Positions 1 through 64,000 of a stretch of 64,000 nucleotides of DNA are shown here, one piece after another. A program made the position numbers and the translations under genes. The notes below the pieces were generated by a model. That model was not told the origin of the DNA, searched no databases, and saw only the letters and a list, made by a program, of their open reading frames with translations. The DNA lies in assembly GCF_012910955.1 (NCBI RefSeq), contig NZ_WTVQ01000008.1, forward strand, positions 62,001-126,000, given 5' to 3'. Source of the DNA: Aromatoleum diolicum. Its GTDB lineage: Bacteria > Pseudomonadota > Gammaproteobacteria > Burkholderiales > Rhodocyclaceae. How positions within the stretch are numbered: the first letter of the stretch is position 1; the number at the start of each line of letters is the position of its first letter.

Positions 1-2682
1 CCATTCAGCGGCGGTCAGTGCGCGGGGATGGCGCCCGCAGGCCTGCGCGATCAGTTCGCCGGGATCGAGCGCGAACACCTGCACGCTGCCGCTTTCATCC
101 ACGCTGGCGACATGCTTGCCGGTGGCGCTGGCGGCGCTGAGCAGGATCTTTGCCGGATGGTCGAGCCGCGCAAGCGGGCGCCCGTCGCGCTTGTCCGTGA
201 CGACGAGATGCGAGTCCTCGGCAACGAGTTGCAGCGCGCGAGTGGCGTCTTCGCATTCGGTCCGGTCGTCCGGGTCGATGCGCAGCGGCCCCCCGCTCGC
301 AGCGATGTCGTGACGCCGTCCGGCCGCGCGGAGGAAGCGGCCATCGTCGCTGACGAAGCAGGCAGAGGCCAGTGGCCTCAGGTATCGCCCGAGATCGATC
401 GACAGAATTTCCGCGGGGTTCGCGAGGTGCCAGCGCACCAGCGTATGGCGCTCGCCACCCCGTGTCACGTCGGTGCCGACGAGGACTGCGAGGCCGAAGC
501 GGCCGTCGCGCGATACCTTGATCGCCGCCGGCCTGCCGGCGAGCGGCGGGGACGTCCAGCGTTCGTCGTTGCCGAGCTTCCACACCTGCATCCGATCGGC
601 GGCCGCGACGGCGAGATAGCTTGCATCGCTGCTGAGCGCGAGGGCCTCGGGCACCGTGTTCTGGGCGATCTCGATGGCTGGGTCGTTGGAGCCGATCGCC
701 TGGACGATCACCTTGTTGTCGGTGGCGACGGCCAGGCGCCGGCCGTCGGCGCTGACGGCCCAGCGCCGGGACGGCGGCATCGTGGCGGCGACCCTTGGCA
801 TACCGGCGCGCAGGGCCCAGGTGTGGAGGCGTATCGCGTCGTCGGTCGACACCAGGAGATCGATCTGGTCCTCGCGCATGCCGAGCCACAGCGGCACGGC
901 GCCCGCGGCGAGCTCGGTGCTCGCCAGCGCGGCTGCGGCCGCGGGCATGGAGAGCACGCGGTGGCGCGACAGGCCCAGGCGATCCGTCTCGGTCAGCAGT
1001 AGCACCGGGTCGGATGAGGCAAATGCCGCGGCCTCGGCTTCGAGCGGCATGCGGGCGCGACTCAGGTCGTTCGCGGTGTCCCACAGCAGCACGTCCTTGC
1101 CGCCCGAGACGACGATGAAGCCGGCACCGTCGCGCAGCGCGAGCAGGTCGCCGTCGGGAGCGTGCGACGTGCGCAGCTGACGGCCCGCGTTCACGTCCCA
1201 CAGTTCGACGTCGCCGACGTAGGAACTGCGCGTCGCAGCGTGCGCGCCGTCGCGGCTGAAGACGAGATGCCAGGGTGGCTTGTTCCATGCCAGCACCTGG
1301 ACCGGCGCATCGCGCGCCTCGGCCGGCATCCGCCACAGCGCCTGCGTCGTCGCGAAGTGCCGGCCATCGGGGCTGAAACCCCGGAATTCCTCGCCTTCGC
1401 GGCGCATCAGCTCGGACTGACGTACGCGGCTCCACAGCCGGAAGGTGGATTTTTCCGGCCCGCCCAACTGCGCACGGTCGGTCATCGCGATCAGGGCGCC
1501 GTCGTCGCTGATCGCCGGGGTGAGGTGGCCCGCCTTGGAGTCGACGGTCAGGCTGTCGATGCGCTGCAGGGGGCGCGCCGACCAGACTTCGAGCGTGGTG
1601 CGGTGCGTGTCATCGGATTCCTGCACGACGCACCAGTCGCCATCGGAGCTCGCCGCGGTTACGAGGCGGACGCGCGCCGGGGCATCCCCTGCAGGGGCCT
1701 TGACGTCATCGGTGCTGCAACTGCGCAGCGTGCCGTCGCGCAGTGACCACACCGCGATCTGCCCCGCCGTGGCTTCGGTGGTGACGTGCTCGCCGGTGGG
1801 CGACAGGCGCAGCGTCCGCGAGGCGCTGCGGTCGAACTCGCCGTGCGAGCGCGGCAGCAGGGCGAGTGCGCGGCGCAGCGACAGATCCACTTCGAGTGAT
1901 CGCTCGCCGATCGACGACAGGATGCGCAGTGCCTGCGCGGCGAGCAACACGCTGGTGTCGACCGCGCCGCCGCGTTCGCGCAGCAGGTCGGCCTGCGCGG
2001 CGAGGCGCCCGGCCTGCGCGATCGCGTTCTGGCGGTTCGCCTCGTCGCGCTGGCGCGCGGCGTAGATCGCCGCAGCGATCGACACGCTGGTCAGCACCAC
2101 GAGGCCGGTGATGACGCTGCGCACGATCCACCGCCAGCCGACATTCGAGCGCACGTGCGTCGGCGCCAGCGCGAGGCGCTCGACCAGTGCCTCGCTGGCG
2201 ATTCCGTTCTCGACCGCTTCTTCCACTTCGTCGAGCCAGATCTTTTCCTCATGTCCGAGCCACGCCTGGGTCAGCGTGGCCAGCGACGGATCCCGCAGGG
2301 CGCCGCCGACGCTGATCGGAATCACCGGCCGGTCTGGATGCCTGGCGCGGAATTCGGCCACTTCTTCGCGCACCCAGCGGGGTGAGGCGAGGGTGCCGCG
2401 ATTGGCGACCACCACCAGCACCTGCGACCGATGCAGCGCCGCACGCAAGGTGTTGGTAAGCGGTGCGCCCGGCGGCGCTTCGTCCTCGCTGAAAAACACC
2501 GTGAAGTCGCGTTCGCGCAGGCGCCGCGCCAGGTCCGACGCATAGCTCTGGGTGCCGCGGGGCAGGGGGCCGAGCGCGAAGGAGATGAACAGGTCGTAGC
2601 CGAAGAGCCGCGCGGCCTGGCTGCGCCGTGGCGCTTTCGCCGCTGGTGTTGGCGCTGCCGTGTCCGCTCGGTCCGGTTTCAT
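1..2682 (-). CDS. TIR - transmembrane - WD40 repeat protein (C-terminus cut by window edge)
   Basis: The minus-strand frame stays open from an ATG at 2682 to base 1 (894 codons, no stop). Residues ~26-170 form a TIR domain: YDLFISF near residue 29, FFSEDEAPPG near 63, and SPRWVREEV, where Glu107 sits at the position of the catalytic glutamate of TIR NADases. Residues ~186-208 are one hydrophobic membrane segment. The rest is a WD40-type beta-propeller with blades ending in motifs such as LWDV and LLWDT. The last visible residues, PRALTAAEW, resemble the closing motif of such WD40 proteins, so only a short tail should be missing. Bacterial TIR proteins of this kind are signalling or immune effectors; the actual role here is unknown. 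It lies 138 bp downstream of the Sel1-repeat gene in the same direction. No strong ribosome-binding site is visible. Confidence 0.85.
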   Translation of the reverse strand, partial: MKPDRADTAAPTPAAKAPRRSQAARLFGYDLFISFALGPLPRGTQSYASDLARRLRERDFTVFFSEDEAPPGAPLTNTLRAALHRSQVLVVVANRGTLASPRWVREEVAEFRARHPDRPVIPISVGGALRDPSLATLTQAWLGHEEKIWLDEVEEAVENGIASEALVERLALAPTHVRSNVGWRWIVRSVITGLVVLTSVSIAAAIYAARQRDEANRQNAIAQAGRLAAQADLLRERGGAVDTSVLLAAQALRILSSIGERSLEVDLSLRRALALLPRSHGEFDRSASRTLRLSPTGEHVTTEATAGQIAVWSLRDGTLRSCSTDDVKAPAGDAPARVRLVTAASSDGDWCVVQESDDTHRTTLEVWSARPLQRIDSLTVDSKAGHLTPAISDDGALIAMTDRAQLGGPEKSTFRLWSRVRQSELMRREGEEFRGFSPDGRHFATTQALWRMPAEARDAPVQVLAWNKPPWHLVFSRDGAHAATRSSYVGDVELWDVNAGRQLRTSHAPDGDLLALRDGAGFIVVSGGKDVLLWDTANDLSRARMPLEAEAAAFASSDPVLLLTETDRLGLSRHRVLSMPAAAAALASTELAAGAVPLWLGMREDQIDLLVSTDDAIRLHTWALRAGMPRVAATMPPSRRWAVSADGRRLAVATDNKVIVQAIGSNDPAIEIAQNTVPEALALSSDASYLAVAAADRMQVWKLGNDERWTSPPLAGRPAAIKVSRDGRFGLAVLVGTDVTRGGERHTLVRWHLANPAEILSIDLGRYLRPLASACFVSDDGRFLRAAGRRHDIAASGGPLRIDPDDRTECEDATRALQLVAEDSHLVVTDKRDGRPLARLDHPAKILLSAASATGKHVASVDESGSVQVFALDPGELIAQACGRHPRALTAAEW

Positions 2683-2820
2683 GCGCTGGATTCCCCCCGT
2701 GCGCGATGTCCCCCACTGTGCTGAGTCGCTGCCTTGAAGGACAATCAGCTATCGCAGTCTAGGCAAACCTGCGAACTTTGCTGGCGGGATCCGGCTCCCC
2801 GTCGCTTGAGTCGGGGCCGC

Positions 2821-3636
2821 TCAGCGGGAACCGTCTTCCGCAGCGAGCGCAGCTTGTGCCGGGGGGTAGTTCTGCGCGGCGGCGCGTTTGAGCCAGCTTA
2901 CGCTCTGGTCGATGTCCTGGGGCTGGCCCTTGCCCGTCCGGTACATGACGGCGATGGCGTACTGGGCTTCGGCATCGCCGTCCTCGGCAGAACGCATGAA
3001 GAGTCGCGCCGCTTCGTCCAGATTGCGCTCGACGCCGCGGCCGGCCTCGTACATCCACGCGAGCCGTGTCCGTGCGGTGACGTTGCCGGTGTCGGCGGCT
3101 CGCCGATAAAGGGTGGCCGCCTCCGCGTGCTTGCCGGTGCTGCTGAGATTCTCGGCCTGCTCGAACTCGGTCAGCGGACGATCCGGCTGAGCAAGCGATG
3201 CCAGGCGCGCGGCGGCTTCCTTGTCGCCGCTCTGGGCCGCGAGGCTCAGGTAATGGCGCGCCTTGTCGATGTCCTTCGGGACGGCGCCGTCCTGGCTGTA
3301 GAGCATGCCGAGCCGATACTGGGCCTTGAAGCCGCCGGCATTGGCGGCCGCAACATATAGGCCTTGGGCCTTCTTCATGTCCTTATCTTCGCCGAGACCA
3401 TCTTCCGCGAGGATGCCCAGATTGAACAAGGCGTCGGCGTTGCCGAGGCCCGCGAGGATTTCCCAGATGTGGCGCGCCGCGGCGTAGTTGGCCATCTTGA
3501 ACTCGGCATAGGCCTTGTAGTTGCCCATGCCGGGATTCTTGATCCAGTCGCCCGCGCTGCTGTCCTGCGCGTGGGTGCTGCCGAGCATTGCCCCCAAGGC
3601 GACGGTGGCAACGAGCTTCGGTCCGATCTTCAGCAT
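2821..3636 (-). CDS. Secreted Sel1-like repeat protein
   Basis: 271 residues. The N-terminus (MLKIGPKLVATVALGAMLGS, cleavage probably after THA) looks like a Sec signal peptide, so the protein is probably periplasmic. The body consists of Sel1-type tetratricopeptide repeats: A..LFNLGILAEDGLG near residue 88, AQYRLGMLYSQDG near 126, ARTRLAWMYEAGRGV near 195 and AQYAIAVMYRTGKG near 232. Sel1 repeats are protein-interaction scaffolds and give no enzymatic clue. A GC-rich imperfect hairpin follows the stop (about 2790-2818) without a T tract. The next gene in the same direction is the TIR-WD40 gene, so co-transcription is possible but not shown. Confidence 0.85.
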   Translation of the reverse strand: MLKIGPKLVATVALGAMLGSTHAQDSSAGDWIKNPGMGNYKAYAEFKMANYAAARHIWEILAGLGNADALFNLGILAEDGLGEDKDMKKAQGLYVAAANAGGFKAQYRLGMLYSQDGAVPKDIDKARHYLSLAAQSGDKEAAARLASLAQPDRPLTEFEQAENLSSTGKHAEAATLYRRAADTGNVTARTRLAWMYEAGRGVERNLDEAARLFMRSAEDGDAEAQYAIAVMYRTGKGQPQDIDQSVSWLKRAAAQNYPPAQAALAAEDGSR

Positions 3637-3762
3637 TTATCCGTGCTCCTCCGTGATGGCGAACACTGTGACACATGAAAACCGTGTTTGATTCACAACG
3701 CAGGTGTCTTGGCACGAGGGCTCGCAAGCTGCCGACCCGGATGGAGCCGAAGCTGCCGTCGC

Positions 3763-4476
3763 CTAGCGCAGATTCCGCATCGACGAGCGCAGCTTGTAGC
3801 GGTCGCCAGGGTGGATCAGTCTGGCGTAGCTGATGAGGTGCTCGTCCGACCAGGTCCGGCGGATCATCAGCAGGCAGGGAGTTGTCGTGGCGGTGTCGAG
3901 CCAGGTGGCAGTCCGCGGGTCGACGAGGACCGCTTCGACGACGTGTTCGACGTCGGAAATCGGGCAGGCCGCGACGAGGACTTCGTTCGGCGTGTGGCGG
4001 GAGAAGTCGGTGTCGAGGTAGTCCGGCACCCACTTCGGATTGACGAAGCGCTCTTCGAGCTGGATCGGCACGTCGTTTTCACGGTGTACGAGGAGGGTGT
4101 GGAACACCCGTGTGCCGAGACGCACGCCGAGGTTCAGTGCGACTTCGTCGTCGGCCTCGATCGCTTCGCAGCGGATCACGTCGTTGCGGTAGGCGTTGCC
4201 GCGGCTGCGGACTTCGGCGGCGATGTTCAGCACTTCATGCAGCGAGGATTCGGCCTTGCGGTCGGTGACGAAGGTTCCGAGGCCCGGCTGGCGGATCAGG
4301 TAGCCGCTCTGGACCAGATCGCGGATCGCCTTGTTGGCGGTCATGCGGCTGACGCCGAAATCGCGCGCGAGCTGCTCTTCCGCCGGGATCTGGTGGTGGG
4401 CCGGGTAGGCACCGCTGCGAATGTGTTCGAGCAGGTGTTCCTCGATCTGCCGGTAGCGGGGTGGGGTGCTGGCCAA
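3763..4476 (-). CDS. hutC: HutC-type GntR family repressor of histidine utilisation
   Basis: 237 residues. An N-terminal winged helix of GntR type spans residues ~8-70 (AEEQLARDFGVSRMTANKAI, GLGTFV), followed by a UTRA ligand-binding domain from ~90 to 230. HutC represses hut genes and is released by urocanate. The start is TTG at 4476, chosen because an AAGGAA ribosome-binding site lies 5 bases upstream and the protein then begins at the usual HutC length. It is the last gene of the hutIG-hutU-hutH-hutC run, 66 bp after hutH, so it is probably autoregulated through the operators upstream of hutIG. Family and context agree strongly. Confidence 0.93.
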   Translation of the reverse strand: MASTPPRYRQIEEHLLEHIRSGAYPAHHQIPAEEQLARDFGVSRMTANKAIRDLVQSGYLIRQPGLGTFVTDRKAESSLHEVLNIAAEVRSRGNAYRNDVIRCEAIEADDEVALNLGVRLGTRVFHTLLVHRENDVPIQLEERFVNPKWVPDYLDTDFSRHTPNEVLVAACPISDVEHVVEAVLVDPRTATWLDTATTTPCLLMIRRTWSDEHLISYARLIHPGDRYKLRSSMRNLR

Positions 4477-4542
4477 GGGTCTTCCTTTGCGGGTCGCTGC
4501 AATGCCGTGATGATACAGACCAGCGCCGGTGAAGCTTTGCCG

Positions 4543-6105
4543 TCAGGCCTGCGAAGGCAGCAGGCCGGGAGGCATCAGCGCCGACAGCGTGCGCTGTTGC
4601 AGCAGCGTGGTCGCGGCGGCGATGTCCGGGGCGAAGAAGCGATCGACGTCGTAGAACGGCACCTTCGCACGCAGGGCGCTACGGGCTTCCTCGAGCCTGG
4701 GCGAACTCTTGTGGCCGTCGCGGAAGTCGAGGCCCTGGCAGGCGGCGAGCCATTCGACCGCGAGGATGCCGCGCACGTTGTCGGCCATCGCCCACAGGCG
4801 GCGGCCGGCGTTGGGCGCCATCGACACGTGGTCTTCCTGGTTCGCCGAGGTCGGCAGGCTGTCGACGCTCGCAGGGTGCGCGAGCGCCTTGTTGTCGCTG
4901 GCGAGCGCCGCGGCGGCGACCTGCGCGATCATGAAGCCGGAATTGACGCCGCTGTTGGCGACCAGGAAGGCCGGCAGCTGCGACATGTTCTTGTCCATCA
5001 TCAGCGAGATGCGCCGCTCGGCCAGCGCGCCGATTTCGGCGATCGCCAGCGCGAGGTTGTCGGCGGCCATTGCCACCGGTTCGGCGTGGAAGTTGCCGCC
5101 CGAGAGGATGTCGTCCTCGGCGGCGAACACCAGCGGATTGTCCGACACGGCGTTCGATTCGACGGCGAGCACCTCGGCGGCCTGCCGAATTTGCGTGAGG
5201 CAGGCGCCCATGACCTGCGGCTGGCAGCGCAGCGAGTACGGGTCCTGCACCTTGCCGCAGGCGACATGCGACTGGGCGATCTCGCTGGTGTCCTCCAACA
5301 GGTGGCGGTAGGCCGCGGCCGCGTCGATCTGCCCGCGCTGCCCGCGCGTGGCATGGATGCGGGCGTCGAAGGGCACGCGCGAGCCGAGCGCGGCCTCGAT
5401 GGTGAGGCTGCCGCACACGGTCGCCGCGGCGAACAGGTCTTCGGCATCGAAGAGCCCGCGCAGCGCGTAGGCGGTGGAGACCTGGGTGCCGTTCAGGAGT
5501 GCCAAGCCTTCCTTGGCGGCGAGGGTCAGCGCTTCGAGGCCCGCGACCTTGAGCGCGTCGCGCGCCGGCAACCATTCGCCGCGGTAGCGTGCGCGCCCTT
5601 CGCCGAGCAGCGTGAGCGACATGTGGGCGAGCGGCGCGAGGTCGCCGGAGGCGCCCACCGAGCCCTTGGCCGGGATCTCCGGGTACACGCCGGCGTTCAC
5701 CAGTGCGATCAGCGCGTCGATCACCTCGCGGCGGATGCCCGAGAAGCCGCGGGCGAGGCTGTTCACCTTCAGCAGCAGGATCAGGCGCACGGTCGCGTCG
5801 TCCAAAGCTTCGCCGACGCCGCAGGCGTGCGACAGCACCAGCGAGCGCTGCAGGCGTTCGAGGTCCGCATGGGCGATATGGGTCTGTGCGAGCAGCCCGA
5901 AGCCGGTGTTGATGCCGTAGGCGACGCGATCCTCGTCGATGACGCGGCGCACGCAGGCGACGCTGCGCGCGATCGCTTCCGATGCAGATTCGGGCAGCGT
6001 CACGCGCACCGGGTGCTGCCAGGCCAGACGGAGCTGGGCGAGGGTGAGTTCACCGGGGACGAGCCTCAGCTTGGTGCTTGGGTCGATGCTCGGCTCGAAG
6101 GTCAT
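4543..6105 (-). CDS. hutH: Histidine ammonia-lyase
   Basis: 520 residues. It converts L-histidine to trans-urocanate and ammonia, the first step of the Hut pathway, in the cytoplasm. The MIO prosthetic group arises from Ala-Ser-Gly in the visible motif [24 protein letters not shown] and [11 protein letters not shown] are further family motifs. The frame is open 37 codons further upstream, but that extension overlaps hutU and is Arg/Cys-rich. The ATG at 6105 ([15 protein letters not shown]) has GAGGTG just upstream and starts 10 bp after the hutU stop, giving the normal family length. It is the third gene of the hut operon. Confidence 0.96.
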
Positions 6106-6115
6106 TTCGGTCACC

Positions 6116-7819
<1,704 letters not shown>

Positions 7820-7858
7820 CGTGTTCTCCTCCAGTCCATATATGTGACGACCTTGGAC

Positions 7859-10033
7859 TCAGCCGTTCAGGGTCAACTGATGGATCAGGCGCGCGGCGAC
7901 GCGGGCGGTCCAGTTGTCGATGTCGAATTCCGGGTTCAGCTCGGCGAGGTCCGCGAGCCTGAGCTTGCCGCTGTCGCGCACGCGCTCGACGAGCGGTTCG
8001 AGCAGCGCCAGTGGTACGCCGCGGGCGGCGGGGGCGCTCACGCCGGGGCCTTCGCTGGCGGGCAGCACGTCGAGGTCGATGGTGAGATGGACGTGGTCGC
8101 AGGCGGCGACGAAGGCATTGAGCATTTCGCCGATGTGATCGAGGCGCGCGGGCGTGATCTCGCGGTCCTCGCACACCAGCACGTCGAGTTCGGCGGCGCG
8201 ACGGAACAGCGCCCGCGTGTTCGACGCGCGGCTCACGCCCAGGCAGGCGTAGCGGAAAGGCCAGCCGCGCGTGGCGCAGTCCTCGGCGATCTGCGCGAAG
8301 GGCGTGCCGGACGAATGCACGTGCGCCGGGTCGCGCAGGTCGAAGTGGGCGTCGAAATTGACGATGCCGATGCGTGGTGCTTGCGCGCCGTGGTTCGCGA
8401 GATGGGCGGCGAGGCCCCGCCAGCTGCCATAGGCGACTTCGTGGCCGCCGCCGAGCACGACCGGCAAGTGGCCCGCGGCGAGGAGGCCGGCAACTTCGGT
8501 CGCGAGCCTTGCCTGCGCGCCTTCGAGGTCGCCGTCGTCGCAGACGACGTCGCCGGCGTCGTAAGCCGGGCGCTCACGGTGCCAGGCGAGGCTCGCGAGC
8601 GCCTTGCGGATCGCGGCTGGCGCGGCGGCGGCTCCGGGGCGGCCCTGGTTGCGCCGCACCCCTTCGTCACAGGCGAAGCCGATGAGGGCGACGCCGGGGC
8701 CTTCGGCCACGTCGAGGGGGCGAATGGCCTGGTGCCAGCGCAGGCTGTCGGGTTCCGGATCGATGCGCCCGGTCCACACTTCCATCGTGCTGCGGTCTGC
8801 GCCATCGATACGCTCCTGAGTGACGTGTCCGTCGAAGACGCGCTGGCGTAGCCGTCCGGCCTGCACGGCATAGGCGAGCTCGGTCGGGCGCGCGACGTCC
8901 CACACGCACAGGTCTGCGCGCAGCCCTTCGGCGATGCGGCCGGTGTCGGCCAGCCCCAGCGCACGTGCGCCATGTGCCGTCATGCCGGCGAGGGCCTCGC
9001 GCGGGGTCAGGCGGAACAGCGTGCACGCGAGGTTCAGCATCAGCGTCGGCATGAACATGGGTGAGCTGCCGGGGTTCGCATCGCTGGCGATCGCGATCGG
9101 CACGCCGTAGCGGCGCAGCGCCTCGACCGGCGGCAATTGCGTCTCGCGCAGCGTCAGGTACGCGCCGGGCAGCAGCGTCGCGACCGTGCCGGCAGCGGCC
9201 ATCGCACGCACGCCGGCGTCATCCAGGTATTCGATGTGATCGGCCGACAGCGCGCCGTGGCGCGCCGCGAGCGCCGCGCCGCCGAGGTTCGAGAGCTGTT
9301 CGGCGTGCGCCTTGACGCGCAGACCGTGGCGCGCCGCCGCGTCGAACACGCGCTCGCACTGCGCGGGGCTGAAGGCGATGCCTTCGCAGAACACGTCCAC
9401 CGCGTCAGCCAGGCCTTCGGCCGCGGCGGCCGGGATCATCTCGTCGCAGACGAGGCGAACGTAGCCGTCACTGTCGTCCCTGTATTCCGGTGGCAGTGCG
9501 TGCGCGCCGAGTAGCGTGGTGACGACGCGCACGGGCAGGCCGCCGTGTTGCGGTTGGCCGAGGCGGCGCGCGGCGCGCAGCATCCTCAGTTCATCGGCAA
9601 CCGTGAGGCCGTAGCCGGACTTGATCTCGACCGTGGTCACACCGTCGGCGACCAGGGCGGCGAGCCGGGGCAGGGTGGCGGCGAGGAGTTCGTTCTCGGA
9701 TGCGGCGCGGGTGGCGCGCACGGTGCTGAGGATGCCGCCGCCCGCCTGCGCGATTTCGGCGTAGCTCGCGCCTTCCAGACGCTGTGCGAATTCGTCGGCG
9801 CGGTTGCCTCCGAACACGAGGTGGGTGTGGCAGTCGACCAGCCCCGGCGTCATCACGCCGCCGCGCCCCATGTCGGTCGCGCCGGCCACATCGGCCGCCT
9901 GCAAGGTGCCCGTCGGGCACAGCCTCGCGATGCGGCCGTCCTCGACCAGCACCGCCATCGGGGCAGGCAAATCCTGCTGTCCGTCGAAGATCGTGACGTC
10001 CCGCCAGAGCAGGCGGGGGCGATTGCCGGGCAT
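7859..10033 (-). CDS. hutI-hutG: HutI-HutG fusion: imidazolonepropionase + formimidoylglutamase
   Basis: One uninterrupted 724-codon frame. Residues ~1-405 are imidazolonepropionase (step 3): zinc HxH in [33 protein letters not shown] and [10 protein letters not shown]. Residues ~417-724 are an arginase-fold formimidoylglutamase (step 4): [29 protein letters not shown] and [16 protein letters not shown] carry the manganese ligands. The junction runs through residue Met417, which would be a natural hutG start ([18 protein letters not shown]); no stop codon or close ribosome-binding site separates the halves. Start ATG 10033 has GGAG about 9 bases upstream. The two enzymes are normally separate, so either the organism has a true bifunctional protein or a sequencing indel removed a stop. 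It is the first gene of the hut operon. Confidence 0.92.
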
Positions 10034-10058
10034 TGCCGAGTCTCCATCTCTTGTGATG

Positions 10059-10095
10059 TTGTATATACAATAGAAGCGAGGGCGATGGGCGTCAA
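10059..10095 (-). promoter_or_regulatory. hut operon promoter with HutC-type operator over the -10
   Basis: Read on the minus strand, TTGACG (10090-10095), a 17-base spacer and TATTGT (10067-10072) form a good sigma-70 promoter for hutIG. The perfect palindrome TTGTATATACAA (10059-10070) overlaps the -10 and the likely start point and lies 26 bp before the hutIG ATG. Known HutC operators contain a TGTA...TACA palindrome, so this is a convincing repressor site by position and sequence. Binding itself is inferred. Confidence 0.75.
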
Positions 10096-10294
10096 GGGGT
10101 TTCGATGGCGGTGTGTGGAAAACCCAGGTGGGCGTCGTCGCGAATGGGCCCCGCTTGCCGGATTAATCCTCTGTTGTATCGTGTTGCGTGAGGATTTGCG
10201 CGTCCCTTGTGGCGCCTGGGGAATGGCCGTTGGGCGGCGGTGTCCCCTTGTTTTTGGAATTGCCATGCTCGCGGAAGCGGCGTGTCCGGCTTTA

Positions 10295-10306
10295 CTGTAT
10301 ATACAA
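10295..10306. promoter_or_regulatory. Second HutC-like operator half-kilobase upstream of hutIG
   Basis: CTGTATATACAA repeats the promoter palindrome TTGTATATACAA with one mismatch; the core TGTATATACA (10296-10305) is a perfect 10-bp palindrome. It lies 225 bp (centre to centre about 236 bp) upstream of the first site, so the pair could support DNA looping or act as an auxiliary activator/repressor site. Confidence 0.55.
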
Positions 10307-10453
10307 TTAAACCCGGCCTGCATTCGCGCTCCGCTCGTCCGCTAAAGCGCCCGCGGCACCCCGACAAGGCAAGCGAGGCGGACGTCGTCACGTCGGGAAA
10401 ACGGATGGTCTTGCCCGGAAGCGGGTTGTATCCCTGATCCGGCAGCCGGGATC

Positions 10454-11383
10454 CTATGCCGCGCGCGCGGCGTCGCCGAGGTCCTGCGAATCGCGGTAGG
10501 CAGCCGCCTCGGCCAGCAACCACCCGGTAAAGCGCTGCAGCGCGGGATTCGTGCTCGGCGGGTCGGGGTAAACAAGGTGGTAGCCCATCTCCGAGCGCAG
10601 CGCGATGTCGAAGGGGGCGACGAGTTCGCCCGAGGCGAGTTCGCTGAGCGCGAGAAAGCGCGGTACGAGGGCGACGCCCAGTCCCGCGCAGGCCGCTTCG
10701 ACGAGCATCGAAAAGAGATCGAAGCGCGGACCGCCCATGACGTCCACGTCCTTGATGCCGGCAACCTCGAACCAGCGCTGCCACGCGGCGTGGCGGTTGG
10801 TCTGGTGCAGCAGCGGCAGTCGCGCAAGCTCGCGCGGTTCGCGGCAGGGGTGCTGGCGCAGCAACTGCGGACTGCACACCGGGACCATCTCCTCGCCAAA
10901 CAGCGGATGCGAGATCGCACCGGGCCACACTGACGAACCGAAATGGATCGCCGCATCGAATGGCGTTTCGGTGAACACGAAAGGATCGGAGCGTGTCGTC
11001 AGGTTCACGGTGATCCCCGGATTCGCCGCGTGGAACTGCGCCAGGCGCGGAATCAGCCAGCGCGATCCGAAAGTCGGAATCACCGCGAGTTCCAGCACGT
11101 TGCGTTCGCCGCGATGCGACATCAGCGAAATCGTATTGCGTTCCAGGCGGTCCAGATCTTCGGACACGCGCTTCGCGTAGACGGCGCCGGCCTCGGTCAG
11201 CGAGATGCGTTTCTTGATCCGGTTGAAGAGCGGCACGCCCAGATAATCCTCGAGCGAGGCGATCTGCTTGCACACCGCGCTCTGCGTCAGCGACAGGGCG
11301 TCCGCCGCGCGCGTGAAATTCAGATGGCGGGCGGCAGCCTCGAATGCAACGAGTGCCTCGATGCTGGGAATGCGCCGGCGCAT
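10454..11383 (-). CDS. LysR family transcriptional regulator (GcvA-like)
   Basis: 309 residues. The N-terminal helix-turn-helix spans residues ~6-65 (ALVAFEAAARHLNFTRAADA, LTQSAVCKQI) and a periplasmic-binding-like effector domain covers ~90-295 (GSRWLIPRLAQF, FDAAIHFG, GLGVALVPRF). The frame is open 45 codons further upstream, but the ATG at 11383 has GGAGGAAG 8 bases upstream and gives the standard LysR length starting MRRRIPSIEAL. The sequence is of the GcvA/AmpR branch. It is divergent from the 62-residue ORF at 11580, its most likely target by position; a role in hut regulation is also possible because hutIG follows in the same direction after 420 bp. Confidence 0.9.
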   Translation of the reverse strand: MRRRIPSIEALVAFEAAARHLNFTRAADALSLTQSAVCKQIASLEDYLGVPLFNRIKKRISLTEAGAVYAKRVSEDLDRLERNTISLMSHRGERNVLELAVIPTFGSRWLIPRLAQFHAANPGITVNLTTRSDPFVFTETPFDAAIHFGSSVWPGAISHPLFGEEMVPVCSPQLLRQHPCREPRELARLPLLHQTNRHAAWQRWFEVAGIKDVDVMGGPRFDLFSMLVEAACAGLGVALVPRFLALSELASGELVAPFDIALRSEMGYHLVYPDPPSTNPALQRFTGWLLAEAAAYRDSQDLGDAARAA

Positions 11384-11579
11384 GGGTACTTCCTCCGAGT
11401 CATGATCTTCGTAGTTTATTTCGTTTGAGCCCGTGTTGCGCCTGCGGAACAATCCGCTCCAACGAATCGGCAATAAAACGATAAATGACGCGTTCGACGC
11501 GCAGGGAAGGCGGAGCACCGCTCCGGCAAAGCCGATTGTTTTCCTTCTTTTTCAAATCGGTCCAATCGGAGACAGCAGA

Positions 11580-11768
11580 ATGATTCCCCAGCAGCAAACA
11601 GCGATCAAAGAATTCGAATTCCTTGGCGGCAAGATCGGCGGAAAAATCGTCGGCGAGGTGGCGAGCCGTCTGAAGCGTCGTGTCGACCCGCGTTGCGAGG
11701 ATTACGACACGCAGGTCGAGGCGGAGCGGCGCGATCTCGCCGCAGTCGTCGTGCTCGGCTACAACTGA
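11580..11768 (+). CDS. Small protein of unknown function (62 aa)
   Basis: Starts with ATG at 11580 behind a GGAGA ribosome-binding site 7-8 bases upstream and encodes 62 residues beginning MIPQQQTAIKEFEFLGGKIG. The first half is glycine-spaced (GGKIGGKIVGEV) followed by a basic run (SRLKRRV) and an acidic, Cys-containing middle; no signal peptide or known domain is evident. The frame is open further upstream to 11433, but that extension lacks the ribosome-binding site. A perfect 13-bp hairpin begins right after its stop and ends 9 bases before the next gene. It is divergent from the LysR gene, which may control it. I do not recognise the family. Confidence 0.6.
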   Translation: MIPQQQTAIKEFEFLGGKIGGKIVGEVASRLKRRVDPRCEDYDTQVEAERRDLAAVVVLGYN

Positions 11769-11799
11769 GCGTTGCGGGCGCAATCCGCGCCCGCAACGC
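11769..11799 (+). terminator. Perfect 13-bp hairpin between the 62-aa ORF and the DUF3422 gene
   Basis: Left arm GCGTTGCGGGCGC (11769-11781), five-base loop AATCC, right arm GCGCCCGCAACGC (11787-11799). It starts one base after the stop of the small ORF. No T tract follows, so it may be a weak terminator, an mRNA processing/stability hairpin, or a structure limiting translation of the next gene. Confidence 0.6.
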
Positions 11800-11808
11800 C
11801 TTCCCACG

Positions 11809-13119
11809 ATGAATCTCTCAGGCAGTCTGAATCACCCGCTGCGGCTCACGCTCGCCAGCGAAATCCACTCGCGCCCCTTCATGGTGATCGCCGCGCCGGC
11901 GCGCATCTCGCACCTCGCGATCCACTGCGACGAGGACAGCGATTGGCACGACCGCACGCTGCAGTCGCTGTGCGCGCGCTTCGGCGTCGCCGGCCCGAAA
12001 GCGGGTGCGCAGCATTTTTTCCACGATTTCGGGCACTTCCGCATCAAGTGGGAGCGTCACACCGAATTCTCGACCTTCACCTTCGTCGAGCCGGGACGGC
12101 CAGGAACAGACTTCACGCAGACCGCGATGCGTCACGTGCCCGCGGACTGGCTCGAATTGCTCGGCCCCTCGGTAATCGTCGCCTCGCACATCCACGCGGA
12201 ACAGGGCGACTCGCTCGACATCGCCGACGAGCGCCTGCGCGCGATGTTCCCGGTGCCGCCGCTGGTCGGCAGCCGGGTGCTGTCGGGCGGCGAGATCTGG
12301 ACCGACTTCCAGGTCGGGCCGGACGGCTTCTCGCGCTTCCTGATCCGCGACACCGGCCTGCGCGAAGCGCAGATGGGGCGGCTGGTGCAGCGCATCTGCG
12401 AAATCGAGACCTATTTGATGATGGCGCTGCTGGCGCTGCCGCTGGCGCGCGAAAGCACCGCGCGCCTCGACCGCATCGAAGAGGACCTGAGCGGACTCGG
12501 GGCGCAGATGAGTGCGCTGGAAATCGACGGCGACGCCGAGCAGCTCCTGCGTGAAATCTCGCGTCTCGACGCGCAGATGCGCGCAATGTCGCTCAACACC
12601 GGCTACCGCTTCGGCGCCGCGCAGGCCTACTACCGCATCGTCCAGGCGCGCATTGGCGAGCTGCGGGAGCAGCGCATCGAAGGCGTACCGACGATTGGCG
12701 AGTTCATGGAACGTCGTCTCGCGCCGGCGATGGACACCTGCGTCTCGGTCGCGACGCGCCAGGAATCCCTCGTGAACAAGGTCAGCCGCTCCAACGACAT
12801 GCTGCGCACGCGCGTCAATCTCGCGCAGGAGCGGCAGAACCAGAGCGTGCTCGAAAGCCTCAGCCGCAGTGCACGCCTGCAATTGAAATTGCAGCAGGCG
12901 GTCGAGGGCCTGTCGGTGGTCGCGATCTCGTACTACGGTATCGGCCTCGCGGCCTACGCGCTGAAGGCGCTGAAGGGCGGGGGCGTCGATGTGCCGGTGG
13001 ACCTGGCAATTGGCCTCGCGCTGCCGCTGGTGTGCGTCGCCACGTGGTACGGCACGCGGCGCCTGCATGGTCGCCTGCACAAGCTCGGCGAGCACCGCAG
13101 CATCGCGGTGCCGCAGTAA
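11809..13119 (+). CDS. DUF3422 family membrane protein
   Basis: 436 residues starting MNLSGSLNHPLRL at 11809, the usual start in this family; the longer open frame to 11680 overlaps the small ORF and is Arg/Ser-rich. The N-terminal half contains conserved-looking stretches such as LASEIHSRPF and FGHFRIKWERHTEFSTFTF. Residues ~275-370 are rich in charged helical sequence, probably coiled coil. Two hydrophobic segments near the C-terminus (VVAISYYGIGLAAYALKAL and VDLAIGLALPLVCVATWYG) suggest membrane anchoring with a large cytoplasmic part. The fold resembles that of predicted CorA-like DUF3422 proteins; the function is unknown. No clear ribosome-binding site is present because the hairpin occupies that region. 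Confidence 0.85.
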   Translation: MNLSGSLNHPLRLTLASEIHSRPFMVIAAPARISHLAIHCDEDSDWHDRTLQSLCARFGVAGPKAGAQHFFHDFGHFRIKWERHTEFSTFTFVEPGRPGTDFTQTAMRHVPADWLELLGPSVIVASHIHAEQGDSLDIADERLRAMFPVPPLVGSRVLSGGEIWTDFQVGPDGFSRFLIRDTGLREAQMGRLVQRICEIETYLMMALLALPLARESTARLDRIEEDLSGLGAQMSALEIDGDAEQLLREISRLDAQMRAMSLNTGYRFGAAQAYYRIVQARIGELREQRIEGVPTIGEFMERRLAPAMDTCVSVATRQESLVNKVSRSNDMLRTRVNLAQERQNQSVLESLSRSARLQLKLQQAVEGLSVVAISYYGIGLAAYALKALKGGGVDVPVDLAIGLALPLVCVATWYGTRRLHGRLHKLGEHRSIAVPQ

Positions 13120-13213
13120 GGGAAAAAAGGCGCGGCTCCTGGCGCCAGGAATGGCGTCGCCACAGGTGCGCAGCGCTTGACATTCCGCACGTGTGCCGTC
13201 GACGGGGCAGGCC

Positions 13214-14272
13214 TCAGTCGCCGGCCGGCGCTCCGCCGACGATTCGCTCGCGGAAGCCGCTCGGCGACTCCCCGGTCCACTGCCGGAACGCGCGCGCAAA
13301 ACTCTTCTCGTTGCGAAACCCGACCGCCAGCGCGATCTGCTTGACCGGCCGGTTGGTGCGGTTGAGCAGCTCGACCGCGCGCTCGCGCCGCGCTTCGTCC
13401 TTCAATTGCTGCAGCGACGCCCCTTCCTCGTCCAGTTGACGGTGCAGCGTGCGCGGCGACAGGTGCAGTCGCTCGGCGAGCGTGTCAGCGGTCGCGCCTT
13501 CGTCGATGCGCTCGCGCAGAAGGTGGCGCACGCGCTGCACCAGCAGGCGGTCGCGGCGGTACTGCAGCACCGTCAGCGGCAGCGCGCGCCGCAGCATCTG
13601 GCGCAGTGCGGCTTCGTCGCGCCGCAGCGGCAGGCGCAGGTACTGCGCGTCGAAAGTGATTCCCGCCTGTTCGGCATCGAAATGCACCGGCCCCTGGAAC
13701 AGCAGCGGATAGACGCTGCGATGCGGCGGCGGCGGGAAGGGGAAGCGCGCTGCGAGCAGCGTGATGCGCGAATCGATCGCCCAGCAGGCGTAGCCGAGCA
13801 GATAGCGCAGGAGCGTGACGAGGCAGAACTCGTGCATCTCCCCGAGGTAGCGGCGCACCTCGATGCGGATGTTCGCGACCGCCTCGTCCGCGTCGAGGCG
13901 CAGCACGATGTCGTCGGTCAGCAGGCGGTGATGGCGGCACCAGCGCTTCAGCGCGACGCCGAGATCCGGTGAGCTCAGCGACGCGCGGCATAGCATGCCG
14001 TAGCTGCCCCACGGCAGGCGGCGCGAAAACCAGCCAAGCGCCTCGTCATCGAGCTCCTGCATGGCGATGCCGGACATGATTTCCATCTGCGCCGCGGTCA
14101 CGCGCGCATCCGGGTTCTCCAGCGCTGCCTGCGGAATCTGCGCCTGGCGCAATGCGTTGGCAGGATTGATCCCGTAGCGACGGTAGGCCGCGACGATCGC
14201 ACGAATGAAAGCGATTGGCGTCGCGGCGGGGCCGCGCGTGGGGTCGGCGACGGAAGGGAGCGGGGCAGCCAT
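13214..14272 (-). CDS. AraC family transcriptional regulator
   Basis: 352 residues. Residues ~20-220 match the arabinose-binding-like N-terminal domain of OruR/ArgR-type AraC proteins, and residues ~255-345 form the double helix-turn-helix (ADTLAERLHLSPRTLHRQL, PVKQIALAVGFRNEKSFARAFRQWTG). It is divergent from the isovaleryl-CoA dehydrogenase gene across a 163-bp gap, so it is probably the local activator of the liu-type operon; the effector is unknown. A perfect 14-bp palindrome TCCTGGCGCCAGGA lies at 13137-13150 in the gap with the convergent DUF3422 gene and may be a shared transcription end. Confidence 0.9.
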   Translation of the reverse strand: MAAPLPSVADPTRGPAATPIAFIRAIVAAYRRYGINPANALRQAQIPQAALENPDARVTAAQMEIMSGIAMQELDDEALGWFSRRLPWGSYGMLCRASLSSPDLGVALKRWCRHHRLLTDDIVLRLDADEAVANIRIEVRRYLGEMHEFCLVTLLRYLLGYACWAIDSRITLLAARFPFPPPPHRSVYPLLFQGPVHFDAEQAGITFDAQYLRLPLRRDEAALRQMLRRALPLTVLQYRRDRLLVQRVRHLLRERIDEGATADTLAERLHLSPRTLHRQLDEEGASLQQLKDEARRERAVELLNRTNRPVKQIALAVGFRNEKSFARAFRQWTGESPSGFRERIVGGAPAGD

Positions 14273-14435
14273 CGGCGCATGATAAAAGCCTTGGCAGGAT
14301 TTGCAACCATCTTGGCGCCCGATGCGTCCCCCGCGGGCCTACCCTTATATGGTTACGACGTTCCGCGGCTACAGGTCTAAGCTTTAGCGGCGGACGTCCC
14401 GAATACCAATACGATCGAAGAACGAGGAGACCCAG

Positions 14436-15608
14436 ATGAATATTCCGAGCTTGAACTTCAACCACGGCGAAACGCTCGATGCGCTGCGCGATGCGGTGCG
14501 CGACTTTGCGCAGAACGAGATCGCTCCGCGCGCGGCCGAGATCGACCGCGTCAACGAGTTCCCTGCCGACCTGTGGAAGAAGTTCGGCGACATGGGCCTG
14601 CTCGGCATGACCGTTGAAGAAGAGTACGGCGGCACCGGCATGGGTTACCTCGCACACATCATCGCGCTCGAGGAAATCTCGCGCGCGTCGGCCTCGGTCG
14701 GCCTGTCCTACGGCGCGCACTCGAACCTGTGCGTGAACCAGATCCGCCGCAACGGCAACGCCGCGCAAAAGCAGAAATACCTGCCCAAGCTGATCTCCGG
14801 CGAGCACGTCGGCGCGCTGGCGATGAGCGAGCCGAACGCCGGCTCCGACGTCGTGTCGATGAAGCTGCGCGCCGACAAGAAGGGCGACCGCTACGTGCTC
14901 AATGGCGCCAAGATGTGGATCACCAACGGTGGCGATGCCGATACGCTGGTCGTGTACGCCAAGACCGATGTCGACGCCGGGCCGAGAGGTGTCACCGCCT
15001 TCCTCATCGAGAAGGGCATGAAGGGCTTCTCGCACGGCACGCACCTCGACAAGCTGGGCATGCGCGGCTCGAACACCTACCCGCTGTTTTTCGACGACTG
15101 CGAAGTCCCGGAAGAGAACGTGCTCGGCGAGGTCGGCGGTGGCGTCAGGGTGCTGATGAGTGGCCTCGACTACGAGCGCACGGTGCTGTGCGGAGGCCCG
15201 CTGGGCATCATGGCGGCGTGCATGGACGTGGTGGTCCCTTACCTGCATGATCGCAAGCAGTTCGGCCAGAGCATCGGCGAATTCCAGCTGATGCAGGGCA
15301 AGGTCGCCGACATGTATTCGATCTGGAGCGCGAGCCGCGCCTATGTGTATGCGGTGGGCCAGGCCTGCGACCGTACGGACCACTCGCGCACGCTACGCAA
15401 GGACGCCGCCGGCGCGATCCTGTATTCGGCCGAGAAGGCGACGTGGATGGCGGGCGAGGCGATCCAGGCGCTGGGCGGTGTCGGCTACACCAACGAATAC
15501 GCCACCGGCCGCCTGTGGCGCGACGCGAAGCTGTACGAGATCGGCGCCGGCACCAGCGAAATCCGCCGCATGCTGATCGGTCGCGAACTCTTCGCGGAGA
15601 CGATGTGA
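14436..15608 (+). CDS. liuA: Isovaleryl-CoA dehydrogenase
   Basis: 390 residues, an FAD-dependent acyl-CoA dehydrogenase. It oxidises isovaleryl-CoA to 3-methylcrotonyl-CoA in leucine breakdown, passing electrons to ETF. Visible motifs: [15 protein letters not shown] near 128 (FAD/substrate), [17 protein letters not shown] near 161, and [16 protein letters not shown] near 242, where Glu247 is at the catalytic-base position characteristic of isovaleryl-CoA dehydrogenases; [12 protein letters not shown] and [16 protein letters not shown] close the C-terminal helical domain. AGGAGA lies upstream of the ATG. Its TGA overlaps the ATG of the next gene (TGATG), giving translational coupling with the carboxylase beta subunit. 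Confidence 0.93.
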
Positions 15609-17215
15609 TGAGCGTCATCAAATCCTCGATCAACACGCGCAGTCCCGAGTTCCAGTCCAACGCGGCGGCGCTGCGCGGCCTGGTGGCGGATCTGCGTGAA
15701 AAGGCGGCGGAAGTCGCGCTGGGTGGCGGCACCTCGGCGTGCGAGAAGCACACCGCGCGCGGCAAGCTGCTGCCGCGCGACCGGGTCAATCATCTGCTCG
15801 ACCCCGGCACGCCCTTCCTCGAAGTCGGCCAGCTCGCCGCCTATGGCATGTACGACGGCGACGCCCCCTCGGCCGGCGTCATCACCGGCATCGGCCGCGT
15901 CAAGGGCATCGAATGCATGATCGTCGCCAATGACGCGACGGTGAAGGGCGGCAGCTATTTCCCGATGACGGTGAAGAAGCACCTGCGCGCGCAGGAAATC
16001 GCGCAGATGAACAATCTGCCGTGTGTCTATCTCGTGGATTCCGGCGGCGCCAACCTGCCTACGCAGGACGAGGTCTTCCCCGATCGCGAACACTTCGGCC
16101 GCATCTTCTTCAACCAGGCCAACATGAGCGCGCAGGGCATCCCGCAGATCGCGGTCGTGATGGGCTCGTGCACCGCCGGCGGCGCCTATGTGCCGGCGAT
16201 GAGCGACGAAGCGGTGATCGTCAAGAACCAGGGCACGATCTTCCTCGGCGGCCCCCCGCTGGTGAAAGCGGCGACCGGCGAGGTCGTCACCGCCGAAGAC
16301 CTCGGCGGCGGCGACGTGCATACGCGCGTCTCGGGCGTGGCGGACCACCTTGCCGAGAACGACGCCCATGCCCTGTACATCGCGCGGCGCATCGTTTCCA
16401 ATCTGAACCGCGTCAAGCCGGTCGGCATGCAGCTCGGCGTCGGCGAGGAACCGCTGTACGACCCCGAGGAACTCTACGGCATCATCCCCAACGACAGCCG
16501 CAAGCCCTACGACGTGCGCGAAGTCATCGCCCGCGTCGTCGATGGCTCGCGCTTCGACGAGTTCAAGCCGCGCTACGGCACCACGCTCGTCACCGGCTTC
16601 GCCCAGCTCTACGGCTACCCGGTCGGCATCGTCGCGAACAACGGCATCCTGTTCGGCGAATCCGCACAGAAGGGCGCGCATTTCGTCGAACTGTGCGCCC
16701 AGCGCGGCATCCCGCTGATTTTCCTGCAGAACATCACCGGCTTCATGGTCGGGCGCAAGTACGAAAACGGCGGCATCGCCAAGGACGGCGCGAAGATGGT
16801 CACCGCGGTCGCCACCGCGCAGGTGCCGAAGCTCACGATGATCATCGGCGGCAGTTTCGGCGCCGGCAACTACGGCATGTGCGGCCGTGCCTACAGCCCG
16901 CGCTTCCTGTGGATGTGGCCCAACAGCCGCATCTCGGTGATGGGCGGCGAGCAGGCCGCGAGCGTGCTCGCGACGGTGCGCCGCGACGGCATCGAAGCGA
17001 AGGGCGGCAACTGGAGCAAGGACGACGAAGAAGCCTTCCGTGCGCCGATCCGCGAACAATACGAAGTGCAGGGCCACCCCTACTACGCCACCGCGCGCCT
17101 GTGGGACGACGGTGTCATCGATCCGGCGCAGAGCCGCCGCGTGCTCGGCCTGTCGCTGTCGGCGACGCTCAACGCGCCGATTCCGCAGACGAAGTTCGGC
17201 CTGTTCCGGATGTAA
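15608..17215 (+). CDS. liuB: Methylcrotonyl-CoA carboxylase, carboxyltransferase (beta) subunit
   Basis: 535 residues, the standard length. It transfers the carboxyl group from biotin to 3-methylcrotonyl-CoA, giving 3-methylglutaconyl-CoA, together with the biotin-bearing alpha subunit. The two crotonase-like carboxyltransferase halves are visible: [20 protein letters not shown] and [16 protein letters not shown] in the N-terminal half; [33 protein letters not shown] and [20 protein letters not shown] in the C-terminal half. The ATG at 15608 shares bases with the stop of liuA. The frame is open further upstream inside liuA but this is not credible. The alpha subunit follows after 13 bases. 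Confidence 0.94.
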
Positions 17216-17228
17216 GGGGGGAGACAGC

Positions 17229-19232
<2,004 letters not shown>

Positions 19233-19373
19233 GGGGGCTCATCGCAGCCCGCAGCGGTGACCAGCGCGACGTCTGCGCGGGCGCCGTTGCGCCTTGTCAC
19301 GCCCGTCATCCGCAGTCGGGGCGGGCGTGCGAAAAACAAGATCCAGACAGATACGAGAATGGAGAGAGACATC

Positions 19374-21062
19374 ATGACCCAGTCGAGCTACGTCCACGGC
19401 GCATCCGACAAGCCGCTGATCGGCCAGACCATCGGGCGCTTCTTCGACGAGGCCTGTGCGCGCCACGCGGCACGCGAAGCCCTCGTCGTGCGCCACCAGA
19501 ACCTGCGTCTGAGCTATGCGGCGCTGAAGCAGCGCGTCGATGCCCTGGCGTGCAGCCTGATGCGCCTGGGCCTCAAGCGCGGCGAGCGCGTCGGCATCTG
19601 GTCGCAGAACAACGTCGAATGGGCGCTGACCCAGTTCGCCACTGCCAAGGCCGGCCTCGTGCTGGTGAACATCAACCCCGCCTACCGCCGCTCGGAGCTC
19701 GAATACGCGCTGAACAAGGTCGGCTGCCGCGCGCTGATCATGTCGCCGGCCTTCAAGACCAGCAATTACCTCGAAATGCTCGGCGATCTCGCGCCGGAAC
19801 TGGCGCAGACCGAAGCCGGCAAGCTGCAGGCCGCAAAGCTCCCGTCGCTTGAGATCGTCGTCCGCATGGGCGCCGAGCGGACGCACGGGATGCTGAGCTT
19901 CGACGACCTGCTGCACGCGCCCTCCCGCGACGAACTCGATGCGCTCGAGGCGCTCGGTGATGAGCTGCAGTTCGACGACCCGATCAACATCCAGTTCACC
20001 TCCGGCACCACCGGCCAGCCCAAGGGCGCGACGCTGTCGCACCACAACATCCTCAACAACGGCTTCTTCGTCGGCGAGGCAATCCGCCTCGTCGAAGGCG
20101 ACCGCGTGTGCGTCCCGGTGCCGCTGTACCACTGCTTCGGCATGGTCATGGGCAATCTTGGCTGTCTCACGCACGGCGCGACGATGGTCTATCCGGCCGA
20201 AGCCTTCGAACCGCTCGCGGTGCTCGAAACGCTGGCCGAGGAACGCTGCACGGCGACCTACGGCGTGCCGACGATGTTCATCGCGATGCTCGACCACCCG
20301 CGCTTCGCGGAATTCGACCTGTCGCGCCTGCGCACCGGCATCATGGCGGGCAGCCCGTGCCCGATCGAGGTCATGAAGCGCGTCATCGACAAGATGAACA
20401 TGCGCGAAGTCACGATCGCCTACGGCATGACCGAAACCTCGCCGGTGAGCTTCCAGAGCGGCACCGACGACCCGATCGACCGCCGCGTATCAACCGTCGG
20501 CCGCGTCCAGCCGCACCTGGAAGTGAAGATCGTCGACACCGAAGGCCGCGTCGTGCCGCGTGGCACCCCCGGCGAGCTGTGTACGCGTGGCTACTCGGTG
20601 ATGCTCGGCTACTGGGAAGACGAGGCCAAGACGCGCGAAGCGATCGACGTCGGCGGCTGGATGCACACCGGCGACCTTGCGACGATCGACGACGAGGGTT
20701 TCTGCAACATCGTCGGTCGCATCAAGGACATGGTCATCCGCGGCGGCGAGAACCTGTACCCGCGCGAGATCGAGGAATTCCTCTACCGCCATCCGAAGAT
20801 CCTCGACGTGCAGGTCGTCGGCGTGCCGGACCAGAAATACGGCGAGGAGCTGTGCGCGTGGGTCATCGTGCGCGAAGGGCAGTCGCTCACCGAAGCCGAG
20901 GTCCGGGACTTCTGCCAGGGTCAGATCGCGCACTACAAGGTGCCGCGCTACATTCGCTTCGTCGACAGCTTCCCGATGACCGTCACCGGCAAGATCCAGA
21001 AATTCCAGATCCGCGAGCAGATGAAGCGCGAACTGGGGCTGGACGAAGCAAAGACCGCCTGA
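19374..21062 (+). CDS. Acyl-CoA synthetase (AMP-binding, FadD-like)
   Basis: 562 residues of the adenylate-forming ligase family. P-loop-like motif [16 protein letters not shown] near residue 205, [13 protein letters not shown] near 345, [16 protein letters not shown] near 427 and the hinge/C-terminal catalytic lysine in [13 protein letters not shown] near 540. It activates a medium or branched carboxylic acid with ATP and CoA, plausibly supplying isovaleryl-CoA or another substrate to the preceding dehydrogenase and carboxylase. Two in-frame ATGs are possible (19359 and 19374); GGAGAGAG lies 6 bases before the second, which is chosen. It follows liuD by 141 bp in the same direction. Confidence 0.9.
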
Positions 21063-21081
21063 GCGGCGAGGAGAGGGGCAC

Positions 21082-21756
21082 ATGATCACGCTCTACCACT
21101 GCATCAGCGCGCGCTCGTTCCGGCCGCTGTGGATGCTCGAAGAACTTGGCCTGCCGTATGCGCTGAAGGTGCTGCCGTTTCCGCCGCGGCTCGAAGCGCA
21201 ACAGTACCTCGAGGTCAATGCCCTCGGCACGATCCCGGCGTTCTGCGACGGCGCCACGCGCATGACGGAGTCGGCGGCGATCTGCCACTACCTCGCTGCC
21301 CGGCATTCGCCCGGCGGGCTCAACGTCGAAACCGACGAGCCCGATTTCGGCGCCTACCTGAACTACCTGCACTTCGGCGAGGCGACACTCACCTTCCCGC
21401 AGACGCTGGTCCTGCGCTACGCCCGCTTCGAGCCGCCGGAACGGCGCCAGCCCCAGGTCGCCGAAGACTACGCGAGATGGTTCCTGTCGCGCCTGCGCAC
21501 GCTCGAGCCGCTGCTCGAAAAGCAGGAGTTCCTGTGCGCCGGGCGCTTCACCGCCGCCGACGTGTCGGTCGGCTACGCGCTGATGCTCGCCGACGACATC
21601 GGGCTCAAGGAGCGCTTCAAGCCCGCGGTGCTCGCCTATTGGCAGCGCCTGCAGGCGCGCGAAGCCTATCAGCGGGCGCTCGCCGCGCAACAGCGCGCTG
21701 CGGTCGAGCAGGGCGTGCCGCCACACTCGGTCGCGCAGGCGACCGGCCCGTTCTGA
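21082..21756 (+). CDS. Glutathione S-transferase family protein
   Basis: 224 residues. An N-terminal thioredoxin-fold domain (residues 1-75: [46 protein letters not shown]) and an all-helical C-terminal domain ([20 protein letters not shown] near 152) are typical of GSTs. Ser11/Arg12 at the N-terminal helix is where the catalytic Ser/Tyr sits in related enzymes. GAGGAGAGGGG precedes the ATG. It is 19 bp after the acyl-CoA synthetase and 19 bp before acetoacetyl-CoA synthetase, so it is in the same operon; the substrate is not evident, and a maleylacetoacetate-isomerase-like role is only a possibility. Confidence 0.87.
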
Positions 21757-21775
21757 ACGAGGAGACACAAGGAAA

Positions 21776-23764
<1,989 letters not shown>

Positions 23765-23772
23765 AGCAGGTG

Positions 23773-23803
23773 CGGCGCGGCGGGCGTCACGCTCCCCGCG
23801 CCG
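23773..23803. terminator. Bidirectional hairpin between aacS and guaD
   Basis: CGGCGCGG (23773-23780) pairs with CCGCGCCG (23796-23803) around a 15-base loop, in the 47-bp gap between two convergent genes. There is no T tract, so the call rests on position and stem strength. Confidence 0.45.
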
Positions 23804-23811
23804 TGCTCGAG

Positions 23812-25104
23812 TCAGCCGCGCCGCCAGGCCGGCTCGCCGAGCACCCAGGTTTCCGCGACTGCGCGGTCGTCACCGAGCATCATCAGCACGAACAGCCGTT
23901 CCGCCAGTGTGGCGCAGGCCGCGCTGCGCCGCGCGAGCAGCGGCGTCGCCGCCGGATCGAGCACGACGAAATCCGCCTCCCGCCCGGGTGCGAAGCTGCC
24001 GATGCAGTCGTCCAGATACAGGCTGCGCGCCCCGCCGAGCGTCGCCAGGTAAAACGCCCGCTCGGCGGATAATCGCTGCCCGTTCAGCTGCAGCACCTTG
24101 TACGCCTCGCTGAGCGTCCGCAGCATCGAGAAACTCGTGCCAGCACCGACATCGGTACCGATCCCGACCCGCACGCCGAGTGCCTGTGCACGATCGAGAT
24201 CGAACAGCCCGGAGCCGAGAAACAGGTTCGAGGTCGGGCAGAAACTCATCGCCGCACCGCTCGCCGCCATGCGCGCGCGGTCGGTGTCGTCGAGCCAGAT
24301 GCAGTGCGCGAACACGCTGCGCGGCCCGAGCTGCCCGAAGCGCTCATACACGTCGAGATAGCTGCGCGCCTCGGGATACAGCTCGGCGATCCACGCGACT
24401 TCGCCGCGGTTCTCGGCGACGTGCGACTGCAGATACACCCCCGGATACTCCGCCAACAGGCGACCGGCCAGCCTCATCTGTTCCGGCGTCGACGTCGCCG
24501 CGAAGCGTGGCGTCACCGCGTACAGCAGGCGCTCGCGGCCATGCCATTTTTCGATCAGCGCCCGTGATTCCGCGTAGCCGCCCGCAGCGCTATCGCGCAC
24601 GAAGTCCGGGCAGTTGCGGTCCATCAGCACCTTGCCAACAATCAGCCGCATGCGCCGCTTGAGTGCGGCGGCAAACAACGCATCGACCGATGCCGGATGC
24701 ACGGTGGCAAAGGCCGATGCGCTCGTCGTGCCGTTTCTCAGCAACTCGTCGCAGAAGAACTCCGCCACCGCAGCTGCGTGGGCCGGGTTGGCGAAGTGGC
24801 GTTCGGCCGGATAGGTGTATTTCTCCAGCCATGTCAGCAACTGCTCACCGTAGCTCGCGATGATATCGCTCTGCGCATAATGAACATGCGTGTCGACGAA
24901 GCCGGGCAGGATCAACTTGCCGCGGAAGTCCTCGATCGGCGTTTCGGCGGACAGTTTCGCGAGCAGTGCGTCGGAGTCTCCCAGTTCCGCGACATAGCCA
25001 TCGCGCACGACCAGCACGCCGTCGGCAAAATGCTCGAGTGCAGCGGCGCCATGCTCGACCGGATCGCCGAGAAAATGCAGGATTTCGCCCCGGATAGCGC
25101 GCAC
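23812..25104 (-). CDS. guaD: Guanine deaminase
   Basis: 430 residues, an amidohydrolase that converts guanine to xanthine. Zinc-binding motifs are visible: PGFVDTHVHYAQSD, LQSHVAENRGEVAW, VFAHCIWLDD and GIGTDVGAGTSFSML. The proposed start is GTG at 25104 (MRAIRGEILHFLGDP), 11 bases after the stop of the NUDIX gene, which gives the usual family length; no ATG is available and no clear ribosome-binding site is present, so translation may be coupled to the NUDIX gene. The same frame is open far upstream through the NUDIX gene, but that part is an Arg/His-rich shadow. Context is purine salvage. Confidence 0.92.
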   Translation of the reverse strand: MRAIRGEILHFLGDPVEHGAAALEHFADGVLVVRDGYVAELGDSDALLAKLSAETPIEDFRGKLILPGFVDTHVHYAQSDIIASYGEQLLTWLEKYTYPAERHFANPAHAAAVAEFFCDELLRNGTTSASAFATVHPASVDALFAAALKRRMRLIVGKVLMDRNCPDFVRDSAAGGYAESRALIEKWHGRERLLYAVTPRFAATSTPEQMRLAGRLLAEYPGVYLQSHVAENRGEVAWIAELYPEARSYLDVYERFGQLGPRSVFAHCIWLDDTDRARMAASGAAMSFCPTSNLFLGSGLFDLDRAQALGVRVGIGTDVGAGTSFSMLRTLSEAYKVLQLNGQRLSAERAFYLATLGGARSLYLDDCIGSFAPGREADFVVLDPAATPLLARRSAACATLAERLFVLMMLGDDRAVAETWVLGEPAWRRG

Positions 25105-25115
25105 GGGCGGGGGAC

Positions 25116-25667
25116 TCAGGGGCTGTCGGAAAACGGCGGCAAGGCGATGCTGCCGGTGTGAAAGCGGAAGTTGCCGTGACGCCGGTCTTCGAAGTAGTGG
25201 CGCAGCGTCATTGCGATCGTACGGAAGGCAATGTCCTGCCACGGAATGTCTTCCTCCGCGAACAGCGCCACCTCCAGTGATTCCTCGCCGGGCGCGAATT
25301 CGAGATCGAGCAGGCGCGCGCGGTGAACGATATGCACCTGGCTGATGTGCGGCACATTGATGAGCGTGAACAGCTCGCCCACCTCGATGCGCGCGCACGC
25401 CTCCTCCAGCGTTTCGCGCGCAGCCCCTTCGGCAGTGGTCTCGGCGTTTTCCATGAAGCCTGCGGGCAGGGTCCAGAATCCGTGGCGTGGCTCGATTGCC
25501 CGCCGGCACAGCAGGATACGGTCTTCCCACTCGGGAATCGCACCCACCACGATCTTCGGATTTTGATAATGAATGCTCCCGCAACTCGGACACACGTGGC
25601 GCGGCAACGTGTCTCCGGGCGGGATGCGCAGCGCAACCGTTGCGCCGCAGTTTGAGCAGAACTTCAT
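25116..25667 (-). CDS. NUDIX hydrolase with N-terminal zinc ribbon
   Basis: 183 residues. A four-cysteine zinc ribbon (Cys4, Cys7, Cys26, Cys29) precedes the NUDIX domain, whose signature GFMENAETTAEGAARETLEEA fits the consensus GX5EX7REXXEE. Such proteins hydrolyse nucleoside diphosphate-linked compounds (NADH, ADP-ribose, FAD or similar); the substrate cannot be read from sequence. ATG 25667 gives a start directly on the zinc ribbon (MKFCSNCG); the frame is open upstream but overlaps the divergent GGDEF gene. It is followed after 11 bases by guaD, an apparent two-gene unit. Confidence 0.88.
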   Translation of the reverse strand: MKFCSNCGATVALRIPPGDTLPRHVCPSCGSIHYQNPKIVVGAIPEWEDRILLCRRAIEPRHGFWTLPAGFMENAETTAEGAARETLEEACARIEVGELFTLINVPHISQVHIVHRARLLDLEFAPGEESLEVALFAEEDIPWQDIAFRTIAMTLRHYFEDRRHGNFRFHTGSIALPPFSDSP

Positions 25668-25871
25668 CGTGATGGCCGAACATTTTGTTGAACCCGATTC
25701 TAGCCCGGAACCCCGGTGCCCGGCGTTCGTACGACATGGCGCCTGCGCAGGCACGGTGACAGTGCACGTGTCTGCAGGGTAGAGTGCAGCGGTTTCCAAT
25801 TCTGTTTGCGGTACGGCGGCCGGTGGAGTGTTTCCGGGGGTGGTTCCGCACGGACCGTTCAAGGCAAGCCG

Positions 25872-27884
25872 ATGTCCCCTCCGATTGACATGAACCGATT
25901 CGAGCAGATCCGTGCTTCGGGCGATTTGCCGTCGCCGAAAGGGGTTGCGCTCTCGGTCATCCAGCTCACGCGTCAGCAGGATGTGTCGATCGCCGAACTC
26001 GCGCGCGTCATCAGCGGCGACCCGGCGTTCGTCGGCCGGCTCATCAAGGCCGCCAATGGCTTGGTGGCGCTGAGCCGGCGCCCGGTCGTATCGGTGCAGG
26101 AGGCGTTGATGGTGCTGGGTCTGCCCGCGGTGCGCACCATGGTGCTGGGCTTTTCCCTGCTCTCCAATTATCGTCACGGTGCCTGCCGGAACTTCGATTA
26201 CAACCGTTTCTGGAGCGCATCGCTGGCCACCGCCCTGGCGACGCAGGTATTTGCCGAACGTAGCCGCGCCGCCGCCGCCGACGAACTGTTCAGCGTCGGT
26301 CTGCTCAGTCGCGTGGGCGAACTCGCCCTCGCGACCCTTTACCCCGGCGACTACGAAGGTGTGCTCGACGCCGCGCGCCAACCCGGCGCGCCGGCGCTGC
26401 CTGAACTCGAGCAGGCCCAGTTTGCCCTGAGCCACCACGAACTGACGCACGCGATGCTGGCGGACTGGGGGTTGCCGCGGATCTTCGTTGACGTCGTCGG
26501 TCATGTCGAGGAACCGGAAGCGGCCGACTACGCCGAAGGTGCGCGTTCGCGCGCCCTGTTACAGACCCTCGTTGCCGGGCGTTGTGTCGCAGAGATCTGC
26601 GTGTCGGACGAGAGCGCGCGTCCCGCGCTGATGCCGCAACTCTTCGCCGAGGGAGGGCGACTCGGCTTCGAGCGCGACTGTCTCATCTCCGACTGCGAGC
26701 GCGTCGTTCGCCTGTGGGTGGAGTGGGGGGCTTTACTGCAACTCGATCAGAAGACCCCGCCGAGCTTCGCCGAGCTCGCTGCAATGGAATCCGCGGTGAT
26801 CATCCCTCCGCCAGGACAGGCCGCCGGCGAGACGAGGAATCCGCCGGACGCCAATGGCGCGCCTGAGCACGTGCGCCTGCCGCTCTCGTCCGGCCACACG
26901 CCGCGTGTGCTTATCGTCGATGACGAGCCACGCACGCGCGCCAACCTGCGTGGCGTGCTCGAGCAGGGCGGCTACGAGGTTTACGAGGCAGGCAACGGCC
27001 GGCAGGGCATGGAGCAAGCCCTCGAGTTGCAGCCGCAGATGATGATTCTCGACTGGAACATGCCGGAGATGAGTGGCCCCGATCTCGTGCGCGCATTGCG
27101 TCAGACGCGCATCGGCCAGACCATCTACATGATCCTGCTGACGCATCGTGGCGACGAAGAGCATCTCGTCGAGGCCTTCGACGCCGGCGCGGACGACTTC
27201 ATCGCCAAGCCGCTGCGTCCGCGCGTGCTGGCTGCGCGCCTGCGTGCCGGCCTGCGCGTGGTGCGGTTGCAGCAGGAACTCGAACGCGAGCACGAAGAAA
27301 TCCGCCATTTCGCCGCGCAGCTGGCGGTGACCAACCGGCGCCTGCAGGAAGCCGCGCTGACCGACGCGCTCACCGGCTTCCCCAACCGCCGCTACGCCAT
27401 CGACCGCATCCAGCAGGAGTGGACCGCCGCGATGCGCTGGGGGCGTCCGCTGGCGTGCATGATCATCGACCTCGACAACTTCAAGCAGATCAACGACACC
27501 TACGGCCACGACGTCGGTGATGACGTGCTGCGCAGCGCCGCCGATGCGTTGCGTGGCGCATTGCGCGGTCAGGACGTGATCTGCCGTACCGGTGGCGACG
27601 AGTTCCTCGCGATCTGCCCGGAAACCGATCTCCCGCGCGCGCTTACCTGCGCCGAACGCCTGCGCGCTGCACTCGACCGCCTGTCGCTGTCGGCCGGCGA
27701 GGTGAAACTGCAGATCAGTGCCAGCATCGGTGTCGCGATGCGCGAGAGCAGGATGGCCGACGTCGATGCCCTGATGAAACAGGCCGACCTCGGGGCCTAT
27801 CTGGCCAAACAGAAAGGCCGCAACTGCGTTGCGACCGTGCAGCGTACCGAGCCGGGCGCGGACGGGGGCGCCGCCGCTTCCTGA
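25872..27884 (+). CDS. HDOD - receiver - GGDEF signalling protein (diguanylate cyclase)
   Basis: 670 residues. Residues ~10-215 form an HDOD domain (SIAELARVISGDPAFVGRLI, DELFSVGLLSRVGELAL), ~336-455 a CheY-like receiver with phosphoacceptor Asp in ILDWNMPEMSGPDL, then a short coiled coil and a GGDEF domain at ~495-655. The active-site GGDEF is intact at 574-578, and RGQD (565-568) is an intact inhibitory I-site, so it should make c-di-GMP with product feedback. The start at 25872 follows AAGGCAAG; the upstream open frame is Arg-rich. It lies just upstream of flhD in the same direction, suggesting a link between c-di-GMP and motility; a cognate kinase is not in the window. Confidence 0.9.
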   Translation: MSPPIDMNRFEQIRASGDLPSPKGVALSVIQLTRQQDVSIAELARVISGDPAFVGRLIKAANGLVALSRRPVVSVQEALMVLGLPAVRTMVLGFSLLSNYRHGACRNFDYNRFWSASLATALATQVFAERSRAAAADELFSVGLLSRVGELALATLYPGDYEGVLDAARQPGAPALPELEQAQFALSHHELTHAMLADWGLPRIFVDVVGHVEEPEAADYAEGARSRALLQTLVAGRCVAEICVSDESARPALMPQLFAEGGRLGFERDCLISDCERVVRLWVEWGALLQLDQKTPPSFAELAAMESAVIIPPPGQAAGETRNPPDANGAPEHVRLPLSSGHTPRVLIVDDEPRTRANLRGVLEQGGYEVYEAGNGRQGMEQALELQPQMMILDWNMPEMSGPDLVRALRQTRIGQTIYMILLTHRGDEEHLVEAFDAGADDFIAKPLRPRVLAARLRAGLRVVRLQQELEREHEEIRHFAAQLAVTNRRLQEAALTDALTGFPNRRYAIDRIQQEWTAAMRWGRPLACMIIDLDNFKQINDTYGHDVGDDVLRSAADALRGALRGQDVICRTGGDEFLAICPETDLPRALTCAERLRAALDRLSLSAGEVKLQISASIGVAMRESRMADVDALMKQADLGAYLAKQKGRNCVATVQRTEPGADGGAAAS

Positions 27885-27919
27885 GCCCGATTTGCGCGGC
27901 CGTCGCGGATATGTCGTAA

Positions 27920-27954
27920 GCAATACGGCGTACCTTTTTGTATTGCGATACAAA
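27920..27954. repeat. Overlapping inverted repeats upstream of flhD
   Basis: TTTGTAT (27937-27943) and ATACAAA (27948-27954) form a perfect 7-bp inverted repeat with a TGCG spacer. A second repeat, GCAATAC (27920-27926) / GTATTGC (27940-27946), overlaps it. They lie about 125-155 bp before flhD and 36-70 bp after the GGDEF gene. This could be a regulator-binding site for flhDC or the end of the upstream transcript. Confidence 0.45.
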
Positions 27955-28076
27955 GCCTTAAGAATTGTATGGTTATGAGTTGTGGTGCCGCTACAACAGC
28001 CGCCCATGCACGCTTACTTGCATTTGCTAACAATTCACTTTAACTTTGTGTCGCTTGTCCCTGAAAGGGAGCAAAA

Positions 28077-28397
28077 ATGAAACGCCCCGATTTTCAGCTT
28101 GAGATCCAGGAACTCAACCTCGCCTACCTCATGCTCGCCCAGCAGATGCTGCGCAGCGACCGTGAAACCGCGATGTTCCGGCTGGGCGTCGGCAAGGATG
28201 TTGCCGATCTGATTGAAGGTCTGACCAGCGCCAAGCTGGTGAAAATGGCGAATAGCCAGATGTTGTTGCCCAGTTTCCGGTTTGACGATGCCCTGCTTGC
28301 CGGTCTGCTTGCCGGCAAGGGCAGGGATGCGACCAGCTCGAGCCTGCACGCGGCGATCGTTGCCGCAGGCAAGCCCGTCAAGGGGCTGGCCGGATAG
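28077..28397 (+). CDS. flhD: Flagellar master regulator subunit FlhD
   Basis: 106 residues, all-helical, matching FlhD in length and sequence: LEIQELNLAYLMLAQQMLR (residues 8-26), FRLGVGKDVADLI and LTSAKLVKMANSQMLLPSFR. FlhD forms a heterohexamer with FlhC that activates class II flagellar promoters. AGGGAG lies 6 bases before the ATG. flhC follows after 59 bases. The 192-bp region upstream is the most AT-rich promoter area of the motility block and holds inverted repeats. Confidence 0.95.
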   Translation: MKRPDFQLEIQELNLAYLMLAQQMLRSDRETAMFRLGVGKDVADLIEGLTSAKLVKMANSQMLLPSFRFDDALLAGLLAGKGRDATSSSLHAAIVAAGKPVKGLAG

Positions 28398-28456
28398 CTT
28401 GCGAGGAAAGCGCTGCACACCTAGCCGCTTTGATCGCGAGCCTTGAGGAGAAGAAG

Positions 28457-29002
28457 ATGAAGAACAAGAGCATCATCGAAGAAGCTGAAGATATTCAGCG
28501 CGCGGCCGAAATGGTCCGTCTGGGCGCCCGCATGCAGATGCTGGAAGCCGAAACCAAGCTCAGCCGCGAGCGCTTGCTGAAGATCTACAAGGAAGTGCGC
28601 GGCATGTCGCCGCCGAAGGGCATGCTGCCCTTTTCGACCGACTGGTTCATGACCTGGCAGCCGAACGTCCACGCCTCGCTGTTCATGGCGTTTTTCGCGT
28701 TCTTCCGGGAGCGCGCAAGCCTCAACGGGCTCGATGCGATCCTCAAGGCCTACCACCTGTACCTCGACCACATCGAAGCCGAAAGCACCGAGCCGGTGCT
28801 CAGTCTGACCCGCGCCTGGACGCTGGTGCGGTTTTTCGATGCCGACCTGCTCCAACTCGCGCCGTGCACCACCTGTGGTGGCCGCTTCGTGGCCCACGCC
28901 TACGACCCGACGCATGAATTCGTCTGCGGGCTGTGCAACATGCCGTCGCGTGCCGGCAAGACCAAGCGTGCCGCCAAGGCCGCCCTCGCCGAAGCTGACT
29001 GA
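28457..29002 (+). CDS. flhC: Flagellar master regulator subunit FlhC
   Basis: 181 residues. FlhC supplies DNA binding to the FlhD4C2 complex. The zinc-binding cysteines are visible in PCTTCGGRF (near 138-146) and FVCGLCNMPSR (near 154-164). ATG 28457 is preceded by GAGGAG at 6 bases; an upstream in-frame codon at 28430 is not needed. A good terminator follows the stop, so flhDC is probably its own transcript, separated from motA. Confidence 0.95.
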   Translation: MKNKSIIEEAEDIQRAAEMVRLGARMQMLEAETKLSRERLLKIYKEVRGMSPPKGMLPFSTDWFMTWQPNVHASLFMAFFAFFRERASLNGLDAILKAYHLYLDHIEAESTEPVLSLTRAWTLVRFFDADLLQLAPCTTCGGRFVAHAYDPTHEFVCGLCNMPSRAGKTKRAAKAALAEAD

Positions 29003-29024
29003 CCGATCCCTGTCGCGTTTTTCG

Positions 29025-29059
29025 GGCCGCCGCAATTGCTGGCGGCCTTTTGGTTTTTT
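29025..29059 (+). terminator. Rho-independent terminator after flhC
   Basis: GGCCGCC (29025-29031), nine-base loop GCAATTGCT, GGCGGCC (29041-29047), followed by TTTTGGTTTTTT. Position directly after flhC supports the call. Confidence 0.8.
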
Positions 29060-29064
29060 GGGGG

Positions 29065-29091
29065 TCAAGTTTCGTGCGCCGGTGACGTTAC
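29065..29091 (+). promoter_or_regulatory. Possible sigma-28 (FliA) promoter of motAB
   Basis: TCAAGTTT (29065-29072), an 11-base spacer, GACGTTAC (29084-29091). The -35 differs from TAAAGTTT at one base; the -10 resembles GCCGATAA. The same arrangement recurs before the first cheV gene. It lies just after the flhC terminator and about 60 bp before motA. Confidence 0.55.
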
Positions 29092-29153
29092 AATCACCAC
29101 AATCTTGCATGGCGCACCGCAGCGTGCGCGGATGAACCGACAGGGGCTTCCCG

Positions 29154-30008
29154 GTGTTTCTCATCATTGGTTATTTGATCATTCTTTTGGCCTCGGTCGG
29201 GACGTATTCCTTCCATGGCAGCCTGATGGCGCTGTGGATGCCAATGGAGTATCTCGCGATCGTCGGCCTGATGGTCGGGGGCTTCATCGCGGGCAACGGT
29301 ACCAAGGCACTCAAGGCAACGCTGGCGGCCATGCCGTCGGTGCTGAAGGGCTCCCCTTACACCAAGACGATGTACATGGATCTGCTGGGTCTGCTCTACG
29401 AGGTGCTCGCCAAGGTGCGCAAGGAAGGGCTGATGTCGATCGAGAACGACGTCGATAACCCCGATTCCAGCCCGATCTTCACCAAGTATCCGACGGTGAT
29501 GGCCCATCATCATGCGATCGAGTTCCTGACCGACTACCTGCGCATGATGGTCGGTGGCAACCTCAATGCGTTCGAGATCGAGAACCTGATGGACAAGGAA
29601 ATCGACACGCACCATCAGGAAGCACACATCGCCCCGCATGTCATGGCCAAGACGGGCGACGCCCTGCCCGCGTTCGGTATCGTCGTCGCGGTGATGGGCG
29701 TGGTGAACGTGATGGGCTCGGTGGGGCAGCCGCCGGCGGTGCTCGGCAAGATGATCGGCGGCGCGCTGGTCGGTACCTTTCTCGGCATCCTGATTTCCTA
29801 CGGCTTCGTCCAGCCGATCGCAAGCCAGCTCGAACAGCGCGTCGAGGAAAGCGGCAAGGTCTTCGAATGTATCAAGCTGGTCCTGCTCGCCAGCATGAAC
29901 GGCTATGCGCCGCAGGTGGCGGTGGAGTTCGGACGCAAGGTGCTGTATTCGAGCGAGCGGCCAACCTTCTCCGAACTCGAGCAGGACATCAAGAGTCGCA
30001 AGGGTTGA
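29154..30008 (+). CDS. motA: Flagellar motor stator protein MotA
   Basis: 284 residues with the four MotA membrane segments: residues 2-20 (FLIIGYLIILLASVGTY), ~30-50 (MEYLAIVGLMVGGFIAG), ~170-190 (ALPAFGIVVAVMGVVNVMG) and ~201-221 (GALVGTFLGILISYGFVQPIA). The large cytoplasmic loop between segments 2 and 3 contains RKEGLMSIENDVDNP, the region that contacts FliG. With MotB it conducts protons to drive rotation. The start is GTG at 29154 with AGGGG 8 bases upstream; the N-terminus then aligns with other MotA proteins. motB follows after 70 bp. Confidence 0.95.
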   Translation: MFLIIGYLIILLASVGTYSFHGSLMALWMPMEYLAIVGLMVGGFIAGNGTKALKATLAAMPSVLKGSPYTKTMYMDLLGLLYEVLAKVRKEGLMSIENDVDNPDSSPIFTKYPTVMAHHHAIEFLTDYLRMMVGGNLNAFEIENLMDKEIDTHHQEAHIAPHVMAKTGDALPAFGIVVAVMGVVNVMGSVGQPPAVLGKMIGGALVGTFLGILISYGFVQPIASQLEQRVEESGKVFECIKLVLLASMNGYAPQVAVEFGRKVLYSSERPTFSELEQDIKSRKG

Positions 30009-30078
30009 GTGCCATTGTCATGATGGACGACGTTTTTTGGCAAGCATTCTTCGGGTGTGAACGGGAGCTGCGTCTGCC

Positions 30079-31113
30079 ATGAGCGACGATACCCAGCAGC
30101 CAATCGTCATCAAGCGCATCAACAAAGTCGCCGCGGCTGCGCATGGCGGTGCATGGAAGATCGCATATGCGGACTTCGTCACCGCGATGATGGCGTTCTT
30201 TCTGCTGATGTGGCTGCTCGGATCCACCGCCCAGGGTGACCTGGAGGGCATTGCCGATCATTTCCAGAACCCGATGAAGATCTCGATGCATGGCGGGTCG
30301 GGCTCCGGGGACAGCTCCAGTGTCATCAAGGGCGGGGGCGAGGATCTGACCCGATCGCTCGGTCAGCGCAAGCGCGGCGACGTCGAAGGGCGCCGCTCGA
30401 TCAACCTCGACGCGGCCAAGGGGCGTGAAATCTACCGTATCGATGGTGACGACGAAGGGATCGAGGCAGTGCGCGAACGTGCCCGCCTTGAAGACCTCAA
30501 GGGGCGCATCGAAGCGCTGGTCGAGGCAGACCCGAAGCTGCGCGGTTTCCGGAACCAGATCCTTATCGACATCACCTCGGAAGGTTTGCGTATCCAGATC
30601 GTGGATGAGCAGAACCGGCCGATGTTCAACACCGCCAGCGATGAACTGCTGCCCTACACCCGCGACCTGTTGCGCGCCATCGGGCGGGCGCTCAACGATG
30701 TCCCCAATCGCCTGAGCTTGTCCGGACATACCGATGCCGCGCGTTACGCCGGCGGCGAGCGTGGCTTTTCGAACTGGGAACTGTCCAGCAACCGCGCCAA
30801 CGCGTCGCGTCGCGAACTGGTTGCCGGCGGGCTGGAGGCGGGCAAGGTGATTCGGGTTGTCGGACTTGCGGATACGGTTCCGTTGAAGAGGGACGACCTG
30901 TTTCACGCGACCAACCGACGCATCAGCATCATCGTCATGAACAGGAAGACCGAGGAGGCTGTGCGCTCGCAGGCGGGTTTGCTGGACATCGGTGCGGATG
31001 CGCCGCTCGATGACGAGGCGCTGCGCCAGAACATCGAAAGCAAAACACCGCCGCCAGTCGCGCCGGCCACGCGTCCGCGCCCGCGGCCCACGCCCGGCGC
31101 ACCGCCGTCCTGA
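30079..31113 (+). CDS. motB: Flagellar motor stator protein MotB
   Basis: 344 residues. A single N-terminal membrane segment (AYADFVTAMMAFFLLMWLLG) contains the essential proton-accepting Asp32. A plug/linker region follows, then an OmpA-like peptidoglycan-binding domain at ~165-290 (ILIDITSEGLRIQIVDEQNR, LSLSGHTDAARY, NWELSSNRANASRRELVAGG, NRRISIIVM). The C-terminal tail is Pro/Arg-rich. It anchors the stator to the cell wall. It is co-directional with motA and followed after 72 bp by cheR. Confidence 0.95.
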   Translation: MSDDTQQPIVIKRINKVAAAAHGGAWKIAYADFVTAMMAFFLLMWLLGSTAQGDLEGIADHFQNPMKISMHGGSGSGDSSSVIKGGGEDLTRSLGQRKRGDVEGRRSINLDAAKGREIYRIDGDDEGIEAVRERARLEDLKGRIEALVEADPKLRGFRNQILIDITSEGLRIQIVDEQNRPMFNTASDELLPYTRDLLRAIGRALNDVPNRLSLSGHTDAARYAGGERGFSNWELSSNRANASRRELVAGGLEAGKVIRVVGLADTVPLKRDDLFHATNRRISIIVMNRKTEEAVRSQAGLLDIGADAPLDDEALRQNIESKTPPPVAPATRPRPRPTPGAPPS

Positions 31114-31185
31114 TGTGATGTGCCTTTTGTTGCGAGGGCCGGTGTTCGACCGCAGCCCCGAACAGGAATGGGAGGAGTTCTAAGC

Positions 31186-32160
31186 ATGCCCGTGGGAGAT
31201 CCCCCGCATTTCCGAAAACCCCTGAGCCCGGGCTTGTCTCCGCGCCCTGCGCCGGCGACTTCCGGGCGGGGGGCTGCGGAGCCCACATTCGCAGCCATGG
31301 CGGCCGCGTCGGCAGCGGCGGCGATGGCCGGCGACCGTGATCGCGAATTCGAGCTGACCAGCGCGGACTTCGAGCGGATCCGCAAGCTGATCCATGACCA
31401 TGCCGGCATCGTCCTGTCGCCCGCCAAGCAGGACATGGTGTACAGCCGCCTCGCGCGGCGCCTGCGCGTGTGTGGCGACCGTACCTTTGCCGAATACATT
31501 GCCCGCCTCGAACGCGATCGCATCGAGTGGGAGACCTTCGTCAATTCGCTGACCACCAATCTCACCTCGTTTTTCCGCGAGGCACATCATTTCGACATCC
31601 TTGCCGAGCGCATGCGGCGTGTCGCCGAAAAGCGCGTCATCCGTATCTGGTGCAATGCGGCATCCACCGGCGAGGAACCCTATTCACTGGCGATCACCGC
31701 CTGCGAGGCCTTCGACACGCTGACCCCGCCGGTGCAGATCTTCGCCAGCGATATCGATACAAATGTGCTGGCGCATGCCGAACGTGGGCTGTATCGCGAG
31801 GACCGCATCCTTCGCCTGTCGCCCGAGCGCATCCGGCGTTACTTTCAGCGCGGTGCCGGCGTCCCTGAGGGCGAGCTGCGGGTGCGTCCGGAGTTGCAAC
31901 GCTTGTTGAGCTTCCGGCGCATCAATCTGCTTGACCCGAATTGGTCCGTGCAGGGGCCGCTGGATGCGATCTTCTGTCGTAACGTAATGATTTATTTCGA
32001 TAAGGCGACGCAGTACACGATCCTCAAGCGTTTTGCTCCCCTGTTGCGCAAGGACGGGGCCTTGTTTGCCGGACATTCGGAGAGTTTCATGCACGCAGCC
32101 GATCTTTTCCGCTCGATGGGCCGCACTGTCTACCAACGCATCGATGCCGGCGCCGCTTAA
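31186..32160 (+). CDS. cheR: Chemotaxis protein methyltransferase CheR
   Basis: 324 residues. After a ~45-residue Ala/Pro-rich N-terminal extension, the CheR N-terminal helical domain starts near residue 56 ([20 protein letters not shown]), followed by the SAM-dependent methyltransferase domain ([74 protein letters not shown]). It methylates glutamates of chemoreceptors. ATG 31186 has GGAGGAG 8 bases upstream and is preferred over the upstream open frame. Its end overlaps cheB by 17 bases. Confidence 0.93.
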
Positions 32161-32782
32161 CACGCCGTCCGCCACGGGCGCCGCGTTCCATGGGACGCGT
32201 ATTATCTTCATCGGCGCGTCGACGGGCGGTACCGAGGCGATCAAGCAGGTCTTGCTCGGGTTGCCGCAATGCGTGCCACCGGTGATGATCGTGCAGCACA
32301 TGCCGGAAATGTTTACCACTGCGTTTGCCCGCCGACTCGACGGCTTGTGCGAAATTCGCGTCAAGGAGGCGGAGGACGGCGAACCGCTCGTGTCCGGCAC
32401 TGCATACATTGCGCCCGGGCATTCGCATCTCGCGGTGCGCCGTGCGTCAAGCGGGTTCCAGTGCTCCCTGTCGCGTGCCGAGCCGGTCAATCGACATCGG
32501 CCGTCGGTAGACGTGCTGTTTTCGTCGGCCGCGCAGCAGATTGGCACGGGGGCAATCGGCGTGCTGCTGACCGGCATGGGCAAGGACGGCGCGCGCGGCC
32601 TGCTCGAGATGCGTCGCGCGGGCGCCTGGACGATTGCCCAGGACCATGATTCGTGTGTTGTCTACGGCATGCCGCGCGAGGCCACAATGATCGGTGCGGC
32701 GTGCGAAGTGGTGCCGCTCCGGGACGTCGCGCAGCACGTTCTCAAACAGCTTGCGCAGCCGGGGAGTGGGGCGCATCGATAA
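32144..32782 (+). CDS. cheB: CheB-type methylesterase lacking a receiver domain
   Basis: 212 residues consisting only of the CheB catalytic domain. The triad is recognisable: Ser in [15 protein letters not shown], His in [11 protein letters not shown] and Asp in [13 protein letters not shown]. It removes methyl groups from or deamidates chemoreceptors. Canonical CheB has an N-terminal CheY-like receiver of ~120 residues which is absent here; ATG 32144 lies within the end of cheR and no room remains for a receiver in this frame. Activity may therefore be constitutive or controlled by another partner such as one of the downstream CheV proteins. Confidence 0.88.
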
Positions 32783-32865
32783 GTTTTTTCGCGCCGGAGA
32801 TCGGGGCCGGCTTGCATGTCTTGATGAGAAAATGTCGCCACGGCAAGTCAGATTGCGTTGCCCCC

Positions 32866-32892
32866 TCAAGAATTTCCGGATGCTGACGTTAT
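32866..32892 (+). promoter_or_regulatory. Possible sigma-28 promoter upstream of the first cheV
   Basis: TCAAGAAT (32866-32873), 11-base spacer, GACGTTAT (32885-32892), almost identical in layout to the motA element. It lies in the 175-bp gap between cheB and cheV. TTGAT-TGAA-ATCAC (32894-32907), one base from an FNR/ANR box, follows directly. Confidence 0.4.
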
Positions 32893-32957
32893 CTTGATTG
32901 AAATCACGGCGCACCTGCGCCGCCCAGAACATATTGCCGCGTCTAGCGGAGAGTGAA

Positions 32958-33926
32958 ATGTCCGAACTGTTCAAGAATATCGAAGCCCGCACGCGTCTGG
33001 CCGGCACCAACAAGCTGGAGATCCTGCTGTTCACGCTCGGCGTCGATCAGCGCACCGGGCGCCGGGAAACCTTCGGCATCAACGTGTTCAAGGTGCGCGA
33101 GGTGATGCGTACTCCGGCCATCACGGCTGCGCCCGAGATGCCGGCAGCGGTCGAGGGCATGGTCAGTCTGCGCGGCGTGCTGGTGCCGGTGGTCGACCTC
33201 GGGCGCTACGTCGGCGTGGGTGGTAACGCCCAGCGCGACATCATGATCGTCACCGAATACAACGGCCACACGCAGGGCTTCCTCGTCGAGGCAGTCGACA
33301 CCATCCTGCGCCTCGACTGGTCGCAGATGCGGGTGCCGCCCGACATGCTCACCGCGAACCTGGGCGGGCTGGTGACGGCCGTTACCGAGCTGCAGGACAA
33401 GAAGCTGGTGATGATGCTCGACGTCGAGAAAGTGCTGGCCGAGACCACCAGCCAGGACGACCAGTTCATGTTCAAGGGCATCGAACCGATCGAGGGCGCC
33501 AAGTACACGGTGTTCTTTGCCGACGACTCGTCCGTCGCGCGCAAGCAGATCGAGCGCACGCTCGACGTGCTGGGCGTGCCTTACGTGGGGTCGGTCAACG
33601 GACGCATGGCCTGGGAGGAGCTGCAGAAGGCCGCCCGCCATGCCGAGGCCACCGGGCGCAAGGTGAGCGATGTCGTGAGTCTGGTGCTTACCGATGTCGA
33701 AATGCCGGAAATGGACGGCTATATCCTGACCAAGTCGATCAAGTCCGACCCGCGCTTTGCCGGGATCCCGGTGATCATGCATTCGTCGCTTTCCGGCATG
33801 TCGAACCAGCAGCTTGGCACGTCGGTCGGCGTCGACGAATACGTCCCGAAATTTGAGCCGCAGCGTCTGGCCGAGACGCTGCGCCGCCTGCTGGGCCGCG
33901 ACGCCCCGCAGACTCGTGCATCGTGA
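32958..33926 (+). CDS. cheV: Chemotaxis coupling protein CheV (first copy)
   Basis: 322 residues: an N-terminal CheW-like domain (residues ~15-165: NKLEILLFTLG, FGINVFKVREVMR, GMVSLRGVLVPVVDLGRYVG) and a C-terminal receiver (~185-315: VFFADDSSVARKQIERTLD, phosphoacceptor Asp in SLVLTDVEMPEMDGYIL, SVGVDEYVPKFEP). CheV couples receptors to CheA and is itself phosphorylated, helping adaptation. ATG 32958 follows GGAGAG; the frame is open 20 codons further upstream. It is followed after 12 bases by a second, similar cheV gene. Confidence 0.92.
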   Translation: MSELFKNIEARTRLAGTNKLEILLFTLGVDQRTGRRETFGINVFKVREVMRTPAITAAPEMPAAVEGMVSLRGVLVPVVDLGRYVGVGGNAQRDIMIVTEYNGHTQGFLVEAVDTILRLDWSQMRVPPDMLTANLGGLVTAVTELQDKKLVMMLDVEKVLAETTSQDDQFMFKGIEPIEGAKYTVFFADDSSVARKQIERTLDVLGVPYVGSVNGRMAWEELQKAARHAEATGRKVSDVVSLVLTDVEMPEMDGYILTKSIKSDPRFAGIPVIMHSSLSGMSNQQLGTSVGVDEYVPKFEPQRLAETLRRLLGRDAPQTRAS

Positions 33927-33938
33927 GGAAGCATTGTC

Positions 33939-34889
33939 ATGTCAGCTTATGATACGGACGACAACGGCCTGTTGAATGTGGTCGACGGGCGCACCAGCCT
34001 TGCCGGTTCCAACCGCATGGAGATCTTGTTGTTCTCCCTCGGTACTTCCGAAACCTTCGGCATCAATGTCTTCAAGGTCAAGGAGGTGTCGACGGCGCCG
34101 TTCATCACCAGGGCCCCGAACATGCCGATCGGGGTCGAAGGGCTGATCTCGTTGCGTGGCAATGTGATCCCGGTGCTGGCCCTGTCGAAGATCCTCGGGC
34201 TCGCGCAGCCGGGCGAACCATTGGGCGCGTCGATGATGGTCACCGAATACAGCAAGCGCACCCTCGGTTTTCTCGTCGAAGGCGTCGATCGCATCATCCG
34301 CGTGGACTGGGACAAGGTGCGCGCTCCGGACAACGTTTCCAGCAGCGTGCATAACTACATCACGGCAATTACCGAATTGCCCGACGGTAAACTGGTTTCC
34401 ATCGTGGATGTGGAGACGGTGCTGGCATCGACGTTTGGCGACGCCGTGGTGGGCAATATCGCCCCGATTGCCGGTGGGCAGAATTACGATATCTTTTATG
34501 TCGATGACTCCGCCGTCGCGCGCCGCAAGATTGCCGAGGTGCTCGACAAGCTGGGCGTCAAGCACAAGCATGCGGTCAATGGGCTGGAGGCCTGGACCCG
34601 TCTGCAGGGCATGGCCAGTCATGCGCAGCAATGCGGTCGTTACCTCAGTGACGAACTGGACCTGATCCTCGTCGATGCGGAAATGCCCGAAATGGACGGG
34701 TACGTATTGACGCGCAATATCAAGGCAGATACCCGCTTCGACGGCATCCCGGTGGTGATGCACTCGTCCCTGTCCTCGGAAGCGAACCGGGCCATGGGAA
34801 AGCGGGTCGGGGTCGATGCATACGTGGCAAAATTCGACGCCGATGCGCTCGCAGATACCTTGCGTCCGCTGCTGACCCGGGGCCACTAG
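33939..34889 (+). CDS. cheV: Chemotaxis coupling protein CheV (second copy)
   Basis: 316 residues with the same architecture as the preceding gene: CheW-like domain (~18-165: NRMEILLFSLG, FGINVFKVKEVS, GLISLRGNVIPVLALSKILG) and receiver (~180-312: IFYVDDSAVARRKIAEVLD, ILVDAEMPEMDGYVL, VGVDAYVAKFDA). The two copies are clearly paralogous but well diverged, so duplication is not recent and they may serve different receptors. GAGGAAG lies upstream of the ATG. cheY follows after 39 bases. Confidence 0.92.
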   Translation: MSAYDTDDNGLLNVVDGRTSLAGSNRMEILLFSLGTSETFGINVFKVKEVSTAPFITRAPNMPIGVEGLISLRGNVIPVLALSKILGLAQPGEPLGASMMVTEYSKRTLGFLVEGVDRIIRVDWDKVRAPDNVSSSVHNYITAITELPDGKLVSIVDVETVLASTFGDAVVGNIAPIAGGQNYDIFYVDDSAVARRKIAEVLDKLGVKHKHAVNGLEAWTRLQGMASHAQQCGRYLSDELDLILVDAEMPEMDGYVLTRNIKADTRFDGIPVVMHSSLSSEANRAMGKRVGVDAYVAKFDADALADTLRPLLTRGH

Positions 34890-34928
34890 GCGAAGACCGG
34901 GCTGTCAGAAAGATTACGGAGATACACC

Positions 34929-35330
34929 ATGTCCGACCCCAAGATGAAATTTCTCGTCGTCGATGATTTTTCGACCATGCGCAGGATCGTGCGCAATCTG
35001 CTCAAGGAACTCGGGTTCACCAACGTCGATGAAGCCGAGGATGGCGCCGTGGCCTTGCAGAAGCTCAACAGCGCACCATTCGATTTTGTCGTGACCGACT
35101 GGAACATGCCCAACATGGACGGGCTGACTTTGCTGCAGACGATCCGCCAGACGCCCCATCTGAAGCATCTGCCGGTGCTGATGGTGACCGCCGAGGCCAA
35201 GAAGGAAAATATCATCGCAGCGGCGCAGGCCGGGGCCAGCGGCTACATCGTCAAGCCTTTCACGGCGGCGACGATGTCGGAGAAGCTGGAAAAGATCTTC
35301 GAGAAGATGGGCAAGAAGGCCGCCGCGTGA
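34929..35330 (+). CDS. cheY: Chemotaxis response regulator CheY
   Basis: 133 residues, a single receiver domain. All signature residues are present and fall at the same numbers as in E. coli CheY: acidic pair Asp12-Asp13 ([10 protein letters not shown]), phosphoacceptor Asp57 ([12 protein letters not shown]), Thr87 (LMVTAEA) and Lys109 (YIVKPFT). Phospho-CheY binds FliM and changes flagellar rotation. GGAG precedes the ATG. It sits between cheV and cheZ. Confidence 0.96.
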
Positions 35331-35364
35331 GCGGACGGCCCATGAAAAGGGATAGGGGAGGCCG

Positions 35365-36225
35365 ATGATGGCGAAGAAGCTGAAAATCGATGAGGCCGGA
35401 GATTCGGATGATCTCCAGGCCCTGTTCGACAGCATCGCGAACAGTCCGCAGCAGACAGCGCCGAAGGCCGAGCCGGCGCCCAAGGCGGTGAATGGCGACG
35501 ACGACGAGTTGCAGTCGCTATTTGATTCCGTGGCAGCCGAATTCGAGGCCGGGTTTCAGGAGGCCGCGCAGGAAACGGCTCCGGTCACCAGGGCGGGCGC
35601 TGACGGGCAAACGGAGCACTCTTGCGACGCGGTGTTTACGCGGATCGGCCAGATGACAAGACAAGTCCACGATACCTTGCGCGAACTGGGTTCCGAAGAC
35701 GGGTTGCAGGACGCGGTTCAGGCAATACCCGACGTCCGCCAGCGTCTCAGCTACATCGCGCAGATGACTGAGCAGGCCGCCAGCCGTGTGCTCAACGCCA
35801 CCGACATCGCCCAGCCGATCCAGAACAAGCTCCACGCGGATGCCCGCGGTCTGCAGGTGAAATGGGACAAGTTGTTCGCCAATCAGCTCTCGGTCGACGA
35901 GTTCAAGGCCCTGTCGAACGACACGCGCGGTTTTCTCGGCGAGGTTGCCCAGGCGAGCCGTGCGACCAACGAGCAGCTGATGGAAATCATGATGGCGCAG
36001 GATTTCCAGGATCTCACCGGCCAAGTCATCAAGAAGGTGGTCGAACTTGCGCAAAAACTCGAAACCGAGCTGCTGCAGGTCTTACTGGAAGTCACTCCGC
36101 CTGAAAAGCGCGGTGAAAAGCACAGTGGCCTGATGAATGGCCCGGTGGTCAGCTCCGCGGGGCGCGACGATGTGGTGACGACGCAGGAGCAGGTCGACGA
36201 TCTGCTTGGTAGCCTGGGCTTTTGA
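35365..36225 (+). CDS. cheZ: CheY-P phosphatase CheZ
   Basis: 286 residues, longer than the ~214 of E. coli CheZ because of an N-terminal extension. The long helical hairpin holds the catalytic region MAQDFQDLTGQVIKKV with Asp216 and Gln220. The C-terminal CheY-binding peptide QEQVDDLLGSLGF is intact. The extension carries two similar acidic-hydrophobic motifs: DDLQALFDSIAN (~15-26) and DDELQSLFDSVA (~46-57). Two adjacent ATGs (35365, 35368) are possible; GGGGAG is 4 or 7 bases upstream, so the second is equally likely. The gap to cheA holds an 11-bp hairpin. Confidence 0.93.
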   Translation: MMAKKLKIDEAGDSDDLQALFDSIANSPQQTAPKAEPAPKAVNGDDDELQSLFDSVAAEFEAGFQEAAQETAPVTRAGADGQTEHSCDAVFTRIGQMTRQVHDTLRELGSEDGLQDAVQAIPDVRQRLSYIAQMTEQAASRVLNATDIAQPIQNKLHADARGLQVKWDKLFANQLSVDEFKALSNDTRGFLGEVAQASRATNEQLMEIMMAQDFQDLTGQVIKKVVELAQKLETELLQVLLEVTPPEKRGEKHSGLMNGPVVSSAGRDDVVTTQEQVDDLLGSLGF

Positions 36226-36231
36226 TGATCA

Positions 36232-36267
36232 TGCCGCCCGGCGACGCCTTGCGTAAGCCGGGCGGCA
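36232..36267 (+). terminator. Hairpin between cheZ and cheA
   Basis: TGCCGCCCGGC (36232-36242) and GCCGGGCGGCA (36257-36267) form a perfect 11-bp stem with a 14-base loop, 6 bases after the cheZ stop. No T tract follows. It may attenuate transcription or stabilise mRNA ends between cheZ and cheA. Confidence 0.5.
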
Positions 36268-36323
36268 GGCGTGACGAGGGTGCCGGGAATGCGGCCCGTC
36301 GGGAACTATAGAGCGAGAACGTT

Positions 36324-38240
36324 ATGAGTGACTTCGCGGGAATGGAAGACCTTCTTCAGGATTTCCTGATTGAAGCGGGAGACCTGCTCTCCGGGGTCGA
36401 CAACAAACTGGTGGATCTCGAACGGGCACCCGATGATCGCAACCTGCTGAACGAGATTTTTCGCGGATTCCACACCATCAAGGGCGGGGCCGGGTTCCTC
36501 AATGCGACCGAGCTGGTCACCCTGTGCCACTTGACGGAAAATCTGTTCGACAACCTGCGTAACGGCCAGCTGGAGATCACGCCCGAAGTAATGGACGTGA
36601 TTCTCGAAGCCACCGGTACGGTGCGCGACATGTTTGCGAGCCTTGAACAGGGCACCCAGCCTTCACCGGCAGAAGGGGAACTGATCGGTCGCCTCAGGCA
36701 GGCGATCGCCGGCGAACTGGCCGGCGGGCAATCGGTCGCAGACGCCGGCGCCGAAGCTCCCGCGGCGCATGCACCCGCTGCAGCTTCGGCTTCCCCTGCG
36801 GGGAAGGCCGGTCCCGACTGGGAACTGCTGCACGGTGCGCTCGTCGGCGTGCCGGCCCTGAAGGAGGTCCGCGAGGTGAAGCCGCCTGCCGCCGCCGTGA
36901 TGCCTGCCGCGCCGGTCAAGGCACCGGAGGAAGTCATCAAGGCTGCCACCGGACGGCGCGCCAGCGACAAGCCGGGGGCGGCGGCGCCTGCGGGACGTCG
37001 CGAGGGCGAAAAACAACGGGACAATTCGATCCGTGTCGATACCACGCGGCTCGACCAGGTGCTCAACCTGTCGGGTGAAATCGGCTTGACCAAGAATCGC
37101 CTGAATGCCTTGCGCAGCGACATCCTGAGCGGCCGCAACGATACCGAAACGCTGCATTCGCTCGATCTTGCGGTGAGTCAGCTCGATCTGCTGGTGTCGG
37201 ACCTGCAGAACGCGGTGATGAAGACGCGCATGCAGCCGATCGGACGGCTGTTCCAGAAGTACCCGCGCATTGCGCGCGATCTTGCGCGCAACATGGGCAA
37301 GGATGTGGAGTTGGTGCTGGCCGGCGAGGAAACCGAGATCGACAAGACGATGATCGAGGATCTGGCCGATCCGATCATCCACCTGATCCGCAATGCGGTT
37401 GATCACGGCGTCGAAGATAGCGCAGAGCGGACTGCGAACGGCAAACCGGAAAAATCGATTGTCCGTCTCGAGGCACGTCAGGAAGGCGATCACATCGTGA
37501 TCCTGGTGGCCGATGACGGGCGCGGCATGAACGCCGAGCGTTTGCGTGCGAAGGCGGTCGAGAAGGGGCTCATCACCGACGAAGAGTCGAATGCGATGGA
37601 CGAGCGCCAGAGTTTCAATCTGGTGTTCCTGCCGGGTTTCTCGATGGCCGTGCAGGTCTCGGATGTTTCGGGGCGCGGCGTGGGGATGGACGTTGTGCGG
37701 ACGAACATCCAGAAGCTCAATGGCAACATTGAAATCCAGTCGGTGCTCGGCAAGGGTACGACCTTTGTTATCAGCCTGCCGCTGACGCTGGCGATTCTGC
37801 CCGTGCTGCTGGTGCGTCTCGGCGATCAGCCCTTTGCGGTGCCGCTGTCGATGGTGCGCGAGATTCTGCCGATCGAAGCGCGCGAAGTGCAGGAAGTCGG
37901 CGGGCGGGCCACGATGGTGGTGCGCGGCGAAGTCCTGCCCATCCTGCCGCTGGCGGGCCTGTTGGGCTGGCCGCTCGACCGCTCTCCGGGGTACGGCGTG
38001 TTGATGCAGACGGCCGAGATGTCGTTCATCCTCGCAATCGACAGTTTCGCGGGCCGCGAGGATGCGGTGATCAAGTCGCTCGACGATTTCCGACCGAAGG
38101 GGGTCGCCGGGGTGACCACACTGTCGAATGGCCAGATCGTGTTGATCCTCGACATGAAGGAACTGCTCGGCAGCGCCGGTGATCAGCGCTGGATGAGTCG
38201 TTTGTCGCTGATGGCGAAAAAGCCGGTCCTCGCCGCCTGA
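36324..38240 (+). CDS. cheA: Chemotaxis histidine kinase CheA
   Basis: 638 residues. HPt domain at 1-105 with phosphorylated His50 in FRGFHTIKGGAGF; an Ala/Pro-rich linker (~130-240) in place of a clearly recognisable P2 domain; dimerisation domain ~240-300; kinase domain ~300-485 with N box HLIRNAVDHGVED, G1 VADDGRGMNAERL, F box region and G2 GRGVGMDVVRTNI; CheW-like regulatory domain ~485-625 (GDQPFAVPLSMVREIL). It phosphorylates CheY and the CheV proteins. No cheW or receptor gene is adjacent. It ends the chemotaxis run; a 9-bp hairpin (38278-38310) follows. Confidence 0.95.
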   Translation: MSDFAGMEDLLQDFLIEAGDLLSGVDNKLVDLERAPDDRNLLNEIFRGFHTIKGGAGFLNATELVTLCHLTENLFDNLRNGQLEITPEVMDVILEATGTVRDMFASLEQGTQPSPAEGELIGRLRQAIAGELAGGQSVADAGAEAPAAHAPAAASASPAGKAGPDWELLHGALVGVPALKEVREVKPPAAAVMPAAPVKAPEEVIKAATGRRASDKPGAAAPAGRREGEKQRDNSIRVDTTRLDQVLNLSGEIGLTKNRLNALRSDILSGRNDTETLHSLDLAVSQLDLLVSDLQNAVMKTRMQPIGRLFQKYPRIARDLARNMGKDVELVLAGEETEIDKTMIEDLADPIIHLIRNAVDHGVEDSAERTANGKPEKSIVRLEARQEGDHIVILVADDGRGMNAERLRAKAVEKGLITDEESNAMDERQSFNLVFLPGFSMAVQVSDVSGRGVGMDVVRTNIQKLNGNIEIQSVLGKGTTFVISLPLTLAILPVLLVRLGDQPFAVPLSMVREILPIEAREVQEVGGRATMVVRGEVLPILPLAGLLGWPLDRSPGYGVLMQTAEMSFILAIDSFAGREDAVIKSLDDFRPKGVAGVTTLSNGQIVLILDMKELLGSAGDQRWMSRLSLMAKKPVLAA

Positions 38241-38277
38241 TTGAATCCGCCGACCGCTCGCGCACGGTGGTCGGTAC

Positions 38278-38310
38278 CCGGCGCAGGGAGACGCATCCTT
38301 GCTGCGCCGG
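38278..38310 (+). terminator. Hairpin after cheA
   Basis: CCGGCGCAG (38278-38286) pairs perfectly with CTGCGCCGG (38302-38310), followed by ATTTCC. A second stem, CGGGGCA (38334-38340) / TGCCCCG (38350-38356), lies just before the ribosome-binding site of the next gene. Probable end of the cheA transcript, weak T tract. Confidence 0.5.
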
Positions 38311-38368
38311 ATTTCCACTCCTACGATGAAGTACGGGGCAATCTTGCCGTGCCCCGGTAGGGGTGGTC

Positions 38369-38680
38369 ATGTCCGAGTTCGATTTCGACCGCTGGCGCGA
38401 GTTGGCGGAGCGGGATCCTGAAGCGTTCTTCAGGGCGCGCCGTCGTGCCATCGAGCATCTTATCGACAGCTATCCGCCGGGCCGGCGCGAATACTTGCGC
38501 GACATGCAGCGGCACATCGATTGTGTGCGGGCGTGTGCCGGCACGCCTGTCAAAGCGTTGCACTGTCTTGCGGCGATGATGCAGGACCGACTCGTGGCGC
38601 TGCAGCACCAGAACGAGTTATTGCGAGGGCTGGCGGTGAAGTTGCGGCACTCCGTCGGTGTCGACGAAGTGCCCGGTTGA
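38369..38680 (+). CDS. DUF3135-like small protein
   Basis: 103 residues starting MSEFDFDRWRELAERDPEAF, with AGGGG about 6 bases before the ATG at 38369. It is highly charged and predicted helical, with no signal peptide or membrane segment; two central cysteines occur in DCVRACAG. The beginning (FDxW..LA..DPE.FE..R) matches the DUF3135 family, whose function is unknown. It lies 128 bp after cheA and is convergent with the transaldolase gene 14 bp away. A hairpin precedes its ribosome-binding site. Confidence 0.75.
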   Translation: MSEFDFDRWRELAERDPEAFFRARRRAIEHLIDSYPPGRREYLRDMQRHIDCVRACAGTPVKALHCLAAMMQDRLVALQHQNELLRGLAVKLRHSVGVDEVPG

Positions 38681-38694
38681 GCTGTTCTGCCGAT

Positions 38695-39771
38695 TCAGGC
38701 TGTCAGTTGCAGCAGTTGTGCAAAGGCGTCCTCGAACTGCGCGAGCCCTTCGCGCTGCAGGCGTTCGCCGGCCGCGGTCAGATCGACCCCGAGGCTTGCG
38801 AGCGCGGCGAAGTGCGCGCGCGCGGCCCCCGCATCGGTGGTGAGCGTGGCGCCCACTTTGCCGTGGTCGCGCAGCGCAGCCAGCGTTGCGTCCGGCAGGG
38901 TATTCACCGTTTCGGCACCGATCAGCGGTTCGACGTACAGGAGGTCGCTGTAGGCGGGGTTCTTTGTCCCGGTGCTGGCCCACAGCATGAACTGTGGCCG
39001 TGCGCCAAGTGCGCGCAGGTCGGCAAATGCAGCACCATGGAAGCGTTCGAGATAGCGCTGATAGGCGAGCTTGGCGGTCGCGACGGCAGCCTTGCCGCGC
39101 AAGGCCGGCGCATTGCCGCCGAGTTCCTCCAGCTGCTTGTCGATCAGGGTGTCGACGCGGCTGAGGAACAGGCTGGCGACCGACATCACGCTGCGCACAT
39201 CGCCGCCGGCCCGCTGCAGGTGCGCGAGGCCGCGCAGGTAGGCGTCGGCGACGGCATCGACGTGGGCCAGCGAAAACATCAGGGTCACGTTGACGCTGAC
39301 GCCGTGGCCGATCAGTTGCTCGATGGCGTCGAGACCCGCCGGGGTGGCCGGTACTTTGATCAGCACGTTGTCGCGTGCGACGGCCTGCTTCAGGCGCAGG
39401 CCGGCTGCGACGGTGCCGGCCGCATCGTGTGCGAGGGCGGGGGAAACTTCCAGACTGACGTAGCCGGCATTGCGGCCCGTGCGCTCGAAAGTCGGCCGCA
39501 GCAGGTCGCAGGCGCGCTGCACATCGGGAATCACCAGCTGTTCATAACGCGCTTCGGCGTCGATCGGCTGCCGCTTCAGGGCCGCCAGGTCGTCCTCGTA
39601 ATAGCGCCCGCCGGCAATTGCCTTGTGGAAGATCGCCGGGTTGGTGGTAACGCCGTCAACACCATCCTCGGTAATCATGCGGGCGAGGTGGCCGTCGTTG
39701 AGCAGCGTCCGGGAAAGATTGTCGAGCCAGACTTGCTGGCCTTGGGCGCGGACCTGGAGCAGGGGATTCAT
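38695..39771 (-). CDS. tal: Transaldolase
   Basis: 358 residues, the length of the Tal branch common in proteobacteria and actinobacteria. It exchanges dihydroxyacetone units between sugar phosphates in the non-oxidative pentose phosphate pathway. Motifs: GVTTNPAIFHKAI near residue 37, YVSLEVSPALAHD near 103, Schiff-base lysine in NVLIKVPATPAGL near 137, SVNVTLMFSLAHVDA near 160 and WASTGTKNPAYSDLLYVE near 268. ATG 39771 (MNPLLQVRAQGQQVWLDN) is the family start; an upstream TTG at 39819 is less likely. It follows truC by 76 bp. Confidence 0.93.
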   Translation of the reverse strand: MNPLLQVRAQGQQVWLDNLSRTLLNDGHLARMITEDGVDGVTTNPAIFHKAIAGGRYYEDDLAALKRQPIDAEARYEQLVIPDVQRACDLLRPTFERTGRNAGYVSLEVSPALAHDAAGTVAAGLRLKQAVARDNVLIKVPATPAGLDAIEQLIGHGVSVNVTLMFSLAHVDAVADAYLRGLAHLQRAGGDVRSVMSVASLFLSRVDTLIDKQLEELGGNAPALRGKAAVATAKLAYQRYLERFHGAAFADLRALGARPQFMLWASTGTKNPAYSDLLYVEPLIGAETVNTLPDATLAALRDHGKVGATLTTDAGAARAHFAALASLGVDLTAAGERLQREGLAQFEDAFAQLLQLTA

Positions 39772-39847
39772 GATTGGGGAGCCGGTATCGTGGTTTTCTG
39801 CGGAAGTTTCATTGTGCAATGAATCGGTGACGGCAGAAAGACGCGCG

Positions 39848-40684
39848 TCACGCCGGGATGTTGCGATCGATGTCCACCAGTGAGGGATTGGCGCTCACGG
39901 CGTCGGACCATCCGAGCTGTGCGAGCACGCAGGCGAAATCCTCGGCCAGCGGTGCCGCCAGGTTCAGCACCTCGCCCGTGTGCGGATGCGCGAGCTGCAT
40001 GCGCGTGCACGCGAGCAGCAGGCGCGAGACGCCGAACAGGCTTGCGAACAGGCGATTGTGACGGCCCTTGCCGAAGGTGGCGTCGCCGATGATCGGGTGC
40101 GAGAGATGCTTGAGGTGGCGGCGGATCTGGTGCCGCCGACCGGTTTCCGGCGTCAGTTCGACGAGGGCGTAGCGGCTGGTCGGGTAGCGGTCGACGCGGT
40201 AGGGCAGTTCGGTGGTGGCGAGACGGCGGAAGCGGGTGACGGCGTCCTGCGGCGGTGCTTCGGCGGCAGAAGCGGGGCGACGTTCGGCGTCGTCGAAACG
40301 GCGTGTCAATGCATGATCGATGACCCCCTGTTCCGGCGGATGACCGCGCACCACGGCGAGATAGGTCTTCAGTACCGCCTGGCGTTCGAACGCGCTGGAG
40401 GCGAGTGCCGCGGTAGTGCGGTCGAGGGCGAACAGCAGGACGCCGGAGGTGCCCTTGTCGAGGCGATGCACCGGGTGTACGTGCTGGCCGATCTGGTCGC
40501 GCAGCATCTGCACGGCGAAGCGTTCCTCGTGGACATCGAGCGCCGAACGATGCACCAGCAGGCCGGACGGTTTATTTACCGCGATCAATGACTCGTCGCG
40601 ATAGAGGATCGGGAGTGTGTCCGGCAGCTGGGCTGGGTCGTTCGCAGTCGAAGCGTCGAACTCCCTCTCGTCGGTGGCCCCCAT
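39848..40684 (-). CDS. truC: tRNA/rRNA pseudouridine synthase, TruC/RluC-like
   Basis: 278 residues of the RluA superfamily without an S4 domain. The catalytic Asp lies in HPVHRLDKGTSGVLLFAL near residue 72; LVELTPETGRRHQIRRHLKHLSHPIIGD and LLLACTRMQLAHPHTGE are family motifs, and VDRYPTSRYALVEL suits TruC, which makes pseudouridine 65 in tRNA. The frame is open 60 codons upstream into chrA, but ATG 40684 gives the family length. It follows chrA by 20 bases in the same direction. Specificity (TruC or RluC) is inferred. Confidence 0.85.
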   Translation of the reverse strand: MGATDEREFDASTANDPAQLPDTLPILYRDESLIAVNKPSGLLVHRSALDVHEERFAVQMLRDQIGQHVHPVHRLDKGTSGVLLFALDRTTAALASSAFERQAVLKTYLAVVRGHPPEQGVIDHALTRRFDDAERRPASAAEAPPQDAVTRFRRLATTELPYRVDRYPTSRYALVELTPETGRRHQIRRHLKHLSHPIIGDATFGKGRHNRLFASLFGVSRLLLACTRMQLAHPHTGEVLNLAAPLAEDFACVLAQLGWSDAVSANPSLVDIDRNIPA

Positions 40685-40704
40685 CGTGGCACTCGGGGGC
40701 GGGA

Positions 40705-42084
40705 TCACGTCGCAACGCCGGCAAAGCGCGCCGCGAGCCCCAGTAAGGCACACAGGGCGATGACTTCGATGACGCCGCGGCGGAAGCGGAACAGTGCAAG
40801 GGCGGCGATCACCGCGATAAGTGCCGACACCGGGGCGAAGCCACCGTCGAAGCCCTGCGGCCACAGCACGTGATAGCCGAAGAACAGCGCGAGATTGAGG
40901 ATCACGCCGACCACGGCGGCGGTGATGGCGGTGAGTGGCGCGGTGAAGCCGAGCGAGCCGTGGGTGGATTCGACCAGCGGGCCGCCGGCGAGGATGAACA
41001 GGAAGGACGGCAGGAAGGTGAACCAGGTGACCAGCACCGCCGCAACCGCTCCCGCAATGAACAGCATGTCGGGGCCGAACAGCGCCCGCAGTTCGGCACT
41101 GAGGTAGCCGCCGACGAAGCCGACGAAGGCAACCACCATGATCAGCGGGCCCGGCGTCGTTTCACCGAGCGCGAGGCCGTCGATCATCTGCACCGGCGTC
41201 AGCCAGCCGTAATGGCCGACGGCGCCCTGATAGACGTAGGGCAACACCGCATAGGCTCCCCCAAAGGTGAGCAGTGCGGCCTTGGTGAAGAACCAACCCA
41301 TCTGCGTGAGCGTGCCGTGCCAGCCGAACAGCCCGCACAGCAGCCCTATCGGTGCCAGCCACAGAACCGCGCCTACGAGGACGATGCGCGCGAGGTGCGC
41401 AGGGTGGAAGCGCGCGTGCTCGGGCGTCGGCGTGTCGTCGTCGATCTGTGCCGGGCCGAAGGAGGTGGTGGCGGAAGCGTGCGCACCGCCCGTGCGGAAA
41501 CGCTCCGGTGCGACTCGTCCGCCGATGTAGCCGGTCAGCGCCGCTGCGGCGACGATGGCCGGAAACGGGACATTCAGCGCGAAGATGGCGACGAAGGCTG
41601 CGGCGGCAATCCCCCACAGCGCACCATTCTTCAGCGCGCGCGAGCCGATGCGCCAGGCAGCGTGCACCACGATCGCGGCCACCGCCGGCTTGATGCCGAG
41701 GAACAGGCCGGCGACCAGCGGCTGTTCGCCGAAGGCCAGATAGATCCACGACAAGCCGATGAGGATGAATAGCGAGGGCAGGACGAACAGCACGCCGGCA
41801 GCGATGCCACCGGCGGTGCGATGCATCAGCCAGCCGATGTAGGTGGCGAGCTGCTGGGCTTCCGGCCCGGGCAGCAACATGCAGTAGTTGAGTGCGTGCA
41901 GGAAGCGGCGCTCGGAGATCCAGCGCCGGCGCTCGACCAGCTCCTGGTGCATGATCGCGATCTGCCCCGCCGGTCCGCCGAAGCTGATGAAGCCGAGCTT
42001 GAGCCAGAAACGCAGTGCGTCGGCGAAGGAGATGCTGCTGGCGGGGGCTTGCGCCCCCGCGTCTTGCGTTGATGCTTCAGTCAA
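40705..42084 (-). CDS. chrA: Chromate transporter ChrA
   Basis: 459 residues, two homologous CHR domains with about ten membrane segments. The first repeat has [19 protein letters not shown] and [19 protein letters not shown]; the second has [18 protein letters not shown] and [19 protein letters not shown]. ChrA exports chromate, a toxic sulfate analogue. The only usable start is TTG at 42084, whose bases overlap the TGA of cysK (TTGA), because no ATG or GTG occurs before the first domain. The longer open frame through cysK is a shadow. Coupling to cysK places chromate efflux under the sulfur regulon. Confidence 0.88.
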
Positions 42085-43058
42085 AGTGCGGCGCCGGTGG
42101 CGTCGAAAAGGCCTTCGAACAGGATCGAGCTGAGGTAGCGCTCGCCCGAGTCGGGCAGGACCACGACGATCGTCTTGCCGGCGTTTTCCGGGCGCTGTGC
42201 GATCCGCACTGCGACGGCGGCCGCGGCACCGCAGGAGATGCCCGACAGGATGCCTTCTTCGCGCGCGAGGCGGCGGGCGTAGAGCACGGCATCCTCGTTG
42301 CTCACGGTTTCGACGGCGTCGACCAGCGACAGGTCGAGCACTTGCGGGACGAAACCAGCGCCGATGCCCTGAATCTTGTGCGGAGCCGGCTTCAATGCTT
42401 CGCCCGCAAGCGTCTGGGTCAGTACCGGACTGGCCGCAGGTTCGACGGCGATCGACACGATCGGCTTGCCCTGCTTCTGTTTGATGTAACGCGTCACCCC
42501 GGTGATGGTGCCGCCGGTGCCGACGCCGGAGATCAGGATGTCGATCTTGCCGTCGGTGTCGTTCCAGATCTCCGGACCGGTGGTTTCCTCGTGGACCGCC
42601 GGGTTTGCGGGGTTCTTGAATTGCTGCAGCAACACGAATCTGCCGGGGTCCGAGGCGGCAATCTCTTCGGCCTTGGCGATCGCGCCGTTCATGCCCTTGG
42701 CACCTTCGGTCAGCACCAGCTTCGCGCCGTAGGCGACGAGCAGCTTGCGCCGTTCGACGCTCATCGTGTCGGGCATCGTCAGCGTGATCGGAATGCCGCG
42801 GGCGGCGGCGACGAAGGCCAGTGCAATGCCGGTGTTGCCGCTGGTGGGTTCGACGATTTCCTTGCCCGGTCCGAGCAGTCCGCGTTTCTCGGCGTCCCAG
42901 ATCATTGCGGCGCCGATGCGGCACTTCACCGAATAGGCGGGATTGCGACCCTCGATCTTGGCCAGCACCGTCGCGGCGGCGCCATCGGTGATGCGATTCA
43001 GTTTGACCAGCGGCGTTTTGCCGATGGATTCGGCGTTATCGGAATACCAGTTCGACAT
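42081..43058 (-). CDS. cysK: Cysteine synthase A (O-acetylserine sulfhydrylase)
   Basis: 325 residues. It condenses O-acetylserine with sulfide to form cysteine, using PLP. The PLP lysine is Lys45 in [11 protein letters not shown]; the substrate loop [13 protein letters not shown] near 69, [17 protein letters not shown] near 178 (phosphate loop) and [13 protein letters not shown] near 270 are present. AAGGAGCC lies 5 bases before the ATG. It is downstream of cysB by 91 bp, with a weak GCCCGC/GCGGGC stem in the gap, and overlaps chrA by 4 bases. Confidence 0.95.
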
Positions 43059-43149
43059 TTGAAGGCTCCTTGGGCAAGGAAGTAAAGGATATCAGGCCCG
43101 CAGGACAAATGGCTGCGCGGGCAGCTCGGGATGAGGTCCGGTCGGCGCC

Positions 43150-44090
43150 TTACTCTTCCGGGTGGCCGTTGCCGGCGGGCGCGATGCTGCTGCGAATCGT
43201 GGCTTCGGTCAGCGCGGGCGAGCACATTTCGATGAAGCGGTACGCGAAACCGCGCAAATAGTGCCCGCGGCGCACGGCGATGCGTGTGGTGTTTGCCGGA
43301 AACAGGTGGGCGCTATCGAGCAGGTGGAGGCTGCCTTCGCGCCCCGGCTGGAAGGCCATCGAGGCGATGATGCCCACGCCGAGTTCCAGTTCGACATAGG
43401 TTTTGATGACGTCTGCGTCCATTGCGGACATCGCGACGTCCGGGGTGAGGCCCGCGGCGGCGAAAGTCTTGTCGATGAGGGTGCGGCCGGTGAAGCCTTC
43501 GTGGTACGTGATGAGCGGAAACTCGGCGATTGCTTCGAGCGTGAGCGGCTGCGCGTGTTCAAGCGGATGCCCGGCAGGGACGATTACCGAGTGGCGCCAC
43601 GAGTAATAGGGGAAGGAGGCAAGTTCGGTGACCTCGGCAATAGCCTCGGTGGCGACACCGATGTCGGCCTGGCCATCCATCAGCATCGACACGATTTCTT
43701 CCGGGCTGCCTTGGTGCAGCTTGAGATGGACTCTGGGGTAGGCCTTCTTGAATGCGGTGACGACCTTTGGCAGTGCGTAGCGCGCCTGCGTGTGGGTGGT
43801 CACGACGGTGAGGCGTCCTTCGTCACGGTTGCTGTACTGCTCGGCGAGGCGCTTGATGTTGCCCGCGTCGAGCAACATGCGTTCGACCATCACGACCAGT
43901 TCCTTGCCGGGATCGGTGAGGCCGAGCAGGCGCTTGCCCTTGCGCACGAAGAGTTCGACGCCGAGCTCGTCCTCGAGGTCCTTGATGTGCTTCGAGACGC
44001 CCGATTGCGAGGTGAACAGCGCGTTGGCGACCTCCGTGAGGTTGAAGTTGCGCCTGACCGTCTCGCGGATGATGCGCAGCTGCTGAAAGT

Positions 44091-44094
<4 letters not shown>
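43150..44094 (-). CDS. cysB: Sulfur regulon regulator CysB
   Basis: 314 residues, LysR type: winged helix 1-60 ([39 protein letters not shown]) and an effector domain with the CysB motif [10 protein letters not shown] near residue 100 (sulfate / acetylserine site) and [13 protein letters not shown] near 195. CysB activates sulfate transport and reduction genes in response to O-/N-acetylserine. Its ATG overlaps the TGA of cysA (ATGA), so it is translated as part of the cysTWA operon it presumably regulates. Confidence 0.94.
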
Positions 44095-45175
<1,081 letters not shown>

Positions 45176-45179
<4 letters not shown>

Positions 45180-46105
45180 GATGCGGCGTCCTGTAGTGCT
45201 TCCGGAGGTGTTTCGTCCCTGCTGGCGTGGGCCGCGCGGTGTTCGACCCAGGTCTTGATGCCGAGGGTGACGAGCGCCAGCATGGCGAGCAGCGAGGCCA
45301 CCGCGAAGGCGGCGGCAAACTGGTATTCGTTGTAGAGAATCTCGACGTGCAGCGGCAGCGTGTTGGTCTGGCCGCGGATGTGGCCGGAGACCACCGACAC
45401 CGCGCCGAATTCGCCCATCGCCCGCGCATTGCACAGGATCACGCCGTACAGCAGGCCCCACTTGATGTTGGGGAGCGTGACGTACCAGAAGGTCTGCCAG
45501 CCGTTGGCGCCGAGCACGATCGCGGCTTCTTCCTCTTCGCGCCCCTGGGCTTGCATCAGCGGGATGAGTTCGCGTGCGACGAAGGGGAAGGTGACGAACA
45601 CGGTCGCGAGCACGATGCCCGGCACGGCGAAGAGGATCTTGATCTCGTGTGCGGCGAGCCACGGTCCGAGCCAGCCCTGGGCGCCGAAGATCAGCACGTA
45701 AACCAGGCCGGCGATCACCGGAGACACCGAGAACGGCAGGTCGATCAGGGTAATCAGGAAATGCTTGCCGCGGAATTCGAACTTGGCGATCGCCCACGCC
45801 GCACACACGCCGAATACGAGATTCAGCGGCACCGCGATGATTGCGGCGGTCAGTGTCAGCTTCACGGCGGACAAGGCGTCCTCATGCGCGAGGGCCGTCC
45901 AGTAGGTCTCCCAGCCCTTGCGCAACGCCTCGACGAACACGGCGACCAGCGGCAACAGCAGGAATACCGCGAAGAAGGTGAGCGAGAGGCCCAGCACCAG
46001 CCATTTCACCAGCGGCGTCTCGCGCGTGGCATCCCTGGTTTCGAAGCGGGCGGCGGTGTCGGCGTGCGCTGCCGCGGCCCAGTTGAGTGTAGTGGCGCCG
46101 GCCAT
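45176..46105 (-). CDS. cysW: Sulfate ABC transporter permease CysW
   Basis: 309 residues with six predicted membrane helices, starting with [23 protein letters not shown] near residue 33. The permease EAA motif is seen in [23 protein letters not shown] near 190, which contacts CysA. ATG 46105 (MAGATTLNW) has GGGAGGG 7-8 bases upstream and shares one base with the stop of cysT (TGATG); the longer start 33 bases upstream lies within cysT. The gene is in the tightly overlapping cysTWAB run. Confidence 0.95.
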
Positions 46106-46941
46106 CAGCGGTCCCTCCCGGTTCGTTTGGCCGTCCACGCCTGCAGGCCGTTGATGGCCAGCAGAAGGGTGAAGGATAGCAGCAGCATCACGACGGCAAT
46201 GGCAGTGGCACCGCTGTAGTCGTATTGCTCGAGCTTGGTGATGATCATCAACGGCGTGATCTCGGACACCATGGGGATGTTGCCGGCAATGAAGATGACC
46301 GAGCCGTATTCGCCGACTGCGCGCGCGAAGGCGAGTGCGAAACCGGTTAACAAGGCCGGCAGCAGCACCGGCAGGATCACGTGACGAAATATCTGCCAGC
46401 GCTGCGCGCCAAGGCTCGCGGCCGCCTCTTCGAGTTCGGTGTCGAGGTCTTCGAGGATAGGTTGTACGGTGCGCACGACGAAGGGCAGTCCGATGAACAC
46501 CAGCGCGACCAGTACCCCCTGCGGCTTGAACGCGACCTGGATGCCCAGCGGTTCGAGGTACTGCCCGAGCCAGCCGTTCTTTGCATACAGCGCGGTGAGC
46601 GCGATGCCGGCGACCGCAGTGGGCAGTGCGAAGGGCAGGTCGACCAGCGCGTCGATCAGGCGCTTGCCGGGAAAGGTGTAGCGCACCAGCGACCAGGCGA
46701 GCATCAGTCCGAACACCGCGTTGATCGCGGCGGCGGCGAGCGACATGCCGAAGGACAGCTTGTAGGTCGCGACGACGCGCGGTGCACTGACGACTGCCCA
46801 GAACTCCGCGAGGCTAAGGCTGGCGGTCTTGAGGAACACTGCGGCGAGCGGCAGCAGCACGATCAACGACAGGTAGGCGAGGGTGTAGCCGAGCGTCAGA
46901 TGGAAGCCAGGCAGAACCCTGAATGTTCGGGTGGCTGCCAT
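46105..46941 (-). CDS. cysT: Sulfate ABC transporter permease CysT
   Basis: 278 residues with about six membrane helices ([19 protein letters not shown] near 18; [20 protein letters not shown] near 91). The EAA loop is [22 protein letters not shown] near 169. It forms the inner-membrane pore with CysW. GGAG is 8 bases before the ATG, and the ATG itself overlaps the TAA of an 18-codon upstream ORF (TAATG). First full gene of the cys operon. The region upstream (47050-47070) is AT-rich, as expected for a CysB-activated promoter. Confidence 0.95.
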
Positions 46942-46997
46942 TAGCGCTTCTCCGCGCCCTGATTGAAAGCGACTGATGTTGTGGGTGAGGCGCTCAT
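46941..46997 (-). CDS. 18-residue ORF translationally coupled to cysT
   Basis: Starts with ATG at 46997 behind GGAGCGCGAA (GGAG 6 bases upstream) and encodes MSASPTTSVAFNQGAEKR, ending in TAA that overlaps the cysT ATG. The cysT ribosome-binding site lies inside this ORF, so its translation should affect cysT initiation. The peptide contains no cysteine or methionine run that would suggest attenuation by sulfur amino acids. It may be a leader peptide or chance; the strong start signal and exact coupling favour real translation. Confidence 0.5.
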   Translation of the reverse strand: MSASPTTSVAFNQGAEKR

Positions 46998-47255
46998 TTC
47001 GCGCTCCATATGCATAGATTCAACTGAAGTCTAAGTCCGCCACCTTGTGCGCATAAATAATAAAAAACGGGCTGGATATTCAAAATCCTGCTAAGGCGAG
47101 GCGGCGGCTATTCATTCTCCTGTGCATATGCTCAGCAGTATTTCCTGGTTCGGTTCGCGGGCGGTGCGTCGTAGAGTCGAGCAGTGACCGGGCCTGCGTC
47201 GATGGTAGTTGCGGCCGGTTGCTATTCAACGACGACGAACCAGCGGGAGTTAAAC
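46998..47255. promoter_or_regulatory. Divergent regulatory region between the cys operon and the EAL gene
   Basis: About 258 bp with the most AT-rich part at 47046-47072 (CATAAATAATAAAAAACGGG). Promoters for the leader/cysT transcript (minus) and the EAL gene (plus) must lie here. CysB sites are poorly conserved, so none can be assigned from sequence alone. Confidence 0.5.
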
Positions 47256-48089
47256 ATGACATCTTCGGTATTCCAGACTACGGATCGCGTACGCGATTTC
47301 CTCGACCGTCTGCCGCTCGAAAGGCAGGCGTGCAGGCAGCTGCGCCGCTTGGCCCAGGGCGGCGTGGTGGGCGACTGGTTCGGCTGCGAGCTGTCGAGCG
47401 TGTTTCAGCCCATCGTCGATCCGGTCACGCGTGCGGTGGAGGGGCATGAAGCCTTTCTGCGCTGCCTCGGCAGCGGTCAGCGCGACCTGTCGCCGTGGGC
47501 ATTGTTCTCGGCAATTGCCGGCGATGACAGCCTCGTCGCACTCGACCGGCTTGCCCGCACCGTGCACGCGCTCAATTACGTCGCATCGGGCCGTGCCGAC
47601 GGGCTGCTGTTCCTGAACGTGCACGGGCGTCTGCTGGCCGCGGTCAGCAGTGATCACGGCGCCGCATTCCGCAAGGTCGTCGACGCGCTGGGACTTCCCC
47701 CCGAACGCATCGTCATCGAAGCGCCAGTGGTGGCAGCCCGCCAGGCGGATCTGCTGTCCTTCGTCCTGCGCAACTACCGCCATCACGGATTCCGCGTCGC
47801 GGTGAATGTCGAGTCGATGAGGCAATGGCAGAAGTTGTCGGCGACGGTGCCGGCGCAGTTCATCAAGATCGACGCGACGGTGCTGCTCGCGGACGGGGAT
47901 GGCGATGGGGGCGGGGCGACGGCGTTGGATCGTCTGCGAGCGCACGCCGGGTCGGCCACCGTCGTGGTGAAGCGGCTGGAGGCCGCAGTGCCGTGGGGGT
48001 GGCCGCGAGGCGTCCTGGCCCAGGGCTTCTCCTGCGGTGTGCCCGCAGTCCGGCCAGCCATCGGATCGCCGGTGCGCTTTGTCCCGTAA
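47256..48089 (+). CDS. Degenerate EAL-domain protein
   Basis: 277 residues. The order of motifs follows an EAL phosphodiesterase fold but key positions are altered: GHEAFLR replaces the EALxR signature, the DDFGxG loop is replaced by VAVNVES, while IVIEAPV, FIKIDATVL, VKRLEA and LAQGFSCG correspond to later motifs. Loss of the acidic metal ligands suggests that it does not hydrolyse c-di-GMP and acts as a binding or protein-interaction module. ATG 47256 has GGGAG 6 bases upstream; the upstream open frame is not needed. It is divergent from the cys operon. Confidence 0.75.
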   Translation: MTSSVFQTTDRVRDFLDRLPLERQACRQLRRLAQGGVVGDWFGCELSSVFQPIVDPVTRAVEGHEAFLRCLGSGQRDLSPWALFSAIAGDDSLVALDRLARTVHALNYVASGRADGLLFLNVHGRLLAAVSSDHGAAFRKVVDALGLPPERIVIEAPVVAARQADLLSFVLRNYRHHGFRVAVNVESMRQWQKLSATVPAQFIKIDATVLLADGDGDGGGATALDRLRAHAGSATVVVKRLEAAVPWGWPRGVLAQGFSCGVPAVRPAIGSPVRFVP

Positions 48090-48378
48090 TGCGACTTCCG
48101 CGTTCGGGTAGCGGTGTTTCTGTTCATCCGGCAGCCGCCAGATCGTTGTGCAACGGTGTTCGTCGAGCATGCCTCACCCAGTCCGAACACCCCCGTGCAG
48201 GAGCCACTCACCAGCGCCACGTGACCATGCCGTACGGCTTATTGTTGCGGCTAACTCGTCGACGGTTTGGGTTTAGTGTTGCTGTTTTAGCAATAGTGAG
48301 TGGCGCAGCGGGTGATTTTTCCCGGGTTCGGTGATGGATACAGTGGTCCACGTCATAACGCACACGAGGAGTTGCAGG

Positions 48379-49092
48379 ATGATCACCATCAGAAGAGCGA
48401 ACGAACGCGGCGTGGCCGATTTCGACTGGCTGAATTCGAAGCACAGCTTTTCATTCGGTCATTACTACGACGCGGCGCACATGGGATTCGGTCCCTTGCG
48501 AGTCATCAACGAGGACCGCGTGGTTCCGGGCGAGGGCTTCCCGACCCACGGCCACCGCGACATGGAGATCATTTCCTACGTGCTGGACGGCGCACTCGAG
48601 CACAAGGACAGTATCGGCACCGGCTCGGTGATCCGCCCCGGCGACGTGCAGCGCATGTCGGCGGGCATCGGGATCAGCCACAGCGAGTACAACCACTCGG
48701 CGAGTGAACCGGTGCACTTCCTGCAGATCTGGATCGTTCCGGCCACGGGGGGCTTGCGGCCGGGATACGAGCAGCGGCATTTCCCGCGCGAAGAGCGCAC
48801 GGGGTGCTTGCGGCTGATCGCGAGCGCGGATGGGCGCGAAGGGTCGGTGACGGTCCACCAGGACGTGCAGCTGTTTACGACGCTGCTCGATGGCGACCGG
48901 CGCGCGAGCCTCGAACTGACCGAAGGGCGCGTTGCATGGGTTCAGGTGGCGCGTGGCGAGGTGGTGGTGAATGGGCAGCGTCTTACCGAGGGCGATGGCG
49001 CGGCGATCGAGGGCGAGTCCGCCGTCGTTCTAGACCATGCAAGCGGCGCCGAGGTTCTGGTGTTCGACCTGCCCCGCGAAACCGGCCGCTAG
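48379..49092 (+). CDS. Pirin family protein (YhhW-like)
   Basis: 237 residues of the bicupin pirin family. The metal-binding cupin motif is HGHRDMEIISYVLDG near residue 56, with HSEYNHS near 101, matching the His/His/His/Glu set of pirins such as E. coli YhhW (quercetin 2,3-dioxygenase activity in vitro). NSKHSFSFGHYYD near 20 is a family signature. ATG 48379 follows GAGGAG and CAGG. Its physiological role is unclear. The 289-bp gap before it contains nothing convincing besides a short TTGCT/AGCAA repeat. A terminator follows. Confidence 0.9.
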   Translation: MITIRRANERGVADFDWLNSKHSFSFGHYYDAAHMGFGPLRVINEDRVVPGEGFPTHGHRDMEIISYVLDGALEHKDSIGTGSVIRPGDVQRMSAGIGISHSEYNHSASEPVHFLQIWIVPATGGLRPGYEQRHFPREERTGCLRLIASADGREGSVTVHQDVQLFTTLLDGDRRASLELTEGRVAWVQVARGEVVVNGQRLTEGDGAAIEGESAVVLDHASGAEVLVFDLPRETGR

Positions 49093-49155
49093 CGTCTGCA
49101 GATGGGCCGCCGCGGCAGCAATATTGCTATCGGGCAATGAGGTGGAATCCGTGAA

Positions 49156-49178
49156 AGCCGGGCCGCCGGTGCTTTTTT
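49156..49178 (+). terminator. Terminator after the pirin gene
   Basis: AGCCGG (49156-49161), four-base loop, CCGG-T-GCT (49166-49173, one bulge), then six T. It lies in the 109-bp gap between convergent pirin and rluA. Confidence 0.55.
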
Positions 49179-49201
49179 GACCGGGTGCCGGCGTCCCACG
49201 G

Positions 49202-49846
49202 TCAGAACGGCACGGCGCTGTCGAAGGTCATCGCTACCCGCCGTTGCGGGTGGATGAAGGCAATTGCCGCTGCGTGCAGGTGCATGCGGGCGTGCTGCAC
49301 CGTGCTCTCTGGCGGTGCATAGAGGACGTCGCCGAGAATGGGATGCCCCAGTGACATGAGATGCACGCGTAGCTGGTGCGTCCGACCGGTGACGGGTTCG
49401 AGTTCCACGCGGGATACGGCATTGCAGCCCTCGCCGTGGCGCGCGACGACGCGATAGCGGGTCAGGGCGCGGCGGCCGTTCAGGCGGTCGACGATCTGGC
49501 GCGGATTGTTGTCGGGGTCGGCCGCGAGGGGAAGATCGATATCGCCGGCGTCGCTCGCGACATGGCCATGCACCGACGCCACATAACGCTTGCCCACGAT
49601 TCGTTGCGCGAATGCTGCATTCATCCTGCGCAGCATCTCCGCTCCGCGCGCGAGCAGGATCAGCCCCGAAGTCGCCATGTCGAGCCGGTGCGCGAGCAGG
49701 GCATCGCCATACAGCGCCTGCACGCGCGTTTCGAGGCAATCCTGCCGGTCTTCCCCGCGTGCAGGCTGGGAGAGGAGTCCGGCCGGCTTGTCGGCCACGA
49801 TGATGGCGTCGTCGGCGTAGAGGATCGAGGGAGCGAGTTGCGGCAT
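49202..49846 (-). CDS. rluA: Dual-specificity pseudouridine synthase RluA
   Basis: 214 residues, close to E. coli RluA (219), which modifies U746 of 23S rRNA and U32 of some tRNAs. The catalytic Asp is in HRLDMATSGLILLARG near residue 53; RVELEPVTGRTHQLRVHLMSLGHPILGD and ARMHLHAAAIAF are family motifs. ATG 49846 gives the normal N-terminus (MPQLAPSILYADD); the open frame continues ~96 codons upstream but is Arg/Pro-rich. The 226-bp gap to the upstream hydrolase gene holds nothing recognisable. Confidence 0.9.
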   Translation of the reverse strand: MPQLAPSILYADDAIIVADKPAGLLSQPARGEDRQDCLETRVQALYGDALLAHRLDMATSGLILLARGAEMLRRMNAAFAQRIVGKRYVASVHGHVASDAGDIDLPLAADPDNNPRQIVDRLNGRRALTRYRVVARHGEGCNAVSRVELEPVTGRTHQLRVHLMSLGHPILGDVLYAPPESTVQHARMHLHAAAIAFIHPQRRVAMTFDSAVPF

Positions 49847-50072
49847 GGTTGCGGGTGGAGATGAGGCGTTAGTGCGCTGAGTCTTCGTCCGGCATCGGCG
49901 AAGGTATTGGTCTTGGCCCGCATGGCGAGCCGTGGCGGCCTGAAGCACGAGGCCGCGTTGTATCAAGAAATTCGCGCCACGGCAAACGGGACGTCGCCGT
50001 GGTCTCAACCTCCGAGCATTGCGCATCGGGTAGCGAAAAGGTGGGCAGGGCGCGCGCCGATTCGGGCTGTGC

Positions 50073-50759
50073 CTAGACGGGGTCCGTCGGCTGAAAGTCC
50101 AGCGAGCCGCGCGTGTGATGCCTGAGCTTCGCAAGCGCGCTGCGCCGCCCCTTGTGCGAGAGCCTGGCTCCGCCGATCGCCCCCAGTGGCAAATCCTCGT
50201 GGGCCTGCTGCATCCTTTGCAGCAACTCCAGACAATACGGCCAGGGGCCGAAGCCGGAATCGACGTTGATGTGCCCGGCTGCTCCGATATTGATGAAGCG
50301 GCCGCCCCACCTGTCCGCCCAATACGCTGCGACGGTGAGCCGTACCCACGGATCGTTGCTGCTCGCGATCACCGCACACGGAAAACCGAGCTGCCCTTGC
50401 GGCAACCACGGCCCAAGGTCATCGCCATGGCCGGCCGACAGTTCGTCGCACAGACCCAACGGACCGAAGCGCGCCGGGTCCGCGGGCGCGACCAGCAAGG
50501 CTCCGGCGACCCGCTCCGGCCGGTCAGCGGCTGCGACAACACTGGCGAGACAGCCGAAACTGTGGGCAACGATCCACACCGCGTGCGCCGCCCCGTCTAT
50601 CTCGCGGCGCACGGCGCCCGCCCAGCGAGCCAGCACCGGTTCGTCCCAGTCGATTCCCGTCACGCGGCGCGCATCGGGCAGCTGCGCCTCCAGCCAGGTC
50701 TGCCAGTGAGTAACGCCACTGCCGTGAAAGCCCGGCACGATCAGGGTGGTGTGTCGCAT
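50073..50759 (-). CDS. RBBP9/YdeN family serine hydrolase
   Basis: 228 residues with an alpha/beta-hydrolase fold. The start TTLIVPGFHGSGVTHWQTWLE, the nucleophile Ser in IVAHSFGCLAS, SSNDPWV (acidic residue) and the His in GAAGHINVDSGFGPWP match the RBBP9/YdeN family. The natural substrate is unknown. It begins 49 bp after the sulfate-binding protein gene in the same direction and may be in its transcript; a link to sulfonate or sulfate ester use is speculation. ATG 50759 is the family start. Confidence 0.88.
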   Translation of the reverse strand: MRHTTLIVPGFHGSGVTHWQTWLEAQLPDARRVTGIDWDEPVLARWAGAVRREIDGAAHAVWIVAHSFGCLASVVAAADRPERVAGALLVAPADPARFGPLGLCDELSAGHGDDLGPWLPQGQLGFPCAVIASSNDPWVRLTVAAYWADRWGGRFINIGAAGHINVDSGFGPWPYCLELLQRMQQAHEDLPLGAIGGARLSHKGRRSALAKLRHHTRGSLDFQPTDPV

Positions 50760-50808
50760 GATGAGGTTTCCCGCGTGGCGTGAAAGTACCTGGCTTGATC
50801 GGCGAGGC

Positions 50809-51819
50809 TCACTTGGCGAAAATCTGGTCGAAGACCCCGCCGTCATCGAAGTGCGTCTTCTGTGTCTTCGTCCAGCCACCGAACAGCCCGTCGATCGTGA
50901 AAGTCTTGATCTTCGGGAAGCGCGCCACGTCCTTCGGATCGGCCAGCTCGGGCTTCACCGGGCGGTAGTAATGTTGTGCCGCGATCTTCTGTCCGACCGG
51001 CGAGTACAGGTATTCGAGATACGCCTTGGCCACTTCGGCGGTGCCGCGCTTGTTCGCGACCCCATCGACTACCGTGACGGGTGGTTCGGCAACGATAGAC
51101 ACCGATGGCACGATGATCTCGAACTTGTCCGGGCCCAGTTCGTTCACCGACAGGAAGGCCTCGTTCTCCCAAGCCAGTAGCACGTCGCCGATGCCGCGCT
51201 GGACGAAGGTGTTGGTTGCCCCCCGCGCGCCCGAATCGAGCACCGGCACATGCTTGAACAGGTCCGTCACGAACGCCTTCGCCTGCGCCTCATCGCCGCC
51301 CGCCTTCTGCAGGGCGTAGCCCCACGCGGCAAGGTAATTCCAGCGTGCTCCGCCCGACGTCTTGGGGTTCGGCGTGATCACTTCCACGCCCGGCTTCACC
51401 AGATCGCCCCAGTCCTTGATGCCCTTCGGATTACCCTTGCGCACCAGGAATACGATCGTCGAGGTGTAGGGCGAACTGTTGTGCTGCAGGCGCTTCTGCC
51501 AGTCGGCCGGAATCTTGCCCGTTTTCGTCGCGATCGCGTCGATGTCGTAGGCCAGCGCCAGCGTCACGACGTCTGCTTCCAGTCCGTCGATCACTGCACG
51601 TGCCTGTTTGCCGGCGCCACCGTGGGACTGCTTGATGCTCACATCCTGGCCGGATTTCGCCTTCCAGTACTTCGCAAATTCGGGGTTGAACGCCTGATAG
51701 AGCTCGCGCGTCGGGTCGTATGACACGTTGAGCAGGGTGGTCTCCGCCTGAGCGCCTCCGGCGATGCCGGCGGTCAATGCCAGGGCGAGCAGACTGTGGC
51801 GCAGAAGACTGGATTTCAT
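50809..51819 (-). CDS. sbp: Periplasmic sulfate-binding protein
   Basis: 336 residues. A signal peptide of ~25 residues (cut after GGAQA) is followed by a type 2 periplasmic binding fold: [59 protein letters not shown] and [26 protein letters not shown] are Sbp/CysP signatures. It delivers sulfate (or thiosulfate) to CysTWA, whose genes lie about 4 kb away on the same strand, separated by unrelated genes. GGAG is 8-9 bases before the ATG. The AT-rich 51880-51920 region is its likely promoter. Confidence 0.94.
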
Positions 51820-51922
51820 GACGACTTTCTCCGATGAAATTGATTTCGACAGGAGAAAATCTACCGTTCGGCGCCTATAACCCGAACCAAGAAAAACAGA
51901 AATGGTTATTCATAAATGACTT

Positions 51923-51953
51923 GGCCTCCATGTCGCGTCGCGAAATGGAGGCC
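51923..51953. terminator. Hairpin between sodB and sbp
   Basis: GGCCTCCAT (51923-51931) pairs perfectly with ATGGAGGCC (51945-51953); the loop contains a nested TCGCG-T-CGCGA stem. On the minus strand it follows the sodB stop by 46 bp and probably ends the sodB transcript, though no T tract is present. Confidence 0.5.
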
Positions 51954-51999
51954 ACATTGGCCAGGCCGCGTCGGGTCTGGCAAACGCATCGTGCGGCGA

Positions 52000-52587
52000 T
52001 CAGCCGGCGAAATTCTTCGCGGCGAAATCCCAGTTCGCGAGGCTGTTCAGGAAGGTCGCGACGAAGTCCGGCCGGCGGTTGCGGTAGTCGATGTAGTAGG
52101 CGTGTTCCCACACATCGATACAGAGCAGCGCCTTGTCGCCGGTCGTCAGCGGGGTGCCGGCGGCGCCCATGTTGACGATATCGACGCTGCCGTCGGCCTT
52201 CTTCACCAGCCAGGTCCAGCCGGATCCGAAGTTGCCCACGGCCGAAGCGGTAAACGCCTTCTTGAAGTCATCGAAGGAGCCCCACTTGGCCTTGACCGCA
52301 TCAGCCAGCGCACCGCTCGGCTCGCCGCCGCCGTTGGGCTTCATGCAGTTCCAGAAGAAGGTGTGGTTCCACACCTGGGCGGAGTTGTTGTACAGGCCGC
52401 CGGCCGGCGCCTTCTTGACGATCGCCTCGAGATCGAGGTTCTCGTATTCGGTGCCCTTGATCAGGTTATTCAGGTTGGTCACATAGGCCTGATGATGCTT
52501 GCCGTAGTGGAATTCCATGGTTTCGGCCGAGATATGCGGGGCCAGCGCGTCTTTTGCGTAGGGCAGCTGGGGTAGCGTGTGTTCCAT
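52000..52587 (-). CDS. sodB: Superoxide dismutase (Fe)
   Basis: 195 residues. Metal ligands are His27, His75, Asp158 and His162 (motif [13 protein letters not shown]). Gln71 in [15 protein letters not shown] is the position that distinguishes iron from manganese enzymes and favours iron. It removes superoxide in the cytoplasm. AGGAGAGAC lies before the ATG. It is monocistronic by position: a perfect terminator-like hairpin precedes it and another follows. Confidence 0.96.
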
Positions 52588-52624
52588 TTGTCTCTCCTGT
52601 TCAATAGTCAGGTTTGTTGGGATT

Positions 52625-52651
52625 AAAGCCCGACTATTCTAGTCGGGCTTT
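52625..52651. terminator. Strong hairpin terminator after xseA
   Basis: AAAGCCCGACTA (52625-52636), loop TTC, TAGTCGGGCTTT (52640-52651): a perfect 12-bp stem flanked by A and T runs on both strands. On the minus strand it lies 92 bp after the xseA stop and 38 bp before the sodB start. Confidence 0.8.
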
Positions 52652-52742
52652 GACAAAAGTGGCAATCCCGTGGCGCAATGCCCGGCCGTGCGTGACCGGA
52701 CTGACGGACCGGCATGACGGGTATGACGGCCATTTCCGTCGT

Positions 52743-54119
52743 TCATGCTTCCGTACTGTTTACCGTAGCACGCAGACGGCCGTTCGCGAGCTCGACCGAC
52801 ACTGCCTTACCCACATCCGTTTCTGTTGCCGACCGCAGAATGCGGCCTTCGGCATCACGCGTGATGCTGTAACCGCGTGCGAGCACCGCTTGGGGGGCCA
52901 GGTGCTGCAAGTGTGCAGACAGCGCCGCGAGCCGCTCGGTGCGCCGCTGCAGCAGGTTCTCGCCGGCCTGTCCAAGACGCCTTGCCGCCCGGGCGCAGCG
53001 CTCCATTTCGCGGCGGATGTCCGGTCGCCGCGCCTCAAGCCGCAGGCGCAACATCCGCTGCCCGGCAGTCAGGCGTTCCATGCGGCGCGCCATGGCTGCC
53101 GCGAGGCGCACCCCCAGGCGCTCGCTGCGCTCCTGCGCCTGCGCCAGCCGCTCGCGCGGATGGACGAGTCGCAGCGCCGCGCGGTCGAGCCGCTGGGCGA
53201 GCGTGTGCATGCGCCGCTGCATTGTCCCCGACAGCGTCTGTTCGAGCATGGCAAGGCGCCCGCGCGCAGCGTGATAGCCGGCACTCGCCAGCTCCGCCGC
53301 GCCGGTCGGCGTCGCGGCACGCACATCCGCGGCAAAATCGGCAATCGTGAAATCCGTCTCGTGCCCGACGCCGCTCACCACGGGCACCTCGCACGCACGG
53401 ATCGCCCGTGCCAGCGTTTCGTCGTTGAATGCCCACAGATCCTCGATGCTGCCGCCGCCGCGGACCACCAGCAGCAGATCGATACCATCTTCCAAGGCGC
53501 GCTCCGATGCCTTGCGCACCGTATTGGCCAGTCTCACTCCCGCGCCCTCGCCCTGGACCGGGGCAGGGTAGAGCACCACTTCCATATGCGGCGCACGGCG
53601 CCGCAGCGCCGCCAGCACGTCCTGCCATGCCGCCGCCGCCGGCGAGGTGACGACGCCGATACGCCGCGGGTAATGCGGCAACTCGCGCTTGAGTGCCGCA
53701 TCGAACAGTCCCTCGCCAGCGAGTTTCTCCTTCAGGCGCAGGAAGGTCTCGAACAGGTTCCCCTGTCCCGTCTGACGCAGCGCCTCGATGCCGAGCTGGA
53801 AGTCACCTCGCGCCTCATACAATGTGACCAGCGCGCGTGCATCCACCCGCATGCCGTTTTCGAGGCGAAAAGGCAGCAACTGGGCGCGATTGCGCCACAT
53901 CGTGCAGCGAACCTGCGCCTGCGCATCTTTCAGCGTGAAATACAGATGGCCCGACGGCGCGCGTGTCAGGTTGGAGATTTCACCGCTCACCCACAGCAGC
54001 GGGAAGCGTGCCTCCAGCGTTTCGCGAGCCAGCCGGTTGAGGGTCGACACACTCAGGATGCGATCCTGGTCGCGCCCGTTGTTCATGCCGTCCAAACTCG
54101 TGGAAAGATCGTTTTGCAT
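52743..54119 (-). CDS. xseA: Exodeoxyribonuclease VII large subunit
   Basis: 458 residues. An N-terminal OB fold (LLWVSGEISNLTRAPSGHLYFTLKD near residue 40) binds single-stranded DNA; the catalytic domain contains RIGVVTSPAAAAWQDVLAAL near 151, DLLLVVRGGGSIEDLWAFNDE near 204 and PVVSGVGHETDFTIADFAAD near 235; a long Arg-rich coiled coil follows and the C-terminus has VLARGYSITRD. It degrades ssDNA with XseB. ATG 54119 gives the family length; another ATG lies 33 bases downstream. No strong ribosome-binding site is visible. Divergent from exbB. Confidence 0.95.
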   Translation of the reverse strand: MQNDLSTSLDGMNNGRDQDRILSVSTLNRLARETLEARFPLLWVSGEISNLTRAPSGHLYFTLKDAQAQVRCTMWRNRAQLLPFRLENGMRVDARALVTLYEARGDFQLGIEALRQTGQGNLFETFLRLKEKLAGEGLFDAALKRELPHYPRRIGVVTSPAAAAWQDVLAALRRRAPHMEVVLYPAPVQGEGAGVRLANTVRKASERALEDGIDLLLVVRGGGSIEDLWAFNDETLARAIRACEVPVVSGVGHETDFTIADFAADVRAATPTGAAELASAGYHAARGRLAMLEQTLSGTMQRRMHTLAQRLDRAALRLVHPRERLAQAQERSERLGVRLAAAMARRMERLTAGQRMLRLRLEARRPDIRREMERCARAARRLGQAGENLLQRRTERLAALSAHLQHLAPQAVLARGYSITRDAEGRILRSATETDVGKAVSVELANGRLRATVNSTEA

Positions 54120-54423
54120 GGCGCGGATTGTAGCGGAATCCACAAGCACGACGGCTTGTCAATGCCGTCCTCAAAAAACCTTTCAATTCAAGCTTGTATT
54201 TATAAGTGTTTGTTTTTAAGTGAATATTTTGTTGCACAATTTTTCAGCAAAGTGACAAAAGGCTTGTGGCGACAGACCTTTCGGACACTCCCGGCGAAGA
54301 ATCCACAAACTTATCCACAGCTTTTGTGGATTCTTGTGCCGGGCGATGACATGGGACTGCGCTCTTGCCCTGCAGGCCCCCGGGCGTTAAAGTTCCGCCT
54401 TTGCCTTTGCGGAGTTTCATCGC
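54120..54423. promoter_or_regulatory. Divergent xseA/exbB intergenic region, AT-rich
   Basis: 304 bp. The part at 54168-54250 is unusually AT-rich for this genome (runs such as TTTATAAGTGTTTGTTTTTAAG). To its right is a long hairpin with a DnaA box (54290-54343). Promoters of xseA (minus) and the exbB operon (plus) should be here; no clear -35/-10 pair stands out. Confidence 0.6.
54290..54343. promoter_or_regulatory. Long hairpin carrying a consensus DnaA box
   Basis: AAGAATCCACAA (54297-54308) and TTGTGGATTCTT (54324-54335) form a perfect 12-bp stem, extended by CCCGGC (54290-54295) / GCCGGG (54338-54343) after a small interior mismatch. The 15-base loop contains TTATCCACA (54311-54319), a perfect DnaA box. 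The stem arms themselves contain 7-of-9 matches to the box (GAATCCACA and, inverted, TGTGGATTC). Confidence 0.6.
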
Positions 54424-55032
54424 GTGTTTGCGCTCATCCAGGCCTCGGGTTGGACGATCTGGCCTCTGTTGCTGGCATCCGTCATTGCGGTGGCCCTTAT
54501 CATCGAACGTCTGGTGACGCTGCGCAGATCCAAGGTCGTACCGTCGAGCTTGCTCGACAAGATTGTGGTCGATCTTCGCCAGAAGGGCGTGTCCGCAGAG
54601 ATGGCAAATCGCGTCGAGGCCCATTCGCCGCTCGGTCGCGTGCTGGCCGCCGGCTTGCGCAATGTCAACAGTTCGCGCGAGGTGATGAAGGAGTCGATCG
54701 AGGAAACCGGTCGCGCCGTGACGCACGAACTGGAGCGCTTCCTCACGACGCTTGGCACGATCGCATCGATCAGCCCACTGATGGGGCTGTTCGGCACCAT
54801 CGTCGGCATGATCGACATTTTCGCGTCGCAGGGTGCGGGCGGCGTCACCAACCCTCAACTGCTCTCACAGGGTATCTCGATCGCACTCAACAACACCGGC
54901 CTGGGGCTGATCATCGCGATCCCTGCCACCATTTTCTGGCGCCATTTCCGCGCGCTCGTCGACAGCTTTGTCATCGACATGGAGCAACAGGCGATCAAGC
55001 TGGTTGAAGTGGTTCATGGCGAACGCCGCTGA
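54424..55032 (+). CDS. exbB: ExbB/TolQ-type proton channel protein
   Basis: 202 residues with three membrane segments: ~10-30 (TIWPLLLASVIAVALIIERL), ~110-130 (FLTTLGTIASISPLMGLFGTIVGMIDIF) and ~150-170 (GISIALNNTGLGLIIAIPATIF). It forms the proton channel that energises TonB- or Tol-dependent processes with ExbD. The start is GTG at 54424, where the family N-terminus begins (MFALIQASGW); GGAG is 9-10 bases upstream. exbD follows after 12 bases. Confidence 0.92.
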   Translation: MFALIQASGWTIWPLLLASVIAVALIIERLVTLRRSKVVPSSLLDKIVVDLRQKGVSAEMANRVEAHSPLGRVLAAGLRNVNSSREVMKESIEETGRAVTHELERFLTTLGTIASISPLMGLFGTIVGMIDIFASQGAGGVTNPQLLSQGISIALNNTGLGLIIAIPATIFWRHFRALVDSFVIDMEQQAIKLVEVVHGERR

Positions 55033-55044
55033 TCGGGTGTGAGA

Positions 55045-55473
55045 ATGAATTTCCAGCGCGGCAGGCGTGAGGAGGCACCGGAGATCAACCTGATCCCGCT
55101 CATCGACATCATGCTGGTCCTGATCATCTTTCTGGTGCTCACGACCACTTTTTCGAAAGTGTCCGGCCTCGAGATCAACCTTCCGACTGCTGATTCCGAG
55201 GCGGCGCCGGACAGCGCGCCCGCCGAGATCGTTGTCGCGGTGAATGCTGCCGGTGACGTCCTCGTCAATCGGCAGCCCGCCGGTGGCAAGGACATCAACG
55301 CGATCGCCGCCGCACTCGGTCGCGCAGTGCCTGCGGGCGGAGGCGAACCGCCGGTCGTGGTGATCAACGCTGACGCCAAGGCCGCGCATCAAAGCGTAAT
55401 TGACGTGATGCAGGCGGCTCAGCGTGCCGGTCTGGGGCATATCACTTTCGCCATTCAGGCGCAGTCCCCCTGA
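55045..55473 (+). CDS. exbD: ExbD/TolR-type biopolymer transport protein
   Basis: 142 residues. A single N-terminal membrane segment, INLIPLIDIMLVLIIFLVL, holds the essential Asp21; the periplasmic domain follows (EIVVAVNAAGDVLVN, VVVINADAKAAHQSVIDVM). Partner of ExbB. A GTG two codons earlier (55039) is an alternative start. It precedes lpxK by 44 bp. Confidence 0.93.
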   Translation: MNFQRGRREEAPEINLIPLIDIMLVLIIFLVLTTTFSKVSGLEINLPTADSEAAPDSAPAEIVVAVNAAGDVLVNRQPAGGKDINAIAAALGRAVPAGGGEPPVVVINADAKAAHQSVIDVMQAAQRAGLGHITFAIQAQSP

Positions 55474-55517
55474 GGCGCCTCGCCTTGGGGCAAGAATTTC
55501 GTCGCCGGCGCTGAGTG

Positions 55518-56531
55518 ATGCCGCACAAGGCGCCTGCGTTCTGGCAGTCACCCTCCCTCTTCGCTGTCCTGCTGCTGCCGCTGTCCGGGGTGTTCGCCCT
55601 GTTGAGCGGCTTGCGCCGTCTGCTGTTTCGCCTGGGGGTGCTGCGTGCTGTGCGTCTGCCGGTGCCGGTGCTGGTCGTCGGCAATATTGCCGTCGGCGGC
55701 AGCGGCAAGACGCCGGTGGTCGAATGGCTGATCGGGTGTCTGCGTGCTGCCGGATTTACGCCGGGCATCGTCAGCCGCGGCTATGGCGGCCGTGTCACTG
55801 GCGTTGCGGTCGTGCCGCCGGATGGTGATCCGGAAATTTTCGGAGACGAACCGGTATTGCTCGCCCGCCTTGTCGCCTGTCCCGTTGCAGTGGGGGCGGA
55901 TCGCCCGGCCGCGGCGCGGGCCTTGCTGGACGCGCATCCCGGCTGCGATGTGATCGTCTCCGACGATGGTTTGCAGCACTATCGCCTTGCGCGCGACGTC
56001 GAAGTGGCGGTCGTCGATGAAAATACCCTTGGCAATCGCTGGCTCCTGCCAGCTGGACCGCTGCGCGAGGGGCTCGCCCGCTTGTGCGCCGTGGACGCAG
56101 TGCTCGCCCACGGTGAACTCTCGCCAGCGATGGCTCGGCAGCTCGGCGGCTGTCCAGTGTTCGCGATGCGTCTTGAAGGCGCAACGTTTGTCGCGCTCCG
56201 GCGCGGTGGCGAGCGCTGCGGCGCCGACGCCTTTCGCGGGCGTCGCGTGCATGCCGTCGCTGGCATCGGACGTCCGGAACGTTTTTTCGCTCAATTGGAG
56301 CGGATGGGGCTGGACGTGATCCCGCACCCGTTTCCCGATCACCATCATTTCACCGCATCCGATCTTGATTTCGCTCCCGGCGAACCGAAGATCCTCACCA
56401 GCAAGGATGCGGTAAAATGCACAGCTTTCGCGCCCGCCGACACTTGGGAATTCCCGGTCACGGCACATATCGCCGCGGGCGCCGCCGAACACATCCTGGA
56501 GAAACTGAGGCATGGACGCCAGACTGCTTGA
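55518..56531 (+). CDS. lpxK: Tetraacyldisaccharide 4'-kinase
   Basis: 337 residues. It phosphorylates the 4' position of the lipid A disaccharide precursor at the inner membrane. An N-terminal hydrophobic helix ([20 protein letters not shown], residues ~13-33) anchors it; the Walker A motif is [18 protein letters not shown] near 55; [37 protein letters not shown] and [10 protein letters not shown] are LpxK motifs. ATG 55518 follows GTG 55515; either could start. The end overlaps the next gene by 20 bases. Confidence 0.95.
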
Positions 56532-56703
56532 AATCCTCGTGTGCCCCATCTGCAAGGGCCCCCTCGACTTCGTCAAGGACAAGCACGAGCTGGTCTGCAA
56601 GGCTGACCGTCTCGGCTTTCCGATCCGCGACGGCATCCCGGTGATGCTTGAAGAAGAAGCGCGCCAGCTCGGCGCCGAAGAAGTCGACGCCCTGCGCCGC
56701 TGA
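56512..56703 (+). CDS. ycaR: Trm112/YcaR family small protein
   Basis: 63 residues, [20 protein letters not shown]; CPxC near residues 11-14 begins a zinc-ribbon-like Trm112 fold, although the second CxxC is reduced to a single Cys29 ([21 protein letters not shown]). Small Trm112-like proteins occur between lpxK and kdsB in many proteobacteria; the function in bacteria is uncertain. It overlaps lpxK by 20 bases and is 2 bases before kdsB, so expression is coupled. Confidence 0.92.
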
Positions 56704-56705
56704 AG

Positions 56706-57482
56706 ATGGCCGGCTTTCACGTCGTCATCCCGGCGCGCTACGCCTCGACACGTCTACCGGGCAAGCCGCTGGCCGATATCGGCGGCAAGCCGATGGTCGT
56801 GCGCGTCCTCGAACGGGCGCGCAAAGCCGGTGCTGCGTCAGTGTGGGTCGCCACTGATCACGCCTCCGTACTAGATGCCGTAAAGGCTGCCGGTGGCGAT
56901 GCGCTGATGACGCGCGCCGACCATGCCAGCGGCACCGACCGACTCGCCGAAGTGGTTGACGCCCTCGGCTGGAGCGCCGACGACATCGTCGTCAACGTGC
57001 AGGGCGACGAGCCGCTGATCGAGCCCGCATTGATCGCCGCGGTCGCCCGTGCGCTGGCCGACACGCCGGACGCCGCGATCGCCACCGCGGCGCATCCGCT
57101 TGGCGACGCAGCGGAGTTCTTCAATCCCAACGTCGTCAAGGTCGTGTGCGATGCGCGCGACCACGCCCTGTATTTCTCACGTGCGCCGATCCCGTGGGCG
57201 CGCGACGCGTTTGCCGCGAGTCGCGAGGCGGTTCCCGCCGGTTTGCCGGTGCAGCGGCACGTCGGCATCTACGCCTACCGCGCCGCCTTCCTGCGACGCT
57301 ACGCCGGACTCGCGCCATCACCATTGGAGCACTGGGAGGCGCTCGAACAGCTGCGCGCGCTCTGGCACGGTTACCGGATCCGTGTGTTGTCGGTGGCAGA
57401 GGCGCCCGCCGCGGGTGTCGATACGCCCGAAGATCTGGAACGCGTAAGGGCGGTGTTTGACCGGGCGGGTCGAGTCGAGTAA
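56706..57482 (+). CDS. kdsB: 3-deoxy-manno-octulosonate cytidylyltransferase
   Basis: 258 residues. It activates Kdo as CMP-Kdo for lipopolysaccharide core synthesis. The nucleotide-binding start [39 protein letters not shown] near 99 and [15 protein letters not shown] near 185 are KdsB motifs. Two bases after ycaR; together with lpxK this is an LPS block. Confidence 0.96.
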
Positions 57483-57551
57483 GTTTCGGGCTTCATTTTT
57501 CACATAACGATGCGGCCGTGGCGATGCGCCGCATGACAGGGAGGATGGTAA

Positions 57552-58205
<654 letters not shown>

Positions 58206-58225
58206 GCAGGAATTTTCACCTTCAG

Positions 58226-58272
58226 CGCGGCGAGCGGCGGGATTCATCCCGTTCCCTCGCCGCGTTTGTTTT
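58226..58272 (+). terminator. Rho-independent terminator after adk
   Basis: CGCGGCGAG (58226-58234) pairs with CTCGCCGCG (58256-58264); the loop contains a nested CGGGA/TCCCG stem; TTTGTTTT follows. It is 20 bp after the adk stop. Confidence 0.8.
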
Positions 58273-58290
58273 GCTCAGTGCGCAGGCCCG

Positions 58291-59547
58291 ATGAAGAAAG
58301 CCAATCTCCTCTATGCTCAGTCGGGCGGCGTCACTGCCGTCATCAACGCCACTGCCGCGGCAGTGATCGAGGCTGCACGCGCGCGGCCGGACGCTGTCGG
58401 CACGGTGCTCGCAGCGCGCCACGGCATTCTCGGCGCGCTTGCTGAGGATCTGATAGATACGGCTGTGCTTGGGCCGGCCGACCTGCGTGCGCTTGCCTGT
58501 ACTCCTGGCGGTGCCTTCGGTTCCTGCCGTTTCGACCTCGATCCCCCCGAGGTCAATCCTGCCCAGTACGATCGCCTGTTCGCGGTGTTTGCGGCCCACG
58601 ACATCGGCTATTTTCTCTACAACGGCGGCAATGGTTCGATGGATACCGTTGCCAAAATCTCGCGTGCCGCCGGCCAGCGCGGCTATCCGGTGGTGAGCGT
58701 TGGTGTGCCCAAGACGGTGGACAACGATCTAGAAGGCACCGATTGCTCGCCCGGCTTCGGTTCTGCCGCGAAGTATGCCGCCACCGCGATGCTCGAAGCC
58801 GGGCTTGATCTTGCCGCAATGGCCAGCCGCAGCGGTCGCGCCTTCGTGCTGGAAGTCATGGGGCGCAACGCCGGCTGGATTGCCGCCGCCACCGCGCTTG
58901 CTGCGCGTAATCCCGACGAGCCGCCGCACATAATCCTGATGCCCGAAGTGCCATTCGACGACGAGGTATTCCTCGCTGCGGTCGAAGACACCGTGCGGCG
59001 CCTCGGCTACTGTGCGGTCACCGTCTCCGAAGGTATTCGCCGCGCCGATGGCACCTTGCTGATGGAGCAGGAGCACGACGTCAAGGGGCACATTCAGCTC
59101 GGCGGGGCAGGGCAGTGCATTGCCCGCCTGATCCACACCCGGTTTGGCTACAAGCACCACTGGGCCATTCCCGACTACCTCCAGCGTGCCGCGGGGCATC
59201 TGGTATCGGCCACCGATCACGCGCACGCGCGCGCCGTGGGGCAGGCCGCCGTCGATGCCGCGCTGGTCGGGCACGACTGCGTCATGCCGGCGATCCGGCG
59301 CCTGTCGGACGAACCCTATCGCTGGGAGGTCGTACCGGTCGACGTCGCAGCGATCGCCAATCTCGAACGTCGGTTGCCCGCGCGGTACATCCGCGCCGAC
59401 GGCCTCCACGTCACCGATGCCGCGCGCACTTACCTGCGGCCGCTGATCGAGGGAGAAGTGTTCCCGGCGTTTGCCGGCGGCGTACCGGATTACCCGCGCT
59501 TCGCCATGCCCGGCATTGCGTGCAGGCTGCCGCCATATCGTCCCTGA
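58291..59547 (+). CDS. pfp: 6-phosphofructokinase with mixed ATP/PPi signature
   Basis: 418 residues, similar to pyrophosphate-type fructose-6-phosphate kinases (LYAQSGGVTAVINA near 7, VLEVMGRNAGWIAAA near 185, VTVSEGIRRADG near 252). Two residues fix the phosphoryl donor in this family: the position equivalent to E. coli Gly104 is Gly115 here (GGNGSMDT, ATP-like), whereas the one equivalent to Gly124 is Lys141 (PKTVDND, PPi-like). Asn114 replaces the Asp103 equivalent. This combination occurs in some long PFK clades thought to use ATP, so the donor is uncertain. It has its own position after the adk terminator; the peptidase gene follows after 29 bp. Confidence 0.88.
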   Translation: MKKANLLYAQSGGVTAVINATAAAVIEAARARPDAVGTVLAARHGILGALAEDLIDTAVLGPADLRALACTPGGAFGSCRFDLDPPEVNPAQYDRLFAVFAAHDIGYFLYNGGNGSMDTVAKISRAAGQRGYPVVSVGVPKTVDNDLEGTDCSPGFGSAAKYAATAMLEAGLDLAAMASRSGRAFVLEVMGRNAGWIAAATALAARNPDEPPHIILMPEVPFDDEVFLAAVEDTVRRLGYCAVTVSEGIRRADGTLLMEQEHDVKGHIQLGGAGQCIARLIHTRFGYKHHWAIPDYLQRAAGHLVSATDHAHARAVGQAAVDAALVGHDCVMPAIRRLSDEPYRWEVVPVDVAAIANLERRLPARYIRADGLHVTDAARTYLRPLIEGEVFPAFAGGVPDYPRFAMPGIACRLPPYRP

Positions 59548-59576
59548 CCCACTTTTTCGAGTGAGGATACAAAATC

Positions 59577-60311
59577 GTGCCGACCATGAAAATCATCTCG
59601 TTCAAGGCCATGTTGCTGGCCGCCTGTCTCTCCCTCCCGTGCGGGGCGGCAATCGGTCGGACGCTGCCGCTTCCAGCCGGTCTCGTCAGCCTCGGCAGCG
59701 AGCAAGGCGCACACCTTCTGCTCGACAGCGAGGCGCGGCAGGCGTACTGGCCCCTCAGCCTGCAGTTCGTGACGCAAAAAACGCAAACATATTGCGGTGT
59801 CGCGACGATCGTGATGGTGCTCAATGCACTCGAGGTTCCCGCGCCGACGGCCCCGGGCATCGAGCCGTTCACGGCTTTCGATCAGGACAACTTCTTCAAC
59901 GAGCGCACCGACGCGATTCTGCTGCGGCCCGTCCTGGCGAAGATCGGCATGACGCTCGATCAGATAGGCGGGCTGCTTGGCGCCTATTCGGTGAAAGCAG
60001 ACGTCCGCCATGCGGGCGACGGCGGCCTCGACGAATTCCGTACACTCGCGGTCCGCTATCTCGGTACGCCGGGCAGATACGTGATCGTCAACTACCTGCG
60101 CCGGACGATCGGCCAGGAGAGCGGAGGGCACATCTCGCCGCTTGCGGCGTATGACGCGGATACGGACCGTTTCCTGATCCTCGACGTGTCCCGCTACAAG
60201 TATCCGCCGGTATGGGTCAAGGCGGCCGACCTCTACGCGGCAATGAATACGCCGGACTCCGACAACGAGAACCGGACTAGAGGTTACGTTCTCGTAACGG
60301 CCGGCGACTGA
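59577..60311 (+). CDS. Phytochelatin synthase-like cysteine peptidase (secreted)
   Basis: 244 residues. A Lys-containing hydrophobic N-terminus (KAMLLAACLSLPCGAAIG) looks like a signal peptide, or a lipoprotein signal with Cys22. The phytochelatin synthase/papain-like domain has the triad Cys73 (QTYCGVATIVM), His185 (SGGHISPLAAYD) and Asp203 (LILDVSRYKYPPVW). Bacterial homologues of this length (half-size PCS) mainly cleave glycine from glutathione or from its conjugates rather than making long phytochelatins. GTG 59577 is preferred to ATG 59586 because GAGGA lies 9 bases before it. A gamma-glutamyltranspeptidase gene follows. Confidence 0.88.
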   Translation: MPTMKIISFKAMLLAACLSLPCGAAIGRTLPLPAGLVSLGSEQGAHLLLDSEARQAYWPLSLQFVTQKTQTYCGVATIVMVLNALEVPAPTAPGIEPFTAFDQDNFFNERTDAILLRPVLAKIGMTLDQIGGLLGAYSVKADVRHAGDGGLDEFRTLAVRYLGTPGRYVIVNYLRRTIGQESGGHISPLAAYDADTDRFLILDVSRYKYPPVWVKAADLYAAMNTPDSDNENRTRGYVLVTAGD

Positions 60312-60480
60312 GGGACCGCCGAGCCCCTGCACGGCGCCGCCGAGCCTTCCACCGCGCCGATACCGGATCCGGGCGCTGTCAGTCGTTCCGTGCCGGCCGC
60401 TCTCGCGCCGACGCAGGCGGTGTTGACCGGCTGGGCCGCGTCGACTAGGTTTTGTAGTTCTTACCGCCGAGGGAGCTCCG

Positions 60481-62232
60481 ATGAAAACCACGGGCCTTCA
60501 CGCGTGGGCGTATCTGGTGGCCTGCGTGATCGGGGGTGTCGCGCTGCTCCCTGCGCACGCACAGGCACCGGTCGAGCCCGTGTCGGCATTCGGATTCGAG
60601 CCGAAACCGGCCGTCACGGCGCAGCATGCGATCGCGGTAACTGCAAACGCCCACGCGACCGACGCCGCGCTCGCGATTCTGCGCGAGGGCGGCACTGCGG
60701 CCGATGCCGCGATCGCAGCGGCGCTCGTGCTGAACGTCGTCGAGCCGCAGTTTTCCGGCATCGGCGGCGGCGGTTTTCTGCTGCATTTCGACGCTCGCAG
60801 GGCCCGCGTGAGCGCTTGGGACGGCCGGGAAACCGCACCGATGGCGGTTGATGAGCGCCTGTTCCTGAATGTTGATGGCGAGAAAATGGCTTTCTACGAT
60901 GCCGTCGTCGGTGGCCGCTCGGTCGGTGTGCCGGGGCTGCTGCGCATGTTCGAGCAAGTACATGCCCGTCACGGGCGGCTGAGCTGGACGAGGCTCTTTG
61001 CGCCGGCGATCCGGCTCGCCGAGGACGGTTTCGCGGTTTCGCCCCTGTTGAGCGCGCTGGCCGCGCGGGACCGGTATCTCGCGCACGATCCGGCTGCGCG
61101 GGCGCTCTTTTTCGATGCGACCGGCCGGGCGCTGGCGGTCGGCACGACCCTGCGCAATCCGCAGCTCGCGGGGGTCTTGCGGCGAGTCGCGGACGAGGGG
61201 GTCGGGGCATTCTACGGCGGCGACATCGCCCGCGACTTGGTCGCGGCGGTCAACGCAGCACCGAATCCAGGGGCGCTTTCATTGAACGACCTTGCGAGTT
61301 ATCGCGCGCTTGAGCGCGCAACCCTGTGCGCGGGCTACCGGGCGCATCGGGTTTGCGGGATGCCGCCGCCCAGTTCGGGCGGGGCGACGGTGCTCGCGAT
61401 GCTCGGCATGCTCGAGCGCTTTCGGCTCGCCGAGATCGCCCCGGATTCGGCCTTTGCGGCGCATCTCTTCAGCGAAGCCGGACGCCTTGCGTTTGCCGAC
61501 CGCGATGCGTGGTACGGCGACCCCGATGCGATGACGGTGAGGCCGGATCGCCTGCTCGATCGCGCCTATCTCGCCGGGCGCGCGGGGCAGATCCGGCTGT
61601 CAGGCAGCCTCGGTCGTGCCGCGCCAGGGACCCCGGCGCAAGGGGCTGTGCGCCCGGTCACCCGGCTGAGCGCCGAGCTGCCGGCGACAACGCATCTTTC
61701 GGTCATTGATGCCGAAGGCAACGCGGTATCGCTGACGGCGTCGATCGAAGATACGTTCGGCAGCCGCCGCATGGTGCGGGGCTTCCTGCTGAACAACCAG
61801 CTCACCGATTTCTCGTTCGCTGGGACCGACGAACGCGGCCCCCACCCGAACCACGTGGGTCCCCGCAAGCGGCCGCGCAGTTCGATGGCGCCGACACTGG
61901 TCTTCGATCCGACGGGGCGCCTTTTCGCCGTCACCGGCTCGCCCGGCGGTAGCCAGATAATCAACTACGTCGCCGAGAGCCTCGTCGGCCTGATCGACTG
62001 GAAGCTGCCGCCGGACCGGCTCCTCGTCCGACCTCACGCCGGCAGCCGCAACGGACCGACCGAAGTGGAAGACAGCCCGGATGGCCGCGCGCTCGCTGTG
62101 CGGCTGACGGCATTCGGGCATGAGCCGGTGATGCGCGAACTCCCCAGCGGCCTGAGCGTGATCGTTCGCGACGGCTCGGGCTGGACCGGAGCGGCAGACC
62201 CAAGGCGCGAGGGGGTGGCTGCTGGCTACTGA
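60481..62232 (+). CDS. ggt: Gamma-glutamyltranspeptidase
   Basis: 583 residues. A signal peptide of ~28 residues (cut near AHAQA) directs it to the periplasm. The large subunit starts with AVTAQHAIAVTANAHATDAAL and LNVVEPQFSGIGGGGF; autocleavage should occur before Thr403 in ELPATTHLSVID, the N-terminal nucleophile of the small subunit; PPPSSGG and GSPGGSQIINYV are substrate-site motifs. It hydrolyses or transfers the gamma-glutamyl group of glutathione. A GAGGGAG lies before the ATG. It converges with the PEBP gene, one base apart. Confidence 0.95.
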   Translation: MKTTGLHAWAYLVACVIGGVALLPAHAQAPVEPVSAFGFEPKPAVTAQHAIAVTANAHATDAALAILREGGTAADAAIAAALVLNVVEPQFSGIGGGGFLLHFDARRARVSAWDGRETAPMAVDERLFLNVDGEKMAFYDAVVGGRSVGVPGLLRMFEQVHARHGRLSWTRLFAPAIRLAEDGFAVSPLLSALAARDRYLAHDPAARALFFDATGRALAVGTTLRNPQLAGVLRRVADEGVGAFYGGDIARDLVAAVNAAPNPGALSLNDLASYRALERATLCAGYRAHRVCGMPPPSSGGATVLAMLGMLERFRLAEIAPDSAFAAHLFSEAGRLAFADRDAWYGDPDAMTVRPDRLLDRAYLAGRAGQIRLSGSLGRAAPGTPAQGAVRPVTRLSAELPATTHLSVIDAEGNAVSLTASIEDTFGSRRMVRGFLLNNQLTDFSFAGTDERGPHPNHVGPRKRPRSSMAPTLVFDPTGRLFAVTGSPGGSQIINYVAESLVGLIDWKLPPDRLLVRPHAGSRNGPTEVEDSPDGRALAVRLTAFGHEPVMRELPSGLSVIVRDGSGWTGAADPRREGVAAGY

Positions 62233-62233
62233 T

Positions 62234-62863
62234 TCAGGGCGAGGTCGCGGGATTGAGACTGTAGAGACCGACGAGCTTGGCTTCCGCCAGTACATGCCCC
62301 GCGATCGCATTGCGCACTTGCGCACCGCCGAACTGTCCCTCCAGCGCGCAGCACTCGACGTCGAGCGCGTACAGCGTGAAGACGTAGCGATGCACCAGCT
62401 CGTCATTCCACGGCGGGCACGGGCCATCGTAGCCGTAATAGTCGCCGCGCATGGCTTCGTCACCCTCAAACCAGGCGGTGTAGTCATTGATGCCCTGACG
62501 GCTGCCGTAGGCTGCGGCGGGGCCGGGCTTGCCCCCCGGGGTGACCTCCCGCGAGAAGCTGCCCGTCTCAATCTCCCGCAGATTGGCAGACAGGTCGATC
62601 AGCACCCAGTGAAAGAAATCGACCCGCGGCAGGCTTGCCGGCACATTGCGACCTTCCTGATTCACGTCGTCGCCCTTGCTCGGGACGTCGGGGTCATGGC
62701 AGATCAGTGCGAACGAGCGAGTGCCGGCCGGCACGCCGCTCCAGGCCAGGTGGGGATTGCGGTTTGCGCCGAGGCACACATGCCCGTCAGCGGCCGGAAT
62801 GCAGAACGAAAATTCTCCGGGAATGCGCGAGCCGTCGGCGAAACTTTGACTGGTCAATTTCAT
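62234..62863 (-). CDS. YbhB/YbcL family PEBP-like protein
   Basis: 209 residues. Phosphatidylethanolamine-binding-protein fold: SRIPGEFSFCIPAADGHV near residue 12, NRNPHLAWSGVPAGTRSFALICHDPDVPS near 35, YDGPCPPWNDELVHRYVFTLYAL near 144 and GHVLAEAKLVGLYSL at the end. Bacterial members have no firmly known function. No signal peptide. ATG 62863 follows AGGAG at 9 bases and is preferred over 62902. Confidence 0.9.
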   Translation of the reverse strand: MKLTSQSFADGSRIPGEFSFCIPAADGHVCLGANRNPHLAWSGVPAGTRSFALICHDPDVPSKGDDVNQEGRNVPASLPRVDFFHWVLIDLSANLREIETGSFSREVTPGGKPGPAAAYGSRQGINDYTAWFEGDEAMRGDYYGYDGPCPPWNDELVHRYVFTLYALDVECCALEGQFGGAQVRNAIAGHVLAEAKLVGLYSLNPATSP

Positions 62864-62974
62864 GCTGCTTGACTCCTGGTCTTGTCGGTCGGGGAGAAGC
62901 AATCAATCTGCGTCATTGTAGTGCCTCGCAAGCCACGCTGTGCCATCTCGCCGAGGCGCGATGCGGCGCTGGCT

Positions 62975-64000
62975 CTAGCCGGCGGTGCGACGGCGAAAAT
63001 CGCGCACCCTGGTCCCCAAAGCAAACAGCGTCGCGAAATATGCCGCGATGCCCGCGGCTACCACTGCGGTGAGGCGCAGCGCACGTGTCGCCGCATCCTG
63101 TTTCAGCCATGTGGCCTCTTCGCCCATGCCGAACCATAGCACTCCACCGAGTACCGCAAGCGCCGCGATCAGACGCAGGGCATACACTCCCCAGCCGGCC
63201 AGCGGCCGATATACCGCACGCCGGCGCAGTCCCCGGTAGAGCAGGCCGGCGTTCAGCAGCGATGCCAGTCCGATCGACAAAGCCAATCCGGCATGTTTCA
63301 TGGGCACGATGAACGCCAGGTTCATCAACTGCGTTGCCGCCAGCGTGATCAATGCAATCTTCACCGGAGTGCGGATATCCTGCCGCGCGTAGAAGCCCGG
63401 CGCCAGGATTTTCACTAGGATAAGCCCTGTCAGGCCGACGCTGTAGGCGACCAGTGCGAGCCGCGTCTGCAGTACGTCATTGGCGGTGAATGCGCCGTGC
63501 TGGAACAAGGTGGCAATAAGCGGCACCGCCAGCAACGCCAGCGCCAGCGCCGCCGGTAATGTCAGCATCAGCGTCAGCCGCAAGCCCCAGTCGAGCAGCG
63601 ACGAAAACGCCTCCGGTTGCTCGTCGGCATGCATTTTCGATAGGCTCGGCAGCAGGATCGTCCCCAGTGCGGCGCCCAGCAGGCCCGCTGGAAACTCCAT
63701 CAGGCGGTCGGCGTAATACAACCACGAGACGCTGCCGCTCGCCAGGAACGACGCGAAAATCGTGTTGATGATCAATGAAATCTGGCTCACCGAAACGCCG
63801 AGCATTGCCGGCAGCATCAGCTTCGCCACGCGTCGCACGCCCGGGTCGGAGAGGCTCAGGTCGAAGCGCGGCAACAGCCCGATGCGCGCAAGCGGACGCA
63901 ACTGCAGGGCCAGTTGCAACACCCCGCCGATGAAAACCGCCCAGGCCAGTGCCAGCACTGGCGGGTCGAAGTAGGGCGCCGCAAACAGCGCCATGCCGAT
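62975..64000 (-). CDS. murJ: Lipid II flippase MurJ (N-terminus beyond window)
   Basis: 342 codons of the C-terminal part, open at the right edge. About eleven hydrophobic helices are visible, with MurJ/MviN motifs [55 protein letters not shown] and [22 protein letters not shown]. MurJ flips lipid II across the inner membrane for peptidoglycan synthesis. The start and roughly 170 residues lie outside the window. It is 111 bp upstream of the PEBP gene on the same strand. Confidence 0.94.

Follow-up and report, generated by a model that had tools for sequence, protein, structure and literature searches.

The locus and its features

The window, that is, the whole stretch of 64,000 nucleotides analyzed here, comes from the genome of Aromatoleum diolicum (G000), a draft of 146 contigs and 5.15 Mb. 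The locus occupies a divergent intergenic region between xseA, which runs leftward, and a gene of the exbB/tolQ family, which runs rightward. The neighboring genes xseA, lpxK, kdsB, and adk all pass the NCBIfam cut-offs, whereas the genes listed as exbB and exbD match the TolQ/ExbB and TolR/ExbD models with scores under these cut-offs.

A direct scan of the sequence revealed a perfect hairpin in this region, with arms at 54297–54309 and 54323–54335, which are 100% complementary over 13 bp, rather than the 12 bp first reported. As the original prediction had stated, the 13-nt loop contains a consensus DnaA box, TTATCCACA, at 54311–54319, and each arm holds a 7/9 match to the box, GAATCCACA and TGTGGATTC, respectively. 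The AT-rich stretch that it had described on the left was also recovered, and the hairpin adjoins the 90-bp segment with the highest A+T content in the window (34.5% A+T overall): positions 54173–54262 have an A+T content of 73%, a value reached by just four of the 63,911 segments of this length, all of which start at 54170–54173. The features of the locus are as follows, where DARS denotes a DnaA-reactivating sequence, a type of element whose activity is known from E. coli.

52743–54149, minus strand: xseA, exodeoxyribonuclease VII large subunit (open reading frame as listed; in-frame ATG at 54119)
54136–54144, plus strand: additional GAATCCACA, 7/9, a short way upstream of xseA
54173–54262, no strand: AT-rich accessory tract, on the box III side, which is the side of the flanking, regulatory region in the E. 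coli DARS
54203–54215, plus strand: putative site of IHF binding, TAAGTGTTTGTTT, with 8/9 to YAANNNNTTGATW and a start 96 bp to the left of box III
54230–54267, no strand: block that separates the IHF site from the core and is similar to one in the hemE–priA copies
54297–54335, no strand: perfect 13-bp hairpin formed by boxes I and III as inverted copies of each other; probably a by-product
54299–54307, plus strand: DnaA box III, GAATCCACA, 7/9, 3 bp from box II and in the same orientation
54311–54319, plus strand: DnaA box II, TTATCCACA, 9/9 consensus
54325–54333, minus strand: DnaA box I, 7/9, separated from box II by a 5-bp gap, as in E. coli DARS1 and DARS2
54424–55032, plus strand: exbB/tolQ-family gene, the first gene rightward

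Anatomy and rarity of the three-box core

The DnaA boxes were scored against TTWTNCACA. The consensus box is unremarkable by itself, given that the window contains three TTWTNCACA sequences, against 0.96 expected, and 8 of 100 shuffles contained as many, while the genome has 13 copies of TTATCCACA and 10 of the same pattern read in reverse. Boxes I and III of the window core score 7/9 each, a point against the DARS reading, and a random 9-mer in a sequence of equal base composition would score at least 7/9 with a probability of approximately 0.007 per partner position. The three-box arrangement, by contrast, is remarkable: boxes of at least 7/9 occur at both partner positions in only two of the 13 genomic copies of TTATCCACA. 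One of these is the window site, which reads GAATCCACA-5-TGTGGATAA-3-TGTGGATTC on the minus strand, and the other is a second core at G000:C104:19604-19629 (L141), located between hemE and priA, which reads CAATACACA-3-TTATCCACA-5-TGTGGACAA, with an 8/9 IHF match at -97.

The block that separates the predicted IHF site from the window core contains an 8/9 DnaA box at 54230–54238 and a weak Fis-like 15-mer at 54234–54248, with five of the six consensus positions. The AT-rich tract is visible by eye in all 17 rows of the genus in the core-oriented alignment, and the further GAATCCACA beside xseA in 16 of the 17, the remaining row (L017) stopping short. The first alignment of the genus, in which orientations were mixed (8 of the 17 rows lay opposite), was used by eye only, and the later alignment was oriented. 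At 54119–54160, this fourth GAATCCACA stands beside minus-strand TTGACA and TACAAT hexamers in the genus, with a spacing of 24 bp by eye, which is unusual for a promoter.

Conservation and genomic distribution

When both gaps were allowed to vary between 0 and 9 bp, the three-box pattern matched 260 of the 399 genomes of the order, representing 116 of 159 genera, and 215 of the 369 genomes of the class (171 of 272 genera), four of the 215 class rows being the genome itself or members of its order. The same pattern read backward, as a control, produced two hits in the order and one in the class. Gaps of exactly 3 and 5 bp were found in 131 of the 150 order-level matches listed, which are drawn from a longer set, and the next most frequent class accounted for 5 of the 150; three of the 19 other entries are second readings of a site with the 3/5 spacing. 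Among the loci that were returned, this geometry was present in 26 of 30 from the order and 25 of 30 from the class. A strict pattern was found in 187 of the 395 genomes of the family, and in exactly one copy in each of the 17 genomes of the genus.

Matches to the pattern with free gaps were absent from 139 of the 399 order genomes and 154 of the 369 class genomes, and the strict pattern was absent from 208 of the 395 family genomes, so in many genomes either the boxes have diverged or the element is lacking. Diverged copies do escape the strict pattern, as in the hemE–priA copies of G001, G002, G004, and G016, where box III is CTATCAACA.

The same geometry recurs in differing gene neighborhoods. 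The 51 returned loci with the 3/5 spacing comprise 15 at xseA/exbB, 12 at hemE/priA, and 24 elsewhere, to which a site between mutS and trmJ in G031 may be added. This last site (L096, 2391–2415) is the sole strict match in its genome. In the hemE–priA intergenic regions (L087, L090, and L078, for example), CTTGACTTATGCACA, an extra DnaA box of the consensus type, is found repeatedly near hemE, upstream of the core. Some genomes of the order also have several sites of DARS geometry within approximately 1 kb (L125/G738 and L116/G566), which may be arrays or origins.

Recurrent placement of the IHF consensus

The IHF consensus was applied in a variant form, YAANNNNTTGATW, with a Y where PMC8682772 has a T. 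Of the 16 order loci that match at xseA/exbB, 13 entered the oriented alignment of the flanks, L100, L108, and L125 being dropped (as belonging to the genus of L099, lacking the 3/5 spacing, and containing several motifs, respectively). The alignment also took in every locus of the family (11), the genus (17), and the hemE–priA set (19), five of the last being from the genus itself. Two pairs, L065/L084 and L066/L086, are duplicate fetches, which leaves nine distinct family flanks and 18 distinct hemE–priA flanks.

A match of at least 8/9 to the IHF consensus starts between -96 and -99 from box III in 29 of the 40 distinct flanks (the xseA–exbB copies of the genus being left out), and all the other start positions of these flanks combined contributed nine such matches. 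In the genus, the xseA–exbB flanks have at least 8/9 at this place in 8 of 17 cases and at least 7/9 in all 17. The 8/9 match is thus missing here from 11 of the 40 flanks and from 9 of the 17 genus flanks. In the full set of 60 flank rows, 39 matches were seen, in comparison with 0.28 expected from dinucleotide shuffles, a statistic that should be read in the light of the kinship of the flanks within each locus type. Given this kinship, the agreement between two unrelated loci, xseA–exbB and hemE–priA, represents the more independent evidence. Near -99, two of the flank sets also score high for the consensus on the reverse strand, which makes the direction of the site less certain than its place.

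The flank on the box III side, where a DARS has its flanking, regulatory region, carries both an AT-rich tract and a conserved IHF consensus. A Fis-like 15-mer at -65 is weak, with a score that is unexceptional among the family and order flanks. The flank scan recognized no distinct cluster of Fis sites farther out than the IHF site, and beyond the genus set the Fis-like signal was faint and varied from flank to flank.

Partner genes and chromosomal position

The genome encodes Hda (233 bits), IhfA (150 bits), DiaA (52% identity), and Fis (45% over 71 aa, in a dusB-fis-purH order recognized by eye), which means that both the production of ADP-DnaA and the helpers of a DARS are available. In the 12 relatives computed, dnaA and the xseA–exbB copy are separated by 0.22–0.41 of the chromosome, and in the eight computed for the hemE–priA copy, this copy is 16–43 kb from dnaA. 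All of these relatives were picked because dnaA and the site share one long contig, and they have a common gene order, so they are not independent cases; in one of the 12 (G108), only xseA was recognized beside the copy. The skew around dnaA in G026 and G099 has shallow minima at 35–50 kb before the start of the record, which speak neither for nor against an origin at the hemE–priA copy. In the genome itself, the rpmH-dnaA intergenic region (L034, G000:C78) contains a single perfect DnaA box, and the position of oriC in the genus is not obvious.

Interpretation of the element

The anatomy of the boxes, the IHF consensus, their conservation, and the presence of the partner genes were all established computationally. 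Together, they make it probable that the element of the window is a DARS, most like DARS2 of E. coli, which would recharge ADP-DnaA to ATP-DnaA. Of the two activities that the original prediction had joined in a DnaA-titrating or reactivating element, the reactivating one is strongly supported by the geometry of the boxes, the near-fixed IHF consensus, and the wide conservation, and the titrating one, in the manner of datA, sits poorly with an IHF consensus located outside the trio.

In E. coli DARS, ADP-DnaA occupies boxes I–III, the molecules on boxes I and II make a head-to-head contact, and an IHF bend accompanies the loss of ADP and the uptake of ATP (PMC8682772, PMC5742627). By analogy, the binding of DnaA and IHF, and the exchange of nucleotides, may be expected at the present element. 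Read from right to left, its putative layout consists of box I, 5 bp, the inverted box II with the perfect consensus, 3 bp, box III, 83 bp, and the predicted IHF site in the AT-rich tract. The ADP-DnaA produced by Hda-driven hydrolysis would bind the three boxes, with the molecules on boxes I and II meeting head to head and those on boxes II and III forming a tandem pair. IHF would then bend the AT-rich side toward the core, ADP would be released, and the apo-DnaA would leave and bind ATP, raising the level of ATP-DnaA for the next initiation.

The element may instead be a divergent promoter controlled by DnaA, which, once bound, would tune the transcription of xseA and of exbB-lpxK-kdsB-adk in step with replication. 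The position of the site in a divergent intergenic region is compatible with this, as are the other copies upstream of priA and mutS, and the additional GAATCCACA just upstream of xseA in the genus. The proximity of the copies to the replication and repair genes xseA, priA, and mutS counts against the DARS reading, since promoters regulated by DnaA would be found beside such genes too. Tandem DnaA boxes 2–3 bp apart are, moreover, preferred targets of DnaA in E. coli, several of them upstream of genes for nucleotide synthesis, replication, and repair (PMC11317965). Given that tandem boxes are favored in general, boxes III and II alone could represent any DnaA target, so the position of box I was scored instead. 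At the inverted position 5 bp away, DARS1 and DARS2 score 8/9, and the other 10 E. coli double-box records score 2–6/9; the records examined are 12 of the 13 distinct double boxes in the table of PMC11317965 (all but that of rne), with none for dnaN. Within this small E. coli set, the two DARS cores alone have the inverted box at a distance of exactly 5 bp, which is the feature conserved in the present copies. The mark is not wholly clean, and counts to this extent against a DARS, in that a 9/9 inverted box lies 4 bp from the rpoH double box (L189), near the DARS spacing. The constancy of the geometry while the neighboring genes vary, the lack of the 5-bp inverted box in the 10 other records, and a simple scan of the locus that found no sigma-70-like promoter make a purely promoter-based explanation unlikely. 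Nevertheless, the element may serve xseA or exbB as a promoter in addition to acting as a DARS, because the E. coli DARS sites are themselves found upstream of uvrB and mutH (PMC11317965).

A cluster of DnaA boxes with an IHF consensus might also act as a sink or inactivation site, as datA does, by titrating DnaA or promoting the hydrolysis of its ATP. The likeness to datA is limited to the presence of boxes and an IHF site, given that the IHF site of datA lies between the boxes, and its effect on DnaA is the opposite (PMC5742627, PMC4585315), whereas here the consensus is found outside a tight trio with an inverted box I. The datA double box, for its part, scores 5/9 at the inverted position, and this function is very unlikely.

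A further proposal is that the hairpin itself is functional, as a cruciform, terminator, or structured RNA, with the DnaA boxes being incidental. The arms are perfect over 13 bp, and positions 54290–54345 fold as single-stranded DNA at -18.6 kcal/mol (z = -6.98), which none of 200 shuffles equaled; the window has three places with a perfectly inverted repeat that is 12 bp or longer and has a loop of 3–30 nt, the hairpin among them. The hairpin region had no Rfam match, however, and the terminator scan found nothing there. None of the 30 distinct arm pairs was identical over the 9-mers (the xseA–exbB copies of the genus being left out), and at the free positions the arms paired no better than when their partners were shuffled (P = 0.345; 0.011 for the family and order alone, and 0.895 for the hemE–priA copies alone). 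At least 7/9 of the DnaA box is retained by box III in 26 of the 30, and by box I in 27, figures to which the bases prescribed by the search pattern contribute. A function of the hairpin in any of these three forms is unsupported by the Rfam search, the terminator scan, and the arm-pairing test, and is highly improbable. Conservation of the hairpin was a check put forward in the original prediction, and the structure is apparently not the conserved feature. Judging from the sequences, it is probably a by-product of the resemblance between boxes I and III, which face each other as inverted near-copies, and probably lacks a separate function. An origin in a phage was rejected, given that a search of a phage collection returned no match to the hairpin region.

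The origin-like unwinding module envisaged by the original prediction, to which the boxes adjoining an AT-rich tract and the proximity of the hemE–priA copy to dnaA would lend themselves, is scarcely credible, given the distance of the window copy from dnaA in the 12 relatives, its position within the mostly positive-skew half in G013 (a noisy profile, sampled every 250 kb), and the presence of only two boxes of at least 8/9 within 53500–55500, so that oriC was rejected for this copy in the lack of both a skew switch and a DnaA-box array at the site.

The DARS family is already known. In the literature searched, which covered few subscription papers, no description was found of a DARS in the Aromatoleum lineage or at the xseA–exbB and hemE–priA loci. 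The core of DARS2 is conserved in gammaproteobacteria related to E. coli (PMC4245941), and a review passage mentions beta-proteobacteria, naming none (PMC5742627). The arrangement conserved in most of the relatives sampled suggests a replication-timing switch that is far more widespread than described. It is about evenly balanced whether DARS is a control element that is ancestral to the Beta- and Gammaproteobacteria and nearly general among them, its three boxes obeying a rigid code, and whether, in the present lineage, a hemE–priA copy near dnaA and an xseA–exbB copy at mid-arm, both with IHF at the same distance, would represent a position-dependent recharging of DnaA that predates the DARS1/DARS2 layout of E. 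coli. A strict sequence code, with candidates in 260 of the 399 order genomes, makes the restoration of ATP-DnaA testable outside the enterics, and provides many natural variants for the dissection of spacing, IHF phasing, and chromosomal position.

Comparison with known systems

The double boxes of polA, purH, nrdA, nrdD, rpoH, and mioC in E. coli are tandem and 2–3 bp apart, like boxes III and II of the window (PMC11317965), but lack an inverted third box at 5 bp, that of rpoH being at 4 bp.

The common structure of the DARS, that is, three boxes with equal spacing across the family and with box I opposite to boxes II and III (PMC5742627), is seen in the cores read from MG1655, which are TTATCCACT-5-TGTGGATAA-3-TGTGTATTA in DARS1 and TTATTCACC-5-TGTGGATAG-3-TGTGAAGAA in DARS2, and both are identical to the window core in the orientation of the boxes and in the two gaps, of 5 and 3 bp. 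DARS1 (core at 813107–813141) shares not only this geometry but also the identical perfect consensus in box II. It differs in its neighbor, uvrB, and in its flank, where no IHF consensus of at least 8/9 was found in the part scanned (best 7/9), and it is located at 0.33 of the chromosome from oriC.

DARS2 (core at 2969135–2969169) resembles the window in having an IHF consensus on the box III side and in the same direction, and lies at 0.21 of the chromosome from oriC, a position comparable to the 0.22–0.41 from dnaA of the relatives of the window copy (n = 12). Its neighbor is mutH, rather than xseA and exbB, and its boxes do not form the inverted near-copies that give rise to the hairpin of the window. 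The activity of DARS2 in E. coli needs the Fis sites FBS2-3, and the window, unlike DARS2, has no recognizable separate Fis cluster beyond the IHF site. A scan of 420 bp of DARS2 found TAATGCATTGACT (8/9) at -87, followed 3 bp on by an 8/9 IHF site on the other strand, two sites that fit the published layout of IBS1-2 (PMC4245941), together with an additional 8/9 match at -413. The IHF consensus thus starts 87 bp from box III in DARS2 and 96 bp from it in the window, a difference of approximately 10 bp, or about one helical turn, and in the experiments of Kasho (2014), shifting IBS1-2 by 10 bp farther from the core left moderate activity, while a shift of 5 bp left only partial activity (PMC4245941).
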